Counted from the first letter of the stretch, positions 1 through 64,000 are shown. The stretch: DNA of 64,000 nucleotides from Victivallales bacterium (GCA_017417585.1 JAFPYX010000026.1:1-64000); one strand, 5' to 3'. The notes: a model not told the origin generated them from the sequence alone. Numbers and translations are program-made.

Positions 1-1
1 C

Positions 2-355
2 ATCGAGGATGTCCTTAATTCCAGCGAGGATTTGCAGGGGACCCTCCTGATGCTGGAGAACGAGGGCAGCCTGAAGGACAACGCCAACCTCACGGTCACC
101 CGCGCCAACCTGCTCCGGCTTGCCGCCGATATCGCCGCCCGCAAGAAGGAGCTGGCGCAGAAATCCGGGGAGGTCGATTTGAATGCCCCCGCATTCATGC
201 TCTTCCAGAAGCTATGCTTCGAGCGGCTCACCGAGGCAATGGAGAGTCTCAAGATCGACCAGGAGACCCGCAACCTCCTGCTCTCCGACTGGGGCGGTCG
301 GATGAAGGATTGGGACAAGGATTTGCGGCGGATGCTCAAGGAGTTGGACGAGTAG
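2..355 (+). CDS. Gene upstream of terminase, possible small terminase subunit (5' end outside window)
   Basis: The reading frame is open from base 2, so the true start lies to the left; an internal TTG at 32 is only a fallback start. The visible 117 residues are mostly charged helix and end in a Trp/Asp/Lys-rich segment (LLSDWGGRMKDWDKDLRRM). I recognise no family from the sequence. The position, 19 bases upstream of the large terminase gene and on the same strand, is where small terminase subunits usually lie. That is the only basis for the suggested role. Confidence 0.5.
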   Translation: MEDVLNSSEDLQGTLLMLENEGSLKDNANLTVTRANLLRLAADIAARKKELAQKSGEVDLNAPAFMLFQKLCFERLTEAMESLKIDQETRNLLLSDWGGRMKDWDKDLRRMLKELDE

Positions 356-374
356 ACTATAGGGAAACCCGCCA

Positions 375-2168
375 ATGCCAATGCAGAAAGTCAACACCTC
401 CTACCTATCCAAGATGGTGGGGGAGTATCGCTCGAAGCTGACGACGGATACGGCGATTGCCGATATTGTCACCTTTGCCGAGGCCAACTGGGGGCTTGGC
501 ATGACCCTATTCCCCGTCCAGCGCTTCATCCTGAAATGCTTCTACGGCCTCCCGCTGGAGGATATCGATAAGACCATCGATTTGCCCGATTTGACCAACG
601 AGCGCATCATCGGGCATTTCACCGAACGGGAATTCTTCGACTATCTGGTGGCCAACCGCCGGGTGAACCGCCAGGACTACACGGCCGGGGAGGTGCAGAA
701 CGACCTGCTGCTATGCTGCGGACGCCGTGCCTCCAAAAGCAATATCATCGCCATTGTCTGCGCCTACGAGCTGCATCGGATGATCAAGTATGAGAACCCC
801 CAGGCGTACTACGGCTTCCCCAGCGGCTCCGAAATCGACATCACCACGGTGGCCGCCAGCGACGGCCAGGCCGCGACCGTGTTCAACATGATCAAGAACC
901 GCATCCTCGATTGCCCGTTCTTCAACGGACGGCTGGATGCCGATACCCAGACCTACCTGTCCCTCCGCACCGACGACGACATGAAGATGGACCGGGGCGG
1001 CTCGGTCCGGGTGTACTGCGCGGGGGCGGGTTCGGCCGCCCTGCGCGGCAAGAACAACCTGATTGTGGTCGCGGACGAGGCGGCCTTCTTCGATAACATG
1101 GGCAAGGCGAGCCTGCTCGAGGCGTGGAACGCCCTGACCCCATCGACGCGCACCTTCATCCCCGTCGGCAAGACCCGCGGCGAGGGCAAGCGGGTGATGC
1201 TTTCCAGCCCGCTTGCCAAAAGCGGGATGTTCTGGGACAAGTACTGCGAGGCCTTCGATTTGCCGGAGGGGACGCTGATGTTCCAGATGTACACCACCAT
1301 GATCAACCCCCGGCTCGACCCCGCCGACCTGAAGAAGGAGCTCCGGCGCGACCGCACCCATTTCATGTGCGAATACGGCGGGGAGTTCTCCGATACGGTC
1401 TCCGCCTGGGCGGATGCGGATGCCCTGGCCGGCAGCGTGGACAAGCGGCGCCGGCTGAACCTCCCCAAGGGCGACCCCGGGATTAACTACTACATGGGGG
1501 TCGATTTCGGGGGGAAGAACGACGGGGCCGCAATCGCCATCGTCCACCGCGAGGACGAGCTCATTGTTTTGGACTACGCCGATGTCTTCTTCGCCGCCGG
1601 CAGCGACGCCTGGGAGGGCATCGCCCCGTACTATGCCGAGGCAAACCGGCTTTTCGCGGAGGAGGAGATAATCCCGATGAACGGCTTCGCCGACGAAATC
1701 CAGCGGCTTTGCGACAAGTTCAACGTGGTCGAGGGATGGTTCGACATGTTCAACGGCTACGGGCTTCTGGAACTCCTGAAGGACCGGGGGTTGGACAAGT
1801 TCACCGCCAAGAACGTCACCGGGGGGTTCAACACCCAGGTGTTCCAGGCCGCCAAGAGCCTCCTCGGCACGGGCCTTCTGAAGCTCTTCGACCACCCCGT
1901 GCTGATTCCGGAGCTGGCGGGGCTGGAGGAGCGCCGGGAGGGGACCCGGCTGACGGTGGAGGCTCCCCAGCGCACCGGCTACCACGACGATATATCGGAT
2001 GCCTTCGTCCGCGCCGTATGGGCGGCCTACAACGCCCGCAAATCCGCCTTCAAGCGGGTGACAATCGGCATTGGCGGCCACGGGGGGACCGGCTCCTACA
2101 ACGCCTTCCGCCTCGACCGCTTCCGTCGGCACGGCGGCGACCAGCGGTTCCCCCTCCGTCCCATATAG
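375..2168 (+). CDS. Phage terminase large subunit (ATPase-nuclease)
   Basis: This is the DNA-packaging motor protein, which cuts concatemeric phage DNA and pumps it into the prohead. The 597 residues show a variant Walker A (CGRRASKS, about 115-122), a Walker B (LIVVADE, 229-235) and a coupling motif (VMLSSP, 274-279). The RNase H-like nuclease follows, with acidic residues at D377 (YMGVDFGG) and at D538, D539 and D542 (YHDDISDAF). The length is normal for the family. ATG 375 is followed by another ATG at 381, and either could be the start; the ribosome site is weak. The portal gene lies two genes downstream, the usual packaging order. Confidence 0.93.
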   Translation: MPMQKVNTSYLSKMVGEYRSKLTTDTAIADIVTFAEANWGLGMTLFPVQRFILKCFYGLPLEDIDKTIDLPDLTNERIIGHFTEREFFDYLVANRRVNRQDYTAGEVQNDLLLCCGRRASKSNIIAIVCAYELHRMIKYENPQAYYGFPSGSEIDITTVAASDGQAATVFNMIKNRILDCPFFNGRLDADTQTYLSLRTDDDMKMDRGGSVRVYCAGAGSAALRGKNNLIVVADEAAFFDNMGKASLLEAWNALTPSTRTFIPVGKTRGEGKRVMLSSPLAKSGMFWDKYCEAFDLPEGTLMFQMYTTMINPRLDPADLKKELRRDRTHFMCEYGGEFSDTVSAWADADALAGSVDKRRRLNLPKGDPGINYYMGVDFGGKNDGAAIAIVHREDELIVLDYADVFFAAGSDAWEGIAPYYAEANRLFAEEEIIPMNGFADEIQRLCDKFNVVEGWFDMFNGYGLLELLKDRGLDKFTAKNVTGGFNTQVFQAAKSLLGTGLLKLFDHPVLIPELAGLEERREGTRLTVEAPQRTGYHDDISDAFVRAVWAAYNARKSAFKRVTIGIGGHGGTGSYNAFRLDRFRRHGGDQRFPLRPI

Positions 2169-2231
2169 ATTCGGGAATGGGACAGCCCCCGGCATCCCCC
2201 CGATTCGACACTTTCCCACGCGAGGTTTTTT

Positions 2232-2555
2232 ATGGCAGTAGATGAACTGAATTTCCGTCGGCGGCACGCCGAGTGCCAGCGGTGCTTCGACGAGGCGGCC
2301 GGCGCTCTGCACTCCTGCATGGCCCGGCTCCAGAGGTTCGCCGCCGATTTCAACGGCCGGGAGGACTACGGGGAATACGCCGCCCCGGGGCTGGTCGCCC
2401 GGCTGGGAATGGCGCAGCGTACCCTTGCCGCCGCCGCCAACCAATTGGCGGTCCTGCGTCCCCCGCGCCCGGTTTTCCGTCCCCGGCCGCCTGCCAAGGC
2501 GAAGGCCGCCCCGGCAAAGCCGGCCAAGAAACCCGCCCCCAAAGCAACCAAGTAA
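2232..2555 (+). CDS. Small phage protein with Lys/Ala/Pro-rich tail
   Basis: A 107-residue protein lying between terminase and portal, with GAGG about 8 bases before the ATG. The first 75 residues are helical and contain two Cys (CQRCFDEA). The last 30 residues are almost only Lys, Ala and Pro, a histone H1-like basic tail that could bind nucleic acid. A similar tail ends the 225-residue protein at 19971-20648. I recognise no family. Only 6 bases separate it from the portal gene, so the two are surely co-transcribed. A head-assembly or DNA-binding role is possible but unproven. Confidence 0.75.
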   Translation: MAVDELNFRRRHAECQRCFDEAAGALHSCMARLQRFAADFNGREDYGEYAAPGLVARLGMAQRTLAAAANQLAVLRPPRPVFRPRPPAKAKAAPAKPAKKPAPKATK

Positions 2556-2561
2556 AGATTT

Positions 2562-4592
2562 ATGCCAAGGAACACCAAAGGTAAAGGCGGGGCGAAAGCC
2601 GTGACCACCCGCCGACCCGGCCCCGCCAGCGGCGGGAGCACCGCCCGGACCGCCCCCGCCGACCCGGCGCACGCCGCCGCCGCCCGCAAGGCGGCCTTCG
2701 GCGCGTTCACGCCTGGCCTTGGCCGGGGGATGGGTTTTGGCGCGGGAATGTCCCTGGGGACAATCAACACGGCCGCCTACACCAATGCCGGGGGCGGACT
2801 GGGGACCGGGGCGGGGATGCTCAACGACGTCCCGCAATATTTCCAGATAATGAACGAGAACAACGGCGGGATGCTTTATTGGCCCGTCACGCTCAAGGAG
2901 AAATACTCGTGGTACCGGTATTTCGCCACCAAGGACCCGTTTGTCTCGCGGGCGGTGCAGTTCCACACCGACCTGCCGATGAGCAAGCTCATCCTCCGCA
3001 TGCCGAAGATGAAGAACGAGGACAAGCGGCAGAAAATCCTCAAGAAGTTCGAAGGGATGGTCAAGCGGCTCAAACTGTTCGAGCGGCTGCACTCCATCCT
3101 CTACGAGATGAACGTGATTGGCAACTGCTTTATCTACGCCGACTACGACGAGGAGCGCCGGGAATGGGGCCGGCTGGTGATTCTCCCCCCGGAGGAGATA
3201 CTAATCTCCCGCTATCCCATGAGCGACAACGCCCGGGTGCAGTACCGCCCGGAAATCCTCGCGGGGCTGGCGAGCAACTACCGCATCCCCGTGGATTCCG
3301 AGGAGGCGTACCAGGCGTTTGTCGCGGGGCTCCCCCTGACCGAGCGGGGGCTTTTCGCCGATGTATCCTACGAGGTGGCGTGCGCAATCACCCAGAACAA
3401 CGGGGTGCTTGATCTGGATACCGACCCGTTCACGGGCGAGGATGGCAATAAAATCGGCTCCTTCGTCTACCATTTTAGCCTGCAGCGCCACGAGTATTTC
3501 GATCTGGGCGTCAGCCCGCTGGAGTGCGTGCTGACCCCACTTCTGATGAAGGAGCACTACAAATACACCCAACTCTCCCTGGCCAGCCGGAACATGACCC
3601 CGCGCTCGAAGGTGACCGCCCCCGATACCAGCGAGGCGGAACTCGCCAGCCTGCGCGAGCAGATCGACATGTCGATGCTCAACCCGGACTACTCCATAGT
3701 CACCAATTTCGATTGGAACTGGGAGCTGATTGGCGCGGAGAACCGCCTGATCGATCTGGCCCGCGAATACGAGACCATCGAGAACCAACTCTTCGCAGGG
3801 CTTGGGGTGACCCGCGAAATCCTGACCGGCGAGGGGATGTATTCGGGGTCCAAGATTTCCGTGGAGCTGCTCAACACCCGCTACCTGTTCATGCGGGATA
3901 TGCTTACCCATTACGTGGAGGAGAGCCTGTTCCTGCCCATTGCCGAGGAGAACGGCTTCTACGAGATCGACGAATGGGGCAACAAGAACTACTTCTACCC
4001 GAAACTATCCTTCACCCGGCTGTCAATCCGCGACAATTCCGAGGTCTTCGATTCCCTCTTCCAACTCTACCAGAAGGGGTCGCTGCCAATCGACGTCATC
4101 CTGGAGCTCTTCAACCTGGATTCCGACGAAATCCACGAGAAGCTCAAGCAGGATATGTTCACGGTCAAGGATTCCACCTACAACGACATGGTGCGCTCCG
4201 TTTACGGCGAGGTCGCCGGCAAGGTGGTGGAGGAGACCAATCTGGCCGACCAGATCATCGCCTACCTGCGCGGCCCGGACGGGAAGCCCCTTGCCAAGAA
4301 GGCCCCGGAGGGCGAGGAGGGCGGCAATGCGGGCGGTCCCGACGGGGGAATGGGCGGTATGCCGTTCCCGCCCGCCGGCAACGGGGAAGCCCCGCCCGCG
4401 CCCGACAATGGCGGCGATACGCCCGCTGGGGATGCATCCTCTTCCGGGGATGCCGGCGGCGATGCCACGATGGACTATCTCGACCAGTTGATTTCGGATG
4501 CCCAGAAGGAGGAGGCGGCAGGGGATAAGACCGCCGCCCCGGAATCCCCATCTGCCCCGGAAGGCGGGGAGCTTGTGGGAGAGCTTCTGTAA
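2562..4592 (+). CDS. Phage portal protein
   Basis: Portal proteins form the ring at the capsid vertex through which DNA enters and to which the tail attaches. This 676-residue protein has the typical portal core: a region reading WYRYFATKDPFVSRAV, an IGNCFIYADYDEE strand pair, LPPEEILISRYP, and the long crown/stem helices around residues 380-560. Residues 1-80 are Gly/Ala-rich. The last 110 residues (from about 565) are a low-complexity Gly/Pro/Glu/Asp tail that ends in an acidic segment. The gene follows the terminase module and lies 15 bases before the next structural gene. Confidence 0.85.
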   Translation: MPRNTKGKGGAKAVTTRRPGPASGGSTARTAPADPAHAAAARKAAFGAFTPGLGRGMGFGAGMSLGTINTAAYTNAGGGLGTGAGMLNDVPQYFQIMNENNGGMLYWPVTLKEKYSWYRYFATKDPFVSRAVQFHTDLPMSKLILRMPKMKNEDKRQKILKKFEGMVKRLKLFERLHSILYEMNVIGNCFIYADYDEERREWGRLVILPPEEILISRYPMSDNARVQYRPEILAGLASNYRIPVDSEEAYQAFVAGLPLTERGLFADVSYEVACAITQNNGVLDLDTDPFTGEDGNKIGSFVYHFSLQRHEYFDLGVSPLECVLTPLLMKEHYKYTQLSLASRNMTPRSKVTAPDTSEAELASLREQIDMSMLNPDYSIVTNFDWNWELIGAENRLIDLAREYETIENQLFAGLGVTREILTGEGMYSGSKISVELLNTRYLFMRDMLTHYVEESLFLPIAEENGFYEIDEWGNKNYFYPKLSFTRLSIRDNSEVFDSLFQLYQKGSLPIDVILELFNLDSDEIHEKLKQDMFTVKDSTYNDMVRSVYGEVAGKVVEETNLADQIIAYLRGPDGKPLAKKAPEGEEGGNAGGPDGGMGGMPFPPAGNGEAPPAPDNGGDTPAGDASSSGDAGGDATMDYLDQLISDAQKEEAAGDKTAAPESPSAPEGGELVGELL

Positions 4593-4607
4593 GGAGGCGG
4601 AAAACCA

Positions 4608-7538
4608 ATGGCAAGTTCCAAATCCAACCACTGGGATAATGATGACCCCCGTCCGCTATATGTGACGGACGGCGATTTGCTTACGCCGGAAAACCGCAAC
4701 GGGACGGAATATGCCTTCCAGTTCATCGACCCCAACAACGTCGAGTTCATGCAGTTCCCGGAGGGGTTCAACCCCAACGATGTGAATGCGGTGCTTTCCT
4801 TCTTCCCCAAGAACGCCAGCCAGGTGATATGCTTCTCGCTCCTGGAGGATTGCCTCCGTTTTTCCCCCGCCGCGGGGACGGGCGGGCAAAGCGGGACGCC
4901 GCCGGTCCCGACGCTTTATGATGTGGACAACACGCCCATCACCCACGACCCGCAAATGCTCAAGCAGGCCAGCGGCTTCAAATCCTCCCGCGGGACAATC
5001 CTCCCGCAGTTGATTTGTCCGTGGGACAAGGGGTGGAACTATCTTGGCGAGAAACCAAACCCGAATCAATCGCAGACTCCATCCCCGCCCGAGAATGGCA
5101 AATTCAAGTGGATGCCCCAGAAGGCAATGGCATCCAGCGAGGCCGGCTACGGGACAATGCAGTACGATTCCGGGACGGGGGCGAAGATGGCCCCGCTTTC
5201 GGACCGCTTTTCCAACCCGTCGATTGCAAAATCGGGGGCATCGATGATAACCATCCCCGGTATCGACACCACGAAATTCCCGCCGGACACCGATTTCCAT
5301 CTCATATTCGATTGCAACTTTGCCTATCTTGGGGCGGTCGGCATTCTCGCGGATATCGTCGCAGAGCAGGAGCCGCAGGAGCCGGAGGAGGAAGAAGATG
5401 ACCCGCAGAACCCCCCGGCCGAGGAGAATAAACCCCGGGAGCCTGCCCCGCCAAAGGTCGAGGTCTTCTTCTACAACCCGCCAAGTGCCAATCCAAATGG
5501 GGCTGATTATGTACATCTCACCTTCCCCCGCAACGGGAATGTATCCGTCCAGCTCAATTCCGCATCGCCCGCAACGGGGATGCTCGACTACCCGGAGAAC
5601 TGCCTCAAGACCCCGCATGCCACGGGGATGATTGGCGAGAAATCGATTAGTTTCCTCTATCCCCAGCTCAACTGCATGTCGCTGACCGGGGGCATTGCCA
5701 CCAATCCCGAGCAGAAGACCACCGCCATAAGCGGCCTGAAGGACGCCGATTTGAATATGGAGGAAATCTGCACGCCAAAGGTTGCGGATTTCCCGCAGCG
5801 TTTCCGCGAGGGGTTTGCGGATGCAAAGGCCATCGTGGTCGGCCGGCCCGGCGACTATCCGACTTTTGGCAGTTGCTGCCGGGTGGTGTTCACCAATTGC
5901 TGGGGGAATTTCGGGATCGCCCCAATGCGGTTCAGCCCCCGCCTCAATTTCTCCCTGTTCTACTGGCGGTCGGGGGAGAAGGCGGTAATGGGCGGGATTG
6001 GAATAGAGACGCAGGGGTCGCGTGCGGGCAGCGCCCCGCAGGTCCAGGAGATGTTCACGCTTGCAATCGGCGGGGATACAAAGAATTACAAGGGATACAA
6101 TGCAATCTGGACCCCCCAGGCGTTGTTCTACGATTCGGAGAACGACCGCACCCTAATGCGGGTGGATTTCTCGCTTGTGTACGGCAGCGGCAATCTCCTA
6201 TCCTGCAATCCAATTGAGGTGTTCGGGATAATCTGCATCCGCTACCGTTCCGGGAAACTCAACAATACCCGGGCCAGCGATGGCAACTTTGCAAATGGAT
6301 TCCAGTCGAATCTTGATAATGTGAAACTCCCGGAATACATTTCCGGCGGGAAAAATCTGGTCAGCGGGAAGGAGTGGATGAACTATATCACCCAGGTGAA
6401 CGTCACCCACAACTTCAACGGCTCTAGCGGCCAGATTACCCTGGACAAGCAGATGATGATGGATATTGCCAAAATACCCAACCAATCCATTGGGGCGGTC
6501 ACGCTGGTGGCCAAGAACGGCTTTTTCCGGGAAGATGGCACCACCCGCGCCGGCGGAACATACAAATACGACAAGCCCTTGCACTATCCCAATCTCCCGT
6601 GGGGGCAGTTCTTCCGCGGCTATGTCACCGAGGTTGATACTGACGCAGCCGACGGAAGCGGCTCGATCACCCTGACCCTGGCGGGAATCAACCGCAAGTT
6701 GGACGATATGGTCTGGGTCAACGCCCCCTATTGGGATGGCGACAAGGCGTTCCGGCGGGTGCTGGATTACATTGTATCCTACACGGGCTGCGATTTGCGC
6801 TATGTGGATGCCTTCTCCAGCGGGACGAAGTCCCGCGAGGGGGCAATCTCCGAGCGCGATGATTTCATTCTGCCGCACGGGCCATCCTGGGAATCCCCGG
6901 GGATGCACTTCTCCCTTGGGACCAAATGTCTGGAATCACTGGATACGCTGGCGGATGCCGTCAACCACAAGTTTGTAATCCAGCCGGACGGCCGGGGGTA
7001 TTTCTATGGCCTTGGCAATGGAGGCATTCCAGTGTGGGTTACAAGAGGCCCGGTGGTAATGGAGTTCAACGAAGCGGAGCTGGAGCGATTCGATATCCAG
7101 CCAAACATTGAGCAGCGCTACAACAGCCTCCTGACCATCGGGGCGGTTGGCGATTGGAAGAAGAAGGAGGACGGCTCCGCCCCGGTGGCGGACATCCCCG
7201 ACCGCCCGGTCGCCTTCTATACCGAATTTGATCTGGAGAAGGATAATTTCCCGTGGCAGCGGCTGATGGTCCGCCGCCTGCCGGGAGTGCTCACCCAGCA
7301 TGAAATCCGGAACGAGCATAAAATAACAAAGGCCCGGGCAAACGCCGAGTACCATAGCGGGACGGCCACCATCCCCGGCTTCCACGGTCTCTACCTCTAC
7401 GATAAAATCCGCATCAAGGGGGCGGCCGGCGGGACCAGGGGGCGGGTTTTCTTCATCACCCAGATTCAGCACACCCTCACCATGTCGACCAAGGAGTGGA
7501 AGACCACGCTTTCCCTCCAGCGGGTCGACCTCGATTAG
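4608..7538 (+). CDS. Large virion protein with tail-hub-like C-terminal region
   Basis: A 976-residue protein preceded by AAGGAGG. The N-terminal 600 residues match nothing I know; they contain an acidic Pro-rich linker near residues 260-292. From about residue 610 the protein reads like the beta-barrel and alpha/beta part of phage tail hub or late-control-D proteins: an inserted-barrel stretch (GAVTLVAKNGFF), RGYVTEVDTDAADGSG, LTLAGINRKLDD, then a domain with a LADAVNHKFVIQPDGRGYF strand-turn. The hub assignment is an inference from fold-like pattern and gene position. Its place directly after the portal, with no capsid gene in between, is unusual. Confidence 0.6.
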   Translation: MASSKSNHWDNDDPRPLYVTDGDLLTPENRNGTEYAFQFIDPNNVEFMQFPEGFNPNDVNAVLSFFPKNASQVICFSLLEDCLRFSPAAGTGGQSGTPPVPTLYDVDNTPITHDPQMLKQASGFKSSRGTILPQLICPWDKGWNYLGEKPNPNQSQTPSPPENGKFKWMPQKAMASSEAGYGTMQYDSGTGAKMAPLSDRFSNPSIAKSGASMITIPGIDTTKFPPDTDFHLIFDCNFAYLGAVGILADIVAEQEPQEPEEEEDDPQNPPAEENKPREPAPPKVEVFFYNPPSANPNGADYVHLTFPRNGNVSVQLNSASPATGMLDYPENCLKTPHATGMIGEKSISFLYPQLNCMSLTGGIATNPEQKTTAISGLKDADLNMEEICTPKVADFPQRFREGFADAKAIVVGRPGDYPTFGSCCRVVFTNCWGNFGIAPMRFSPRLNFSLFYWRSGEKAVMGGIGIETQGSRAGSAPQVQEMFTLAIGGDTKNYKGYNAIWTPQALFYDSENDRTLMRVDFSLVYGSGNLLSCNPIEVFGIICIRYRSGKLNNTRASDGNFANGFQSNLDNVKLPEYISGGKNLVSGKEWMNYITQVNVTHNFNGSSGQITLDKQMMMDIAKIPNQSIGAVTLVAKNGFFREDGTTRAGGTYKYDKPLHYPNLPWGQFFRGYVTEVDTDAADGSGSITLTLAGINRKLDDMVWVNAPYWDGDKAFRRVLDYIVSYTGCDLRYVDAFSSGTKSREGAISERDDFILPHGPSWESPGMHFSLGTKCLESLDTLADAVNHKFVIQPDGRGYFYGLGNGGIPVWVTRGPVVMEFNEAELERFDIQPNIEQRYNSLLTIGAVGDWKKKEDGSAPVADIPDRPVAFYTEFDLEKDNFPWQRLMVRRLPGVLTQHEIRNEHKITKARANAEYHSGTATIPGFHGLYLYDKIRIKGAAGGTRGRVFFITQIQHTLTMSTKEWKTTLSLQRVDLD

Positions 7539-7544
7539 CGGACA

Positions 7545-7760
7545 ATGGACAATCGGACTTTCGAGAGCCGGCTCATCCGGCGGGCGGTCGAGGCCGCCCT
7601 TCCCGTGGCGTTCAACGCCGCCATGCACCGGGGGACGTTCCGCGATTCCGCACTGGAACTCCAGGAGCAGAAATACCCCGATGGCATTTTCTGCGGCTTC
7701 ACGGAGCTACGGGTCACGGGCGACGAGACCGCTCCGGGGGATATCGAGCAATGCCTTTAG
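7545..7760 (+). CDS. Small phage protein of unknown function
   Basis: A 71-residue protein starting 6 bases after the large structural gene and ending 26 bases before the next one, so it sits within the same transcript. It has a basic helix at the N-terminus (ESRLIRRAVEAALPVAFNAAMH) and an acidic C-terminus. I recognise no family. The tight spacing and GC-rich codon use like that of its neighbours support it as a real gene. Confidence 0.6.
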   Translation: MDNRTFESRLIRRAVEAALPVAFNAAMHRGTFRDSALELQEQKYPDGIFCGFTELRVTGDETAPGDIEQCL

Positions 7761-7786
7761 GCCATTAACCATACGGAGGATTCACC

Positions 7787-8581
7787 ATGCCATACGGCGG
7801 CAGCACCCGCTTTTTCCATCTCCCCTATATGCGGCGGGGGGACTATATGACCGCGGAGCAGGAGGAGGAGCGCGCCAGAATCATCGACCATCTGCTCTAT
7901 GTCGCCACCTACGGCGCCTCGGCGGCGATGATCGAGGACCCCGCCTTCACGCTATCCGACGGGGGGACCCGCTGGCGGCTCACCCTATCCCCGGCGGGCG
8001 GGGAGTTCACCTTTCTGGCAATTGCCAACTACCGCCTTGCCTACCGGGAGGGCGAGGTGTCCCTTGATCTGCCCCACGGGTCGTTCTACTACATCTACAT
8101 AACCTACGGCGCGGGGATGGAGACCGACCCCACCCGGTGCGGGCTGGAGGTGCGTACCGAGCCGCTGGATGCCGTTGGGCATGTGCTGCTTTGCACGGTT
8201 GATGCCCGGAACACCCCGGCCGTGCTGGATGACATGCCGGAGGACAAACCCTATCTGGTGAACCTCGCCTCGCATTCCGGCGATGCGCTCAACCCCCACG
8301 GGACGCTCCTGACCCAGAACGCCCTCCGGGTGGTCAACTGGCTGACGGTGAAGGGACGGCGGATTCGCCCGGTCATATACGAGACGCTGGATTCCCCCGG
8401 CGCGGGGGCGACCGCCTATGTCGTCCCCCCGGAGGGGTTCACGCCTTTTTTTGCCATTGCCAGTCCGGCGGATGCCTCCGCCGGGGCGTGCGGCTGCGAA
8501 ATCCAATCCGACGGGCGGATAAAAATCACCAACACGGGGGCGGCGCAAATCCCCATAACCGTCCGAATCGAGGAGGCCTAG
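7787..8581 (+). CDS. Probable virion structural protein, tail-fibre-like
   Basis: A 264-residue protein with CGGAGG 9 bases before its ATG. It is rich in predicted beta strands. It has a segment reading LASHSGDALNPHGTLLTQNALRV, a style I associate with phage tail-fibre or baseplate attachment proteins, and a C-terminal beta-sandwich-like stretch (GACGCEIQSDGRIKITNTG). No catalytic motif is seen. It is followed after 3 bases by another structural-type gene. The role is inferred from position and composition. Confidence 0.6.
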   Translation: MPYGGSTRFFHLPYMRRGDYMTAEQEEERARIIDHLLYVATYGASAAMIEDPAFTLSDGGTRWRLTLSPAGGEFTFLAIANYRLAYREGEVSLDLPHGSFYYIYITYGAGMETDPTRCGLEVRTEPLDAVGHVLLCTVDARNTPAVLDDMPEDKPYLVNLASHSGDALNPHGTLLTQNALRVVNWLTVKGRRIRPVIYETLDSPGAGATAYVVPPEGFTPFFAIASPADASAGACGCEIQSDGRIKITNTGAAQIPITVRIEEA

Positions 8582-8584
8582 CCG

Positions 8585-9442
8585 ATGATTCCCGATATTG
8601 GCAAAACCGCCTGCGCGGTCATCGGCCCGGACGACTACACCTATCTGCTGTTCAACCACGCGATGAACAACCCCCTCGAACTATCCTACGAGAATAGCGA
8701 GGGGATACACCGCAAGATGGTGTTCGGGGATGACGAGGCGACCCATTCCTACCGCGCCCTCCACTATCTCCGCCTATCCCCCGCCGGGGGCGTCCCGGGC
8801 ATCCCCCGCCCCGTCCCCTATATAGAGGGGGCCATCGCCGCGGAAGAGGAGGAGACCCCCGAACCAGAACCCCCCGATCCCGAAAACCCGCCCGCAGAGG
8901 GCGGCGGGGAAGGCGGTTCCGGGGGCGGTAGTGGCGGCGGAGGGGAGACCGGGTCGGATTCGCCGCTTGCCCTTCCCCTCTACGAGGTCATCACCCCCCA
9001 GGCGGGCATCCTCCCCGGCCGGCCCGGCTTTGTGCTTTCCTTCTGGACAAACCTATCCGAGGCCGCCAGCGGCCTCTTGGGAATGGACGGCCGCTACCAC
9101 TACGATTCAACGAAGATTCTCCGTTTTGATGCAAACGCCCTCGGCGATGTGGATTTGGATTCCTATAGTTGGAAAATCCTCTGCACGGCGGAGGTCATCT
9201 GGGATAGAATGAAGGTGAATGGGGGAACGCTTGCCATAGCCGACACCAACATGATGCCTATCCCGGTGGTCACCCACATAGAGGTCAATCTGGCGCTAAA
9301 CGGCAATCTCGCCATTGATTTCGGGTCGGGGGAAGGCGGCGGGGGGATGCGCCGTCACAACCACGCCGACAATTCTCGCGGGGGGTTCGCCTACGCCGTG
9401 TGGGCGCCCGGCTGCACCCTGAATCCCGTCAACTGGTACTGA
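8585..9442 (+). CDS. Probable virion protein with Gly-rich linker
   Basis: A 285-residue protein beginning 3 bases after its neighbour ends. The N-terminal 90 residues and a beta-rich C-terminal 150 residues are joined by a linker at about 94-125 made of Glu/Pro then Gly/Ser (GEGGSGGGSGGGG). The last residues contain a His/Asn/Gly-rich end (RRHNHADNSRGGFAYAVW). Two domains on a flexible linker suit a tail or appendage protein, but no family is recognised. Confidence 0.6.
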   Translation: MIPDIGKTACAVIGPDDYTYLLFNHAMNNPLELSYENSEGIHRKMVFGDDEATHSYRALHYLRLSPAGGVPGIPRPVPYIEGAIAAEEEETPEPEPPDPENPPAEGGGEGGSGGGSGGGGETGSDSPLALPLYEVITPQAGILPGRPGFVLSFWTNLSEAASGLLGMDGRYHYDSTKILRFDANALGDVDLDSYSWKILCTAEVIWDRMKVNGGTLAIADTNMMPIPVVTHIEVNLALNGNLAIDFGSGEGGGGMRRHNHADNSRGGFAYAVWAPGCTLNPVNWY

Positions 9443-9443
9443 C

Positions 9444-10736
9444 ATGCGTAAAACGGCGGGCAATTACAGATACGATCCCACGCATACTCACAAGCCAAAG
9501 GACGGGATATGGGATGAGACCGACCGGGGGTGGTCGCGGCGGAAATCCCCGCCGCAAAAAGGGACGGAGGCGGTGTCCAATTCCGTCCGGCCGCTTGCGG
9601 TCGTTGCGCTCCCGCCGCCAAGCAAGCCGCTGCGAAGGCGACTTGCCGCATTCGCCCGGTCGAAATACCGTGGATTCTACAACCACGGCATGGCGAAATT
9701 TGAAGAGGCCTCGGCAGAGGTGGACGCCCTTATGGGCGACCAGCGGGCAATGAATCGCGATTTGAATCACCTTTTCCGCGCCTATGCTGACCATGAAATG
9801 CAGGAGGTTGTCCCGGAATTATCCACTCACATTGCCAGATTTTACGGAGTCGACAATCTTGATACCGATTTCCGAACCAAAGGAGTGAGGAACTTGCCCG
9901 CTTCCCCGCCGAAGTTGCTTTCCCGATTGGGAGACCTACTTTCCTATGAGCAGGCAGTAATTCGGGCGGCAGGATTGGTAAACCCCGACGAAACCGTTAC
10001 TCTGTTTCGGAATTGCGGTGCGAATCAACTTGCCGGTCCAACCAAAACGGGTCGGAAATATCAAGGAAGCAATGTCGAAAGCTGGACGGTTAATCCAAGC
10101 CTGGATTGGCCGGGGTTCAAGATAAAAGCCAACATTCCGATCAAGTATTGTATTGCCTCCTGCATCGGTCGGAAAGACCATCCGTTCAAACATCCCGACC
10201 AAAGTGAAATAACTGTATGCGGGACTTTTGTCGAAGAGATAACTCTTTTGGAAGAAGCCAACAGAAATGAAGCAATAAAGCAAGACGCGATTCACACATT
10301 GCGGCGGAATATGCTGCGGAGAATCTCCGATGGCGGCAAGCGGAAAGCCTCGCGGATTGCAAAAAGTACGCTAAAATTGGTGAAAAGCGCCTTGCTTTCG
10401 CTTGTCGCTAAATTGCTTTGCAATAACTTTTCGTCTGACGGCGTATATTATGGAGAGCGTTCCATATTAGAATGTAGCAATTGCGTTGCAAACGGGAGAC
10501 CAATGATGGCCAACGGAAAAGCAAAGGAAATCACGGCTAAAAAAGGCCGCATGCCAAGTCAAGGAGAAATTGATTTCCAACTCCAAATGAAGCGCTGGAC
10601 GGAATTTGTCCGGAAGCGCGGCTTCAGCGTGGCGGGGGGGATGACAAGAGCCGTACGCAACCGACTTTGGGAAGAGTTTGTTGTTTTGGAGCGCAAGCGA
10701 AATCCAAATGTCGAAATTCCAGAATGGCACGACTGA
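9444..10736 (+). CDS. Phage protein with KPK/RGW motif and possible ADP-ribosyltransferase-like domain
   Basis: A 430-residue protein starting 1 base after the previous stop. Residues 11-30 carry DPTHTHKPKDGIWDETDRGW, a motif also found in the GNAT-like protein at 12752-13456. Residues 183-270 have the layout of an ADP-ribosyltransferase fold: a strand with Arg189 (VTLFRNCG), a Ser-Trp-Thr at 213-215 (VESWTV), and a Glu-containing strand (FVEEITLL, 262-269). The last 160 residues are basic and helical. The catalytic match is partial: only one Glu falls in the ExE register. From about 9,700 the gene is clearly more AT-rich than its neighbours, which suggests a separate origin. It may be delivered with the virion. 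Confidence 0.6.
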   Translation: MRKTAGNYRYDPTHTHKPKDGIWDETDRGWSRRKSPPQKGTEAVSNSVRPLAVVALPPPSKPLRRRLAAFARSKYRGFYNHGMAKFEEASAEVDALMGDQRAMNRDLNHLFRAYADHEMQEVVPELSTHIARFYGVDNLDTDFRTKGVRNLPASPPKLLSRLGDLLSYEQAVIRAAGLVNPDETVTLFRNCGANQLAGPTKTGRKYQGSNVESWTVNPSLDWPGFKIKANIPIKYCIASCIGRKDHPFKHPDQSEITVCGTFVEEITLLEEANRNEAIKQDAIHTLRRNMLRRISDGGKRKASRIAKSTLKLVKSALLSLVAKLLCNNFSSDGVYYGERSILECSNCVANGRPMMANGKAKEITAKKGRMPSQGEIDFQLQMKRWTEFVRKRGFSVAGGMTRAVRNRLWEEFVVLERKRNPNVEIPEWHD

Positions 10737-10743
10737 TTGCGCA

Positions 10744-11247
10744 ATGCGGCTAATCCAGGTGCCAATCGATTCCCTCCGCCCCCCGGATTACCTGACCCGG
10801 CGGCACGATTCGGCGCAATTGGCGCGGTTCCTGGCCGCCTACCGCAAGAACGGCCAGTACCAGCCAATTGTGGCCGCCGGCGGCGAAATCCTCTGCGGGA
10901 CGCTTGTCTGGCAGGCGATGAAGGCGGCCGGGGAAACGCGGATATGGGTGAACGACCTGGGGGACATCCCCCCGGAGAAGCGCAAGGAAATCCGCTATCT
11001 GGACAACCAGATATTCGATATCGAGACGTGGGATGCCGAGGCGATGAAACGCCTCCTTATGGATACGGATGCCGCGGCGCTATCCGAAATCGGCTTCACC
11101 AAGGAGGAGGCCGAGCTGCTGGTGAACGACGAGGGGGCGGCGGTATCCAGAGCCGCCCGGGGGCGTTCCAAGAAGCTCAAGACGCTATGGAAATGCGATG
11201 CCTGCGGGTGGCAGGGGGAACTGCCGAAGACGGGCGCGCGGACATAG
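10744..11247 (+). CDS. ParB-like N-terminal domain protein with terminal CxxC
   Basis: A 167-residue protein. Residues 1-95 follow the ParB/sulfiredoxin pattern: VPIDSLRPPDYLTRR, SAQLARFLAAYRKNGQYQPIVAAGG, and a strand-helix pair ending in KRKEIRYLDNQ. The C-terminus has one CxxC (WKCDACGWQG) and may bind zinc only with a partner. ATG 10744 was chosen because an upstream start at 10678 would overlap the previous gene by 59 bases. In phages such proteins can be DNA-binding or nuclease-like regulators. No ParA gene is nearby, so plasmid-type partitioning is not indicated. Confidence 0.7.
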   Translation: MRLIQVPIDSLRPPDYLTRRHDSAQLARFLAAYRKNGQYQPIVAAGGEILCGTLVWQAMKAAGETRIWVNDLGDIPPEKRKEIRYLDNQIFDIETWDAEAMKRLLMDTDAAALSEIGFTKEEAELLVNDEGAAVSRAARGRSKKLKTLWKCDACGWQGELPKTGART

Positions 11248-11332
11248 AAAAGCCACCCAGCATTATTTTCCGCGGGATAAGTGAGAGAGTTTTTCCCCAA
11301 TACCCTCATAACATCCCAAAGGAGAAAGCAAA

Positions 11333-12118
11333 ATGTTCAATCGCAATCTGGTCGCCCGCGTCCTGGTGAAAATCGCCAAGAATCTCGTTGCATTTGAGAA
11401 CGACGAGGAAGAAGCCGCGAAGGCGGTGGAGCTCGGGCATAAAATCGACAGCCTGATGGGGCCGGCGAAGGCCGCCCTGAAGGAACGCCAGGATGAACTC
11501 GACAAACTTACCGCCAAGGCGAAGGAGGTCGAGAAGGAACTCAAGGATGCCTTCAAGGAGTGGGATGCCCAGACCGGCTATACCGCCTCCCGCAAGGCGC
11601 TGGAGCAGGAACTTGCCGAATTCGAGAAGGCCGGCGGCAACCTCGAGAAAATCGCCTCCACCTGCAAGGTGGCAAGCCGCAAATCCATCCAACCCTCCTA
11701 CAAGGAGTGGATGCTGACCATTGTCTCCACCCTCAACGATGCCGAACTCAAGAAATACTTCAGCGGCACCCTTGAGGCCTTCAAGAAGAACACCCTCGAG
11801 GTCAAGACCGGGATCAGCGTCCTGGACGTCTGCCGCAAGGAGTGGAGCCAGGAGGCGAAGGAACTTGCCGACGAGCGCGGGGTCGCGCTGCCCAAGGCCT
11901 CCCGCCGCCTGACCGCCAGCGGCCAGATTGTCACCGCCGGCGTGCTTGACTGGTTCAAGAAAATCGGCATGAGCGTGGCCGCCGTGATCAAGGACGTCTT
12001 CGGCCCGGTCATCCGCTGCATCAAGGGTTTGGCCGGCAAGGCGACCGCCAGCGCCGAGAAGGCGAAGGCCTTCAACGGCAAGATCGGCAAACTTGCCGCC
12101 AAGGCCGAAAGCCTCTAA
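11333..12118 (+). CDS. Coiled-coil phage protein with shared N-terminal leader
   Basis: A 261-residue protein with a strong AAAGGAGAAAG ribosome site. The first 20 residues (MFNRNLVARVLVKIAKNLVA) form an amphipathic helix that closely matches the start of the protein at 18618-18875 and resembles that at 12752-13456. A long Lys/Glu coiled coil follows (about 22-100). A C-terminal helical region contains a hydrophobic stretch (VLDWFKKIGMSVAAVIKDVFG, about 205-225). No family is recognised. The shared leader resembles, in type but not in sequence, the capsid-targeting peptides of T4 internal proteins. Confidence 0.75.
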   Translation: MFNRNLVARVLVKIAKNLVAFENDEEEAAKAVELGHKIDSLMGPAKAALKERQDELDKLTAKAKEVEKELKDAFKEWDAQTGYTASRKALEQELAEFEKAGGNLEKIASTCKVASRKSIQPSYKEWMLTIVSTLNDAELKKYFSGTLEAFKKNTLEVKTGISVLDVCRKEWSQEAKELADERGVALPKASRRLTASGQIVTAGVLDWFKKIGMSVAAVIKDVFGPVIRCIKGLAGKATASAEKAKAFNGKIGKLAAKAESL

Positions 12119-12124
12119 ACGGCA

Positions 12125-12532
12125 ATGGTCCCCTTCGCGGAACGGCTGGAGCATATAAAGCAGGAACTCGCCCCGCTTCTGCAGCGGCGGATGATCTTCC
12201 TGCTCAACCCCAAGGACACCGCCATCCTCGAGGCGGTGGTGGCCTGGACGGTCGTTCCCGCGAAGGATATCACGGAACTCCAGGTGGCCGAGGATGCCAC
12301 GCTGGAGGATTTGTGGGCGGCGGCGGAACCCGATATCCTTGCCTACGCCACCGCCCTGGGTTGCACGGTATCCCAGGCCCTCCCCCGCTTCAACCAACTC
12401 AAGAGCCTGAACATAATCTACCCGGACGGCAGCGTGGCCGACCAGGCGATTACCATAATCAACGTCTACATCAACACGCAGATAAACGGCCTCCGCGCCC
12501 AGAACGCCAAGAACGCCACGGCCGCCGAATAG
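12125..12532 (+). CDS. Phage protein of unknown function
   Basis: A 135-residue helical protein starting 6 bases after its neighbour and ending just before a hairpin terminator, so it is the last gene of this transcript. The N-terminal part reads FAERLEHIKQELAPLLQRR. The central part (LLNPKDTAILEAVVAW...LALGC-like TALGCTVSQALPRFNQL) has the feel of a small winged-helix or HTH fold, followed by a possible beta hairpin (NIIYPDGSVADQA). I cannot name a family. Confidence 0.65.
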   Translation: MVPFAERLEHIKQELAPLLQRRMIFLLNPKDTAILEAVVAWTVVPAKDITELQVAEDATLEDLWAAAEPDILAYATALGCTVSQALPRFNQLKSLNIIYPDGSVADQAITIINVYINTQINGLRAQNAKNATAAE

Positions 12533-12553
12533 CCGCCCTGCCCTGTTTTCCCG

Positions 12554-12576
12554 CCCGCCCCCGTGGCGGGTTTTCT
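12554..12576 (+). terminator. Rho-independent terminator
   Basis: A CCCGCC/GGCGGG stem (12554-12559 with 12565-12570) with a 5-base loop is followed by TTTTCT. It lies 22 bases after the stop of the 135-residue gene and probably ends the late/structural transcript. Confidence 0.75.
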
Positions 12577-12751
12577 GCTTTACTGGCATGGGGGGTGCCG
12601 AAAACCGATTCGGTGCGTATGAGAGGAGTGAAACTTGCCGTTGCCGTGGGCAAAATTAGCGTTTGCCGGGAAAAAGTGCGCGTGGAACGCAATAAAGCCG
12701 CGGGAATGCGCGTATAGTAAGTGGATTGAAGGCTTTTCAGTGTCAACTTCA
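12577..12751 (+). other. Intergenic region with promoter-like box and competing starts
   Basis: This stretch follows the terminator. It holds GAGAGGAG (12621-12628) correctly spaced for a TTG at 12635, which is in frame with the next gene. It also holds a 32-codon ATG frame (12619-12717) that I do not accept, and a TATAGT box at 12713-12718 that could be a -10 element. No good -35 is visible. Confidence 0.35.
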
Positions 12752-13456
12752 ATGCGATTTATAATAAGCCGCGCCCTGCTCCGGCTTGCCATTTGTCTTC
12801 TTGAGGCGGACAAGCACCGCTATGTCAGCGACCCCGAACACAAGAACAAGCCAAAGGGCGGCCGCTGGCGGAAAACGCCGCGGGGGTGGACAACCGCCCC
12901 GTTGCGGGAACGCCGTCCGGGGCAACCGCCCGCCAAGGCAGAGTTCAAGCCTCTCAAGGCAGTTCACATGGCGAAGGCAATCGCCAACGCCAAGGCAAGC
13001 GTAGGCGAACGCGACCGCTGGCGGGTGGATGCCCACGCAACCGCAGACTACCGCGATGCCAGGAATTATGCCACCAAAGGCGGCTCCTGCGTCGCAATCA
13101 AGCCCAATGGCGACATTGTTTCGGTTTGTCGCCACGAAAAATCAAACGAGCGCGGGGCGGATTTGCTTCGCAAGGCGGTCGCCAACGGCGGCGACCGGCT
13201 GGATGCCTTCGGACCGCGACTGTTTGGTTTCTACACCCGCAACGGCTTCGAACCAGTGGCGGTGACCAAGTTCGACAGGAGTCATGCTCCGGAAGGTTGG
13301 GACCCAAATAAGGATAGGCCAGAGGATATTGTCTTCTACAGGTACACTGGAAGGGAATACACCGGGCCTAGTTTTAACCAGTTCATTGCAAGCAGCAAGC
13401 CAATGCCGTACGAGGATGCACGGGCATACCGCGATTCCCAAATGAGGAGAAGATAA
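12752..13456 (+). CDS. GNAT-like phage protein with shared leader and KPK/RGW motif
   Basis: A 234-residue protein built of three parts. Residues 1-18 (MRFIISRALLRLAICLLE) match the leader pattern of the proteins at 11333 and 18618. Residues 27-46 carry the DPEHKNKPKGGRWRKTPRGW motif shared with the protein at 9444. Residues 108-198 look like a GNAT acyltransferase end: GDIVSVCRHEKSNERG, LLRKAVANGG, then LFGFYTRNGFEPV. I chose ATG 12752 because it places the leader at the very N-terminus. A TTG at 12635 with a strong ribosome site would add 39 residues and cannot be excluded. Substrate unknown. Confidence 0.7.
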   Translation: MRFIISRALLRLAICLLEADKHRYVSDPEHKNKPKGGRWRKTPRGWTTAPLRERRPGQPPAKAEFKPLKAVHMAKAIANAKASVGERDRWRVDAHATADYRDARNYATKGGSCVAIKPNGDIVSVCRHEKSNERGADLLRKAVANGGDRLDAFGPRLFGFYTRNGFEPVAVTKFDRSHAPEGWDPNKDRPEDIVFYRYTGREYTGPSFNQFIASSKPMPYEDARAYRDSQMRRR

Positions 13457-13458
13457 CG

Positions 13459-13737
13459 ATGATGACCTACGAACAGTTCAAGGAACGCGTAATTGACGAA
13501 ACGCATAAGTACTGGAAAACGCAGACCCGTACCCAAATAGCGGATTTCATTGCCCGTGAAGAGATAATGCTCCGCGAGGCCTATGAACCAATGGATACGC
13601 CGGAAAAGCTTGCCAAGTTGATTTGTCGGGAGCATACCGATAACGCCGAACGGCGGCTTTGGGCCGAGAACGACGGCCAGCGGATGTTTGATGCCGAAAT
13701 CCACGCCTGCGCCTACGCCCTCCAACTAATGTACTAA
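13459..13737 (+). CDS. Small helical phage protein
   Basis: A 92-residue protein with GAGGAGA 7 bases before ATG 13459. It starts 2 bases after the GNAT-like gene and is followed by a terminator, so the pair forms one unit. It is charged and helical throughout (YEQFKERVIDETHKYWKTQTRTQIADFIAREE). No family is recognised. Confidence 0.65.
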   Translation: MMTYEQFKERVIDETHKYWKTQTRTQIADFIAREEIMLREAYEPMDTPEKLAKLICREHTDNAERRLWAENDGQRMFDAEIHACAYALQLMY

Positions 13738-13775
13738 TGGATGGGGGCAGTCCTCCGCATCCTCCACTCCGTAGC

Positions 13776-13808
13776 AAAAAAACCCCGCCCCCGTGGTGGG
13801 CTTTTTTA
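13776..13808. terminator. Bidirectional terminator hairpin
   Basis: A CCCGCC/GGTGGG stem (13784-13789 with 13795-13800, one G-U pair) is flanked by A7 on the left and CT6 on the right, so it could act from either side. It closes the GNAT-like/helical gene pair. Confidence 0.8.
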
Positions 13809-13831
13809 TTCCGCCCAAAGAAATCCCCGTG

Positions 13832-13846
13832 TGTTCCATAATATGG
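13832..13846 (+). promoter_or_regulatory. Recurrent phage promoter-like element, copy 1
   Basis: TGTTCCATAATATGG lies 21 bases before the ASCH-domain gene, with AAAAGGAGAA in between. CATAAT is close to a -10 box. The 20 bases upstream (from CCGCCC at 13811) also resemble those upstream of copy 2, so the conserved block is longer than the core. Confidence 0.5.
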
Positions 13847-13867
13847 GCGTAAAAGGAGAAACGCCCG

Positions 13868-14353
13868 ATGAACACCCCCCGCACCATCCTTCTTTCCGTC
13901 CGCCCCAAATGGGCGGAGCTGATTCTCGCCGGCCGGAAGACCCTCGAGTACCGGCGCCGGCTGCCCGCCGGCTGCTACCAGCACATCCAATGGGCGTGGC
14001 TGTACGAGACCAAGCCGGTGGGGCGGATTGTCGCCCGGCTGACGGTCCGGATGTGGGCGGGCGATGTCTTTGACGAGCAAGCCGGCTGCCTATCCCGCGC
14101 CGAATACGACGCGTATTTCCGGGGGGCGGAATTCGCCTACGGAATTCGGATAGACCGGGTGGAGCGGCTGGCCACCCCGATTGCACTTGCGGACATCGGG
14201 CTTTCCCGCGCCCCGCAGAGTTGGCGGTATCTTCCGCAGCAGGCGGCCACCCGCATGATCATGCGGGCGGTTTTCACGTTCACGGAGGATAACGCATTGT
14301 GGAAACTATGCCCGCATTGCTACGGCGCAGTGCCGGTGGAGGTTGCGAAATGA
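13868..14353 (+). CDS. ASCH/PUA-like domain protein
   Basis: A 161-residue protein with a good AAGGAGAA ribosome site. The N-terminus (TILLSVRPKWAELILAGRKTLEYRRRLP) is the hallmark of ASCH-type domains, a PUA-like RNA/nucleotide-binding fold common in phages. It continues with a WLYETKPVGRIVARL strand pair. A C-terminal CPHC (residues 150-153) may form part of a metal site. The next gene overlaps it by 4 bases (ATGA). In phages ASCH proteins are thought to bind modified nucleotides or RNA; the partner here is unknown. Confidence 0.8.
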   Translation: MNTPRTILLSVRPKWAELILAGRKTLEYRRRLPAGCYQHIQWAWLYETKPVGRIVARLTVRMWAGDVFDEQAGCLSRAEYDAYFRGAEFAYGIRIDRVERLATPIALADIGLSRAPQSWRYLPQQAATRMIMRAVFTFTEDNALWKLCPHCYGAVPVEVAK

Positions 14354-14625
14354 TCTGGAATATATGCTACCGTTGCGGCGGGCTTTTGCCCAGTTTTGCG
14401 GAATTCTGCCCGCATTGCAAGGCAAAGGTGGACTACCCGCCAGTCACCGCAAGCAACCGCACGGAAGCCGTCCCGGGGGCGATTCCCGGAGCTTCGGTCG
14501 GAACCCGCTATTTAACAGATGCCAAAACCGAGGAGGCAGGAATGGGTGACAAGCAGAAATCGGGAATTGCCTGGCGGCCTATTGAGTGCAATGGCGGGAA
14601 CGAATGCCCGCACCACAAGGTTTAG
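14350..14625 (+). CDS. Zinc-ribbon mini-protein
   Basis: A 91-residue protein overlapping the ASCH gene stop by 4 bases. It has two knuckles, CYRCG and CPHCK (residues 5-8 and 19-22), typical of a small zinc ribbon. A flexible Ala/Pro/Gly stretch and a C-terminal CNGGNECPHH segment follow, which could bind a second metal. The CPHC also occurs at the end of the preceding protein. Function unknown. Confidence 0.65.
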   Translation: MIWNICYRCGGLLPSFAEFCPHCKAKVDYPPVTASNRTEAVPGAIPGASVGTRYLTDAKTEEAGMGDKQKSGIAWRPIECNGGNECPHHKV

Positions 14626-14635
14626 GAGGATGAAC

Positions 14636-15103
14636 ATGAGCGAAATGAACGAATCGTTTTTCCCGGAAGCGAAGGAAGCCTGGGCGATTACCTCGGAGCA
14701 TCTGCTGGAGGGGAAGTTCAGGAAGGTGCTGCGCGAGCATATCAGGAATAGGATTGTGGATGCCGCCAAGGCCGGCCAGGACTCCGCCTGCATCTGCGTG
14801 ACGTACGACTCGGTTGCCCCTGTGGTGAGAAGTCTATGCGATCCCGCGATGCATTTCGGCGGTCTGCCAACAGACGTGTATAGAGGCATCTTGAATGAAA
14901 TCAAGGGAGAGCTGACGATGGCCGGGTATTACGCGAAGATCGACAACATCCCGTACATATCCGGAGGACCGCTTGGCGTAATCCGGAGCTTCCTTGAGAT
15001 CGGCTGGAAGCCAAATGCCCAGGCCGCTGGCTTGGATGCCGATGCAAGCGCGAATCCAATCGAGATAGTGCTCACTGAGAAGAATTTGACGGCGAAGAAC
15101 TAA
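14636..15103 (+). CDS. Phage protein of unknown function
   Basis: A 155-residue protein. I set the start at ATG 14636, which is 6 bases after a perfect AGGAGG; the ATG at 14630 touches that site and is too close. The sequence is an alpha/beta mix (SACICVTYDSVAPVVRSLCDPAMHF, then AGYYAKIDNIPYISGGPLGVIRSFLEIGW) with no motif I can assign. The next frame begins in its stop codon (TAATG). Confidence 0.65.
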   Translation: MSEMNESFFPEAKEAWAITSEHLLEGKFRKVLREHIRNRIVDAAKAGQDSACICVTYDSVAPVVRSLCDPAMHFGGLPTDVYRGILNEIKGELTMAGYYAKIDNIPYISGGPLGVIRSFLEIGWKPNAQAAGLDADASANPIEIVLTEKNLTAKN

Positions 15104-15392
15104 TGGAAATCTCCGACATTGGCGACCGGCGGCGGGTGCGGGCGGATTGGGATATTGCCCCCGCGCTGACCTCTAAAATGGGAACGGGGGTAATGTGCCG
15201 GTGATTATCAATCCATCCCAATCCGCGAATCCCGCCGATATCGCCCTATTGCTCAACGACCAGGGCGGTGGGGTGCTTGATATTGAGGAGGGGGATGCCA
15301 GCCCCACGCTGCGCGCCCATACCAAGCACCACGAACCGATTGTCCTTCTGACGGGGGGCGAAACCGATAATCCCCCGCGGCAGGCGCAATAG
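15103..15392 (+). pseudogene. Split ORF resembling the variable region of a phage cytosine methyltransferase
   Basis: Two short frames meet at a G5 run (15186-15190). The first (15103-15204) reads DIAPALTSKMGTG, then leaves frame and stops. The second (GTG 15195 to 15392) continues as NVPVIINPSQSANP...GDASPTLRAHTKHHEP. With one extra G the joined product of about 96 residues reads MGTGGNVPVI without a break. That phrase, with the repeated PxLT/PTLRA element, is familiar to me from the linker region of phage DNA cytosine methyltransferases. No catalytic PC or ENV motif is present. It is a decayed fragment, a frameshift-expressed small protein, or a sequencing error. Confidence 0.5.
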
Positions 15393-15506
15393 CCGCCCGA
15401 ATCGCGGATTGTCCGCCCCCCGGGGGGACAAAAAGGCGATTCCACGCGTATGTAGAGGTGCAAACGGCAATGAAGCCGTCCCCAACCCCTAAATGCGAGG
15501 TTTACA

Positions 15507-15704
15507 ATGCCAATCAACCTGAAAGACCCCGTGGATGTCGAGTGCTATGGCCGGTGGACGCACTACCCCACCCGCTTTGCCGCAATCCACGAATTCCGCA
15601 CCGGGATGCATTTCTGCGACCCCGAAAGCACCGAGTACGCCCGCTACGATTCCATCGTGAAGAGGCTTGTCGCCGGCGAAGCCCGGGTTGCCGACGATTT
15701 GTAA
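15507..15704 (+). CDS. Small phage protein
   Basis: A 65-residue protein with GCGAGG 7 bases before ATG 15507. It is compact and rich in aromatic and charged residues (VECYGRWTHYPTRFAAIHEFRTGMHFCDPES). No family is recognised. It is followed 24 bases later by a promoter-like element. Confidence 0.55.
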   Translation: MPINLKDPVDVECYGRWTHYPTRFAAIHEFRTGMHFCDPESTEYARYDSIVKRLVAGEARVADDL

Positions 15705-15725
15705 TCCGCCCCCAAGAAGCCCCAC

Positions 15726-15740
15726 TGTTCCATAGTACGG
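15726..15740 (+). promoter_or_regulatory. Recurrent phage promoter-like element, copy 2
   Basis: TGTTCCATAGTACGG ends 3 bases before ATG 15744. If CATAGT is the -10 box, transcription would start at or next to the AUG, giving a leaderless message. The upstream block from CCGCCC (15707) resembles copy 1. Confidence 0.5.
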
Positions 15741-15743
15741 AAA

Positions 15744-15935
15744 ATGAACACCGACATCACCTACTGCAGCAACGAGTGCGCCTTCAAGGCCGAATGCGAC
15801 CGGCACATGAGCCATCACCTGCCAAGCGACCCGGATTCCCTCGTCTGGACCGCCGAGTTCCGCACGCGGGGAAGCCTGGCCGAGAAATGCGGGCATTTCA
15901 TCCCGCGCCGCAATGCGGGGGAGCCTGCCAAATGA
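15744..15935 (+). CDS. Cys-rich mini-protein
   Basis: A 63-residue protein with four Cys and several His (CSNECAFKAECDRHMSHH ... EKCGHFIPRR), the look of a single small zinc-binding fold. There is no Shine-Dalgarno site; the promoter-like element abuts the start codon. The next gene overlaps its stop by 4 bases and carries a similar Cys pattern, so the pair may be related. Function unknown. Confidence 0.6.
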   Translation: MNTDITYCSNECAFKAECDRHMSHHLPSDPDSLVWTAEFRTRGSLAEKCGHFIPRRNAGEPAK

Positions 15936-16333
15936 CCTTCTACCGCCATCTTTCCTTCGGGCAATACCAGCCGGACGAGGCGGCGGCCTCGCTGCTGAGC
16001 CGCAATTCGAGGGACGGCGGCCTGGATCTGGTGCTGGAGAATCGGGAGGATGAAATGATCGACAAATGCGAATTCGAACTGGGCGGAAATAACGCCCTCA
16101 AGGCGGCCAGCCTCACCATCCGCGCCACCTGCGGGAACTGCCGCCACTGGGGGATTTGCCTGGAGAACGGCACGCAGGGCGAAATCTGCGAGCATTGGCG
16201 GCTTCACGATTCCGCCGACGGCAATTTCCGCGCCGCCCTGAAAGAGGAAATCGACCGGGAAATGACCCGGCTTCTAGCCACCCCAAATGCGGGAGAATCC
16301 AACAATGGAGAAAAGCCAGACCGCGGCAACTGA
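15932..16333 (+). CDS. Cys-knuckle phage protein
   Basis: A 133-residue protein starting in an ATGA overlap. The middle has CGNCRHWGICLENG...GEICEHW, a four-Cys knuckle like that in the preceding protein. The region before it is beta-rich (DKCEFELGGNNALKAASLTIRAT) and the C-terminus is an acidic helix. An internal ATG at 16054 with GGGAGG just upstream (MIDKCEFELG) is an alternative start. No family assigned. Confidence 0.6.
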   Translation: MTFYRHLSFGQYQPDEAAASLLSRNSRDGGLDLVLENREDEMIDKCEFELGGNNALKAASLTIRATCGNCRHWGICLENGTQGEICEHWRLHDSADGNFRAALKEEIDREMTRLLATPNAGESNNGEKPDRGN

Positions 16334-17045
16334 ATCCGATATCGGTTTCGGCATTGGCGTTGCGGAGATCGACCCGCTTGCCACAATGGTCGGGATTGCC
16401 GATTTCCGCGTGATTTGCCACAATCCAAGGGCATTGTGGTTTAATGTGCTTGATGTCCATTTCCTGCGCGGGACGGTCACCTGCACCGCGGAATTCGACC
16501 ATTCCCCAGCATTGTGCACTCTGCCGGGTCTCCCGGGGAATAGCCGTTTACCCCCCAACATAATGGTCGCCAGGGTGCTTGAAAGAAGGGCGAAGGCAAT
16601 CAATTACAGGAGTTTCAAACTATACGATATCCCCACTCGACTTTCCTACCATACCCCGCGTGTTGCGTTGACATTGCTCGATATCCTCTCCAGGCTGACC
16701 GATTACATCAAGGACGGCTGTTCATTCGCCACTTTGCCTTGGGATTTCCATTTTTACGATGCATTTCTGTATTGCGTAGAACGCATAGCCACCCACTGGC
16801 ATGACCAATTGGAATACATAATCGATTCCGCCAAGGGGCATTGGGAGACCCCCGAAGAGGAACTTGCGGCTATCCGGGAGCGGCTGCATCTGTTTACGGC
16901 GGCGGCTCTCGACTCGGCAGCCGCAGTGTCAATGCCGCCGCTTCTCGACTTGGCAGCCGTGGCGTCAATACCGCCGCCAAGGTTCTTCCATCCCGGCAAA
17001 AGTTCAAGCGGCGTGAATTTAGCCGAACTGGAAATCCCCAAATGA
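16305..17045 (+). CDS. Phage protein of unknown function with C-terminal duplication
   Basis: A 246-residue protein. ATG 16305 follows GGGAG by 8 bases and is preferred over ATG 16287; it overlaps the previous gene by 29 bases. The body is helical and rich in aromatics (LPWDFHFYDAFLYCVERIATHWHDQLEY). Near residues 200-225 a 12-residue unit is repeated, encoded by a 36-bp tandem duplication. I recognise no domain. Confidence 0.6.
   Translation: MEKSQTAATESDIGFGIGVAEIDPLATMVGIADFRVICHNPRALWFNVLDVHFLRGTVTCTAEFDHSPALCTLPGLPGNSRLPPNIMVARVLERRAKAINYRSFKLYDIPTRLSYHTPRVALTLLDILSRLTDYIKDGCSFATLPWDFHFYDAFLYCVERIATHWHDQLEYIIDSAKGHWETPEEELAAIRERLHLFTAAALDSAAAVSMPPLLDLAAVASIPPPRFFHPGKSSSGVNLAELEIPK
16907..16978 (+). 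repeat. 36-bp tandem duplication inside a coding region
   Basis: Copies at 16907-16942 and 16943-16978 start TCTCGACT and differ at only about six positions. They encode LDSAAAVSMPPL and LDLAAVASIPPP, a short Ala/Pro-rich repeat. This is probably a recent slippage duplication. Confidence 0.85.
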
Positions 17046-17395
17046 CAAATCAAGATGACAATTCCAACGCCCCCTTTGCATCCCAGTGGAAGCGGGGGGA
17101 TTTCTACGACGATTACGCAATCCGCGATGCCAAGGACCGCGTGGTCGCCCGCCCGAACTGCAACCTGCCGGAAGCAAGGGATATTGCCGCGCTGCTTTCA
17201 CTTGCTCCGAAGCTGCTGAAATTCGTGTCGTACTTTGCCAGTTCCGATGGAGAGGCTGACCTGCACTTGCTTGACAAGTACACCGCAGGTCACGGAACTG
17301 AAATCCACAATGCGGCAACTGAACTCCTTGCGGAATTCAACAGGCGCCGCCGGCCCGAGTCCGCGGATTCCGCGCCGGAAACGCCCGGTTTTTAA
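17042..17395 (+). CDS. Phage protein of unknown function
   Basis: A 117-residue protein starting in an ATGA overlap with the previous gene. Its central part (GDFYDDYAIRDAKDRVVARPNCNLPEARDIAALLSLAPKLLKFV) resembles small phage proteins with a beta hairpin plus helix, but I cannot name them. The C-terminus is Arg/Pro-rich and disordered. A 74-base AT-rich gap follows. Confidence 0.6.
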   Translation: MTNQDDNSNAPFASQWKRGDFYDDYAIRDAKDRVVARPNCNLPEARDIAALLSLAPKLLKFVSYFASSDGEADLHLLDKYTAGHGTEIHNAATELLAEFNRRRRPESADSAPETPGF

Positions 17396-17469
17396 TTTTT
17401 CATGCTGTTTTTTTACACGAAACTGCAAAAAAGGCCACCCACACGGCCACAATCTGCGGGAGGATCACA

Positions 17470-17832
17470 ATGTCAAGCTACGATTTCGATTACGATTCCA
17501 ACCTTCTAGAGGATACGCTGGACGCGCTTAAGCAGCACGGGCACACGGTGGAGGATATCGAGGCCGTCGCCGGGGGCGATTGGCAGATTTCGGTCCCGAA
17601 ATTCCTGGAATTGGCAAAGAAGACCGACTACGACCCCGGCTATGGCATGGCGGAAATCACCGAGGATCTGGTGCTGCTGATGAAGGACGGCTCGTGGTAC
17701 AGTCGCCGCGAATACAATGGAAGCGAATGGTGGGCATTCAACCGCCGCCCGGATATCGCCGCCTTCCCCAACCGCGATGCCGATATCAAGCAACTCAAGG
17801 GGAATCCGTTCAAAGGCAAGAAGCAATCATAA
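17470..17832 (+). CDS. Phage protein of unknown function
   Basis: A 120-residue protein with GGGAGG 7 bases before the ATG. It is acidic at the N-terminus (SSYDFDYDSNLLEDTLDALKQHG) and has aromatic strands (DGSWYSRREYNGSEWWAFNRRP) that could form a small sheet. A Lys-rich end closes it. No family recognised. The promoter-like element before the ATPase gene lies right after its stop. Confidence 0.6.
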   Translation: MSSYDFDYDSNLLEDTLDALKQHGHTVEDIEAVAGGDWQISVPKFLELAKKTDYDPGYGMAEITEDLVLLMKDGSWYSRREYNGSEWWAFNRRPDIAAFPNRDADIKQLKGNPFKGKKQS

Positions 17833-17842
17833 CTGTCGCCGT

Positions 17843-17857
17843 TGTTCCATAAGATAG
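17843..17857 (+). promoter_or_regulatory. Recurrent phage promoter-like element, copy 3
   Basis: TGTTCCATAAGATAG ends 1 base before ATG 17859 of the half-ATPase gene. As with copy 2, a start 6-8 bases after the CATAAG box would make the message leaderless. Confidence 0.5.
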
Positions 17858-17858
17858 C

Positions 17859-18500
17859 ATGGATATCAAGCAACTCCAGCAAGGCCTCCGCGCGGCGGAG
17901 GATTCCTACCTTCTCCTGAAAAGCCGCCGCGAGGCGGCGATCAAGCATCTGGCGGAACTCGAGGCCGCCCGCGACGCGACCGTCCGCGATATCGACATCT
18001 GCGCCAAGGCGGTGGAATTCGTGGAGCAGGTCGCTACCGACGAGCGCCGGGGCGTCAAGGCCCGCGTCGAGGCGCTGGTCACCGAATGCCTCAAGGCGGT
18101 CTTCGACGATTCCTACGCGGTCGAGTTCGATTACGGGATGAAGCGCGCCCGCACCAGCGTCGAGGTCTACGCGATCCGCCGGTGCGAGGATGGGATGGTG
18201 GTCCGCCGCCAAATCGACGGCATTGGCGGGGGGCTGGCCGATGCCATTTCCCTCCCTCTTAAACTCATGGTCCTCCTGAACGACCCGGTTCTCGACCGGG
18301 TGCTGGTGGTGGACGAGCCGGGCAAGCACCTCTCCGCCGAGCACGTCCCGAAATTCGCCCAGTTCCTGCAGGCGATCGCCCGCCGCCTCGGCGTGCAGAT
18401 TATCATGAGCAGCCACCACACCAATATGGATGCCTACGCCGATAGCGTGAACGCCGTGGCGCTGGCGGGAAGCCAATCCGAAATCACTCGGGTTAAATAA
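17859..18500 (+). CDS. Half ABC/SMC-type ATPase (C-terminal lobe only)
   Basis: A 213-residue protein. Residues 10-75 form a coiled-coil-like helix. The rest is the C-terminal lobe of a Rad50/SbcC-like ATPase: signature GIGGGLADAI (121-130), Walker B RVLVVDEP (147-154) and H-loop SSHH (184-187). There is no Walker A lobe, and no gene in the window supplies one. Full members need both lobes for ATP hydrolysis, so this may pair with a protein outside the window, act as an ATPase regulator, or bind ATP without turnover. No Shine-Dalgarno site is seen; the start abuts the promoter-like element. Confidence 0.7.
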   Translation: MDIKQLQQGLRAAEDSYLLLKSRREAAIKHLAELEAARDATVRDIDICAKAVEFVEQVATDERRGVKARVEALVTECLKAVFDDSYAVEFDYGMKRARTSVEVYAIRRCEDGMVVRRQIDGIGGGLADAISLPLKLMVLLNDPVLDRVLVVDEPGKHLSAEHVPKFAQFLQAIARRLGVQIIMSSHHTNMDAYADSVNAVALAGSQSEITRVK

Positions 18501-18599
18501 TTGGCGACAAGATATACGGTTCAAGCCAACGCAATCATCCCGCTGGCATTGAAAAAACTTGTTGATGAACTCAACGCCCTTGAGGCAAAACTCGCCTAA
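18501..18599 (+). CDS. Possible 32-residue peptide gene
   Basis: A TTG immediately after the ATPase stop opens a 32-codon frame (MATRYTVQANAIIPLALKKL plus an acidic helix) that ends 18 bases before the next gene. The frame fills the gap exactly and the product is an amphipathic helix. It lacks its own ribosome site, so it would rely on translational coupling. Confidence 0.35.
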   Translation: MATRYTVQANAIIPLALKKLVDELNALEAKLA

Positions 18600-18617
18600 A
18601 GCAAGGAGAACAAGGAA

Positions 18618-18875
18618 ATGTTCGATAAAAGGAAAGTCGCCAAGGCGCTTGTGGGGATGGCAAGGAATATCATTGCCGGCCCGCAGCATTTTATCAACCG
18701 GAAATACGGCAATCCCCAGTCCTCCGCCGCCGCTATCCTGTCGGACATTGCCCTCTACGGCGACAGCTCCGGCTGGAGCGGTTCGGAACAGAGTTTTAAG
18801 GCGGTCGAGGCGATTCTAAAGAAATTCAACGTCGTGTATTACGATGATTTCAACGGCTCCTGGAAACTGAAATAA
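18618..18875 (+). CDS. Small phage protein with shared N-terminal leader
   Basis: An 85-residue protein with AAGGAGAACAAGG before the ATG. Residues 1-20 (MFDKRKVAKALVGMARNIIA) line up almost position by position with the start of the protein at 11333, although the rest differs. The remainder (SSAAAILSDIALYGDSSGWSGSEQSFKAVEAILKKFNVVYYDD) looks like a small helical domain. The leader is a candidate targeting or packaging signal; the body is unassigned. Confidence 0.7.
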   Translation: MFDKRKVAKALVGMARNIIAGPQHFINRKYGNPQSSAAAILSDIALYGDSSGWSGSEQSFKAVEAILKKFNVVYYDDFNGSWKLK

Positions 18876-18889
18876 TCCGCGCCGTAATT

Positions 18890-19204
18890 CTATTCTTCCT
18901 CGACCACGCCGAGGAAATCCATAGTCTCCGCGAACCAGCATTCCCGGCCATCGATATCGTACGGCCCCTTCTGGCAATCGACCGGGCATAGCACCACCTC
19001 GCCGGGGAGAACCTCGGCCTCCGCCCACTCGGATATCGCCAGTACCCGGCATTTTGCCTTCGGGGCCTTGGCGTTCTCCGGCAGCGCAATGCCGTCCTTT
19101 TCCTTATCGGCCTCAACGCGCTCCAGGAGCGCCCAGTCGCCCAGGGGGTTCAGCTCGCCGCCGGCGGCAAGCGTGAGGGTCAGTTTATCGCAGAATTCGC
19201 TCAT
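18890..19204 (-). CDS. Phage-encoded GroES-like co-chaperonin
   Basis: A 104-residue minus-strand protein with the Cpn10 layout: LGDWALLERVEADKEKDGIALPENAKA (first strand, mobile loop and GI-LP turn), KCRVLAISE, LPGEVVLCPVDCQKGPYDIDGRECWFAETMDFLGVVEE (C-terminal barrel). Normal GroES is about 95 residues. Phage co-chaperonins such as T4 gp31 cap host GroEL to help fold large capsid proteins; that role here is inferred. A GAGGAG site precedes the ATG. The upstream zinc-ribbon gene is 12 bases away in the same operon. No groEL gene is in the window. Confidence 0.8.
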   Translation of the reverse strand: MSEFCDKLTLTLAAGGELNPLGDWALLERVEADKEKDGIALPENAKAPKAKCRVLAISEWAEAEVLPGEVVLCPVDCQKGPYDIDGRECWFAETMDFLGVVEEE

Positions 19205-19216
19205 TGCTTTTCTCCT

Positions 19217-19558
19217 CTAGAGGGAATCTATCAGGGCGTCCATAAGGCCCGGCCCCGAGGTATCGATGGGATAGCGGAGAACCCACTCGTGGCTGAAGCA
19301 ATCCAGGCAAAGCCCGCCCCGCACCGGCCAATCGTTATCCTCCCGGCCGCAGATGGGGCATTTGACCCGGATGGTATCGCGTACCTCGAACGGCGGAAGC
19401 GCCCCCTTCCGGCCGGTGCCGTAAAGCGCCCACCACGCCCGGGCGATTATCGCGTCGATATCGTACCGGTGCCGGCGCCGCCATTTCAACCCCGCCCGCG
19501 TGGCGTTCTTCTCCGGGGAATCGTCTATGCTGTCCGTTTCTCGCATTGTTGTTTTCAT
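19217..19558 (-). CDS. Zinc-ribbon phage protein
   Basis: A 113-residue minus-strand protein with a CPIC...CLDC zinc ribbon (residues 67-70 and 84-87) after a basic helix (GLKWRRRHRYDIDAIIARAWWALYGTGRKG). The start at 19558 follows GGAAAGG closely; a second ATG at 19546 is possible. It is first in an operon with the co-chaperonin. The aromatic/basic helix and ribbon suggest nucleic-acid binding, but the family is unknown. Confidence 0.65.
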   Translation of the reverse strand: MKTTMRETDSIDDSPEKNATRAGLKWRRRHRYDIDAIIARAWWALYGTGRKGALPPFEVRDTIRVKCPICGREDNDWPVRGGLCLDCFSHEWVLRYPIDTSGPGLMDALIDSL

Positions 19559-19563
19559 TGCCT

Positions 19564-19576
19564 TTCCATAATATGG
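19564..19576. promoter_or_regulatory. Recurrent palindromic element between divergent genes
   Basis: TTCCATAATATGG, identical in core to copy 1, lies 6 bases from the minus-strand zinc-ribbon start and about 37-64 bases before the + strand gene. CCATAATATGG is almost palindromic, so it could work as a promoter in either direction or as an operator. Confidence 0.45.
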
Positions 19577-19612
19577 GACAGGCGATTCCCGCCCGACGTT
19601 ATTTGCGGGAAG

Positions 19613-19909
19613 ATGCATAGAGAGAGTTTCAACACGCGAATGGCAACGACTATCAGCACAAAGGATTCCGAGGAGGCTGCCTTCCTCTGGACGCTGGACG
19701 ACCGGTTCACCATGACCGGGACCGATATCACCAGCAATTTCGGCCGCGCCATTGTCTGGTTCAAGTTCGCCACCGACCTGACCGAGGAGGCGGTGGCCGG
19801 CCTCCGGGCGGACTACGCCGCCGGGCGGATGCTGGTCGAACCCCGCAAATACGCCTACCGCCGGGCCGAGGTGCGCAACATAATCCTCAACACCCGCCGG
19901 ATGACCTGA
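19613..19909 (+). CDS. Small phage protein of unknown function
   Basis: A 98-residue protein if ATG 19613 is used (GCGGGA just upstream), or 89 residues from ATG 19640 (GAGAGAG 13 bases upstream). It is an alpha/beta protein (FLWTLDDRFTMTGTDITSNFGRAIVWFKF) ending in a basic helix (EVRNIILNTRRM). It is transcribed away from the zinc-ribbon/GroES pair. No family recognised. Confidence 0.55.
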   Translation: MHRESFNTRMATTISTKDSEEAAFLWTLDDRFTMTGTDITSNFGRAIVWFKFATDLTEEAVAGLRADYAAGRMLVEPRKYAYRRAEVRNIILNTRRMT

Positions 19910-19970
19910 TTTCCCGCCCTTGGCGGCCGGGCGTGGTTTGGCCGCCGCCACCCAATAGTAGCAAGGTAAC

Positions 19971-20648
19971 ATGAAAGAAATCTACGAGGCAAAAGCGAAC
20001 ATCAACCTCCCGTCGCTTGGGAGCACCCTCAGCAAAGGAAGCCGAGTGGAACTCGAGGATGGCGTCCTCACCGCAATGGGGCAGCGCGTGGCGCCCGGCC
20101 CCGATTTCCAGATTCTGGTCCGCCACAACCTGCTTGTTCCGCTAACTACAAAGCAGGCCGCCGCCCCGGAGCAGGTGGCCGCGCCAAAGACCCGGCCCCG
20201 CTACCAGCGCGAGAAACTGCCCGTCACCACCGCCGACGATACCATCGTCAAGGAGGTGGCCGTCCGCGGGCGCAAGACCCAGGATCAGCATATTGTCGAC
20301 TACGAGAATGGCACGGACCGCTCGGCGGAGAACGAACGCCGCATCCGCGGAATGAAGGTCGACGAGACCATCAGCCGCGATATCCCGCCCCGCGGCGGAG
20401 CCGCCAAGACCGCCGGGCAGGAGGCCACCCAGGCCGAGCCGGTAAAGCGTCTCGCCCCCAAGCACCCCGTGGACGAGGCCGCCCGCGCCGCCCGCATCCA
20501 GGAATTGGCAAAGGCATCGGGGGAAGCCCCGAAGGCTGCGAAACCCGCCGCAAAGGCGGTCAAGGCCGCGTCGCCCGCGGCAAAGGCGGAGAAGGCGGCC
20601 AAGCCTGCCAAGAAGGCCGAGAAACCCGCCAAGAAGGAGGGCAAGTAG
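19971..20648 (+). CDS. Phage protein with histone H1-like tail
   Basis: A 225-residue protein. Residues 1-60 form a small beta-rich domain (PSLGSTLSKGSRVELEDGVLTAMGQRV). The middle is charged. The last 65 residues are Lys/Ala/Pro repeats (KAAKPAAKAVKAA and similar), like eukaryotic histone H1 or bacterial H1-like proteins. The tail should bind DNA or RNA. The start has AGCAAGGTA before the ATG. A comparable tail ends the small gene at 2232-2555. The next gene follows after 1 base. Confidence 0.65.
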   Translation: MKEIYEAKANINLPSLGSTLSKGSRVELEDGVLTAMGQRVAPGPDFQILVRHNLLVPLTTKQAAAPEQVAAPKTRPRYQREKLPVTTADDTIVKEVAVRGRKTQDQHIVDYENGTDRSAENERRIRGMKVDETISRDIPPRGGAAKTAGQEATQAEPVKRLAPKHPVDEAARAARIQELAKASGEAPKAAKPAAKAVKAASPAAKAEKAAKPAKKAEKPAKKEGK

Positions 20649-20649
20649 C

Positions 20650-20919
20650 ATGGCCGCCCGCTACGATTTCGAACGGGAGGATGGCGAAATAATCGAAATG
20701 CTCTTCCCGTTCGGAAAATGCCCCCCGGAAATCACCTGCCCGGATGGCGTGAAGGCCCATCGCCTCTACGCCGCCCCGGGCATTGGCTGGAAGGCGGGGC
20801 AGGAGCCGCCCTCGGTGCTTGCCCAGCAGCGCGAGGCCCGCACCCGCGACAATATCAATGCGGGAAACCGCGGACGGGATTCCTGGCGGGAGCGGCTCCC
20901 CAAGCGGGTCACGCCCTAA
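20650..20919 (+). CDS. FmdB-like small protein lacking most zinc ligands
   Basis: An 89-residue protein whose first half (YDFEREDGEIIEMLFPFGKCPPEITCPDG...HRLYAAPGIG) follows the pattern of FmdB-type zinc-ribbon proteins (Y-F-C--C, P-I-CP-C, R--S-P). The first CxxC is replaced by Arg-Glu-Asp, so metal binding is doubtful. The C-terminus is basic and disordered. It overlaps the convergent sigma-like gene by 11 bases. The family match is from pattern memory and modest. Confidence 0.55.
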   Translation: MAARYDFEREDGEIIEMLFPFGKCPPEITCPDGVKAHRLYAAPGIGWKAGQEPPSVLAQQREARTRDNINAGNRGRDSWRERLPKRVTP

Positions 20920-21499
20920 TCCCGTCGGCCCGGTAGATTTCTCGGATGGTGGCGCGCAAATCGGCCAGATAGCGGCAGTAGGCGGTATTGGCGGTGGTCG
21001 GGGCGATGCCCGCCCGTTTAGCCGTCTCCGCCGCCGAAAGCCCCTGCTCCCAGCGGAGGGCGAACACCCGGCGCGCCAATTCTCCCCGCCGGGCATCCAC
21101 CGCCTTGCGGGCGGCGGCAAGGAGCCTGTCCGCGTCCTCCGCCCCGATGCGGGCGGCGATATCGGGTGCATCGGCGGCGTAGGCTTCCAGGATGCAATCC
21201 TCCACCGGGATGGGGTGCTTCTTGCGGAACCGGGCAAGGCAGTAGTTCTTCACCATCCGCGCCAGATAGGCGGGGAACGGTGCCACCGCCGGGTTGTAGG
21301 AAATGCCCGTCCCGCCGAATATCTTCAGGGCAATCCGGTCGGCGATGTCCATCTCCTCATCGTATACCCCGAACTGGTGGCAGTAGGCGGTTATCAGCCT
21401 TCCGTACAATTCAAGAAACTGGCTGATATTTATCTGGCTGAAATCCGGGCGTCCCAAATCGAAGCCCGCCGGTGCCCAATCGCACTGTGTGGTCTGCAT
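20909..21499 (-). CDS. Phage RNA polymerase sigma-70-like (ECF-type) factor
   Basis: A 196-residue minus-strand protein with a two-domain sigma layout. Residues 25-95 resemble region 2 (FLELYGRLITAYCHQFG, EEMDIADRIALKIFGG, FPAYLARMVKNYCLARFRKKH). Residues 140-190 resemble region 4 (RVFALRWEQGLSAAETAKRAGIAPTTANTAYCRYLADLRATI), a helix-turn-helix. Region 3 is absent, as in ECF factors. It could direct host polymerase to phage promoters; the repeated TGTTCCATA element is a natural candidate target, but this is untested. Confidence 0.7.
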   Translation of the reverse strand: MQTTQCDWAPAGFDLGRPDFSQINISQFLELYGRLITAYCHQFGVYDEEMDIADRIALKIFGGTGISYNPAVAPFPAYLARMVKNYCLARFRKKHPIPVEDCILEAYAADAPDIAARIGAEDADRLLAAARKAVDARRGELARRVFALRWEQGLSAAETAKRAGIAPTTANTAYCRYLADLRATIREIYRADGIRA

Positions 21500-21610
21500 T
21501 CTACGGTTCCTTCCCTTTGCGGGGCATTGTGTTAGAACTTGGCGTCGCCTTATTCGGCTCTGCCGTCACTATAGCGCATGACCCGGCGGAAATCCGCGGA
21601 ACACGCGAAA
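21500..21610. other. Spacer upstream of the sigma-like gene
   Basis: This 111-base spacer separates two minus-strand genes and should hold the promoter of the sigma-like gene. AT-rich patches (TTATGGCATATTTTTTGATGA near 21611) are present, but I cannot fix a -35/-10 pair. Confidence 0.3.
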
Positions 21611-21991
21611 TTATGGCATATTTTTTGATGATGTTTCCGAATTGTCGGGGAAATCCCCGCCCTCGGCGAGAATGTATTCCAGAACCCGCAGGTTTAGGTA
21701 GCGGACCGCCCGGCCGATTTTCCGGCGGGGGATTTTGATTTGCCCCCGCTTTTCCAGCATTAGGAAATTGTCGGGGGTGAGGCCGAGCATCCCCGCCGCC
21801 TCCTCCCGGGTGATAAGCCGGGGGGCGACGGACGGCATCAACTCGCCCTGCCGCGAGAGGCGTTTCAGATTGAGGAGGATGGTCTGGTATTCCGGGTTGG
21901 GGATGAGGCCCGCCTCCATCAGCGGCTTTGCCACCCTGCCTATCAACTGGACGCTCTGCATGGTCACGGGGACCGTTGGATTCTGATTCAT
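21611..21991 (-). CDS. Excisionase/MerR-like HTH protein
   Basis: A 126-residue minus-strand protein. Residues 58-108 (RLITREEAAGMLGLTPDNFLMLEKRGQIKIPRRKIGRAVRYLNLRVLEYI) are a clear small winged HTH of the AlpA/excisionase type. The first 55 residues are helical. ATG 21991 is preceded by GAAGGAG and AAAGG. Its place beside the presumed attachment site fits an excision or lysogeny-control role. No integrase gene is in the window; it may lie at the other prophage end. Confidence 0.7.
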   Translation of the reverse strand: MNQNPTVPVTMQSVQLIGRVAKPLMEAGLIPNPEYQTILLNLKRLSRQGELMPSVAPRLITREEAAGMLGLTPDNFLMLEKRGQIKIPRRKIGRAVRYLNLRVLEYILAEGGDFPDNSETSSKNMP

Positions 21992-22495
21992 TTGCCTTTC
22001 GCTCCTTCGGGAAATCCGCAACAAGAAAACGCGCGATGGATTTCGCGCGGATTCCATATTAAGGAGCACAACCGCGAGAGAGAAAGGCCGTGGACGGAGT
22101 AATAACCCCGCCCGCGGCCGGTGCAAGGCAATTGCCCCGGTGCAATCGGAATGGTCGAATGGCGTTTCCAGATCGGGAATGCTTCGGATGGGTATCTCGC
22201 CCCGTACATACGGCCGGAATCGGTTTTCGCGAAAAAAATGCCGCGGCGGCGTAATAATTTTTTTTGCCGGCGATATATTTTCCAGCGGTCCCGGCAATGA
22301 GGCATGGTTCCAATTGGGGAATCCCTTGGCGTTCCTAAACGCCGCCGGGACGGGAAACGCCTCCATGAACGCCCCCGGATTTGCTTGCCGTTTGCTTGCC
22401 GTTCTTGCCGTCCGCTTGCCGTTTTTGGCGGGTATGCGTTTCCCCACCGGCATACCCCGAAATAGCCAACAAACGCCGTTTTGCTAATAGGTTAA
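21992..22495. other. Non-coding right end of the prophage
   Basis: About 500 bases without a convincing gene. It holds a GCGCGA/TCGCGC inverted repeat (22031-22048), a TTCCATATTAAGG variant of the recurrent element (22052-22064), AT-rich runs near 22226-22275, and the phased repeats described separately. This looks like a control or recombination region between the HTH gene and the attachment site. Confidence 0.5.
22383..22423 (+). repeat. Helically phased direct repeats
   Basis: Four copies of CTTGCCGT, three of them as GCTTGCCGTT, occur at 22383, 22394, 22404 and 22414. Spacing is 11, 10 and 10 bases, so all sit on one face of the helix. They lie about 110 bases from the tRNA-like attachment site and could be integrase arm sites, excisionase sites or iterons. 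Confidence 0.7.
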
Positions 22496-22550
22496 GTGGC
22501 GTGCCTACGCAGGGCGGCGCTTTTTTCCATGCGCCCTGCCTCTCCGCCAC
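22496..22550. other. Probable attachment site: tRNA-Ser-like 3' end within an inverted repeat
   Basis: CCCTGCCTCTCCGCCA (22534-22549) matches the 3' end expected of a tRNA-Ser gene: acceptor strand CCTCTCC, discriminator G, then CCA. The T-loop and the rest of a tRNA are missing upstream, so this is a fragment, as left by integration into a tRNA 3' end. The fragment forms the right arm of an inverted repeat (GTGGCG 22496-22501 with CGCCAC 22545-22550; GCAGGGC arms inside). I take it as the right prophage boundary. Confidence 0.6.
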
Positions 22551-22587
22551 TTTTTACTGGAACCAAGCAAGATATGAATAGAACAAG

Positions 22588-22609
22588 GGACGCTTCGGCG
22601 TCCTTTTTT
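22588..22609 (+). terminator. Strong terminator, probably of the interrupted tRNA gene
   Basis: A GGACGC-TTCG-GCGTCC hairpin with a UUCG tetraloop is followed by T6. It lies 38 bases after the tRNA-like CCA end and before any host gene, as expected for the native terminator of the tRNA gene. Confidence 0.9.
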
Positions 22610-22768
22610 ATTGTCGTTTCGGGGCAATAATGCCGATAGCTTCCGTCTACCTATACATGAAGTCCACGCCAGCCCTTACCCCTTCGACATAGCCAAAGTC
22701 CTTCTGTAGCGCCGCAATCTTCGGGTTCAAAAAAGCATGATAATGGACAAATTTGGTTATTTTTGAAG

Positions 22769-22796
22769 TTGAAATTTCAGCAAAAAGAGATATATT
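22769..22796 (+). promoter_or_regulatory. Sigma-70-type promoter
   Basis: TTGAAA (22769-22774) and TATATT (22791-22796) are 16 bases apart in an AT-rich stretch 67 bases before the sorting-signal protein gene. This is the first host promoter to the right of the prophage. Confidence 0.55.
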
Positions 22797-22862
22797 AAGC
22801 AAGTTTGATTTTTCTTGTGTTTTTACTCTGGTTTCGTTAATCATCAAAAATTTTTTAATTCA

Positions 22863-23666
22863 ATGAAAGTATATCAAAGACTTTCGCTACGGCTTGCACT
22901 TTTCGTGGTGGTCTTCGCAGTGTCGGTGTTTGCCGGCATCGTCGGAGACTATTATCAATATGATGCCAGTTCCTTCAAGGGCGAACAACACAGTGAGCAG
23001 CCTTGGCTGGGTGCGCAGATGATCTCGATGCACGTCACGGGCGGAAACAGCGTCTGGCTGGCGAACTACATCAACAGCTGGTACTGGCCGACGCCGGTTC
23101 CAGATCTGAACGGCACCGCCTACCAGATGGGCGCCGGTCAATATGGCTACCTTCTGAAGAGTGAGCTCCAGGGGGTCAATCCTGGTTCCGACTACAGCAA
23201 CCTCATCCACTGGTCGGACGGCAAGACCAAGGAAATCACCTATACTGACAACAATGGCCATACCAACCCCACGACTGCCTACTATCTCGACTACTTCGGC
23301 AAGGACGATGACATCTACTTCGTCATGACTTCGCTGGCCGAAGACGATCCCAACGGTGTCGGCGAGGTGGTGGATTCGTTCCAGTATGTGAACGACAGGA
23401 ACAAGGTAACCGAGATGTACAACCCCGACACGGTGCTGACCTCCCGTCTGGATGCCACAACCGACATCGGTGGCAATGTCCGCATCAACTTCGGACTCGG
23501 CGCACACGATATTCGTCGTGAGTTCGTTGCGGTCTGGTCGGAAGGCGACTATGACGGCAATACGCCGGAACCTCCTTCGGGGCAGCCGCTTCCTGGCGCG
23601 ATGATCGCAGGGGTTCTTTCGCTGGGCACCGTCCTCTTGGGCAAGCGCCTTCGCCGCCGCAGCTAG
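22863..23666 (+). CDS. Exported protein with PLPG-type C-terminal sorting signal
   Basis: A 267-residue protein. An N-terminal signal peptide (LALFVVVFAVSVFAG, about 10-24) is followed by a beta-rich body of about 200 residues. A Pro-rich spacer (TPEPPSGQPLPG) then leads into a hydrophobic helix (AMIAGVLSLGTVLLG) and a basic end (KRLRRRS). This three-part tail is the PEP-CTERM/VPLPA-CTERM design that exosortases recognise. ATG 22863 was chosen because it begins the signal peptide. An exosortase lies three genes downstream, so this is a likely substrate. Role of the mature body unknown. Confidence 0.75.
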   Translation: MKVYQRLSLRLALFVVVFAVSVFAGIVGDYYQYDASSFKGEQHSEQPWLGAQMISMHVTGGNSVWLANYINSWYWPTPVPDLNGTAYQMGAGQYGYLLKSELQGVNPGSDYSNLIHWSDGKTKEITYTDNNGHTNPTTAYYLDYFGKDDDIYFVMTSLAEDDPNGVGEVVDSFQYVNDRNKVTEMYNPDTVLTSRLDATTDIGGNVRINFGLGAHDIRREFVAVWSEGDYDGNTPEPPSGQPLPGAMIAGVLSLGTVLLGKRLRRRS

Positions 23667-23683
23667 TGTATGATTTCGAGTAG

Positions 23684-23729
23684 AAAGCCGACGGCTTCTG
23701 AAAACAGAATGCCGTCGGCTTTTCTTTTT
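23684..23729 (+). terminator. Strong rho-independent terminator
   Basis: A 12-base stem (AAAGCCGACGGC with GCCGTCGGCTTT) closes a 15-base loop and runs into TTTTCTTTTT. It ends the transcript of the sorting-signal gene and separates it from the exosortase operon. Confidence 0.9.
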
Positions 23730-23841
23730 CCGGGTCATAAGTTTTTAAGTCCCTTGATTATTCCGTTACCCCATCCAACCATCGTCTTTGGTTCTGCCGG
23801 GATGTTTCCATATCCTTTCCATCGCTGAGGGGAATGCGTCA

Positions 23842-26034
23842 TTGAAATCAAGACTGCTATTTCGGATTTTGCTTTCGGCGGGCATCGTGGTTGCCCTAGG
23901 GCTGACGACATTGCTTGTAGTAATGGCGTATCGCTATCAAAGCCACACACGGCTCTTCCAAAGTGCGAAAAGCGCCTTTGAGAACGGCGACTATGCAGAA
24001 GCGGAGGCTATGTTCACCCGCTATCTCAAGATTGATCCGAACCAGGAAGAGGCGTGGCGTTGCATGGTCGAGATCTATCGGAAAAACGGGGATTCGTTCC
24101 AGGAGGCACACTGCTGGCGGCGGCTTGCCCGTCTCAATCCGCTGAACGAGGAATATCTGCGAGAATGCCTCCAAGCCTACTACCGCAACCACGACTATGC
24201 CAAATTGGGCGAAACCTTCATGCGGTTGCCCGAAGGAAAGCGCCTGGAATACCGCGAACTTTATACGCTGACTCGCTTTAAGCTCGCCCCCCAGTCGTCC
24301 GACACTGCCAAACTCATCACGGAACTCGCTCCAGAGAGTACCACTGCACGCCTCATCCAGGCACTGCAGAAACCGGGTCCGCCCGCAGAGCTGGCCATTC
24401 TAGAGGAGAGCGAAGACCCAGTCGTCCAAGTGGAGGCCTTCATCCAAGATGCGGCCCTGGCGGAATGGCAGGAGCGAGATTTTGCGCGAGCAGAGCACTG
24501 CTACCGCCGAGCGGCGGAACTCAACCCCACGCTCTGCCGCAGTGTTTTGGCAAGTTTTCTAGGACGGCAAGGACAATACCGCGATGCGCTGGAAATCTTC
24601 CAGGAGATTCCAGATGGACGCCTGTCTGGTTCCATGTTCCTCGACTACGCGGAGGCCCTATTCTATGAGAAGGACGCCGAAGCTCTAAAGCATCTGGCGC
24701 AACGTGTTCCCCAGGGCAGCTCCAATGTCATCTCCGTGCGGGCCTATATCCACAGCCTGGTGGCTCTGCTGGAGAACCAGCCGGTCGAGATGGTGAAGAA
24801 CTTCGCTGTCGCGCAGATCCAGCGCAATACGCGGCCGGGGCTGATGCTCCGTTATGCGGTTGCCATCGAATCCAAGAATGTACGGCAATTCTGCGCAGTA
24901 CTCGCAGCCTGGAAGCCAACAACGGTCTTCCAACAACGCCACCAGGACTTCCTCGCCCAGGCGCAACCGCTGCTCGACCGCGCCCTCCAGGAACGACAAT
25001 GGGAGCAGGTCATAGAATTGGCAGGATTCTTCCTGGATGAACGTCCGCCGGTGGAGAAAATCTGGCATGCGTATCTCCTTGCACTGGCCTCCACCCGCGG
25101 TGTGCCGGATTCGACCCTGCAACAGGCCATCCGTCTTTTCCCCGAGTCCCAGCTTTTCCGAAGCATGGCGCTGAACGCCGCCATCGGCAAGGGTGACCTT
25201 TCCGGCACTCTCAATGCCTTCGACAAGCTCATCGAAGTCAGCGACGACTCCCCCACGGTCCACTACAGCAAGGTACTCTTCCTTGAGGAGAGTGGGCGGC
25301 TTGATGAAGCAATGCAAGAATTAAAGAACATGCTAGAAAGCGACCCGTCGTTGCAGAACCGAAAGCACTGCCTGGCGTTTGGCATCCGCACCGGCAACCA
25401 AGAGGCACTGGATCTCGCCGCGCAAGAACCATCTCTGAGCACCTTTGCGGAATTCGAGAAGGAACGCCGCTACGGCGATATTCAGCGTGCGGAAACCATC
25501 TTAAAGGAAACGCAGATGGAACATGGGCTTTCCGTCGAGCACCCGGAGGATCGTGAGTTGATGCTTCCCCTCGCCTTCTGTCTCGCCCTCTCCCATGAGT
25601 ATTCGCGCGCCATCGCCCTCTACGAGGCACTCGCTCCCTATCTCACGCAGAATGCGACCGTTGACATCAATCTCTCTGAAATCTATGCTGCCCTCGGCGA
25701 CTTGCCGCGCGCTCTACAATATGCGGCGCAGGCCTACCGGCGCTTCCCGCAATCGCCATTGGTTCAAGGTGTTTACGGGGTGCGATGCGCGGAAAACGGC
25801 GACTTCCAGAAGGCGGCAGACCTGATTCCTGACTCCGCCGATATCCCGCCGTTCCGCAATGTTCTGCTGACCAGTCTCGAAAAGAACCTCGAAAGCAATC
25901 TGGCCGCCAAGCGCTATAGCCTCTGTCGGTCGATTGCCACCCGAATCCTCCGTTTGCAACCCGATCATGCCCGCGCCCAGGAGTGCCTGGACCAGCTTGA
26001 CCAACTCCAGCGCGAAAATGCAAACCCCAAGTGA
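23842..26034 (+). CDS. TPR-repeat membrane protein of the exosortase cluster
   Basis: A 730-residue protein with one N-terminal membrane segment (about residues 5-28) and then tetratricopeptide-like helical repeats through most of its length (for example SAFENGDYAEAEAMFTRYLKIDPNQEEAWRCMVEIY and LSEIYAALGDLPRALQYAAQAYRRFPQSPL). TTG 23842 is chosen because GAGGGG lies 9 bases upstream and the membrane helix follows directly; an earlier TTG at 23788 lacks a ribosome site. TPR partners often accompany exosortase systems and probably scaffold the export machinery. The exosortase gene overlaps its 3' end by 17 bases. Confidence 0.8.
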   Translation: MKSRLLFRILLSAGIVVALGLTTLLVVMAYRYQSHTRLFQSAKSAFENGDYAEAEAMFTRYLKIDPNQEEAWRCMVEIYRKNGDSFQEAHCWRRLARLNPLNEEYLRECLQAYYRNHDYAKLGETFMRLPEGKRLEYRELYTLTRFKLAPQSSDTAKLITELAPESTTARLIQALQKPGPPAELAILEESEDPVVQVEAFIQDAALAEWQERDFARAEHCYRRAAELNPTLCRSVLASFLGRQGQYRDALEIFQEIPDGRLSGSMFLDYAEALFYEKDAEALKHLAQRVPQGSSNVISVRAYIHSLVALLENQPVEMVKNFAVAQIQRNTRPGLMLRYAVAIESKNVRQFCAVLAAWKPTTVFQQRHQDFLAQAQPLLDRALQERQWEQVIELAGFFLDERPPVEKIWHAYLLALASTRGVPDSTLQQAIRLFPESQLFRSMALNAAIGKGDLSGTLNAFDKLIEVSDDSPTVHYSKVLFLEESGRLDEAMQELKNMLESDPSLQNRKHCLAFGIRTGNQEALDLAAQEPSLSTFAEFEKERRYGDIQRAETILKETQMEHGLSVEHPEDRELMLPLAFCLALSHEYSRAIALYEALAPYLTQNATVDINLSEIYAALGDLPRALQYAAQAYRRFPQSPLVQGVYGVRCAENGDFQKAADLIPDSADIPPFRNVLLTSLEKNLESNLAAKRYSLCRSIATRILRLQPDHARAQECLDQLDQLQRENANPK

Positions 26035-26941
26035 ACTGACCGGGCAGGACAAGCCCAGATGCCCTTGGGAGGGAATCCGTGCCAACGTCACCAATTGCCC
26101 CACCACCTCCGCCATTCTGACCGCTGCAGGTCTCTTCGGCATTACGGAGTTCCTGGTCTGGTGCAAACCCTATTTGGAGGACGGCGCATTCCTGATGATA
26201 TTGCTTGGGCTGGCGACCTGGAATTTAATGAAGTTTCCAATTGCCTCACACGCCACGCCGAACCACCGCCACGCCAGCTGGTTCTTGCTTGCATTTGCGG
26301 CCATCGCCATGGTCGGGGCCACCATCCTCTCGCATGGTATCCCCGACGGTCAGCGAGAACTGACGCCGTTGCTCTGCAAAAACGCTTCACTGCTATTTTT
26401 GGCCGTCGCCGCCATCTTGCGGCAGGATGGTCTCCCCGTCGTCATCAAGTCCCTGCCAATGTTAGTGCTCGCGATTCTCATCCTGCCCCTCTATGAACTC
26501 TTGCTGCTGGAGTTCAGTTATCCACTGCGCCAGCTTTCGACCCTGGTTTCGGTCGGAGTGCTCAACCTCTGCGCCTTTCACGTCCAATTCGACGGCACCA
26601 GCCTCTTCTGGGGCGACCAAACCCTCTCCATCACGGAGGCTTGCAGCGGGATTTCCCTCCTGGGGCTCTTCGTCCTGCTTGAATATCTCATCGCCCATCC
26701 ACTGCGGACGGCCGCCTGGAAGAAATGGGGCTGGAGTTCCCTGCTGGTGCTGTGGGTGACACTTGGCAACGCCCTGCGGCTCCTGCTCACCTTCTTGCTT
26801 TACCGTGTCATCGGGGAAAGGGTTTATGCCCCGCGCCCCCATTTCTTGCTGGGATGCTTCTTCGTGGTTACGACCTCCCTGCTCATCTGGCTGAGTTCAT
26901 TCCTGTTCAAGTTGGACCAGCCAACTCCCGACGAACCATGA
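26018..26941 (+). CDS. Exosortase (archaeosortase/exosortase family transpeptidase)
   Basis: A 307-residue protein with about eight membrane helices. The catalytic triad is visible: Cys209 in ITEACSGIS, Arg254 in GNALR, and His275 in RPHFLLG. Exosortases cut PEP-CTERM-like tails in the membrane and pass the protein to a surface acceptor. ATG 26018 overlaps the TPR gene by 17 bases, and the next gene starts in an ATGA overlap, so the three form one operon. The PLPG-tailed protein upstream is the obvious nearby substrate. The subfamily cannot be fixed by eye. Confidence 0.88.
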   Translation: MQTPSELTGQDKPRCPWEGIRANVTNCPTTSAILTAAGLFGITEFLVWCKPYLEDGAFLMILLGLATWNLMKFPIASHATPNHRHASWFLLAFAAIAMVGATILSHGIPDGQRELTPLLCKNASLLFLAVAAILRQDGLPVVIKSLPMLVLAILILPLYELLLLEFSYPLRQLSTLVSVGVLNLCAFHVQFDGTSLFWGDQTLSITEACSGISLLGLFVLLEYLIAHPLRTAAWKKWGWSSLLVLWVTLGNALRLLLTFLLYRVIGERVYAPRPHFLLGCFFVVTTSLLIWLSSFLFKLDQPTPDEP

Positions 26942-28041
26942 AGCGTTTGCGCACGGCCATCCTATTGCTCCTTGCGGCGATCCCTTTCTGCCTGAAACTC
27001 CCCTACTGCCTCCGGGGAATGCGCAGTGCATCGCCGGAAAACTGGAACTGGTGCTTCTTTCTAGCAGCCGGCGTACTGGCTTGCGCAGCCGTCCCGAGGA
27101 TCCGCCGCGAAGCGGCAAAGCCAGCCCCATGGTCGGCCTGGCACCTCCTGCCATTGCTTGTCGGGCTACTACTGATATTTGGTGGCTGGCTTCGGCACAT
27201 CCACTATCTGACACTCCTCGGCAGCATTCTACTGCCTTGGTCGATGATGTTCTGCCTATATGGGTGGCAGAGTGCCACCTCCTTGCTTCCAGCGGCAGGA
27301 ATGCTCCTGCTGTTCCTGCCCAACACTGGCTACCTGCTTTCCACCATCTTGCCTGTAAACGGGCTGCTCCTGAAAGTAATCGTAGCCGTTGGTCTGACCG
27401 CAATGGCGCTGCACCTCCATTTGCGCCGGAAGCCCCTGCCCGCTCCGGAAACATGCCTCTTCTGGAGCCTGACAGTGCTCATTGCAGCAGGATATCTCGT
27501 ATCAAATCAGCCGGTGGCGCCGGGGCCACCACTCACCCCCGACTTCACCCTGCTCCTCTCCGGCGACTTCAGAGGAATCGCAGAGGGAGCCACCCCGCTG
27601 GATAAGCAATTCTACGGCAGAAGCACAATCCAGCGTTTCCTGTTTGCCCACTCCGACGGCACCCCCGTCCATGTGCTGTCCGTTGGCGACATCGACAACA
27701 TCCACCAGGTGCATTCCGTTGCCTTCTGCCTGAGAGCCAGCGGGTACCGGATCCTCACCGAGCGTACCATCCGCTGGAGCCCCGACGACCTTCCGGGGCA
27801 AGCCTGGGAGATTCAGGAAATCCTGGCTGAAAGGCAGGGGGGGAGGCAGCTGTTCTGGCAATGGTATTCCACGCCTCAAAAGTCCACTGCCAACTTCCTC
27901 GTCTTTCGTGCCGCCTATCGTGCCAACGATGGCTGGACAGCGTACCTAGTAGGCACCCCGGCCGACGACGAATCCGAGGAAAGCCATCACCGACTTGCAG
28001 AGTTCATCCGCGCTTTCCTCCCCGCAACCACGATGGAATAA
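26938..28041 (+). CDS. EpsI-like exosortase-associated membrane protein
   Basis: A 367-residue protein that starts in an ATGA overlap with the exosortase gene. About 6-7 membrane helices fill residues 5-180. The last 180 residues form a soluble domain (FLFAHSDGTPVHVLSVGDIDNIHQVHSVAFCLRASGYRILTE ... LFWQWYST) with the HxxxxCLxxxG and WQW features of EpsI/DUF3485-type domains found next to or fused with exosortases. It probably assists surface anchoring or polysaccharide coupling. The family call is from pattern and context. Confidence 0.7.
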   Translation: MKRLRTAILLLLAAIPFCLKLPYCLRGMRSASPENWNWCFFLAAGVLACAAVPRIRREAAKPAPWSAWHLLPLLVGLLLIFGGWLRHIHYLTLLGSILLPWSMMFCLYGWQSATSLLPAAGMLLLFLPNTGYLLSTILPVNGLLLKVIVAVGLTAMALHLHLRRKPLPAPETCLFWSLTVLIAAGYLVSNQPVAPGPPLTPDFTLLLSGDFRGIAEGATPLDKQFYGRSTIQRFLFAHSDGTPVHVLSVGDIDNIHQVHSVAFCLRASGYRILTERTIRWSPDDLPGQAWEIQEILAERQGGRQLFWQWYSTPQKSTANFLVFRAAYRANDGWTAYLVGTPADDESEESHHRLAEFIRAFLPATTME

Positions 28042-28247
28042 TCCAGCACGCCGTTTTGCAAATGCCACCGCATGTGCTTTTATTGGAAATCATATTGTTA
28101 ACGCCATGTTCCCCAAGAGGGTTATCTACAGGTAACAAACGATTCGTAGCAAAAATCGAAATTCGCTGTTCATACCACAAGATTGACCTCAATTAGGTGC
28201 CCTTGTGGGGAACAAAACCAAGCAAAAAAGATCTTCTGCATTGTCGT

Positions 28248-29267
28248 TCAATAATTGTAGTCCACGGGTTCGGGACGGCCAGACTGCGCGGAACGAATCG
28301 CCGCATCCGCAAACGCAACCGTCCGGGTGCCTTGATAGACATCTGTGGCGCAGGGAACGCCCGCTTCCAGCGATGCCACGAAGTCTTTCAATTCGCTGGT
28401 GACATTGTGGTTGGCGATCGCGACGGGGATGTCGGTGAAGGCCATGGTTCCGGTGGGATTACGCAGAATCTTCTCGCTGAGCTGGATATGGTCGCTGGTA
28501 TTGTCGCAGATGATGGTTCCTTCGGTACCGTAGATGACCGTCCGCATCGTGTAGGGGCGTTTCACGCCGATGGAGACAAAAATACGGCCTAGCACCTCGT
28601 TGGGGAATTTCGCCACAGCGACTCCGGTGTCCGGAGTCGGCCAGTCGGGCATGAAGATGTGGTTCATGTAGCAGAAGACCTCGGTGGGATCGCCCGCAAT
28701 CCACCTCGTCAAATCGAGCGCGTGGCATCCGCCGCCCAGGAAGCCTTGGCGCCGGATGGCGGGGTCCTTCCGCCATTCGCGGTATCCCTTGGCGAACTCG
28801 TAGTCGTGGGCATATTCGCTCTCCAGATAGACAAGCCGGCCGATTCGCCCTGCCTCCACCAGCGCCTTCGCGGTGCGGAAGCCAGGCGCATATCGGCACA
28901 CCTGACCAGTCATGAACTGCCGCCCGCTCGCCTTCACGGCCGCGATGATCTGTCGGCAGTCCTCCAGGGTGAGCGCCAGCGGCTTCTCACAGATCACATG
29001 CTTGCCCGCTTCCAACGCCTTCACGCATTGCTCACGATGGAAATTGTCGGGGCTGGCAATGATCACGATGTCCGCGTCTGACTGATATATCTCGCCCTCC
29101 TCTCTGGCCACCGTGATGCCAGGCCCGGTGACCTTTTCGCGGGGGATATAGGTGTTTTCCTCGTAATACTTGTCATAGACCATCACGAGCTGGGCATTGG
29201 GCAGTTCCTTGACCGCCATCGCCCATCTCGACCCCATCCCCAAGCCAATGACTGCAACTTTATACAT
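28248..29267 (-). CDS. Gfo/Idh/MocA-family oxidoreductase
   Basis: A 339-residue NAD(P)-dependent sugar dehydrogenase-like protein. The Rossmann fold opens with VIGLGMGSRW (residues 6-15). EKPLAL (about 94-99) is the family Lys-Pro motif. GGGCHALDLTRWIAG (about 177-191) holds the conserved His near the active site. A GGAG site precedes the ATG. PVC bacteria carry many such enzymes for sugar and inositol turnover. It is divergent from the two large secreted proteins that follow, which may supply its substrates. The exact substrate is unknown. Confidence 0.88.
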   Translation of the reverse strand: MYKVAVIGLGMGSRWAMAVKELPNAQLVMVYDKYYEENTYIPREKVTGPGITVAREEGEIYQSDADIVIIASPDNFHREQCVKALEAGKHVICEKPLALTLEDCRQIIAAVKASGRQFMTGQVCRYAPGFRTAKALVEAGRIGRLVYLESEYAHDYEFAKGYREWRKDPAIRRQGFLGGGCHALDLTRWIAGDPTEVFCYMNHIFMPDWPTPDTGVAVAKFPNEVLGRIFVSIGVKRPYTMRTVIYGTEGTIICDNTSDHIQLSEKILRNPTGTMAFTDIPVAIANHNVTSELKDFVASLEAGVPCATDVYQGTRTVAFADAAIRSAQSGRPEPVDYNY

Positions 29268-29472
29268 GTTTTTCTCCGCTAGAAAAGGACTATTCTGAAA
29301 CGATGCATTATTTTAACATGGAAATGGCAGATTTCCTGCCTGCGGGGACGATTTTTCTTTCGCTGAAAGACCGTTCACCCCATGAAAACGCCTTCGCCCC
29401 GGGATCTTCAGAATCCATGCCGCCGGTAGCAAATGACATTTGCAATTACTTCCTAAGGAATTAAATAACGCC

Positions 29473-32400
29473 ATGAAAACAATCCTTGCTTTTGCTTTCG
29501 CCCTCCTGAGTTCAGCCATGCTCTTCGCGGCGGGATGGGATTTCCCGATGTCGAATGACAAGCATGTCATGATCAATGACATACCGGACTGGGGGCAGGA
29601 GGGGTTCACGGCGGAAGTGTGGTGCCGACCCGACGAGGCGGACTGCGGCTATGCGGTCGTGATGCACGGCGCATTCGGCCTCCCGAAATTCGAAGGAGAC
29701 GACGGCTACCTCGACTACCTGAAGCTGGCAAACGGTGCCGAACCCTCCGAATTATTCAAACTGCCGCTTGAACTAGGCAAATTCCACCACTATGTCATGA
29801 CGGGCACGCCGGAGCAAGTCTGCCACTACCGCGACGGAAAACTACTGAAAACCAGCGAAGGCCCTGGCATCCCAGTCTATATTCCGGCTAAGCCACTCTA
29901 TATCGGCAACAGCATGGGCTGGCATCACAAGGACTTTGTCGGCAATGTCTCCCTCGTCCGTCTATATAGCCGTGCCTTGACACCCGTCGAAGTCGCCGGC
30001 CACTACGGACTTTTGCAAAAAGGAAAGCCCATCCCGACCGATACTGCACTCCTGTTGGACGAAGACTATCGCTTCAGCGGGCCGGACGAGATAACGAAGC
30101 CGGCAAATTTCGGCAAGTGGGTCACGGTGCCCCTGGACAACGTCGTGAAGGACGGCGCTCTCCACGGGCGCAGCCGCCACTTCGAAGGCCGCCATGAACG
30201 GAAAAAGCCCCTGGTGGATTTCGAGGACTTGGAAGGATGGAAGATGAGCTATGTCTCGGGCGCAGTGATTCCCTCGTTCCGCCGCAGCAAGGAATACACC
30301 CTCTGGGGCGAATATGTCTTGCGCGCCGAATTCAAAGAGGGCTATGCCCCGAACCCCGACACGAAGGTGGTGCTGGAACCGCCTGCCCCCATCCGCATCC
30401 CCAACGATTTCGATGCCGTCGCGGTCTGGCGTTTTGCCACCGATTATGGAAATGCAGTGCCCGCGCTGTGGTTCTCCGTCCAATGGCGTGACCCGGAAGG
30501 CAAGCTCCACGACTCCGGCAAGATGGACAACGTGCTGGAATTGGGCTGGGGGCTGAAAATGGCCCCGCTGAAGGAAACGATGAAGGCCGGCTCCGAATTC
30601 GTCTCCATCACCTTCACTGGCTTCAACGAGCCCCCCAGACACGTCATCTACTTGGACAACCTCGTCTTCTACGAGCGCAGCAAGGCGCCGCTGGCGGACG
30701 CTCGCATCCCGACCTACGAGGAGCTGGGGGTTCCCAACCGCCCGGAAACCATCCTGCCGACCGCCGCCGAGCCGACTACCGTCACGCTTGAAAGCCTCGC
30801 CCCGAACCACTGGCGCTTCACCAGCACGGGAACCGCCACCGGCCAAAAGCTCTGCTATGACATCCGTCCCGCTACTGGCACGCTGAGCGACATCCAGGCG
30901 ACCTGGAACGGCAAGACCTTCACCCCCATGCAGGGCGGAGGCTTCCGCTGGGCAATGGACAATGTCTATCCCGTCAAAGAGGACTCCCTGCTGGACTCGT
31001 CCTCACCACGCATCATGGCAACCCTGGCCAACGCCGCCGCCACTGACGATACGCTCACTCTGACCTGGAACTATCTGATTGACAGGAAGCTGCGCCGCAC
31101 CGCCAAGTGGGTGTTCTCGCTCAAGGGCAACACGCTCATCATCGACCTGGCCAGCGACCTGGGGGAAAAGGACGGCAATGTCGGCCAGTTCCATTTCGGC
31201 GCCATCGACGGCATTGCGGGAAAGGTGGTGGAAATCCCCTATCTGAACTGGGGAAGATGGTTCTACGTCAAAAGCAATCCGCCAGGCGTCTTCGTCGCAG
31301 ACGACTGCTGCATCTTCGCCATGCTCGACTGGTACAACTCCGACGCCTCCGGGCTCTTCGGTGCCTCCAGCGCCACGCCACGCGGACATTTCGTGCTGAA
31401 CCCCATCTCCGCCGACTACAACTATATCCTCGAAGGCAATGCGGCCGACCCGACCAACGTAGTTCGCAATCATTCCGTCATCAACGGCGGCAGCTACTAC
31501 TGGCCCACCACGGCAGGCCGCCGCAACCCTGCCCGGGAGCGCCTGATGCTCACCGTCGCCGGCAAGCTGGCCAATGTCCTCCCCAACATCCCTCATCCCG
31601 TAAATCCCGACCTTCCGCTCACGAAGAACGACGTCTGGTGTACGCGAATCTGGTACATCACCTCCCCCACGCCAGACTACTTCGCACAGGAGCTTGCCAT
31701 GTGGCAGTCGTGCCGTGACTACGGCATGGAGCACCTCAACATCCGATTGCACTGCAACATCAACCGCATGTACTGGCCCGAACGGTTTGACGAGCCAATC
31801 ACCTTCGTCAAGCCGTTCACGACGCCTGACATCGGCGGTGACGAGGCACTCGCCGCCTTCTGCAAGGACATTAAGCAACTTGGTTACCGCATCGGCCTAT
31901 ACACCAACGTAATGCTCCTCAGCGAAATGTCCTTCGACGCCTGGGACGAGGACATGATGAACCAAGATCCCAACGGCCGCTGGCTCTACAGCTTCAACAA
32001 CACCAGCCAGACCAAGACCTCCCGAATACTGGCGCTCCAGGAGAAATGGTACCCCAGCTACGTAGAGCAGTTTGCCCCGACCTGCGCCTACCATGACCAG
32101 ATCACAAGTCCGCCCTGCTGGCGCTATACCGACTATGATGCCCGCGCCCCCGAAGCGGGCAAGTTCTCGGCACCCTGGCGTGTCTTCGCCGAGAGCCTCC
32201 GCGAGGTTCGCGAGGCCTTCGGCCCCGTGCTCTCCGAGGGGGCGACACAGCTCTTCTTCGCCGGTCTCTGCAACAGCTACGCCCAGCCGCAACGATTGGC
32301 GATGAACGTCATCCCTGACTTCAACCTGCTCAAGATCCATCCACTCAGCAACGACTGCGGCTACCAGCTGAATCTGGTCGAGCAGAAGGCCAGAGACGGC

Positions 32401-33123
32401 GGCAAACAATACGCCTACAAGTTGCTTGCCTACGAGTATGCCTACGGTAGCATGGGGCACATCGCCGACTGCTATTTTGGCACGCCGTTCACCTCCGCCA
32501 CACCTGCCATGATCGCCAGCTACTTCCTCATCCAGCCGATGCAGAAATTCTACGCGGGCATCGAGATCAAGGAAATCTTCTACAATGTGAACGGGCAGTA
32601 TCTGTCCTTCGAAGCCGCCGTCAAGGCGGGGACGCTTTCCCGCAACCAGGTGAAGCTCATCTACACAAATGGTCTGGAGGTCGCCGCCAACCTGAATGGC
32701 TCAGAGACCATGGACGTGACGCTGAACGGGATGCCCTTCGAACTGCCCCCCGACGGCTTTGCCGCCGTGACCGCAGACCAGAAGAACCTCGCCTGTTCCG
32801 CACTGCAAGACGGGAAGCGCGTAGATTTGTGCTGGAGCGAACAGGACGGTCTCCTCTACTGCGACAACGGCCCCGCCAACCCGCTCTTGCAGGCCAAGGG
32901 ACCATACCTGCTCAAACGGCTTCCCGACCACAGCTTGGAGCTGATTCCTGCCCCCTTCAAGTCCCCGGAGACCGTGAGCATTGCAGTCGATGCCACGAAC
33001 GTCGCCGTGGAGCGCTACAGTCGGGACGGCAAGTTGCTCGGCACAGAGACCCTCCCCGTTGACGATGGCCGCCTCGCCCTCCCCGTCACCCAGGAAACAT
33101 TCAAGTATGTGCTGAAAAAGTAA
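29473..33123 (+). CDS. Large secreted LamG plus glycoside-hydrolase-like protein
   Basis: A 1,216-residue protein with a signal peptide (MKTILAFAFALLSSAMLFAA). Residues about 20-190 form a LamG/concanavalin-like jelly roll (FTAEVWCRPDEADCGYAVV ... KPLYIGNSMGWHHKDFVGNVSLVRLYSRALTPVEV). The region around 740-1060 looks like a TIM-barrel hydrolase (PDYFAQELAMWQSCRDYGMEHLNIRLHCN, GYRIGLYTNVMLLSEMSFDAW, CAYHDQITSPPCWRYTDYDARAP). The C-terminus is a beta-sandwich. It resembles the large DUF6259-like glycan-degrading proteins of PVC bacteria; enzyme class unknown. ATG 29473 starts the signal peptide. Confidence 0.75.
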   Translation: MKTILAFAFALLSSAMLFAAGWDFPMSNDKHVMINDIPDWGQEGFTAEVWCRPDEADCGYAVVMHGAFGLPKFEGDDGYLDYLKLANGAEPSELFKLPLELGKFHHYVMTGTPEQVCHYRDGKLLKTSEGPGIPVYIPAKPLYIGNSMGWHHKDFVGNVSLVRLYSRALTPVEVAGHYGLLQKGKPIPTDTALLLDEDYRFSGPDEITKPANFGKWVTVPLDNVVKDGALHGRSRHFEGRHERKKPLVDFEDLEGWKMSYVSGAVIPSFRRSKEYTLWGEYVLRAEFKEGYAPNPDTKVVLEPPAPIRIPNDFDAVAVWRFATDYGNAVPALWFSVQWRDPEGKLHDSGKMDNVLELGWGLKMAPLKETMKAGSEFVSITFTGFNEPPRHVIYLDNLVFYERSKAPLADARIPTYEELGVPNRPETILPTAAEPTTVTLESLAPNHWRFTSTGTATGQKLCYDIRPATGTLSDIQATWNGKTFTPMQGGGFRWAMDNVYPVKEDSLLDSSSPRIMATLANAAATDDTLTLTWNYLIDRKLRRTAKWVFSLKGNTLIIDLASDLGEKDGNVGQFHFGAIDGIAGKVVEIPYLNWGRWFYVKSNPPGVFVADDCCIFAMLDWYNSDASGLFGASSATPRGHFVLNPISADYNYILEGNAADPTNVVRNHSVINGGSYYWPTTAGRRNPARERLMLTVAGKLANVLPNIPHPVNPDLPLTKNDVWCTRIWYITSPTPDYFAQELAMWQSCRDYGMEHLNIRLHCNINRMYWPERFDEPITFVKPFTTPDIGGDEALAAFCKDIKQLGYRIGLYTNVMLLSEMSFDAWDEDMMNQDPNGRWLYSFNNTSQTKTSRILALQEKWYPSYVEQFAPTCAYHDQITSPPCWRYTDYDARAPEAGKFSAPWRVFAESLREVREAFGPVLSEGATQLFFAGLCNSYAQPQRLAMNVIPDFNLLKIHPLSNDCGYQLNLVEQKARDGGKQYAYKLLAYEYAYGSMGHIADCYFGTPFTSATPAMIASYFLIQPMQKFYAGIEIKEIFYNVNGQYLSFEAAVKAGTLSRNQVKLIYTNGLEVAANLNGSETMDVTLNGMPFELPPDGFAAVTADQKNLACSALQDGKRVDLCWSEQDGLLYCDNGPANPLLQAKGPYLLKRLPDHSLELIPAPFKSPETVSIAVDATNVAVERYSRDGKLLGTETLPVDDGRLALPVTQETFKYVLKK

Positions 33124-33454
33124 AACTCTCTGCCAGGTTTTTCCAAATGCTGTCTCAGAGGATACACTCCTGTAAAACATGGGAAAAGTGCCTCAGTGGG
33201 ACCGTCGGACATCCGGCGGTCTCGCTGATAGGTATAGGTACTGACGGCTCCACCGAGTTCAACGACAATTGCCCCCATCATCGGAACCATACATAGCATT
33301 GAAGCTATTTCCCAATTAGGGAAACGAGGTGTCCCGTAGTCACCTGCCTCACCATCAGCTTATCGTGAGAGATGCCTGAAATACGTCATCTGTTGCAATT
33401 TCAGGCGTTATCTTTGATGAGAACTGCAATCCACTTTAAGCACGAAAATACGCC
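33124..33454. other. Intergenic region between two giant genes
   Basis: About 330 bases with no gene I accept. An imperfect GACCG/CGGTC hairpin lies near 33208-33229. No T-run terminator follows the first gene, so read-through is possible. A promoter for the next gene is expected but not evident. Confidence 0.35.
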
Positions 33455-36400
33455 ATGGCTCGCCAATCGACATGCATCTTTCTCGCCTTGTTTTTCCTGA
33501 TGGCAATGTCCTATGGACAAACCCAGGAGAATGTCGGGAATCAACCCGAAGCAGATGAGGAGAACTACGCAGTTATTGAAGCAGATGATGAGGACTACGC
33601 AGTTATTCACGATTATCTTGATAAAAAATACACCAACCCTTTTTACCGTAAATTCATCGATGCAGTTTATCAGGAAAGAGCAGAATTGGAGGATTTGCAT
33701 TTTCTTCTATTATATGGCACAACCGTTTTAGTGGAATCTGGAAAGGAAGGGGAAATCAAGGACGTCAGGCAATTTCTGGAAATTGCACCACAAAAGGCAA
33801 AAGAATGGTTTGCGCGCTCGCCACAGGTCATTGAAGACATCGCCAATATGAGCTCCAATATCCATGTCGATAAGTATTTTTTTGCTGACAATTTGCACCA
33901 GTTATTCATAGAGTATGTCAAGGCGCATGTAAACCAACAGCCCGACGATGAGTTTTCCGACAAAATTTGCTTCTACCGAAAGGTCAGATTTTTCGGCGAT
34001 GTCGAAGACTCCTATCTATGCGAGACCGTGGACGGTTCGTTTTACAACTTAGAAAACGAGCCAGACATTCAAGCCGTCGTTTTTCCGTCAAACCAGGACC
34101 CCTTGGCCGCCACGGATGCCTCCTCGGCGAAGCCAGTGAGCACTTTTGAAGCCAGGTTGGGAAAGACATCGGAGCCGTTGAACATCGATGGCGAGGTCTC
34201 CCCTGGCGAATACGCCTCTGGACTGGAGATATGGGGACTGCTCTCCGAGTCCACGGGAGAAGTCTCACGACGGACGGCGACGTTGTATCTGGCGCGAGAT
34301 GACGAAGGAGTGGCGATGGCCATCGTCCGCGAGACTCACCCGCATATTGAGGTGGACATTCATGAAGTTGTGGGCTTGTCCGTCATTCCCCCAAACGGCA
34401 AAGGCGCTTATGCCACGACAAATGGCAAGGAAGAATTCCCCGCAGGCGCAGAAGAGCATGGACTAAAGTCCGCAGCCAAGGCCACCGACGGGAAATGGAC
34501 GGTGGAACTGAAGATTCCTTGGACGGAGTTGGGTGCTGAACCCCATGATGGCGAGATGTGGCACATGCAACCCGTCCTGCAATGGTTCAATCCTCTGGAG
34601 GTGTGCTGGCTGGGGCTGGACCTGACTCCATGCACCATTGTGATGGACGACGATGCGCCTGGAGTGGCGGCCCGTCTGGGCAGCACGCCGCCCATCGACG
34701 GCGGTGGTCCGCAGTTCCAATGGCTGGTCACCGCTCCCCAATCACATGGCTGCCGCGTGCGCTGCGAAAGCCGTGTCCAATGGCTGGGAAATCCGGAAAG
34801 TATTGATGCCACGCAGGATGTTCCAGCCGGCCAAAGCCATCTCTTCTGTCTGAACATGACCGGTCTGGCCAGCGACTGGCGACAGATGACCTATACTTTG
34901 ACGGACGAGCAGGGCGAGGTTCTGGCCAAACGCAAGTTCGCGTGGGGCGGTGAAAACGGGGTGGCGTGGGATGACCCGAACCCCGACATCGGCTACTCCG
35001 TTGCCACCTACCCTACCCTGAAATTGGCCAAGGCACGCATCTTCTGCGCAAAGCCAGGCCCGCTGGACAAACTGGCCTCCGTGCATTTCGCCATCACCGA
35101 CGCAGATGGGCAAAAGGTCTTCCAGGAAGTCGAGGCGCCGCGCACTCGCTTCGGATTCCACAAAGAATGGAGCATCGACGACTTGCCTGACGGGAACTAC
35201 CTGATGCTGGCCAAAATGACCGATAAGAACGGAGAAACCACCGTCTGGAAACATCCTTTCGAGTATCGCCACTACCCATGGGCGGGCAACCAAATCGGCA
35301 AGGAGCGCGTGGTGATTCCGCCTTTCAAGCCCCTGCAAGTGAACGAGGCGGACAACCGCGTGGATGCCACCCTCACCGGCTATCGCCTGGGCGAAGGGCT
35401 CTTCTCCGAGGTGTATGCCGAGGGAGAGAACATCCTCGCCGCACCGGTCAACCTCCTGTTGAACGGCCACGCATTGTCTGCCCAAGGGGTGACTTGGGGA
35501 GAAGAATCTCCCGACCGCGTGACCGCCACGCAGACGCTCGTCGGAGACGGCCTGGAGATCAAAGTCCATTACGACATAGACTACGACGGCTTTATCCTGA
35601 CGCGACTGGAGTTTGCCCCTCATGGCGAAACCACGCTGGACTCTCTGGTTCTTGAAATCCCCTACAAGACCGAGGTGGCCACCTTGCTTCATTCCGTGGC
35701 CGCTCAGCTACGCCGCAACCCATCCGTCGAACTGCCAGCGGAAGGCAATGGCGTGATTTGGGACAGCTTGCGCAACTCGCCATCCAATTTCCGACCCTAC
35801 CTTTGGCTGGGCGAAATTGCCAAAGGATTGGGTTGGCTCTGCGAATCCGAAAAGAACTGGAGCATCGACCGCACGAAGCCCGTGATGGAGGTCGTCCGCC
35901 AGGGCGACTCCACGGTGCTGAAAATCCACATCGTCAGCGCTCCCTGCTCTCGCACCGAGCCATTCGTCATCGAGATGGGCTTCCAGGCCAGCCCCGTCAA
36001 GCCCATGATGCCCAACTACCGACGCTATTCCACTGTGGCGGTCAACGGCTTCGTGGCAGACAACTCCATCCCCGTCGCCGAAATTCTCCATAGCCGGATG
36101 TGGGGACAGCTTTACTGCGGAAAGCACAACGACGATGGCTATACTCCACAGGACGACGATTACAGCTACATCGACTACTTGACGGACTGCCTGAACGCCA
36201 GCGACGAGGAGATTGAAAAGCATGCCAACGCATTTGTCGCCAAGAATTTCCGTAATCATCCAGCAGCCGAAACCTACCGGATTTTCCTGCGGCACGCCGC
36301 CCGTAGCCTCACCCGTCATGCACAGTTGTGCGTCCCCTACACCAATCCGCGTGGCATGTCCTACGGCTGGCCGGAATCTGCCTCGTACGCCAGCGAATGG

Positions 36401-39268
36401 CGCAACGACGCCTTTGTCACCGGCAACGATGGGCATTACTTCCAGAATCCCGTGGAAAGCTACCGCGACTTCGTGCTGCCCAAGCTACGTGAATTGGTGC
36501 GGCACGGCTTCGCGGGAATCTATTTCGACAACACCTTCGACTCCGTGAACGAGGACGGGGTGATGGGTCCGGTCATCGAATACGAACTCAACCGCTATCG
36601 CTTCCACCACACCATCTTGGAGATGCGCCAGCTGGTCAAGCGCACTGCGACCATGCTCTACACCGAGGGCAAACTCATCGAGGATCGTCCCTTCCTGGTC
36701 CTACACGCCACCAACTGCGTTCCCCTTCCGCTGATGGCATTCGCCAGCCACCAGCTGGACTGGGAGGCCTACTATGGCCAGAGCGACTACCAAGACCGCT
36801 TCTCCAACGGCTACATCCTCACGGAATCCACTGGCTTGCAGAGCGGCTGCGTGCCGCAGGTGCTTCTGGACAGCGACCAGACGCCGGACCACAATCAAGC
36901 CACCGCCCTGGCCTTGATCCTCCCATACTGCCTGTTCGACATCTACCAGAGCCACACTGGACCAACGGCCGCCACTGCGGCGACAATCAACGCCATCCGA
37001 AACTACGGCTACGGCGAACCGGGCGTAGAGGTCTTCCCATGCTACGATCCAGCCAGCCCCCTGCGCGTCTCTGACAAGGTCCGCGCCGCATTGCTGCGGC
37101 GAACCGACTCGGCTCTGGTGTTGGCCGGCGACTTTGGCACCAATGGGCAGTTCTCATTGGATGTCAGCGGATTGGGTTATAAAGAACCGGTTGCCATGGA
37201 CGCATTGACGGGCGAGCAGCTCGGCGAAGGAACCCAACTGGCCATCGCCATCCCGCACCACCAGAGCCGCGTCATTCTCGTGGCGGACGGCATGGAGAAT
37301 GCCCAGAAAGCACTGGCTCTCGCCCAAACCAGCAAACCGCCCATGAAGCCGTTCCCAGAGCGACAGCCACAGAACCACCCCCTGTACAAAATCGAGTTGA
37401 CTCCGGTCAACCTGCTGGACATCGATCCGCGCCAGAACATCGTGCTGAAAGGCGATGGCGAAGACCGCGCAATGCTGGTTTACGAGGGCAATTCCTTCTG
37501 GCTGGACCTGCTGCCGGAAGTCTGCCGAGGGCAGAACATCTCCGTCCAATTCAAGTACCGTAGCGACACCGAAGGTGCTGTCCTGGAGTCCAATTTGCGC
37601 TATGCCCCCAGTGAAATCTACTGCGATGGTCCACAAGGACCGAAGGTTTTCTCCCCCGCCACGTCACAGTGGCAAAGTGCCTATTGTTCCATGCAATTCC
37701 CCGATGAACTGGAAGAACCGCTGATTCTCTTCCATTCCAAAGGTGGAACCGTGCAGGTCAAGGACCTCCAGGTATTTCTTGGCGAGCCGCCGATGGCCCT
37801 TGCTCCGCCCGAAGAATCTCCAGCGAAAGCGGATACGCCTGCCAAGCCAACGCCAGAGAATTCACCAAGCCAGTCCATTCCGTCAGGCCATCAGGAACTC
37901 CCGCCGGAAGAAATCCAACGGCTGATTGACAAGGCAGGAAAACCCTTAGACATTCTGGTGAAGCCGCCCGAGCCAACAACGGAGGAACTCCAGGCCGTCG
38001 CCATTCCGGAATTGATCGAACCGCTGGCAATGAAAGTGCTGGACGGCAGTACCCTATGCGTCACCGCCAAGCTCCGCAATGGCTCCAGTCTGACGGCTGA
38101 CTTTACCGTGCAACCACTGGAAATTCGAGAGGCAAAAGGCGAATACCACTCCGAGTTGCCTGTTCTCGATGAAAACAACAATGGCGGGACATTTCCGAAG
38201 CAACTGGTTTCCTGCTACGGTGGACTGCTTGCGGACACCTTGCAAGTTTCCTCGACAGATAATAATATTAAATATATATTAGATAAAGATTTCCGTTGTT
38301 ATTCAATACGCTCTCACATCGGTGTAGTCCAAGGCGGTGCCATCCAGGGACCGGTGGTGATCGATTACTGTTATCGCTGGCAGCGAATCGACTCCGTGAC
38401 ATTGCTGGATGGCCAGTTGCACTACCGTCAAGGCGTGGAATCGCGCATCACGCCGCCCCAGCCCGCGCTCCAGGAGGGCGAGATCCGTCTGGGCAATGTC
38501 TATCTCTCGCCAGACACCACCGAACTCACCGAAGGGAATCTCTATCCGATTTCCGAGACCGCTTATCCTTTTAAAGTACAACCGGTGGCAGAACAACTCC
38601 TCCCCCGCACCATGGCAAAACTGCGGAACGGCGAGCCGCTGACCATCCTTGCCTGGGGAGACTCCATCACCGCCATCACCTACGAAATGCCTGGCTGGAA
38701 GACCGCCCGCTGGCAGGCGCAATTCGCGGAAGGCCTGCGAAAACGCTTCCCCAATGCCAACATCCGCGTCATCACGGAGGCCTGGGGCGGCCACAACAGC
38801 AACGACTACTTCGATTCCACGAAGAACCCCGCTCCGGGACATCCCCACAACTACCAGGAGCGCGTGCTGGATGTGCGCCCCGACCTCATTGTCTCGGAAT
38901 GGTCAAATGACCGCTGGATGCCCTACTCCCTGCTGACCAGTCCGCAAAGCAACTACTACCGGATGCTCCGTGACTTCCGTGCCATCGGTGCCGAATGGAT
39001 CATCATCGTGCCGCCCTACGGCGGTTCCACCGCGCGTTTCGAGGCCGCCGCGCAGAAGAACATCGTCCACCAGAGCGAATATCTTTCCTTCCTGCGTCAA
39101 TTCGCGCCCGCCAACGGCATTCCGCTGGCGGATGTCTCGGCACGTTACGACCGATTGTGGCGTCAGGGAATTCCCCTGCTCGCCCTCGGCACCTACGGTG
39201 TCCACCCGCACCGCGATGGCCTACAAGTCTTCGCCCAGGCACTCCTCGACCTCTTCCCCGAAATGTGA
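33455..39268 (+). CDS. Giant secreted protein: CBM9-like, glycoside-hydrolase-like and SGNH/GDSL domains
   Basis: A 1,937-residue protein with a signal peptide (residues 1-21). Residues 22-205 form an acidic AT-rich unique region. About 220-400 resembles a CBM9-type carbohydrate-binding domain (NIDGEVSPGEYASG ... TVELKIPWTELGAEP). The middle, to about 1,290, looks like a large glycan hydrolase (HGFAGIYFDNTFDS near 1,026 suggests a barrel with a catalytic Asp). A Pro/Ala-rich linker lies near 1,450-1,500. The last 240 residues are an SGNH hydrolase: AWGDSIT, GGHNSND, SEWSNDRW and GVHPHRDG provide the Ser, Gly, Asn and His blocks. It probably removes sugar or acyl groups from a complex polysaccharide. 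Confidence 0.75.
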   Translation: MARQSTCIFLALFFLMAMSYGQTQENVGNQPEADEENYAVIEADDEDYAVIHDYLDKKYTNPFYRKFIDAVYQERAELEDLHFLLLYGTTVLVESGKEGEIKDVRQFLEIAPQKAKEWFARSPQVIEDIANMSSNIHVDKYFFADNLHQLFIEYVKAHVNQQPDDEFSDKICFYRKVRFFGDVEDSYLCETVDGSFYNLENEPDIQAVVFPSNQDPLAATDASSAKPVSTFEARLGKTSEPLNIDGEVSPGEYASGLEIWGLLSESTGEVSRRTATLYLARDDEGVAMAIVRETHPHIEVDIHEVVGLSVIPPNGKGAYATTNGKEEFPAGAEEHGLKSAAKATDGKWTVELKIPWTELGAEPHDGEMWHMQPVLQWFNPLEVCWLGLDLTPCTIVMDDDAPGVAARLGSTPPIDGGGPQFQWLVTAPQSHGCRVRCESRVQWLGNPESIDATQDVPAGQSHLFCLNMTGLASDWRQMTYTLTDEQGEVLAKRKFAWGGENGVAWDDPNPDIGYSVATYPTLKLAKARIFCAKPGPLDKLASVHFAITDADGQKVFQEVEAPRTRFGFHKEWSIDDLPDGNYLMLAKMTDKNGETTVWKHPFEYRHYPWAGNQIGKERVVIPPFKPLQVNEADNRVDATLTGYRLGEGLFSEVYAEGENILAAPVNLLLNGHALSAQGVTWGEESPDRVTATQTLVGDGLEIKVHYDIDYDGFILTRLEFAPHGETTLDSLVLEIPYKTEVATLLHSVAAQLRRNPSVELPAEGNGVIWDSLRNSPSNFRPYLWLGEIAKGLGWLCESEKNWSIDRTKPVMEVVRQGDSTVLKIHIVSAPCSRTEPFVIEMGFQASPVKPMMPNYRRYSTVAVNGFVADNSIPVAEILHSRMWGQLYCGKHNDDGYTPQDDDYSYIDYLTDCLNASDEEIEKHANAFVAKNFRNHPAAETYRIFLRHAARSLTRHAQLCVPYTNPRGMSYGWPESASYASEWRNDAFVTGNDGHYFQNPVESYRDFVLPKLRELVRHGFAGIYFDNTFDSVNEDGVMGPVIEYELNRYRFHHTILEMRQLVKRTATMLYTEGKLIEDRPFLVLHATNCVPLPLMAFASHQLDWEAYYGQSDYQDRFSNGYILTESTGLQSGCVPQVLLDSDQTPDHNQATALALILPYCLFDIYQSHTGPTAATAATINAIRNYGYGEPGVEVFPCYDPASPLRVSDKVRAALLRRTDSALVLAGDFGTNGQFSLDVSGLGYKEPVAMDALTGEQLGEGTQLAIAIPHHQSRVILVADGMENAQKALALAQTSKPPMKPFPERQPQNHPLYKIELTPVNLLDIDPRQNIVLKGDGEDRAMLVYEGNSFWLDLLPEVCRGQNISVQFKYRSDTEGAVLESNLRYAPSEIYCDGPQGPKVFSPATSQWQSAYCSMQFPDELEEPLILFHSKGGTVQVKDLQVFLGEPPMALAPPEESPAKADTPAKPTPENSPSQSIPSGHQELPPEEIQRLIDKAGKPLDILVKPPEPTTEELQAVAIPELIEPLAMKVLDGSTLCVTAKLRNGSSLTADFTVQPLEIREAKGEYHSELPVLDENNNGGTFPKQLVSCYGGLLADTLQVSSTDNNIKYILDKDFRCYSIRSHIGVVQGGAIQGPVVIDYCYRWQRIDSVTLLDGQLHYRQGVESRITPPQPALQEGEIRLGNVYLSPDTTELTEGNLYPISETAYPFKVQPVAEQLLPRTMAKLRNGEPLTILAWGDSITAITYEMPGWKTARWQAQFAEGLRKRFPNANIRVITEAWGGHNSNDYFDSTKNPAPGHPHNYQERVLDVRPDLIVSEWSNDRWMPYSLLTSPQSNYYRMLRDFRAIGAEWIIIVPPYGGSTARFEAAAQKNIVHQSEYLSFLRQFAPANGIPLADVSARYDRLWRQGIPLLALGTYGVHPHRDGLQVFAQALLDLFPEM
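33548..33607 (+). repeat. 30-bp tandem repeat near the start of the giant gene
   Basis: Two 30-base copies (33548-33577 and 33578-33607) starting GAAGCAGATGA encode EADEENYAVI and EADDEDYAVI. They differ at only two or three bases, so the duplication is recent. It lies just after the signal peptide. Confidence 0.85.
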
Positions 39269-39647
39269 ACCACGGAGAAAACGAAATAATGCTTTAACTT
39301 GGTGGAACCGCATCCGGCATTGGTCCGTAAATTATGTCTTGGGCCGAAATCGGTAGACAGAGAGAATAGGCCGTCAGATTCGCCAGAATCGAAGTTAGGC
39401 CTTGCGTATTTCTTTTTGTTTTTCTGTTTGAACCGGTCTCCACTCGAGCCACCTTCCACAAACCATCGAAACAAAGGTCGATATCTTCCTCTGAGAAACA
39501 CCGGTGGAAAACACCGATACGATCACTTTCGACATGGAAAGCTTTGACACGAAGGTCACCATGCTCGGCCCAACCTCGCCCCGCATGGCCCAATAATACC
39601 TCAGGCCATTTTTGCATTCACTCCGGGACACTGCCGGAGTTCCACGC
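39269..39647. other. Convergent intergenic region
   Basis: About 380 bases between convergent genes. Several overlapping frames run through it, the longest on the minus strand (39294-39617, 107 codons), but none shows a family motif or a ribosome site. A CTCCGG/CCGGAG hairpin lies near 39625-39643. I see no firm terminator with a T-run. Confidence 0.35.
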
Positions 39648-42062
39648 CTATTGAAATATCCGGTCGGCGTAGCGGACGGTCTCCATCGCGTCGCGAGCAT
39701 AGCAGTCCGCGCCGATGGCGTCGGCATATTCCTGGGTAAGGACCGCCCCGCCGACCACGACTTTGGCAGGCACGCCCTTTTCGCGCAGCAGCTTGATGGT
39801 CTCCGCCATGCTCACGACGGTCGTGGTCATCAGCGCACTCAGGCCAATCAGGCGAATCTTCTCGTCGATGGCGGTCTGGACGATGCGCTCGGGCGGCACG
39901 TCCTTGCCCAGATCCAAGACCTCGTAGCCGTAGTTTTCCAGCATCACCTTCACGATGTTTTTGCCGATATCATGGATGTCGCCTTTGACCGTGGCAAGGA
40001 TGACGCGTCCCTTGACATGCTGCTCACCCCCGCCCTGGAGGGCGCCTTTGATGACTTCGAAGGCGGCCTTCGCTGCCTCCGCGCTCATCAGGAGCTGCGG
40101 GAGAAAGACGGCACCCTTTTCGAAGCCCTGCCCCACGCGGTCTAGCGCGGGCACCAGCTCCTCATTGATGATGTCCAGCCCCGCGCGGCCGCCTTCCAGA
40201 AGTTCCCGCGTGGCCTCGGCCGCCCGGCCGCTCACCCCGCGGGCGACCGCCTCGCCCAGCGAGAGCGTGGCGCCGGACGCGGCAGAAGCGTCAGCCGTAG
40301 GTTTCCGTGCGACGGTCGTATGCGACGCCAACGGCGTGGCGTCCGCGTATGCAGCGATGTATTCGGCGCAGTTGGGATCCAGGGCGGCCAGTGCGCAGAA
40401 GGCGCGGTAGGACTCCATCATCGCGGCGTTGTTGGGATTGATGATGGCGCAGGAGAGGCCGTTCTGCAACGCCATGGTGAGAAAGTGAGCGTTCACGATC
40501 TCGCGCATCGGCAGCCCGAAGGAGATGTTGGAGACGCCCAGAATGGTTCGCCCTTGCAGTTCGTCCCGCACCCGCCGCAGGGTCTCCAGGGTGACCAGCG
40601 CACTTCGCGGGTCGGAGGAGATGGTCATGGCCAGGCAGTCGATTACGATGTCCTTGCGCGGCACGCCGTAATGGTCGGCGGCCTCATAGATGCGCCTTGC
40701 GATGGCGAGACGCCCGTCCGCATTGTCCGGGATGCCCTGTTCATCCAGCGTCAAGGCGACGAGCACCCCACCGTATTTGCGCACCAGCGGAAAGACCTGT
40801 TCGATGACCTCCTGCTTGCCGTTGACCGAATTGACCATCGGCTTGCCGTTGTAGTGGCGCATTCCGCGCTCCAGCGCCTCCGGGTCCGAGGTGTCGATCT
40901 GCAACGGCAGCGCCAGCACGCTCTGCAGACGGGTGACGACTTCCTCCATCATCGCGGGCTCGTCGATTTCGGGCAGCCCGACATTCACGTCCAAGATATG
41001 GGCCCCGGCACTCTCCTGCTCAAGCCCCTGCTGGAGGATATACTCGATGTCGTGCTGGCGCAACGCATCCTTGAACTTCTTCTTGCCGGTGGGATTGATG
41101 CGCTCGCCGATGACGACCGGCTTCAGACCGATTTCCACCGCGTGGGAGAAAGAGGAGACGACCGTTCGCCCCTTCTCATTCGCCGGGCGGAAGGGCAGCT
41201 GCCGCACCGCAGCGACCTCGCGGGCGATGTGCTCCGGCGTGGTGCCGCAGCAGCCGCCGAAGACCTGAACCGGACACTCCGAGGCAATTTTGAGAATCTC
41301 CGCTGCGAACTCCTCGGGATCGACATCGAAAACCGTTCGGCCATTCTCCGAGCGCGGCAGACCCGCATTCGGATTCACGACAACGGGCAGCGAGGAAATC
41401 TCCGTCAGCCGCCGCACGATTGGCGCCATCTGGCGCGGCCCCATACCGCAGTTCACGCCCAAGGCATCCACGTGGAGGCCCTCCAGCAGCGCCACGGCGG
41501 AGTCCACGTCCCCGCCGGTCAGCAGCTTTCCCTTCTGGTCGAAGATCATCGTGACCATCACCGGCAGATCGCAGTTCTCCTTGGCGGCCAGCACGGCGGC
41601 CTTGGCCTCATAGGAGTCGCTCATCGTCTCAATGAGCACCAGGTCCGCGCCCGCCGCCGCGCCACAACGCACCACCTCGCCAAAGAGTTCCACCGCGCGG
41701 TCGAAGGGCAAGTCGCCCATCGGCGCCAGCAGCTTCCCCGTCGGCCCGATGTCCAGCGCCACGTATGCGTCCTCGCGCTTGGTGCGCCGCATTGCCTCGC
41801 GCACATGTCCCACTGCCGCAGTGACGATTTCGCCCACGTTGTCGAATTTCAACGCATTGGCACCAAAGGTATTGGTGTTGACGATATCGCTTCCGGCACG
41901 CAGATAGCCTGCGTGGAGTTCGATGATGTCCTCCGGACGCGTGAGGTTCCAGGCCTCCGGCAACTCGCCGCCCTTCAGGCCCTTCGCCTGAAGAATCGTG
42001 CCGGTTCCGCCGTCACAGAAGAGCCACTCGCGGCCAAGTCGTTTGCGTAAGTCGTTTTTCAT
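39648..42062 (-). CDS. metH: Cobalamin-dependent methionine synthase lacking the activation domain
   Basis: An 804-residue protein that transfers a methyl group from methyl-tetrahydrofolate to homocysteine through cobalamin. The homocysteine domain has zinc ligands C205 (GVNCGMGP) and C271/C272 (FGGCCGTT). The pterin domain follows at about 315-560 (VIGERINPTGKKKFKDAL, ILDVNVGLPEID). A short Ala-rich linker leads to the B12 cap and B12 domain, with the axial His697 in DIHDIG. Full-length MetH is about 1,200 residues and ends in a reactivation domain, absent here but encoded by the next gene upstream. ATG 42062 is chosen as the start of the homocysteine domain. Confidence 0.92.
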   Translation of the reverse strand: MKNDLRKRLGREWLFCDGGTGTILQAKGLKGGELPEAWNLTRPEDIIELHAGYLRAGSDIVNTNTFGANALKFDNVGEIVTAAVGHVREAMRRTKREDAYVALDIGPTGKLLAPMGDLPFDRAVELFGEVVRCGAAAGADLVLIETMSDSYEAKAAVLAAKENCDLPVMVTMIFDQKGKLLTGGDVDSAVALLEGLHVDALGVNCGMGPRQMAPIVRRLTEISSLPVVVNPNAGLPRSENGRTVFDVDPEEFAAEILKIASECPVQVFGGCCGTTPEHIAREVAAVRQLPFRPANEKGRTVVSSFSHAVEIGLKPVVIGERINPTGKKKFKDALRQHDIEYILQQGLEQESAGAHILDVNVGLPEIDEPAMMEEVVTRLQSVLALPLQIDTSDPEALERGMRHYNGKPMVNSVNGKQEVIEQVFPLVRKYGGVLVALTLDEQGIPDNADGRLAIARRIYEAADHYGVPRKDIVIDCLAMTISSDPRSALVTLETLRRVRDELQGRTILGVSNISFGLPMREIVNAHFLTMALQNGLSCAIINPNNAAMMESYRAFCALAALDPNCAEYIAAYADATPLASHTTVARKPTADASAASGATLSLGEAVARGVSGRAAEATRELLEGGRAGLDIINEELVPALDRVGQGFEKGAVFLPQLLMSAEAAKAAFEVIKGALQGGGEQHVKGRVILATVKGDIHDIGKNIVKVMLENYGYEVLDLGKDVPPERIVQTAIDEKIRLIGLSALMTTTVVSMAETIKLLREKGVPAKVVVGGAVLTQEYADAIGADCYARDAMETVRYADRIFQ

Positions 42063-42078
42063 AAATCCAATGAAAAGG

Positions 42079-42735
42079 TCATGCCCGGAATTGGCAATCC
42101 GGGCATCCGCAGCGTTCACAGGGGTGTTCCGCGTCGGCACAGTCGGATTCCGGACCGGCGTAAAGCCCCACCACCGCCGTAACCGACTTCGACGGCGTCA
42201 TCAAAAGCGAATCCAGAAGACACACCCCCAGGTTTTTGGGTGTATTCAAAACACGCACGAAGTCACGCTGATGTTCCAATGAAAAATCACCATATCCAGG
42301 CGAGAAACGCGGCCGGCATGCCAGTCCACGGGACTTTGCAGACTGGCAGATTTCGGCATTGAGCCGGTCGCACAGTTCCTCCACCATTGCCGCTCCTGCC
42401 GCCTGGTAGATGACCGCCTCGCTCATGCGCCGAACCTCCGCCTGACGAATCAGGCGATCCACGCCAGGGCCAATTGTCGCCGCCAGCATACAAACCTCGT
42501 GACAATTTTGCAAATTTCTGGACAGGCTTTGACTTTTAACAACAATTTCCGCAAACTGTACCGTCCCGTCATCCACCTGCTTCAAAGGAAAGCAGCGGCA
42601 CACGGTTCGCGGTTCGGCGACCTCCTGGAGATGCGCTACGCATGTTTCGACCAGCGCGTTCACCTCGTCCGATGGGTCCACGCCTCGGTAGCCGAGGTAG
42701 CGGAAGACCTCCTTGCGCGGGACATCCAACGTCAT
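42079..42735 (-). CDS. Stand-alone MetH reactivation-domain protein
   Basis: A 218-residue protein matching the AdoMet-binding activation domain of MetH: a helical N-terminus, AATIGPGVDRLIRQAE, and the signature RPRFSPGYGDFSLEHQRDF ... GVCLLDSLLMTPSKSVTAVVG. It should reload oxidised cobalamin using AdoMet. It ends in a Cys-rich tail (CADAEHPCERCGCPDC), which may bind metal and is not part of the usual domain. It lies between metF and the shortened metH, overlapping metF by 4 bases. Together they make a split methionine synthase. Confidence 0.88.
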   Translation of the reverse strand: MTLDVPRKEVFRYLGYRGVDPSDEVNALVETCVAHLQEVAEPRTVCRCFPLKQVDDGTVQFAEIVVKSQSLSRNLQNCHEVCMLAATIGPGVDRLIRQAEVRRMSEAVIYQAAGAAMVEELCDRLNAEICQSAKSRGLACRPRFSPGYGDFSLEHQRDFVRVLNTPKNLGVCLLDSLLMTPSKSVTAVVGLYAGPESDCADAEHPCERCGCPDCQFRA

Positions 42736-43592
42736 TTCCAGATTTCCGAAAGGTTGCTGAGAATTCCGCCGGCGATTTCCGGCTTGTTCATCGTATAGAC
42801 ATGGATGTGTTTTACTCCGTTGGCCACCAGGTCGATGATCTGGTCGGAGGCATATACGATCCCGGCCTGCTTCATCGCTCCGGGGTTGTCGCCGAAATGG
42901 TCCACCATTGCACGGAAACGCTGGGGGACATTGCTGGCGGAAAGGTGAATCGCCCGTTCCACCTGCCGGGCGTTGGTGATGGGCATGATACCCGCCAGCA
43001 CCGGCACGGTGATTCCGCGTTCGCGGATACGGTAGAGAAAATTATAGAAGATGTTGTAGTCGAAGAACATCTGTGTAGTCAGAAAATCCAGTCCGGCATC
43101 TACCTTGTTTTTGAGGTGCGCAATATCGTCCGCCTTATGCGGAGTGTCGGGATGGCCCTCGGGATAGCAGGCGCCGCCGAGACAGAAGTCGCCCTGGCGC
43201 TTGATATCCTGGATGAGTTCACAGGCGTAGTGATAGTCCTTCGACGGCGTGCCGCCCTCGGGGATGTCTCCTCGCAACGCCATGACGTTCTCCAGACCAC
43301 GCTCCTGGAACTTGCGGATCATCGTCGCGACATGCTCGCGGGTGGAGGAGACGCAAGTCAGGTGGGGCAGCATCGTGATACCGTAGTTTCGCTGGAGGTT
43401 GTCCGCGATGTCCACGGTGAACTCGCTGGTGCCGCCGCCGGCTCCGTAGGTCACGCTCATGAAATCCGGTTTCAACTGCGCAATCGCCTCGGTCGCGGCG
43501 GAAATCGCCGCAAAGCCGTCGACCTTCTTCGGCGGGAAGACCTCGAAGGAGATGGTGACTTTATCCTGCTTGAGAATTTCGCTGATTTTCAT
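42732..43592 (-). CDS. metF: 5,10-Methylenetetrahydrofolate reductase
   Basis: A 286-residue FAD-dependent TIM-barrel enzyme that makes 5-methyl-THF, the methyl donor of the next enzymes. Family motifs are clear: FEVFPPKK near the start, MSVTYGAGGG, LTCVSS, NVMALRGDIP, YPEGHP, and the LGLDFLTTQMFFD region. ATG 43592 was chosen because the extra 24 upstream residues read through REP-like DNA. It is the first gene of the metF, activation domain, metH operon. Confidence 0.93.
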   Translation of the reverse strand: MKISEILKQDKVTISFEVFPPKKVDGFAAISAATEAIAQLKPDFMSVTYGAGGGTSEFTVDIADNLQRNYGITMLPHLTCVSSTREHVATMIRKFQERGLENVMALRGDIPEGGTPSKDYHYACELIQDIKRQGDFCLGGACYPEGHPDTPHKADDIAHLKNKVDAGLDFLTTQMFFDYNIFYNFLYRIRERGITVPVLAGIMPITNARQVERAIHLSASNVPQRFRAMVDHFGDNPGAMKQAGIVYASDQIIDLVANGVKHIHVYTMNKPEIAGGILSNLSEIWK

Positions 43593-43629
43593 AGTGGTAG
43601 CACGAATTTGGACACTTGGCTTAATATAA

Positions 43630-43811
43630 CCCGCAGCATTTCGCCGCGGGCACCGGACCAGCATCCCCCGCGGAAGTTCGGTGCACGGGGCGACATGCCC
43701 TGCGGGAAAGGGAAGTTCGGTGCGCGGGGCGACATGCCCCGCGGGAAGTTCGGTGCGCGGGGCGATATGCCCTGCGGGAAGTTCGGTGCGCGGGGCGACA
43801 TGCCCCGCAGG
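43630..43811. repeat. REP-like palindromic array left of the transposase gene
   Basis: Four 33-base direct units (43674-43706, 43713-43745, 43746-43778, 43779-43811) each start AAGTTCGGTG and hold a GCGGGGC-GACAT-GCCCCGC palindrome. A related unit in inverted orientation (43630-43662) precedes them. The first spacer has 6 extra bases. Such arrays are the substrates of RAYT transposases. Confidence 0.9.
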
Positions 43812-43932
43812 AAAGAATAGGAAAACTGAGATTCTGTTGGAAAGCCGCCACGTTCATTTGCAATTTCAGTCAGAATACTATTTTAGGCGCCGTGTGTCCG
43901 CTTTTTTCAAAAGAGCCAAATTCCCAACCGCC

Positions 43933-44973
43933 ATGGACTACCGAAACCCCATTCAACATTCGATGCTTCGGCGTGCTCGTTTCTGGGACTACCGCGACCC
44001 ACGCATCTACATGATCACGCTCACGCTGGCCAACCGTGCACAGCCATTGTTAGGCAAATTGGTCATCGATTCGAAACCTGGCGTCCCTCCGGATGAAGTC
44101 CGTGCCCACGTCGTTCCCTCTGCGCTCGGCTTGGCCGTCCAAGAATACTGGCAAACCATTCCAAAACTGCATCCACAAATTCAAATGTATGCGTTGCAGC
44201 TGATGGAAGAACACCTGCACGGGATACTCCATGTCAAAGAGCGCCTGGAACGTCCCCTGGGACATGTCATCGGGAATTTCAAGGGCCGCTGCACACTGGC
44301 CTACCGACAAGCCTTCCTTCTGGACACAACCGCACAATTGTTTTCGTCCGGCTTCCAGGACACCCTGCTTTCCCAGCATGGCCAGCTCGACAGGATGAGT
44401 CTATACCTCCTGGACAACCCGCGCCGTGCCGCAGTCAAGCGCCTCTTCCCAGATCTATTTCGCAGTCTCCGGCAAATTCCATTTGGCCCCGGGGCCTTCA
44501 CCGGCCTTGGCAACCTCTTTCTCCTGGAAAGGTCTCTTTTTCATCAAGTGCAAGTCAGCCGTCATACAGTGGGCGAGGTACTGGAAATCAAACGGCAGGA
44601 AATGCTGAGGGCGATTGCGGATGGCGCCGTGGTCGTCTCCCCCTGCATCAGTCCAGGCGAACGTGAGCTTGCCCGCAGCGCCTTTAATTGCCAAGCACCC
44701 CTGATTGTGTTGAAAAACAAGGGTTTCGCGCCATTGTACAAACCACCTGGGGCCTACTTTGATGCCTGTGCCGCCGGGCGCCTGTTGATGCTCGCACCTT
44801 CCCAATGGCTATATCAGCCAGGAAATAAACCGATGACACGGGAGGATGCCTGTATCTTGAACGCCTTGGCACAAGAAATTTGTGGAAAAAACGCCACAGA
44901 AATCCAATACAACGGAATTGTACCGGTCAACTTATCGGAATTGGTAATCCAGGCAATGCGCCCGCCGGATTAA
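43933..44973 (+). CDS. REP-associated tyrosine transposase (RAYT, Y1/IS200-like)
   Basis: A 346-residue protein. Residues 20-175 form the Y1 transposase domain: a strand (IYMITLTLANR), the metal-binding His-x-His (H94 and H96 in MEEHLHGIL), and a candidate nucleophile Tyr158 in LYLLDNPRRA. The C-terminal half carries extra sequence (EREL ... APLIVLKNKGFAPLYKPPGAYFDACAAGRLL), probably a DNA-recognition extension. Single-copy RAYTs do not move like insertion sequences but spread or process REP palindromes, which flank this gene on both sides. ATG 43933 is chosen because upstream codons lie in the repeats. Confidence 0.85.
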   Translation: MDYRNPIQHSMLRRARFWDYRDPRIYMITLTLANRAQPLLGKLVIDSKPGVPPDEVRAHVVPSALGLAVQEYWQTIPKLHPQIQMYALQLMEEHLHGILHVKERLERPLGHVIGNFKGRCTLAYRQAFLLDTTAQLFSSGFQDTLLSQHGQLDRMSLYLLDNPRRAAVKRLFPDLFRSLRQIPFGPGAFTGLGNLFLLERSLFHQVQVSRHTVGEVLEIKRQEMLRAIADGAVVVSPCISPGERELARSAFNCQAPLIVLKNKGFAPLYKPPGAYFDACAAGRLLMLAPSQWLYQPGNKPMTREDACILNALAQEICGKNATEIQYNGIVPVNLSELVIQAMRPPD

Positions 44974-44975
44974 AT

Positions 44976-45040
44976 CCCGCGGCATGTCGCCGCGGGCACC
45001 GGACCAGCCAAGTTCGGTGCGCGGGGCGATATGCCCCGCG
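44976..45040. repeat. REP-like palindromes right of the transposase gene
   Basis: An inverted unit (44976-45008, starting CCCGCGGCATG) is followed directly by a direct unit (45010-45040, starting AAGTTCGGTG). The order mirrors the left side, so the transposase gene is framed by the same inverted/direct pair. Confidence 0.9.
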
Positions 45041-45087
45041 ATGATTATAGTATCCCAAATTCCTTTCACCCCCCAACAGCTACCGCC

Positions 45088-46257
45088 ATGCTTGCTTTTA
45101 CCAAACGCCGCATCCTTGTTCCCAATCCCGCGTGTCCCTGGGCATCGAAGATGATCCTGAACCCTGCGCTGACCGCCGACCCGCAGGAGCCTGACACGCT
45201 CTACATGCTCTTCCGCTCCACCGGCCCATGGGAACAGGCAACCATCCCCGGCAAGCCTCTGCCCTACCCCATTTTCCTGGGCTTCGGCGTCAGCCACGAC
45301 GGTGGCGAAAACTGGGATTTCGACTTCAGCCGTCCCGCACTCGCTCCACAGCTCCTCTATGACCGCCAGGTATTTGAGGGGAAGTTGCTGCGCGACGGAA
45401 AGATGTTCGACTATTCGAATGGCTGCATCGAGGATCCCCGACTCTTCTATTTCGAAAACCAGCTCTACCTGACCGCCGCCTGCCGCGCCTTCCCGCCCGG
45501 TCCCTACTGGGAACACGACGAACCCGCGCAATGCCAGCCGGACTGGGTGAAGGACGCCCCGGAACTCGGCCCGGCCGTCCTGGAGAACCGCACTGCCACG
45601 ATGCTCTTCCGCGTGGATCTGGGTGCGTTGAAGGCCCGTGACTACGACCATGCCTTCACGCTTGTGGCACCTCTTCACCGTCCGGATGTCAGCGACGATC
45701 GCGACGTGGTGCTTTTCCCCCGACGTGTGAAGATCGACGGCCGCGACCACGTCGTATGCATCCACCGCCCCAAGACGCCCTGGAACTATCCCGAAGGCCG
45801 TTCATGCACCGCCCCATCCATCTTCCTGGCGCTGGGGGATTCGCTGTTAGATTTCCACCAGGGGAAGGCGGAAGAGCACCTCTTCGCCGTGCCGGAGTTC
45901 CCCTGGGAGGCCAACCGCATCGGCCCCAGTTGGGCACCCCTCGAAATCGCCCCGGGGAAATGGCTGCTTCCATATCACGGCAAGCAGGACGACACCGTCG
46001 GCTATACCCAGTCCTTCATGATTCTGGAGGAGCAGCCCGCCGGACTGCCAAAAATCACCCGCCGGCCATCCGGACGGATGCTCTTCGCCGACCTTCCATG
46101 GGAACTTGAAGGCGACTTCACCATCCCGTGCCTCTTCACCTGCTCCGGAGTCGTCCGACCCGACGGAACTCTGCTCATGGGCTACGGCGCCGCCGACCGC
46201 GTGGTCGGACTGGTCTCCTGCGACTTCCAGGAACTATTGGACAGCCTGCTGGGATAA
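45088..46257 (+). CDS. GH130-family glycoside phosphorylase/hydrolase
   Basis: A 389-residue five-bladed beta-propeller enzyme. Typical GH130 features are NPAL, SHDGGENW, GCIEDPRLFYF (catalytic Asp region), DVVLFPRRV, IGPSWAPLEIAPGKWLLPYHG, and the closing YGAADRVVGL. GH130 enzymes act on beta-mannosides, either by phosphorolysis or hydrolysis; I cannot tell which here. No signal peptide is seen, so it is cytoplasmic. ATG 45088 starts the fold; earlier codons lie in REP DNA. Its 3' end overlaps the convergent polymerase gene by 24 bases. Confidence 0.88.
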   Translation: MLAFTKRRILVPNPACPWASKMILNPALTADPQEPDTLYMLFRSTGPWEQATIPGKPLPYPIFLGFGVSHDGGENWDFDFSRPALAPQLLYDRQVFEGKLLRDGKMFDYSNGCIEDPRLFYFENQLYLTAACRAFPPGPYWEHDEPAQCQPDWVKDAPELGPAVLENRTATMLFRVDLGALKARDYDHAFTLVAPLHRPDVSDDRDVVLFPRRVKIDGRDHVVCIHRPKTPWNYPEGRSCTAPSIFLALGDSLLDFHQGKAEEHLFAVPEFPWEANRIGPSWAPLEIAPGKWLLPYHGKQDDTVGYTQSFMILEEQPAGLPKITRRPSGRMLFADLPWELEGDFTIPCLFTCSGVVRPDGTLLMGYGAADRVVGLVSCDFQELLDSLLG

Positions 46258-48435
46258 CGCAGCCAAGAAATTGTCCGCCAGTGACTTGAGGCGGTCGAGA
46301 TAGTAGGCGACATTCTCGTCGCGGACGGCGGGGTCGATTTCCTCGTCGAGCTTGCTGTTGTCGGCCACCGACGGCTTCTTGCGGGTTCCGGTCACATAGT
46401 ATTTGAGCGTATCGCCAGGTTGGTAGTCGCGTTTCTTGGCGCGTGCAGCCAGCTCATAGACCGCCTGGCGACTCTTGCCTTTCTTGAGCGCCTCCTGATA
46501 GGTCTCGACCGTCTGGTTGAGGCTGGCGCGCTGGAGGAAGTCCGCCAACGGCAGGCGATGTTCGCGGATGGCCTCCTCGGTCTCTGCAGTGAAGGCGGCG
46601 ACCTCGCAGGCGCGCCCGAGGAGAATGCGCTCCACAGCTCCATCCACATAGCGCCGCAGGAACGGTTCCATGCTGCGGGAGCGCAACGCCGCGCCACGCA
46701 GAATGACATGGCCGTCCTCTTCCAAAAGCGCATAGTTCTTGCTCTTGTAGGAGAACATCGCCGCAAACACGCCGTCCAGCTCGACCTCGATGCCAGGCGG
46801 CAGCTCTTGCTGGATGCGCTGGCGCATTGCATCCACCGTTGTTCCCGCCGGCGGCACGAAGTAGATGCCGTCGGTGTCCATCTCGACCACCGCCGCGCCA
46901 GCCGCAGTCAGATGGTCGCGCATCCCGCCGAGGATTTCGCGTCCGGTCGCGGTCACCTCGCGTGCCATTACGTAGTCGTTGAAAGTCCCCTGCGCGAAGC
47001 CGAGATAGCCGTAAAAGGAATTGATGAGTATCTTGAAGGACGCCTGAAGTGCGGAGTAGTAGTCGCGCTCCTCGGCAGTGCTTGCCGTACGTGCGGCATC
47101 TTTGGCCTGAAGTCGGAATTGTCGCAAATTGTCTAGAATTGTCAAAAACGTCCCGCGCACATCGGTAGTGGGCGAGAGTCGTTTAGCGAGGATGACGGAG
47201 GGGTACAGCGAGCGCACGTCAATATGCCAGACGGGCTGGAAGACGCCGACTTGGCTGGCTTCGGTGAGCGCGCCCTCGAACGGGACGGCGGCCTGGGGGC
47301 TGGGCAGCGCCGCGTTGGCCGCAAGGTATTCGGCGCAAAGCATCCCGTCGATGCGGGTGGCATTGCCGCGAATGACGCAGTTCTGATAGGAGAGCGGCAG
47401 CAGCTGCGTCTGGTAGAAGTAACTCGCGGAGAGAATCCTTGAGATGCCGTCCGTCTCCAGCACATCGTCGATGTTGTAGCGCTTGAGGCGTTCCAGGTCG
47501 GTCTCGTAGAGATTCGTAATCTCATTGCCCTCGACGTAGGTGCGGTCGGGTTTGGCGATGCCGAAATACTTCGCGGCGTACTTGAGTCCGTAGCTGTCCA
47601 TCTCGCGTTTCGTATTGTCGGCGAGACGAACCAGATGATAGGTGTCCACCACATGACGCCCGTAGATGTCGTATCGCGTGTAATTGATTGTCTTTTCGGC
47701 GATGGTGAAGCGCGAGGCACGGCTTTTGGCCACGCGGCCGTGGCGCCCGATGGTGAAGGGGATCTTGTAGCGCTTGCATCGCGTCTCCAGATACGGCAGG
47801 TCGAAATTGAATAAATTGTGCCCCTCGATGACATCGGGGTCGCGCTCCTGAATGGCCTCCAGCGTGCGTTGAAGCAACGCCGCCTCGCCGCCGCACTCGC
47901 GTGCTGTCAGGCAGAGTTCGAAGCCCGTGCTGTCGGTCAGCGCGACCATGAACACCTCGTCCCCCTCAACCTTGGCATCGCAGAACTTGCCGGGCACGGA
48001 TGTACGGCACTCGATGTCCAACTGCATCCGGCGCAGTTCACGGAAGGTCATGCCATGGAAAAGCCGTGCCTGGAGGGCAATCATCGCCTGCTGCATCAGG
48101 TCGGAGAAGACGCGGTATGGTGCCAGCGGAGAGGATGGATTTTGGCCAGTGAGCTTCTTGAGCTGCTTGACTGCCGCCTCGTATGACGCCACATCCGGAA
48201 ACTCCACGCGGGCCCGCATCGCACCGGTGCCCGCAAGCGCCTGCACGCCGCAGTTGCCAGCGAGCTGGGACCCCAGCTCCATGCCGGCGGTCAGAAGCCA
48301 TGGATGGAACTCCACCAACTGGCTTGACACCAGGTCATCCGTCCCACGGAAAAACAGTTCGGCGTGGTTGCCGTCCGCGATTTCGATTGCGGCTAGCCGC
48401 TCGTATGCGCTGTGAATCAGTTCGTGGTTCGTCAT
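46234..48435 (-). CDS. Family B DNA polymerase with proofreading exonuclease
   Basis: A 733-residue DNA polymerase of the Pol II/archaeal PolB type. The exonuclease has ExoI LDIE (D140, E142), ExoII HNLFNFD (N207, D212) and ExoIII YNIDDVLETD. The polymerase has motif A DVRSLYPS, motif B KILINSFYGYLG, motif C MDTDGIYF, and a KxY-like YKSKNY. Every catalytic motif is intact. It probably serves in repair or translesion synthesis, since DnaE is also present nearby. ATG 48435 is chosen because AAGGAAAAG precedes it; ATG 48471 would add 12 residues. Confidence 0.92.
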   Translation of the reverse strand: MTNHELIHSAYERLAAIEIADGNHAELFFRGTDDLVSSQLVEFHPWLLTAGMELGSQLAGNCGVQALAGTGAMRARVEFPDVASYEAAVKQLKKLTGQNPSSPLAPYRVFSDLMQQAMIALQARLFHGMTFRELRRMQLDIECRTSVPGKFCDAKVEGDEVFMVALTDSTGFELCLTARECGGEAALLQRTLEAIQERDPDVIEGHNLFNFDLPYLETRCKRYKIPFTIGRHGRVAKSRASRFTIAEKTINYTRYDIYGRHVVDTYHLVRLADNTKREMDSYGLKYAAKYFGIAKPDRTYVEGNEITNLYETDLERLKRYNIDDVLETDGISRILSASYFYQTQLLPLSYQNCVIRGNATRIDGMLCAEYLAANAALPSPQAAVPFEGALTEASQVGVFQPVWHIDVRSLYPSVILAKRLSPTTDVRGTFLTILDNLRQFRLQAKDAARTASTAEERDYYSALQASFKILINSFYGYLGFAQGTFNDYVMAREVTATGREILGGMRDHLTAAGAAVVEMDTDGIYFVPPAGTTVDAMRQRIQQELPPGIEVELDGVFAAMFSYKSKNYALLEEDGHVILRGAALRSRSMEPFLRRYVDGAVERILLGRACEVAAFTAETEEAIREHRLPLADFLQRASLNQTVETYQEALKKGKSRQAVYELAARAKKRDYQPGDTLKYYVTGTRKKPSVADNSKLDEEIDPAVRDENVAYYLDRLKSLADNFLAALSQQAVQ

Positions 48436-48685
48436 CTTTTCCTTATGATTAGCGCGAAAGAAATTCGCCATCCTTCATTCTCCCGCATGAAAGTGAGTTA
48501 TCTTATGTAAACGCTCTTAACTTAACACCGATTCCCAGCCTCGCCATCGGCAGCTCCATTGGATGCTAAAGGCACCTGGGATGCATGAGGCAAATGGGAC
48601 GAAGGACACCTAGCCCTTTCGCTTTGGTTTTTCAGCCTTCAACCTCGAATCTCCACCCGCCAACCTCCCATTTCTCCCAAAATCC
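48436..48685. other. Divergent intergenic region
   Basis: About 250 bases between the polymerase and rodA genes, which are transcribed away from each other. Promoters for both are expected. I see pyrimidine-rich stretches just before rodA (CCTCCCATTTCTCCC) and no clear -35/-10 pair. Confidence 0.35.
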
Positions 48686-49981
48686 GTGCTCTTCAACACT
48701 TCGACATCCGAAGCGGCGACAGGCCGTGGCACGCCATTGTGGTTCCACGCCGACTGGACTGCCTTGATTCTGGAGGGAATTCTTCTGGCCATCGGCGTTG
48801 CATTCATTTATGGCGCTGGCGTAGAAGTCGGCGGAGATTTGGCCAATAAGTGGTATCGCCAGCTTGCCTGGATTGGGCTAGGCGGTGGAATCTATTTCGT
48901 GTCCGCCACGGTTGACTATCATTTTTGGGCACGTCACAGTTGGATTCTCTACCTGGGGGGGATACTATTACTCATCATTGTCCTCCTCTTCGGAAAAACC
49001 TTGAACAACACCAAAGGCTGGCTTCTGGTGCCAGGAATCGGTTTTCTCCAGCCGGTCGAGTTGGCAAAGCCACTCACGCTGCTGTTTTTGGCCTGGCTTG
49101 GAACCCGCCCTGCCCTCCGCCATTCTTCCTTAGGCGAATGGCTTCCGGCGATTGTGCTGACCTTGGCCATGCTGCTTCCCGTCGGGCTGATTTGCCTGCA
49201 ACCCGACCTGGGGACAGCGATGGTCTTCATCCCCGTCACGCTGACGCTCATCTTTCTCACCGGGCTACGGCTACGTTGGTTCATTCTGGGATTTGTCCTT
49301 CTAATCCTCATCATACCGATGTTGTATGTCTCCCTAAAGCCCTATCAGCAGGACCGTCTCAAAGTCTTCATCAAAGCGCCCGCCACGCAATTGCTTAACC
49401 TCGCCGCCCCCATGCTCTCAGAACAGACAGAAACCCACGCGCGGGAGGCGTTGGCCGACTTTCTTGCTCCCCGTGAAGGCGAACACAAGAGCGATGACTG
49501 GAATGCGGTCCAAAGTCTTCTGGCCGTCGGCTCCGGCGGCTTCACTGGGAAGGGCTATCTTAAAGGAACACAGCATGTTCTGGGCTATCTTCCCCACACC
49601 ATCGCCTCCACCGACTTCATTTTCTCGGTCATCGCCGAAGAAACCGGCTTTCTAGGCACCAGCACACTTCTGGCCTTGCTCACTGGATTGATGCTTTGCT
49701 TCTGCCGGACCGCCCTCCAGGCACGCGACCGCCTGGGCACCTTCATCGCGTTAGGCTCCGCCATCATTTTTACCACGCACATCGTCATCAACATTTCCAT
49801 GACCATCCAGGCCGCCCCGATTGTCGGCCTGCCTTTGCCCTTTATCAGCTACGGTGGCTCTTTCATGTTGGGAACAATGTTGCTTGCAGGCCTGGTTCAA
49901 AGTGTCGCTCTTCACCGTCGGCGCCCGCACTTGAGTTTCCCTTCTGACTCTGGGGACACCGAGGAGCAGGTCATGCGTTAA
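48686..49981 (+). CDS. rodA: RodA/FtsW-family peptidoglycan glycosyltransferase
   Basis: A 431-residue SEDS protein with about 10 membrane helices that polymerises lipid II during cell elongation. The SEDS motifs are present: QPVELAK, CLQPDLGTAMVF, DFIFSVIAEETGFLGT and the closing LPFISYGGS. The long periplasmic loop (about 225-300) holds AVGSGGFTGKGYLKGTQH. GTG 48686 is the most upstream in-frame start; no ribosome site is obvious. It is not beside mreBC or a class B PBP gene. The signal peptidase gene follows after 13 bases. Confidence 0.9.
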   Translation: MLFNTSTSEAATGRGTPLWFHADWTALILEGILLAIGVAFIYGAGVEVGGDLANKWYRQLAWIGLGGGIYFVSATVDYHFWARHSWILYLGGILLLIIVLLFGKTLNNTKGWLLVPGIGFLQPVELAKPLTLLFLAWLGTRPALRHSSLGEWLPAIVLTLAMLLPVGLICLQPDLGTAMVFIPVTLTLIFLTGLRLRWFILGFVLLILIIPMLYVSLKPYQQDRLKVFIKAPATQLLNLAAPMLSEQTETHAREALADFLAPREGEHKSDDWNAVQSLLAVGSGGFTGKGYLKGTQHVLGYLPHTIASTDFIFSVIAEETGFLGTSTLLALLTGLMLCFCRTALQARDRLGTFIALGSAIIFTTHIVINISMTIQAAPIVGLPLPFISYGGSFMLGTMLLAGLVQSVALHRRRPHLSFPSDSGDTEEQVMR

Positions 49982-49994
49982 CTTCCAAACAACA

Positions 49995-50495
49995 ATGCCC
50001 ATTTCAGAATCCGTCCAGAACTTCTTTTTCCCAAGGCTCAACAGGTGGTTCTTCATTCGCCTCTCGTGCTTGGCAGCCGCGACTTTCCTCTTCTGCCGAT
50101 TTGTCATCACCCCTGCCTGGACCAATGGTGCCAGCATGCTTCCCACCTACCAGAACCATCAGTTCCTCCCCGTATTGCGCTGTCGGTACTGGTTTTCGTC
50201 CCCCAAACCCGGTGACGTGGTTGCGGTGCGGTATATTGGTCAGCAGATGTTTCTGAAACGCGTTGTCGCCATAGCCGGGCAGACTGTCGCCTTTCACAAT
50301 GGAGTTCTGTTTATCGACGGGAATGAATGTGAAGAGCCCTGGGCGCATTTGACTCCCTGTGACTGGGAACTAGCCCCGCGTGTAGTCCCTCCCGGGGAAG
50401 TATATATCATAGGCGACAACCGTGCCATGCCCATCAGCGAACATTACTTTGGTCATGTGAATGCCAGACGCATCATTGGCACTCCGCTTTGGTAA
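49995..50495 (+). CDS. lepB: Signal peptidase I
   Basis: A 166-residue membrane protease that removes signal peptides. One N-terminal membrane helix (about 20-38) is followed by the catalytic Ser47 in NGASMLP and Lys88 in LKRVVAIAGQ. The C-terminal box reads GDNRAMPISEHYFG. It is compact; E. coli LepB is about twice as long. Co-transcription with rodA is likely. The neighbouring genes encode several secreted proteins that would be its clients. Confidence 0.9.
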   Translation: MPISESVQNFFFPRLNRWFFIRLSCLAAATFLFCRFVITPAWTNGASMLPTYQNHQFLPVLRCRYWFSSPKPGDVVAVRYIGQQMFLKRVVAIAGQTVAFHNGVLFIDGNECEEPWAHLTPCDWELAPRVVPPGEVYIIGDNRAMPISEHYFGHVNARRIIGTPLW

Positions 50496-50510
50496 GATTA
50501 ATACGGAGCA

Positions 50511-50891
50511 ATGAAGAATACTCCTCCCCAACCCAAATACTGGACATACGACCTGGGGCATGGCTGGACTGCCATGGCCGGCAAAACAGATATCGACAAC
50601 GATTTGATTTCCTTTCAAGTTGCACACCAGACAGATTACTGGTTTCATCTTTCCGGCGCCCCAGGCTCGCATGTGCTGCTTCGTGGACCAGAAGGCGAGG
50701 CTCCAACGCGAGAATTGCTTCAGGCGGCCGCAAGTATCGCGGCATATCACAGCAAGGCGCGAAAGGGTGGCTGGTGCCACGTGGACTGCTGCCTGGCCAA
50801 GGATGTCTCCAAGCCGCCGCACGTGCCGCCAGGCACGGTAACCATCGCGCATTCGCGCACCCTACGAGCACGCCCGCAGCTGCCTGGATAA
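50511..50891 (+). CDS. Stand-alone NFACT-R (DUF814) RNA-binding domain protein
   Basis: A 126-residue protein consisting only of the NFACT-R domain normally found in RqcH/Rqc2 and fibronectin-binding proteins: AGKTDIDNDLISF, DYWFHLSGAPGSHVLLR, LLQAAASIAAYHSKARKGGW, KPPHVPPGTVTI. In RqcH the domain is part of the ribosome quality-control factor. Free-standing forms may act in RNA or ribosome binding. The full NFACT-N and HhH parts are missing here. It lies 15 bases after lepB. Confidence 0.82.
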   Translation: MKNTPPQPKYWTYDLGHGWTAMAGKTDIDNDLISFQVAHQTDYWFHLSGAPGSHVLLRGPEGEAPTRELLQAAASIAAYHSKARKGGWCHVDCCLAKDVSKPPHVPPGTVTIAHSRTLRARPQLPG

Positions 50892-50936
50892 AGTGCGAAT
50901 CAACAGCCGGACATCCAAGCCAATAGCAGTTCCACC

Positions 50937-52040
50937 ATGTATTCTTCCCTATATATTCATATACCTTTTTGCCATGGAGGGAAATGCGACTACTGCGCTT
51001 TTTTCTCGCTTGGGGACTCCACGCAAGAACTCCGAATGCAGTACCTGGCACGTCTGGAAGAAGAATTCGCTGAACATGAAGACCAATGTACTCCGCTGCG
51101 TTCCATCTTCATCGGCGGCGGCACACCCAGCGCCCTTTTTCCGGAAGAACTGGCGAGACTCTTCAATGCCATCCGAAAACATTTCACCCTGGAATCCGAC
51201 TGCGAATGGTCGATGGAGGCAAATCCGGATTCCCTCACCGTGGAGAAACTCCATGCCGTCCTGGAAGGCGGAGTGAATCGCCTTAGCCTCGGAATTCAGT
51301 CCTTTCAGCCAAGACTTCGAAAACGAATCGGTCGCCGAGGAACGCTTCAGACGTTGCCCAAACTGGTCGAAACAGCCAGAAAATTGGGGCTCCCAAAACT
51401 CAACCTTGACCTAATCTACGACATCCCTGGACAAAACATGACAGAATGGGACAGCGACCTTAAAGAAGCACTTGCGCTCAATCCAGACCATCTCTCCTGC
51501 TACAGTTTGATCTTCGAGGAGCGATCCCCGCTGTCACAACGCCTGTCCCCACCATCCTGCGACGACTTTTTCCTCCAATGCTGGCATCGCAATGACGAGG
51601 TGCTTTCCGCACATGGCCTTCCCCGCTACGAGATTTCGAACTTCGCCGCCAGGGAGAACCGTTGCCGTCACAACTGGGAGGTCTGGCATGGGCAGACCTA
51701 CCTGGGATGCGGTCCTGCCGCCGTCTCCTTCGATGGCATGGACCGCCCTGCAAATCCTGCCAATCTGGCCTCCTGGCTAAGCCATGCCCCTCCCACGCAC
51801 GACCTTCTCGCCCCCGATGCCCGCCGGCGCGAGATCTTCGCCTTCGCGTTCCGGACTGTGGACGGCTGGCCATGGGAACTTCTCCAAGACAAGCTGGGTC
51901 TTAAGCCAGAGAATGTCGCCACTCTCCCCGCCGTCCAACAACTCATAGACCAGCAATTAGTTCTCTGTGACAACAAAGGCATCTGCCCCACTCCAAAGGG
52001 ATTGCTCTTCAATGATGAAGTTTTGGCGCAACTTCTATAA
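50937..52040 (+). CDS. hemW: HemW-like radical SAM protein with an expanded cysteine motif
   Basis: A 367-residue HemW/coproporphyrinogen-dehydrogenase-like protein, thought to be a haem chaperone. Family features are YIHIPFC, IFIGGGTPS, MEANPDSL, GVNRLSLGIQSF, NLDLIYDIPGQ and YEISNFA. The 4Fe-4S motif reads CHGGKCDYC (C12, C17, C20), which is Cx4Cx2C. HemW normally has Cx3Cx2C, so one residue is inserted. The extra codon is clear in the DNA (TGC CAT GGA GGG AAA TGC). The rest of the protein is intact. Confidence 0.88.
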   Translation: MYSSLYIHIPFCHGGKCDYCAFFSLGDSTQELRMQYLARLEEEFAEHEDQCTPLRSIFIGGGTPSALFPEELARLFNAIRKHFTLESDCEWSMEANPDSLTVEKLHAVLEGGVNRLSLGIQSFQPRLRKRIGRRGTLQTLPKLVETARKLGLPKLNLDLIYDIPGQNMTEWDSDLKEALALNPDHLSCYSLIFEERSPLSQRLSPPSCDDFFLQCWHRNDEVLSAHGLPRYEISNFAARENRCRHNWEVWHGQTYLGCGPAAVSFDGMDRPANPANLASWLSHAPPTHDLLAPDARRREIFAFAFRTVDGWPWELLQDKLGLKPENVATLPAVQQLIDQQLVLCDNKGICPTPKGLLFNDEVLAQLL

Positions 52041-52144
52041 TGGCCTGAATGCTTTTCCCCGCCAAAAGTCATTTTTAGGGTTATAGTATCCATTGGCTTT
52101 TACTTGAGAACATCAAATCAATTCGCCCTCCTGGAGGTCGCTTC

Positions 52145-53251
52145 ATGAAACCAAAATTCGCCGCTCCTCTTTTGGCCATTATTGCCCTGCTATTTTCCAT
52201 TCAGGCGCTCTTTGCCGAGGTGCCTGGAGTCAATACGGAAACTTCAAATGCAAGACGCCTGGCAACCCTCCGAACGAAAAACAAGCGCAAAGTGGATGAA
52301 ATCACCGACGCGATTCTCAATATGGTCAAGCACCAGCGTTTGGAATGGGAGGACAAATATTATGTCTATGTGTTTGGATATAACAACGCTACCAAAAAAT
52401 ATATTATCTTAAGAAGCTACCTTCGTCCAGAATTCTACCTGGGATACATCACCGACACGGCAGGTCCCGGCAACAATTCGCAGGAGCTCTCCCGAGGGGA
52501 CAGCCTGGATGGGGATAAATATGTTCAGCCATTTAAAATCGACACGATAACCATCATCGGCTATATCACGGAAAAATACGGCCAGGGGAAATCGATGGCA
52601 ACCCGCCTTGCCGAGGCATCCGGTCCTTTTCCCATCATCGACATACGTTCTAAAATAGAACTTCAGGAAGACGCCATAAAATTAGTCGATGCCCAATTCA
52701 ATCGTAGCGAGGAAGACATGCTGGAAGAGGAAATCCGCCTGGTCGAAGAAGAGTATCCACTTTATAAAGAGAATGAAATCGTTGAAATCTCCTTTGCACC
52801 GCGGGAAGGAGTTGCCCGACGGACCTATCGAGGTTCTTTCAAAAAGATTGGGCGTTTCAAGCTCACCATCGGCAAAGATTTTCTGAGCATGGACGAGCTG
52901 CCTGAAAAGATACGTGCGCGTTTCGACCCCGATTTAAACCGCATTGCCCGTGAAAGGATGCTTGCCCGCCATCCCATCATCACCCGTTACAAACTTGACC
53001 GCGAAGATGCCATTGCAGCCAAAGTGAATGAATGGCTCCTAAGCCAGTTTGAACAGAATCTTCCCCGGGGATGGGTTTATGTCAACAATGCCTGGAAACT
53101 TCCGGAAGACATGGTGGAAGATGTCATTGAATACCGTCTTTCCATGGGATGGTTCTATGTGCAAAAGCCCACTTCTACCGTTCCGCCTGTGCAAGACCTG
53201 CTCACTTATCTGAAGGAAATTGGCAAGGTGCCAACGATTGAGCAAAAGTGA
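52145..53251 (+). CDS. Exported protein of unknown function
   Basis: A 368-residue protein with a strong GGAGG site and a clear signal peptide (PLLAIIALLFSIQALFAE, about 8-25). The mature part is highly charged, with two similar stretches near the C-terminus (WLLSQFEQNLPRGWVYVNNAWKLPEDM and IEYRLSMGWFYVQKPTSTVPPVQD). I recognise no domain. A terminator follows, so it is a single-gene unit. It probably acts in the periplasm or at the surface. Confidence 0.75.
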   Translation: MKPKFAAPLLAIIALLFSIQALFAEVPGVNTETSNARRLATLRTKNKRKVDEITDAILNMVKHQRLEWEDKYYVYVFGYNNATKKYIILRSYLRPEFYLGYITDTAGPGNNSQELSRGDSLDGDKYVQPFKIDTITIIGYITEKYGQGKSMATRLAEASGPFPIIDIRSKIELQEDAIKLVDAQFNRSEEDMLEEEIRLVEEEYPLYKENEIVEISFAPREGVARRTYRGSFKKIGRFKLTIGKDFLSMDELPEKIRARFDPDLNRIARERMLARHPIITRYKLDREDAIAAKVNEWLLSQFEQNLPRGWVYVNNAWKLPEDMVEDVIEYRLSMGWFYVQKPTSTVPPVQDLLTYLKEIGKVPTIEQK

Positions 53252-53283
53252 TTTTTCTAGATTTTATCTTCTCTGCCGAATCC

Positions 53284-53315
53284 AGCGGCGGTTAAGATCC
53301 GCCGCTGTTTTTTTT
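53284..53315 (+). terminator. Rho-independent terminator
   Basis: An AGCGGCGG/CCGCCGCT stem (53284-53291 with 53299-53306) and 7-base loop are followed by GT8. It ends the exported-protein transcript just before dnaE. Confidence 0.92.
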
Positions 53316-53340
53316 CACCAATCGACACATATTTCAACCG

Positions 53341-56300
53341 ATGACGGTTCCCTTCGTCCATCTCCATGTCCATTCAGACTATAGCCTATTGGATGGCGCC
53401 CAGTCCATCAAATCGATCATCAAGCAGGCGGCGAAATTCGAGATGCCAGCCGTAGCATTGACAGACCACGGCTCGATGGCGGGTTCCTACGACCTGATGG
53501 AGCAGACCCAGAAGCTCCTGAAGGACAAAAAGACCCCCTACGAGCTCAAGCCTATCTACGGTTGCGAGTTCTATGTGACCGCAGGCGACTACCGCGACCA
53601 CGAACCCACTGAAATCAACCGCGAGCGCTACCACCTGATCCTTCTGGCCGAGAACTATCAGGGCTATGTCAACATGTGCCACCTCTCGCGCGAGGCGTAC
53701 CTCAAAGGCTACTACTACAAGCCACGCATCGACTTCCCCCTGCTCGAAAAATACCACGAGGGAATCATCTGCCTCTCCGCCTGCCTCTCCGGACAACTCC
53801 CCAAGTTGTTGCTGCGCAACCGAGACGAGGAGGCGGAGGCACTCGCACGAAAGTACCGCGACCTCTTTGGAGAGAAAAACTACTACATCGAATTGCAAGA
53901 TCATGGCCTCCCCGACCAGAAGCTCGTGAACCCCAGGCTTATCGCGCTGGCGCAGAAGCTTGGCATCGGGATGGTTGTCACCAACGACGCACACTATCTG
54001 AGGAAAGAGGATGCCGCCGCGCAAGATCTGATGGTCTGCATCGGCACCCAGACCACCATCAACGACCCCAAGCGGATGAAGTTCGAGACCGACGAGTTCT
54101 ACTTCAAGAGCTCCGAGGAGATGGCACTGCTCTTCCCAGAGCTGCCTGAAGCGATGAGCAACACCGTGGACATCGCCAGCCGCTGCAATGTCGAACTCAA
54201 ATACGTCAACCACTATCCGGACTACCCCGAGCCGCCCTCCCCCGAACGAACCGAGTTCGAGAAAAACATCACCGACGAACTGCTCCAAGCCGAATACACC
54301 CGGATGCGCAAGTGGAAGAAGACTTTCGCAGACAAGACCGACGAAGAACTCCACGACGATGCGGTCTCCGAAATCGTCCGCGAACGCCATCTGAGAAAAC
54401 TCTGCCACGACGGGCTGATGTGGCGCTTCCAATTCGACCCGGACAAGGACGAGATGACGCCCCAGCGCCAGACCATCGTCGATCGGATGAACTACGAGAT
54501 TGGCGTCATCAAGAAGATGGGGTTCATCAGTTACTACCTGGTGGTGTGGGATTTCCTGCATTATGCCGCTTCCGTCGGCATCCCGCTAGGACCCGGCCGA
54601 GGCTCCGGCGCCGGCAGTCTGGTAGCCTATCTCATCGGCATTACCCACATCGACCCCTTGCGTTACAACCTCCTCTTCGAGCGCTTTCTGAATCCCGACC
54701 GTGTCTCCCCGCCGGACTTCGACATCGACCTGTGCGAACGCCGCCGCGGAGAGGTCATCGAGTATGTCCGCCAGAAATACGGCGCGGACCGAGTGGTGCA
54801 GATCGGCACCTTCGGCACCCTCAAGGCAAAGCAGGTCGTCAAGGACGTCGCCCGCGCCATGGGACGCACCTTCGAGGAAGGCAACCGCTTCTGCAAGCTC
54901 ATCCCCGCGCATCCCAAGATGACCCTGGACATCGCCCTCAACGGCGACCCGCCTGGCACTCCTGCAGAGAAAAAGCTCGGCTTCCCGCCGAACGAAGAGC
55001 TCAAGCAGCTCATCGAGTCCGAGGAATGGTGCACAAAGCTCTGGGAGTTCGCCAAGACCCTTGAGGGACTCAACCGAAACACCTCCATCCACGCCGCCGG
55101 AGTCATCATCGGAGATATGGAGGTCGCCAATGTTGCCCCCATTGCCAAGGGCGCTGGCGACGAACCCATCACGCAGTTCCCCGCCCATCCCTGCGAGGAA
55201 CTCGGACTCCTCAAGATGGACTTCCTTGGGCTCAAAACCCTAACCCTCATCCAGGACGCGCTCGACCTCATCGAACTCAATACCGGCAAGAAAATCGTCG
55301 CCAACGAGATTCCCATTGACGACAAGGCCACCTACGACCTGCTCAACGAGGGCAAGACCATCGCCGTCTTCCAGCTGGAATCCGGCGGCATGCAGGACCT
55401 CTGCAAGAAATGGCATCTTACAAGACTTGAGGATATCATCGCGCTGATCGCCATCTACCGTCCAGGCCCCATGGAGTTCATTCCCGAGTTCCTGGGACGA
55501 AAGGAAGGGCGGATTCCGCTGGACTACGACGTGCCCGAGATGGAGTCCATCCTCTCCGAGACCTACGGCATCATGCTCTACCAGGAGCAGATTATGCAAG
55601 TCGCCCAGAAGGTCGCAGGATTCACACTTGGCGGAGCAGACATCCTCCGACGCGCCATAGGCAAGAAGAAACTCGATGTAATGACCGAGCAGAAGGCGAT
55701 TTTTGTCGCCGGATGCTCCGAACATGGCATCTCCGAGACCATCAGCAACAACATCTGGGAGAAGATTCTCAAATTCGCCGGATACGGCTTCAACAAGAGC
55801 CATTCCGCCGCCTATGGCCTCCTCACCTACCGCACCGCCTGGCTCAAGGCGAACTACCCCGCCGAGTTCATGGCCGCCGTCCTCACTTCCGAAATGAACA
55901 ACGCCGAGAAGCTCTCCTTCTACCTCAAGGAGTGCCGCCAGATGGGCATCCGCATCCTCGCCCCCGCCGTCAACGTCTGCGGAAAATACTTCTCCGTTGA
56001 CGGCAAGGACATCCGCTTCGGGCTCGCCGCCATCAAGAGCGTCGGCGAAGGCATTGTCCAGAACATCATCGACGCCCGGCAAAAGGACGGCCCGTTCCAG
56101 GACATCCTGGACTTCTGCGAACGTGTGGACGGAGTCAACAAACGCCTTCTGGACGCGCTGATTCTCTCCGGCGCCATGGACTCCTTTGGAAAGCGTCGTT
56201 CACAGCTTCTTGCCGTGGAGGATGATGCGATTGCACAAGCCGCAGCCGCCCGCAAGGACCGCTCCAGCGGGCAGCTCTCGCTCTTTGACATGATGGCCTC

Positions 56301-57066
56301 CGATGACAAGGCTACCACCGCCCTGCAGTATCCCGGAATCGCCGAGCTTGAGCTCTCCGAAAAGCTCAACCACGAGAAGGAACTGCTGGGATTCTACCTT
56401 TCCGGACATCCCATCGACTCCGCGCGTGAACTCGTGGACACCTACCAGATTGACGACCTGGCGGACCTCCCGGAACTCGAGGCAGGAACCACTTTCCGCA
56501 CTGGGGCATATCTGGCCAATGTCACCAAGAAGGTCTCCAAGAAGAGCATGAAGCCGTTCGCGATTTTGCAATTGGAGAGTCGCGAGTCAACGCTGGAGAC
56601 CGCTCTATTCAACCGTGAATACGAGACTGCTCTGAAAGACTGCCCTGAGGCGCTGGAGCCCCACGGCGTTGTTTTCATCGAGGGCGAAGTTCAGGCTCCG
56701 GATGAAGAAGGCGGGTCGCCACGCATCAAGCTGAACAAGATCGTGTCCGCTGAGAAGGCCCCGGAGCTCTTCTGTGGCCAGGCCAATGTCTATATCGAGG
56801 AAAAGGATGCCACCGCCGAAAAGTTGGAGAAATTCGCGGAACTGTGTGAAAAGCACCATGGCGCGGCACAGGTTCTCTTCTGCCTGAACCGGGAAAACGG
56901 CGACCGAATCTTCCTGAAAAACCCCATCCTCTCCGTTAAAACCAACACGAAATTCCAGGAGAAGGCCCGTGAACTCTTCGGGGAGCATGCGCTGTTGCTC
57001 AAAGGAAGCCGTGAACGTCCCGCCGTCCGCCAGCGCGGTAGTTTCCATGGATTTGTCGAAGAATAG
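53341..57066 (+). CDS. dnaE: DNA polymerase III alpha subunit
   Basis: A 1,241-residue replicative polymerase. The PHP domain opens it (FVHLHVHSDYSLLDGA, ALTDHGSM). The C-family polymerase core has GPGRGSGAGSLVAYL and PDFDIDLCERRR (catalytic Asp pair). The fingers and HhH region follow. A beta-clamp binding motif QLSLF lies near residue 980, before an OB-fold. The length is slightly above E. coli DnaE (1,160). The ATG lies 26 bases after the preceding terminator T-run; no ribosome site is obvious. Confidence 0.95.
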   Translation: MTVPFVHLHVHSDYSLLDGAQSIKSIIKQAAKFEMPAVALTDHGSMAGSYDLMEQTQKLLKDKKTPYELKPIYGCEFYVTAGDYRDHEPTEINRERYHLILLAENYQGYVNMCHLSREAYLKGYYYKPRIDFPLLEKYHEGIICLSACLSGQLPKLLLRNRDEEAEALARKYRDLFGEKNYYIELQDHGLPDQKLVNPRLIALAQKLGIGMVVTNDAHYLRKEDAAAQDLMVCIGTQTTINDPKRMKFETDEFYFKSSEEMALLFPELPEAMSNTVDIASRCNVELKYVNHYPDYPEPPSPERTEFEKNITDELLQAEYTRMRKWKKTFADKTDEELHDDAVSEIVRERHLRKLCHDGLMWRFQFDPDKDEMTPQRQTIVDRMNYEIGVIKKMGFISYYLVVWDFLHYAASVGIPLGPGRGSGAGSLVAYLIGITHIDPLRYNLLFERFLNPDRVSPPDFDIDLCERRRGEVIEYVRQKYGADRVVQIGTFGTLKAKQVVKDVARAMGRTFEEGNRFCKLIPAHPKMTLDIALNGDPPGTPAEKKLGFPPNEELKQLIESEEWCTKLWEFAKTLEGLNRNTSIHAAGVIIGDMEVANVAPIAKGAGDEPITQFPAHPCEELGLLKMDFLGLKTLTLIQDALDLIELNTGKKIVANEIPIDDKATYDLLNEGKTIAVFQLESGGMQDLCKKWHLTRLEDIIALIAIYRPGPMEFIPEFLGRKEGRIPLDYDVPEMESILSETYGIMLYQEQIMQVAQKVAGFTLGGADILRRAIGKKKLDVMTEQKAIFVAGCSEHGISETISNNIWEKILKFAGYGFNKSHSAAYGLLTYRTAWLKANYPAEFMAAVLTSEMNNAEKLSFYLKECRQMGIRILAPAVNVCGKYFSVDGKDIRFGLAAIKSVGEGIVQNIIDARQKDGPFQDILDFCERVDGVNKRLLDALILSGAMDSFGKRRSQLLAVEDDAIAQAAAARKDRSSGQLSLFDMMASDDKATTALQYPGIAELELSEKLNHEKELLGFYLSGHPIDSARELVDTYQIDDLADLPELEAGTTFRTGAYLANVTKKVSKKSMKPFAILQLESRESTLETALFNREYETALKDCPEALEPHGVVFIEGEVQAPDEEGGSPRIKLNKIVSAEKAPELFCGQANVYIEEKDATAEKLEKFAELCEKHHGAAQVLFCLNRENGDRIFLKNPILSVKTNTKFQEKARELFGEHALLLKGSRERPAVRQRGSFHGFVEE

Positions 57067-57094
57067 GTGTTGAGCTTCAAATCAGGAGGCACGT

Positions 57095-57427
57095 ATGGAC
57101 GAACAGCAAAAAATCCCGTCGAATCATCCAGAGGAAAACTCCAACTCCCAGCCCCCGGAGCCGGTCGAATCTCCGTCGCTTGATTCGGAACACCACGCCC
57201 CTACTCAAGAGGAACTTGCGAAAATCGAGGAGGAGATGGATGAACGCAGGGCGAGGATGGACTTGTTGAAGACACACGTTTTGAATCAGCTGGAAGACGA
57301 AGCCGCCGACAGTCGCCTAGGCGAGCTGATGCGCTCCAAGAACTTCTGGTATGGCGTGTTCGGGCTAATCTTCATTCTTTGGATGGGGGCATTGATTCTC
57401 TGGGTTGCACACGACCTGGCGAAATAA
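57095..57427 (+). CDS. Small C-terminally anchored membrane protein
   Basis: A 110-residue protein with AGGAGG before the ATG. It has an acidic, Pro/Gln-rich N-terminus, then a helical segment (ELAKIEEEMDERRARMDLLKTHVL). A single membrane helix near the C-terminus (YGVFGLIFILWMGALILWVAH, about 87-107) closes it. The bulk would face the cytoplasm or periplasm as a coiled coil. No family recognised. It lies 28 bases after dnaE and shortly before a serine hydrolase gene. Confidence 0.7.
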   Translation: MDEQQKIPSNHPEENSNSQPPEPVESPSLDSEHHAPTQEELAKIEEEMDERRARMDLLKTHVLNQLEDEAADSRLGELMRSKNFWYGVFGLIFILWMGALILWVAHDLAK

Positions 57428-57453
57428 TTCTATGGCCCTGGGGGAGACAAACC

Positions 57454-58521
57454 ATGTCCAACACATTAGCGCAACTCCAATCTATTCTGGAGTCGGCGGT
57501 TGCCTCCGAAGCTGAGCTGGGTTGCCAATGCGCATTCTGGAGCGAAGAGACTGGGGAGCTTTCCCTGGCGAGCGGCTGGCTTGATGCCAACCGGACCCGC
57601 CAGGTGGCCACGGATTCCCTCTTTCCCGTGTTTTCCACGGGAAAAACAATCGCCACCACTGCGGCACTGCGGGTCATCGATCGTGGTTTGATTTCGTTGG
57701 ACACTCATGTCGTTGATCTCTGGCCGGAATTCGCCGGACTTGGTCGTGAACAAGTCACCATGCAGGATGTCCTCGCGCATACCACGGGGCTCTTCTGCAT
57801 GCCGCACGCCGACACCCCGGAGGAGCTGGCCGACTGGCCCTTGATGTGCTCCCGCCTGGCGGCGATGCGCCCCGCCTGGATGCCCGGCACCCGGACCAAA
57901 TACCAGGCCTTTACCTATAGCTGGCTGCTGGGAGAACCGCTGAGACGTCTGACCGGCAAGGCATTCCAGGAAGTGCTCGTCGATGAGGTTCTGGCTCCAT
58001 TGGGAATGACCTCGGGATGCTATTTCGGACTGCCAGAAAGCCAGTTGCCACGACTGGCGGAACTGCAACGTGCATCCGATTTGCTCCCGCCCCTGCCTCC
58101 CAAGCCCACTTTCTGGAACCCCACCGAAAACCTCGTAAACCAACCAGTCATTCGACAGGCCTGCCTCCCCGCCTTCAACGGCATCGCCAATGCCCATGCG
58201 CTGCTTCAACTCGGCAAGGCCTTGCTGGACTCTTCCCAACCCTTCCTGTCGCAAGAACTACTTAAAGACGCAACTTCGCTACATCGCCCGCCTGACCAGG
58301 AAATACCTTCAAATCCCGGCTACTGGGAATTGTTCGGACTGGGCTATCTCCTCTATGCCAATCCCCCTGGACGCGGCAGGATATTCGGACATGGCGGCTA
58401 CGGCGGCAGCGAACTGCTGATCGACCAGCAAAACCGGACGGTTTTCGCCTTCACCAAAAACCGCCTCTCCACCGACCAGACGACCCGCGAGTCACTCAAA
58501 ACTGCTTTGAGGTTTGGATAA
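57454..58521 (+). CDS. Beta-lactamase/esterase-family serine hydrolase
   Basis: A 355-residue class C beta-lactamase-like protein. The catalytic SxxK is S61-T-G-K64 (FSTGKT). The second motif, normally YxN, reads TYSW. The third (KTG/HxG) is GHGGYGG. These changes are common in EstB-like esterases and D-peptidase relatives rather than true lactamases. No signal peptide is seen. ATG 57454 follows GGGGGAG by 7 bases; an in-frame codon at 57379 would overlap the previous gene. Confidence 0.82.
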   Translation: MSNTLAQLQSILESAVASEAELGCQCAFWSEETGELSLASGWLDANRTRQVATDSLFPVFSTGKTIATTAALRVIDRGLISLDTHVVDLWPEFAGLGREQVTMQDVLAHTTGLFCMPHADTPEELADWPLMCSRLAAMRPAWMPGTRTKYQAFTYSWLLGEPLRRLTGKAFQEVLVDEVLAPLGMTSGCYFGLPESQLPRLAELQRASDLLPPLPPKPTFWNPTENLVNQPVIRQACLPAFNGIANAHALLQLGKALLDSSQPFLSQELLKDATSLHRPPDQEIPSNPGYWELFGLGYLLYANPPGRGRIFGHGGYGGSELLIDQQNRTVFAFTKNRLSTDQTTRESLKTALRFG

Positions 58522-58600
58522 ACAGACCACTACGCAGAAAAGCATACAAGTTCCCCAATTCTCATTATATTATGTTGCTTTAACGATAAAAGATACGGCT

Positions 58601-60724
58601 ATGTACAAGAAAGAAAAACATCCTATTAAACTCATTGGCACTCTCTCCGTAAACGAAAAGGGCTTCGGTTTTGTCGAACTGGACAGCGGTTCCGTCTTTG
58701 TGCCGCCTAGCTTCCTGCATGGCGGCATCGCCGGCGACCAGGTTGAAGTCCAGATCGACCCGCAAAGCGATCCGGAGCGTCCTTCCGGCGCCATCACCCG
58801 TATCCTGGAGCGCAAGTTCGGAACCATCGTCGGCTGCCTGGTTCCCTGGCATGGCGGCTGGGCATTGCGCCCCCTGCGTCGAGAACTGCCCGCCCTGCTT
58901 CCGCTCACCCGAGCCTCCTGTGCCCGGGCGTACCCTGCGCCACGCGAAGGCCAATGGGCACGCGCCACCCTCGCCATCCCCACTGACAACAACTTTGAAA
59001 GTGGCCTGGCCCAGGCGGAATTGTGCGACGTTTTCGGCCAAACCGGCGAAGTCACTTCCGACCTCGACGCCATTGTCGAGGAATTCCATATCCCCGAAAC
59101 CTACACCGACGATGACGAGGCGGCCGCAGCGAAGCTCAATCCCGCCAAGGTACGTCGCCGTGACTACACCACCCACACCGTCGTCACCATCGACCCCGTG
59201 GACGCGCGGGACTACGATGACGCGCTTTCCTGCGAACCCGGCCAAAAAACAGGCGAAATCGTGGTAGGAGTCCACATTGCAGACGTCGCCTGCTACGTCA
59301 CCCCTAAGTCGCCGCTGGACGGCGAGGCGCGCAAGCGCTGCTTCACCTCTTATCTGCCAGGACGCACCCTCCCGATGCTTCCACGCGCCCTGGCGAACCG
59401 CCAATGCAGCCTTCAGGCAGGTGTGCCGCGCCTGGCGCACTCCGTCTTCATCCGCTACAACACGCACACGGGAGAGGTGCGTTCCTGGGAGCGGTGCCAT
59501 ACCACCATCTGCGTTACCCAGCGTCTTTGCTACGAGCAGGTCCAGCAGTATTTTGACGGTTCGCCGTTTGAGGCCGAACCCGGCGTGCTGGAGTTGTTGG
59601 ACCGGCTGAACGGTGTCGCACGGCTGTTGCGGCATCGCCGGCAGACTCAAGAGCAATTCCTGCCGATGGCCATGCCGGAAATCCGTGTGCTGTGCACGGA
59701 GAACCCCTCGCAGATTCTGGGTGTTCAGAAAAGCGAAGACAACCCGTCGCATCAGCTGGTTGAGGAGTTTATGCTCTCCGCCAACGAATGCATCGCCAAC
59801 GAGCTTCAGAAGCTCAGGCTGCCCGGCATCTACCGGAATCACCAGGCGCCCGACGAAGACAAGATGGCTCAGTTCACCGAAACCGCGACCCTGATGATGG
59901 GTGAGAAGGTACGCTCGCTGGGCACGCGCCGCGGGATTGTGCATTTCCTCAGACGCGCGGAGAAGTCGCCGCTCAAGGACGTGCTTTACATGGCATTCCT
60001 GCGCCAGCTCCCCCGGGCGGTCTACGAGACGGAGAGCCTCGGGCATTTCGGTCTGGGCAAGGAACGCTACTGCCATTTCACCAGCCCCATCCGGCGTTAT
60101 GCAGACCTGCTGGTGCATCAGCAGCTCCTGCTCCACGACACCCGCCGGAAGGTCTATGAAGAAAGCCAAGTGATTGCCATCGCGGACGAGTGCACCTCCC
60201 ATGAATACAACTGCGACCAGGCGGAATTCGCCGCCGAGGACCGCATGAAGATTCGTTATCTGGACCACCTCCGCCGCGAGGACGATGCTTTTACCGTCCT
60301 TGGCGAGGTCTGCCGTACCAGCAAGCTTGGTGCACAGCTCTACCTTCCGGAGTATGGCCTGATGGCCTTTGTCAACGATGCTCAATTGCCGAACTACTGG
60401 ACATTCGATCATCTGAAGCTGGACTGGACCAACCTGCGAAACGGCGACCGCCTTTTCGTCACCCAGAGCCGCCAATTCAAGATTGCCGTCGCCGACCCCA
60501 TCCGCGGCGAACTGCTGCTCACCCCCGTGACAACCGAGATGCCTTCCCCAGAAAAAGATGAAGCGGGGACACCGTCAAAGGAGCTGGGCGATTGGAACGA
60601 ACTGGAAGTCTATGACCCGCCCAGGACCGTGGCCAACTCGCGCGGACGCGGACGCGCCACGGCTAGAAGCTCTAGAGGCTCCGGGAAACCCAGAAGCACT
60701 AGGAAATCTAGAAAGCGGAGATGA
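58601..60724 (+). CDS. rnr: Ribonuclease R/II-family exoribonuclease
   Basis: A 707-residue 3'-5' exoribonuclease. A cold-shock domain (GTLSVNEKGFGFVEL ... VFVPPSFLHGGIAGDQVEV) is followed by a second one. The RNB domain has the catalytic acidic motif IDPVDARDYDDAL (about 202-214), HIADVACYV, and HFTSPIRRYADLLVHQ. An S1-like domain and a very basic Arg/Ser/Gly tail close it. It degrades structured RNA. ATG 58601 starts the family-like sequence; the upstream in-frame codon at 58514 would overlap the hydrolase gene. Confidence 0.9.
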   Translation: MYKKEKHPIKLIGTLSVNEKGFGFVELDSGSVFVPPSFLHGGIAGDQVEVQIDPQSDPERPSGAITRILERKFGTIVGCLVPWHGGWALRPLRRELPALLPLTRASCARAYPAPREGQWARATLAIPTDNNFESGLAQAELCDVFGQTGEVTSDLDAIVEEFHIPETYTDDDEAAAAKLNPAKVRRRDYTTHTVVTIDPVDARDYDDALSCEPGQKTGEIVVGVHIADVACYVTPKSPLDGEARKRCFTSYLPGRTLPMLPRALANRQCSLQAGVPRLAHSVFIRYNTHTGEVRSWERCHTTICVTQRLCYEQVQQYFDGSPFEAEPGVLELLDRLNGVARLLRHRRQTQEQFLPMAMPEIRVLCTENPSQILGVQKSEDNPSHQLVEEFMLSANECIANELQKLRLPGIYRNHQAPDEDKMAQFTETATLMMGEKVRSLGTRRGIVHFLRRAEKSPLKDVLYMAFLRQLPRAVYETESLGHFGLGKERYCHFTSPIRRYADLLVHQQLLLHDTRRKVYEESQVIAIADECTSHEYNCDQAEFAAEDRMKIRYLDHLRREDDAFTVLGEVCRTSKLGAQLYLPEYGLMAFVNDAQLPNYWTFDHLKLDWTNLRNGDRLFVTQSRQFKIAVADPIRGELLLTPVTTEMPSPEKDEAGTPSKELGDWNELEVYDPPRTVANSRGRGRATARSSRGSGKPRSTRKSRKRR

Positions 60725-60836
60725 TTTCCCACTCGGACTTTGGGACTTACTCAACTGACTCGGGAACTAGGACTCTTTGACGACGGCGGGGGCACCGCCA
60801 CTACACCTCTAACCTCCAACCTCCAATCTCTAACTT

Positions 60837-61676
60837 ATGCTTTTGTACGTTGTCATGCTCTTGGCCGCCGCCGATGCCGCAATCTTCACCTATTCTGCTG
60901 GAGAAGGCGGACACTGGGGATGGGCCATTCCCGCTGCGCTTGGCGCCGCCATTGTTGCCTCATTGCCCTTAAGCTGGTGGGTCAAGAAGCGCATTGAAGC
61001 CATTTTCAATCGTGTGCAGGAGATGCTGTTGCGAGACCAGCAGACGATGCAGCGCAAAGTCGCCGCCCTGCAGAACAAGGGTGTTGGCGGCCAGAAAGTA
61101 GTCAGCCAACTGGAAAAGGAACAGGAAACCTCCGTCCGCGCCGCATTGGTCCCGTTGGAAGAACTCAAGCCCTACCAGTGGCTGAACCCGTTGGTCAAAA
61201 AGCAGGCCGACATGCTCAAGGGGCAACTTCTCTTCCAGATCAAGGACTACGATGCCGCCCGCCCCTGTCTGGAAAATGCCATGGTGCTTGACCCGAGTAT
61301 CGCCTGCATGCAGATGATTCTCCACTGGAAAAAAGACCCCGAGGAGACGAAAGAACTGGACAAGATGTTCAACAAGGGCGTCGGTCGCTTCAAGTATGAC
61401 AAAGGCACGCTCATCTATGCGCTTTACTCCTGGATCTTGGTAAAGCAGAACCGCCTCAACGAGGCCGTCTCGGTGTTGGCGGAGGGCAAGACCAAAACGG
61501 AAGACCCGGTGATCGCCCAGAATTGGGACCACCTGGCCAACAACCGCCTCAAGCGTCTGAGTTTCGCCGGGCTGGGCGAACGATGGTACGCGCTTGGGCT
61601 GGAAACACCCCAGCCTGTCCGCCAACAACAGCAGGCTCCTTTCGGAGGCCGTGTTTCCCGCCGGGGCTTCCGCTAA
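60837..61676 (+). CDS. Membrane-anchored TPR-like protein
   Basis: A 279-residue protein. Two membrane helices (about 1-17 and 24-48) are followed by a coiled coil (about 58-95) and TPR-like helices (QWLNPLVKKQADMLKGQLLFQIKDYDAARPCLENAMVLDPS; YALYSWILVKQNRLNEAVSVLAEG). The C-terminus is Gln/Arg-rich. It probably organises a membrane complex. No direct ortholog is recognised. It lies between the RNase R gene and the dapF-like gene. Confidence 0.72.
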   Translation: MLLYVVMLLAAADAAIFTYSAGEGGHWGWAIPAALGAAIVASLPLSWWVKKRIEAIFNRVQEMLLRDQQTMQRKVAALQNKGVGGQKVVSQLEKEQETSVRAALVPLEELKPYQWLNPLVKKQADMLKGQLLFQIKDYDAARPCLENAMVLDPSIACMQMILHWKKDPEETKELDKMFNKGVGRFKYDKGTLIYALYSWILVKQNRLNEAVSVLAEGKTKTEDPVIAQNWDHLANNRLKRLSFAGLGERWYALGLETPQPVRQQQQAPFGGRVSRRGFR

Positions 61677-61697
61677 TCGCCTCAAGCTTTTCCTCCA

Positions 61698-62567
61698 ATG
61701 CTTCATTTCCGAAAATACCACGGTCTTGGCAACGACTACTTGATCCCAACCCAGGGAGAGTATTCGACACCGGAAGTGGTTGACGAGGCTTTGGTGCGTA
61801 AAATCTGCGCTCCGCATTACGGCTTGGGTTCCGATGGCATCCTCTACGGACCATATTCCCCCGACACGGCCTTCTTTCGCCGTCTAGGCATTCTTGACGC
61901 GCGTTATGCCTTCCGCATTCTGAACCCCGATGGCTCCGAGGCGGAGAAAAGCGGCAACGGCGTCCGCATCTTCTGCCGATATCTTTACGACAGCGGACTG
62001 GTCGCGCTTCACCAGGACTTCACGTTGGACACCCTCGGCGGTCCCATCCTATGCCGCGTGGATGACCCCGAAACCGCCATTCGCGCCGAGATGGGGAGAC
62101 TCGACTTTGACAGTAAGGTCATTCCTGTCGCCGGTCCTCGCCGCGAGGTCGTCCGCGAGAAGTTTGCGATTCTGGGGGAGGAGTTGGAATACTGTGCCGT
62201 CACCATCGGCAATCCCCATTGCGTGATTCCCTGCCGCCAGGGTGTCTCCAGGGAATTGGCGTGTCACTTTGGCCCGGCCATCGAATGCGAGCCACGCTTC
62301 CCGAACCGCACCAATGTCCAGTTCATCGCACCGTTTGACCGCCACGCCATCCAGGCCGAAATCTACGAGCGCGGCGCGGGCTACACCCTGGCCTCCGGAA
62401 CCAGCGCCTGTGCCTGCGCTGCCGTCGCGCTCAAGCTGGGGTGGTGTGAATCCCCCGTGACGGTGAAGATGCCCGGCGGCGACCTCACCATCCAGCTCAC
62501 GGAGGACTTTGCCGCGACCCAATGCGGGCCGGTCCATTTCGTCTATGATGCCAACTACTACGACTAG
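61698..62567 (+). CDS. dapF: Diaminopimelate epimerase homologue with both catalytic Cys replaced by Ser
   Basis: A 289-residue DapF-fold protein. The fold motifs are present: KYHGLGNDY, NPDGSEAE, TIGNPHCVI and RTNVQFI. In active DapF the two base residues are Cys in the CGNG and ACGSGACA motifs. Here they read KSGNGVR (Ser85) and LASGTSACA (Ser233). Both substitutions are clear in the DNA (AGC and TCC). The protein may be a variant epimerase using Ser, act on another substrate, or be inactive. The gene symbol is given for the family. Endonuclease IV follows after 3 bases. Confidence 0.82.
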   Translation: MLHFRKYHGLGNDYLIPTQGEYSTPEVVDEALVRKICAPHYGLGSDGILYGPYSPDTAFFRRLGILDARYAFRILNPDGSEAEKSGNGVRIFCRYLYDSGLVALHQDFTLDTLGGPILCRVDDPETAIRAEMGRLDFDSKVIPVAGPRREVVREKFAILGEELEYCAVTIGNPHCVIPCRQGVSRELACHFGPAIECEPRFPNRTNVQFIAPFDRHAIQAEIYERGAGYTLASGTSACACAAVALKLGWCESPVTVKMPGGDLTIQLTEDFAATQCGPVHFVYDANYYD

Positions 62568-62570
62568 ACC

Positions 62571-63407
62571 ATGAAATACTTCGGTGCACATGTCAGTATC
62601 GCAGGCGGTCTTTTCCAAGCGGCCGACCGTGCCAATGAACTCTCCGCGACTGGCTTCGCGATGTTCACCAAGAACCAGCAACAATGGCGGGCACCGGAAA
62701 TCACGGACTCCGAGGCGGAGGAATTCAAGGCGCATCTTTCCGCAACGGGAATCCCGCCTGAGGGCGTCCTGCCTCATGACTCCTATCTCATCAACTTGGG
62801 CAACCCCGCCCCTGAAAAACGCAAAAACGCCACGGGAGCCTTTGTTGCGGAACTCCAGCGTGTGGAGAAACTCGGTCTCAAATACCTGAACTTCCATCCA
62901 GGAAGCGGCTTGGGCGCCGACCTCCAGGATACCCTCTCCGCCATCGCAGAATGCATCCGGCAGGCGCTCGCCGAGACTACTACCGTCATCCCCGTCATTG
63001 AAAACACCGCCGGTCAGGGCAGCTGCGCAGGAAAAAGCATCGAGGAACTCCAGCGGCTTCTGGAGTTGGTCAACGACGACCGGTGCGCCATCTGCATCGA
63101 CACCTGTCACGCATACGCGGCCGGCATCGACATGGCATCCCCAGACGGCTACGATGCCTTCTGGAAAGAATTTTCAGAGCGCATCGGCTTTGAACGCCTG
63201 CGCGGGATGCATCTCAACGACACCAAATCCACCTTGGGCTCCCATTTGGACCGCCATGCGCCACTCGGAGAAGGCAACCTCGGCTGGACGCTCTTCGAGC
63301 GCCTTGCCGCAGACCCACGGCTTGATGGCTTCCCGATGGTCGTGGAAACCCCTGAACCCGAAAAGTGGCCGGCGGAAATCGCCCGCCTTAAAGAAACCGC
63401 AAAATAA
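62571..63407 (+). CDS. nfo: Endonuclease IV (AP endonuclease)
   Basis: A 278-residue TIM-barrel enzyme that cuts DNA at abasic sites. The trinuclear zinc ligands lie in GAHVSIAGG, LNFHPGS, PVIENTAGQG, CIDTCHAYAAG, MHLNDTKSTLGSHLDRHAPLGEG and VVETPE, all intact. The length is normal. It begins 3 bases after the dapF-like gene and is followed by a bidirectional terminator. Confidence 0.94.
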   Translation: MKYFGAHVSIAGGLFQAADRANELSATGFAMFTKNQQQWRAPEITDSEAEEFKAHLSATGIPPEGVLPHDSYLINLGNPAPEKRKNATGAFVAELQRVEKLGLKYLNFHPGSGLGADLQDTLSAIAECIRQALAETTTVIPVIENTAGQGSCAGKSIEELQRLLELVNDDRCAICIDTCHAYAAGIDMASPDGYDAFWKEFSERIGFERLRGMHLNDTKSTLGSHLDRHAPLGEGNLGWTLFERLAADPRLDGFPMVVETPEPEKWPAEIARLKETAK

Positions 63408-63433
63408 CTCTCTAAGGCACAATATCACGGCAT

Positions 63434-63465
63434 AAAAAAAGGCGCCCCTGAACGGCGCCTTTTTT
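63434..63465. terminator. Bidirectional terminator
   Basis: A GGCGCC/GGCGCC stem (63441-63446 with 63454-63459), with A7 on the left and T6 on the right, lies between the convergent nfo and kinase genes. Confidence 0.92.
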
Positions 63466-63491
63466 CAATAGGCAATGTATTCCGTCGAAAC

Positions 63492-64000
63492 TCAGCTTCG
63501 GCAGGCATGAATGCGAAGTGCATTCTCAATGGAATGTTCAGATATCACCACTAGATAGCCGCCGCCACCCGCGCCGGTGATCTTCCAGCCACAGACACTG
63601 TCGCGATACTGTTCAATGGTCTCGGCCATCTCCGGAGACATCATCGCGGGGAACATCGCAATCTGGGCTTCAAACGAAGCCGTGGTCGCCCTGCCCCACG
63701 CCTGCACATCCTTCGCCTTCACCGCCTCCCAGATGGCTTCGGTCGCCGTTGCCAAACTCTGCACTCCCCCGGCAGTGACCGTCATCCCCGCGAACGGCGT
63801 ATAGCCGTCCCGCCGCAACGGCAAAGCGATAAGATACAAATGACGTTCAATGAACTCCAGCGTCTCCCTGTCCGTAATGGAATCTATGGAAATTGGCCAA
63901 TAGCCGTTGTCGTAGTTGAGTTTGTTGAATCCGGGAAGGAGGATACCCAACTGGTCCTGCGACCCGGAAACATTGACGGTTCCAGGTGGATTCTCCACAC
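63492..64000 (-). CDS. GHMP-family sugar kinase, C-terminal part (5' end outside window)
   Basis: The visible 169 residues are the C-terminal part of a GHMP kinase: a SGSQDQLGILLPGFNKL stretch like that of heptose or fucose kinases, a helix bundle, and the glycine-rich loop GWKITGAGGGGYLVVI, which shapes the active site. The N-terminal ATP-binding domain lies beyond base 64,000, so a start at 63,998 should not be taken as real. The substrate cannot be told from this part; fucokinase- or HddA-type enzymes are the nearest in feel. Confidence 0.82.
   Translation of the reverse strand, partial: VENPPGTVNVSGSQDQLGILLPGFNKLNYDNGYWPISIDSITDRETLEFIERHLYLIALPLRRDGYTPFAGMTVTAGGVQSLATATEAIWEAVKAKDVQAWGRATTASFEAQIAMFPAMMSPEMAETIEQYRDSVCGWKITGAGGGGYLVVISEHSIENALRIHACRS

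Follow-up and report, generated by a model that had tools for sequence, protein, structure and literature searches.

A short N-terminal peptide heads proteins with unrelated back ends in a Victivallales prophage

The Alt protein of phage T4 is an injected ADP-ribosyltransferase (ART), and the choice of unrelated proteins for injection with phage DNA is understood in few phages. Phage polyvalent proteins are linked to the virion, are encoded close to late genes and bear domains such as ART, GNAT and Zeta (Iyer et al. 2017, PMC5512222); short peptide fronts are absent from the passages searched in that paper. MuF polymorphic toxins of temperate phages have a constant front and exchangeable back ends, which include ARTs (Jamet et al. 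2017, PMC5576092). The internal proteins of T4 vary widely, and a conserved capsid targeting sequence is their one common element (PMC3012670).

Here, we explored two prophage genes, P1 and P2, whose products share an N-terminal motif of 20 residues, DPxHxxKPKxGxWxxTxRGW (the KPK/RGW front). The window is the whole stretch of 64,000 nucleotides that was analysed. Contig C96 begins with it, and its first position already falls within phage genes, of which the terminase comes first and the portal second. P1 and P2 lie downstream of both on the same strand, and P1 begins two bases after the upstream open reading frame (ORF), which ends at 9442. The features of the prophage part are as follows.

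1 to 22549, plus strand: right-hand part of the prophage, which continues on contig C76 (terminase, portal, integrase, tRNA-Ser, attR repeat)
375 to 2168, plus strand: terminase large subunit (phrog_2, 6e-30)
2562 to 4592, plus strand: portal protein (phrog_16240, 5e-17)
9444 to 10736, plus strand: P1, KPK/RGW front and probable DraT-like ADP-ribosyltransferase, 430 aa
10702 to 11247, plus strand: ParB-like partition/nuclease-family protein between P1 and P2, without KPK/RGW (phrog_498, 7e-18; phrog_8071, 1.6e-17)
11333 to 12118, plus strand: coiled-coil-like protein with an N-terminal helix (MFNRNLVARVLVKIAKNLVA), without KPK/RGW
12752 to 13456, plus strand: P2, N-terminal helix, KPK/RGW front and GNAT-like (phrog_2563) domain, 234 aa, ATG at 12752
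18618 to 18875, plus strand: small protein with an N-terminal helix (MFDKRKVAKALVGMARNIIAG)
22534 to 22549, plus strand: attR, a 16-bp copy of the tRNA-Ser 3' end (CCCTGCCTCTCCGCCA), the prophage edge

On C76, replication genes (ClpS, DnaB-type helicase, SNF2 helicase and RecA) lie toward base 1 on the minus strand, and further in an integrase (PF00589, 8e-16) adjoins a tRNA-Ser gene (C76:28508-28595). The final 16 bases of this tRNA-Ser are repeated at window positions 22534-22549, in an orientation that fits C76 reversed and placed before C96. Thus, P1, P2 and the two further copies of the front described below would all be parts of a single prophage that spans 51 kb or more. We infer the join of C76 and C96 from the repeat, the gene content and the strands; no sequence overlap between the two contigs was found, and a gap lies between them.

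Several other genes of the prophage were noted. An ASCH-domain protein (weak Pfam match; phrog_3136, 1.3e-24) lies just downstream of P2 at window positions 13868-14353, and a GroES-like co-chaperonin (PF00166, 2.8e-6) is found at 18890-19204 on the minus strand. The ClpS adaptor (1.4e-22) occupies C76:126-536 (L028, minus strand) and is followed by what is apparently the first part of a Clp ATPase N-domain, which runs to base 1 of C76, where the contig ends. An intein-like insert that includes a GIY-YIG-like ORF apparently splits RecA (C76:11837-14726, L028, minus strand).

The sequence-only reading had claimed that both proteins carry the 20-residue motif, and translation bears this out exactly: P1 has DPTHTHKPKDGIWDETDRGW at residues 11-30 and P2 has DPEHKNKPKGGRWRKTPRGW at residues 27-46. 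The fixed positions, 12 of the 20, are the same in P1 and P2. The two modules are located as follows.

9474 to 9533, plus strand: KPK/RGW module of P1 (residues 11-30)
12830 to 12889, plus strand: KPK/RGW module of P2 (residues 27-46)

At the DNA level, the relaxed pattern KPxxGxWxxTxxGW gave exactly three matches in the whole 3.26-Mb genome, and its reversed control gave none. A third protein, P3 on C76, reads MFNHQLVARVLMNLAV...YRYDPEHKHKPQGGGWIKTEKGWSK and then continues into leucine-rich-repeat-variant (LRV) repeats (PF01816, 1.3e-23). When the N-terminal 59 residues of P3 were used as the query within the genome, they retrieved P2 (E = 2.8e-9), P1 (E = 5.3e-8) and a weak, degenerate fourth copy on C76, MLNHPHQSVPLRVAQALLLIAKWIRDPEHHRTELKRMGFHKTEQGWSD. 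E-values this low place the sharing of the front by P1 and P2 far beyond chance, and the alignments establish the front as homologous in P1, P2 and P3. P3 sits between ClpS and the replication genes and the fourth copy near the integrase, so that neither is among the late genes.

We then consider the distribution of the front. No relative of P1 or of the front was found in IMG/VR, GTDB or INPHARED, and a search of plasmids for the front was also negative. Among 198 genomes of the class and 388 of the phylum, matches outside the own genome were weak only (all E ≥ 0.0026), and the in-frame matches of a GTDB pattern scan look like chance among the matches listed. The exact front therefore appears so far to be private to this prophage. 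The sequence-only reading had missed the third and fourth copies, which lie on another contig of the same prophage; the exact motif was absent from the other phages searched. Two candidates were rejected as relatives because DPxH is missing from both: a front-like protein with PKPGGGGWTPTPMGW near its N-terminus in L025 (IMGVR_UViG_3300031565_003232), and a zinc-ribbon-like protein in L021 that resembles the front. Two further proteins of L025, one of them with a DraT-like ART, have the string GGAYTGKGKR[TS]GSPGHYKYDY in common; the protein with PKPGGGGWTPTPMGW is the third besides this pair.

A second shared piece, which the sequence-only reading also missed, may exist. An amphipathic-looking N-terminal helix, MFNxxLVARVLxxLAxxLVA, was seen in six prophage proteins, namely P2, P3, the fourth copy and the proteins at 11333, at 18618 and at about 4.2 kb on C76; P1 is without it. 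The best helix pairs score 50 and 45, the 95% shuffle limit is 41, and the highest of 100 shuffled sets reached 52. Judged against these shuffles, the sharing of the helix-like stretch by the six proteins is suggestive, not proven. The helix comes first, KPK/RGW second and the back end last; a protein may lack the helix or KPK/RGW.

The back end of P1 gave nothing useful in Pfam, NCBIfam or PHROGs. It was compared by hhalign with a profile of phage DraT-like ARTs, whose seeds were phage DraT-like domains, one of them from Bacillus phage SP-15. The region that aligned is given here.

9945 to 10226, plus strand: ART-like region of P1 (residues 168-261; LFR ... SWT ... P ... QxE), from hhalign against the phage DraT-like ART profile

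This match had E = 2.2e-4 and a score of 31.7, against 20.6 for the best of 60 shuffles, and LFR, SWT and QSE of P1 align co-linearly with the catalytic positions R, S-x-T and E/Q-x-E. With HMMER the same match is weak (9.4 bits). The link to DRAT comes from a polyvalent protein of L304, in which a domain with R, SWT and ExE matches Pfam DRAT (2.2e-9); P1 itself matched neither Pfam DRAT (PF07357) nor a phage ART profile of the ADPrib_exo_Tox type. The single-sequence AlphaFold model of P1 (pLDDT 41) was too poor for a fold search. Its sole confidently predicted part is a C-terminal helix pair (residues ~373-425, block pLDDT about 71-89), which lies outside the ART-like region. Because P1 fits the DraT-like profile, the earlier guess of an ADP-ribosyltransferase is probably right, and we regard P1 as probably a divergent DraT-like ART, an assignment with moderate support. 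The parallel with Alt did not hold at this level, as no ART of the Alt/VIP2 clade was detected in P1 with Pfam, PHROGs or the ADPrib_exo_Tox-type profile.

The back end of P2 is a different domain.

13013 to 13360, plus strand: GNAT-like domain of P2 (residues 88-203), phrog_2563, with viral relatives

P2 matches phrog_2563 (E = 1.5e-7), as do 28 of the 29 aligned members of its domain family. As a single query P2 found no relative in IMG/VR; an alignment query was needed, and gave 179 viral relatives among the IMG/VR candidates. The family motifs GDIVSV, GGxxLDAF and FYxxxGFxPV suit a GNAT. Pfam GNAT gave nothing above the cut-off for P2, and the single-sequence AlphaFold model (pLDDT 39.6) was too poor for a fold search. 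The best PDB match of the family profile is the GNAT 2qec at E = 0.22 only, and the domain is therefore named GNAT-like.

Portal proteins of L172 and L173 (PF06381, E about 1e-108) have this domain at their C-terminus. It also ends MuF/head-morphogenesis proteins (L162, L163 and L166) and occurs in annotated minor capsid proteins of Microbacterium phages (including Caron) and of Methanobrevibacter virus vir075. Other contexts are a NUDIX fusion (L167) and giant polyvalent ORFs (Limnohabitans phage DC33, L181 and L182). Because the domain is fused to portal, MuF/head-morphogenesis and minor capsid proteins, there is strong evidence that it works from inside virions in other phages. The back end stays GNAT-like, as first read, and in other phages it is associated with the virion. 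As a separate matter, phage DC33 (PQ492659.1, L040) is recorded under Inoviridae despite its 39 kb and a polyvalent gene of 9.4 kb, and this taxonomy looks wrong.

Taken together, these comparisons support one front joined to at least three back-end types, which are ART-like, GNAT-like and LRV repeats. The design of a constant front with exchangeable back ends, which had been suspected from P1 and P2, therefore extends to P3. The front stands before three different back ends rather than one domain type, and in these searches it was seen on no metabolic enzyme.

Our preferred explanation, to which we would give a little less than an even chance, is that the KPK/RGW peptide, as a module specific to this lineage, serves to load effectors into the virion; loading, injection and targets are all predicted. 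The prophage would put KPK/RGW, often after a short N-terminal helix, on the front of unrelated proteins, and the front would help to load them into the virion head in the manner of the T4 capsid targeting sequence. The loaded proteins would then enter the next host along with the DNA. Early in infection, P1 would ADP-ribosylate a host protein and P2 would acylate a host protein or a related substrate. Loading is favoured by the position of P1 and P2 among the late genes and by the use of the P2 domain as a portal and MuF appendage elsewhere. The fourth copy near the integrase and the lack of the helix in P1 speak against it, and since P3 is in the replication region, a pure virion-tag reading is weakened.

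P1 and P2 could instead be ordinary accessory (moron) genes that alter the lysogen itself and are not injected. They are prophage genes, and Pfam and PHROGs found no MuF, Alt or other known virion domain in either. However, both lie among the late genes and share their orientation, and other phages have the domain of P2 built into their portal and MuF proteins. We consider this explanation very improbable.

The copies outside the late genes suggest another function for the front, that of a small hairpin, shaped like DUF5710, which would bind nucleic acid or a phage protein in the infected cell, as in replication or host-takeover complexes. The SNF2 helicase of the prophage (C76:8690-10435, L028, minus strand) begins with DUF5710 (PF18974, 1.7e-6), whose core GGVWDQTAKGW has the same GxWxxTxxGW spacing as KPK/RGW. 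The module is basic, and P3 and the fourth copy are in the replication/integration region. However, DUF5710 is matched by none of P1, P2 and P3, and the likeness, of five positions only, may be convergent. A binding hairpin is distinctly unlikely in our judgement.

The loading explanation also draws on other phages. An unrelated front, GGPGSGNxGHxGRPGxxGGS, shows the same design as KPK/RGW in many viral contigs. In L170/L270 (IMGVR_UViG_3300021399_003413), terminase and portal are followed directly by four consecutive fronted ORFs, each with DGGPGSGNxGHxGRPGxRGGS near its start, and this placement favours loading. Their back ends are a Zeta toxin (3e-24), the GNAT-like domain of P2, an ART (PF03496, 5.7e-18) and one unknown. 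A scan for the GGPGSGN front gave at least 203 modules, at least 182 of them non-redundant, and contigs with the most copies had at least six. It precedes at least 10 domain types among the matches listed (150 segments), including ADPrib_exo_Tox (16), MuF (5), ART-PolyVal (4), Zeta (4) and GNAT (3); kinase, peptidase, topoisomerase IB, Ntox50, PARP, CdiA-CT and DRAT occur there once or twice.

Thirteen positions of this front are invariant among the matches listed, most of them fixed by the search pattern itself. At the invariant residues, copies within one contig have the same codon in 42% of cases vs 34% expected, and the L170 copies in 33% vs 34%. Because the residues are invariant and the codons near random, selection acts mainly on the peptide and not on the DNA. 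A role of GGPGSGN fronts as DNA recombination sites is likewise disfavoured, as synonymous codons are close to random.

This result bears on the idea that the KPK/RGW front reflects shared ancestry only, with 5' ends duplicated by recombination as expressed starts that have no function. It would accord with a module at gene starts, with copies in one prophage only, and with codons that are fairly alike between copies (12 of 19 informative comparisons). However, the N-terminal stretches have diverged to 42-53% identity over the aligned part, yet both Trp residues, KP and both glycines are kept, and the analogous GGPGSGN module combines near-random synonymous sites with invariant residues. Ancestry alone is quite improbable.

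Further fronts, GHPFYGNQW and DPxxPRDxxGRW, occur in other phage loci, some of them repeated inside single proteins. GGPGSGN modules are found up to five times per polypeptide at intervals of about 150-200 residues (L288). In L304 (IMGVR_UViG_3300032516_000159), an ORF of 3,054 aa has seven GHPFYGNQW-type and two GGPGSGN modules together with three DraT-like domains, and the modules seem to mark domain starts. In the open-access papers searched, neither the GGPGSGN string nor GNQW-type strings were found.

Since GGPGSGN and GNQW modules recur inside single polypeptides, a domain spacer suits them as well as a loading tag. Rather than a loading signal, the front may then be an inter-domain spacer, an unfolding hinge or a site where a phage protease cuts, and the Gly- and Pro-rich GGPGSGN and GHPFYGNQW modules agree with this. 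However, KPK/RGW is N-terminal in P1, P2 and P3, where one recognised domain or repeat region follows and there is little to space, and its two Trp residues and fixed pattern exceed the needs of a flexible linker. For KPK/RGW we regard a spacer, hinge or cut site as unlikely, and loading into the virion is still the reading that we prefer.

A wider proposal is that tailed phages use short lineage-specific fronts (KPK/RGW, GGPGSGNxGHxGRPGxxGGS, GHPFYGNQW and DPxxPRDxxGRW) as interchangeable delivery tags, and would gain a new virion-delivered effector by tagging a new domain, beside or independent of MuF and portal fusions. This generalisation is possible but, on balance, doubtful. Were the fronts address labels, searching for their patterns would yield candidate injected effectors from thousands of uncultured phages, and proteins without a known domain would be among them. 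Should they turn out to be spacers, the fronts would still show where domains begin in giant phage proteins and would aid annotation. It is this broader recurrence of short lineage-specific fronts on exchangeable effectors that merits experiments.

In comparison with known systems, P1 and P2 resemble polyvalent proteins in being near late genes, with terminase and portal upstream on the same strand, and the domain of P2 also occurs inside giant polyvalent ORFs. They differ in that each has one recognisable effector domain, not two or more, and that a short peptide front is shared rather than a multi-domain chain. As in MuF toxins, one front is combined with variable C-terminal domains (ART-like, GNAT-like and LRV), but here it is a peptide of 20 residues and not a MuF domain. 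Because MuF (PF04233) was looked for by Pfam in P1 and P2 at E up to 1 and was absent, these proteins are not MuF toxins. Like the T4 internal proteins, they have a short N-terminal element common to otherwise diverse proteins, with packaging predicted here; unlike T4 Alt, P1 is without a detectable Alt-type ART.

The GGPGSGN-fronted phage effectors, of which no published description was found in the open-access literature, are similar in that a short conserved peptide precedes ART, GNAT, Zeta and other domains and that fronted ORFs lie side by side after terminase and portal. Their front, however, is unrelated in sequence to KPK/RGW, is rich in Gly, Pro and His, is present in many viral contigs and also occurs between the domains of one polypeptide. 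The KPK/RGW-fronted proteins are thus a variation on the theme of polyvalent and MuF virion effectors, one that is real and not due to chance.
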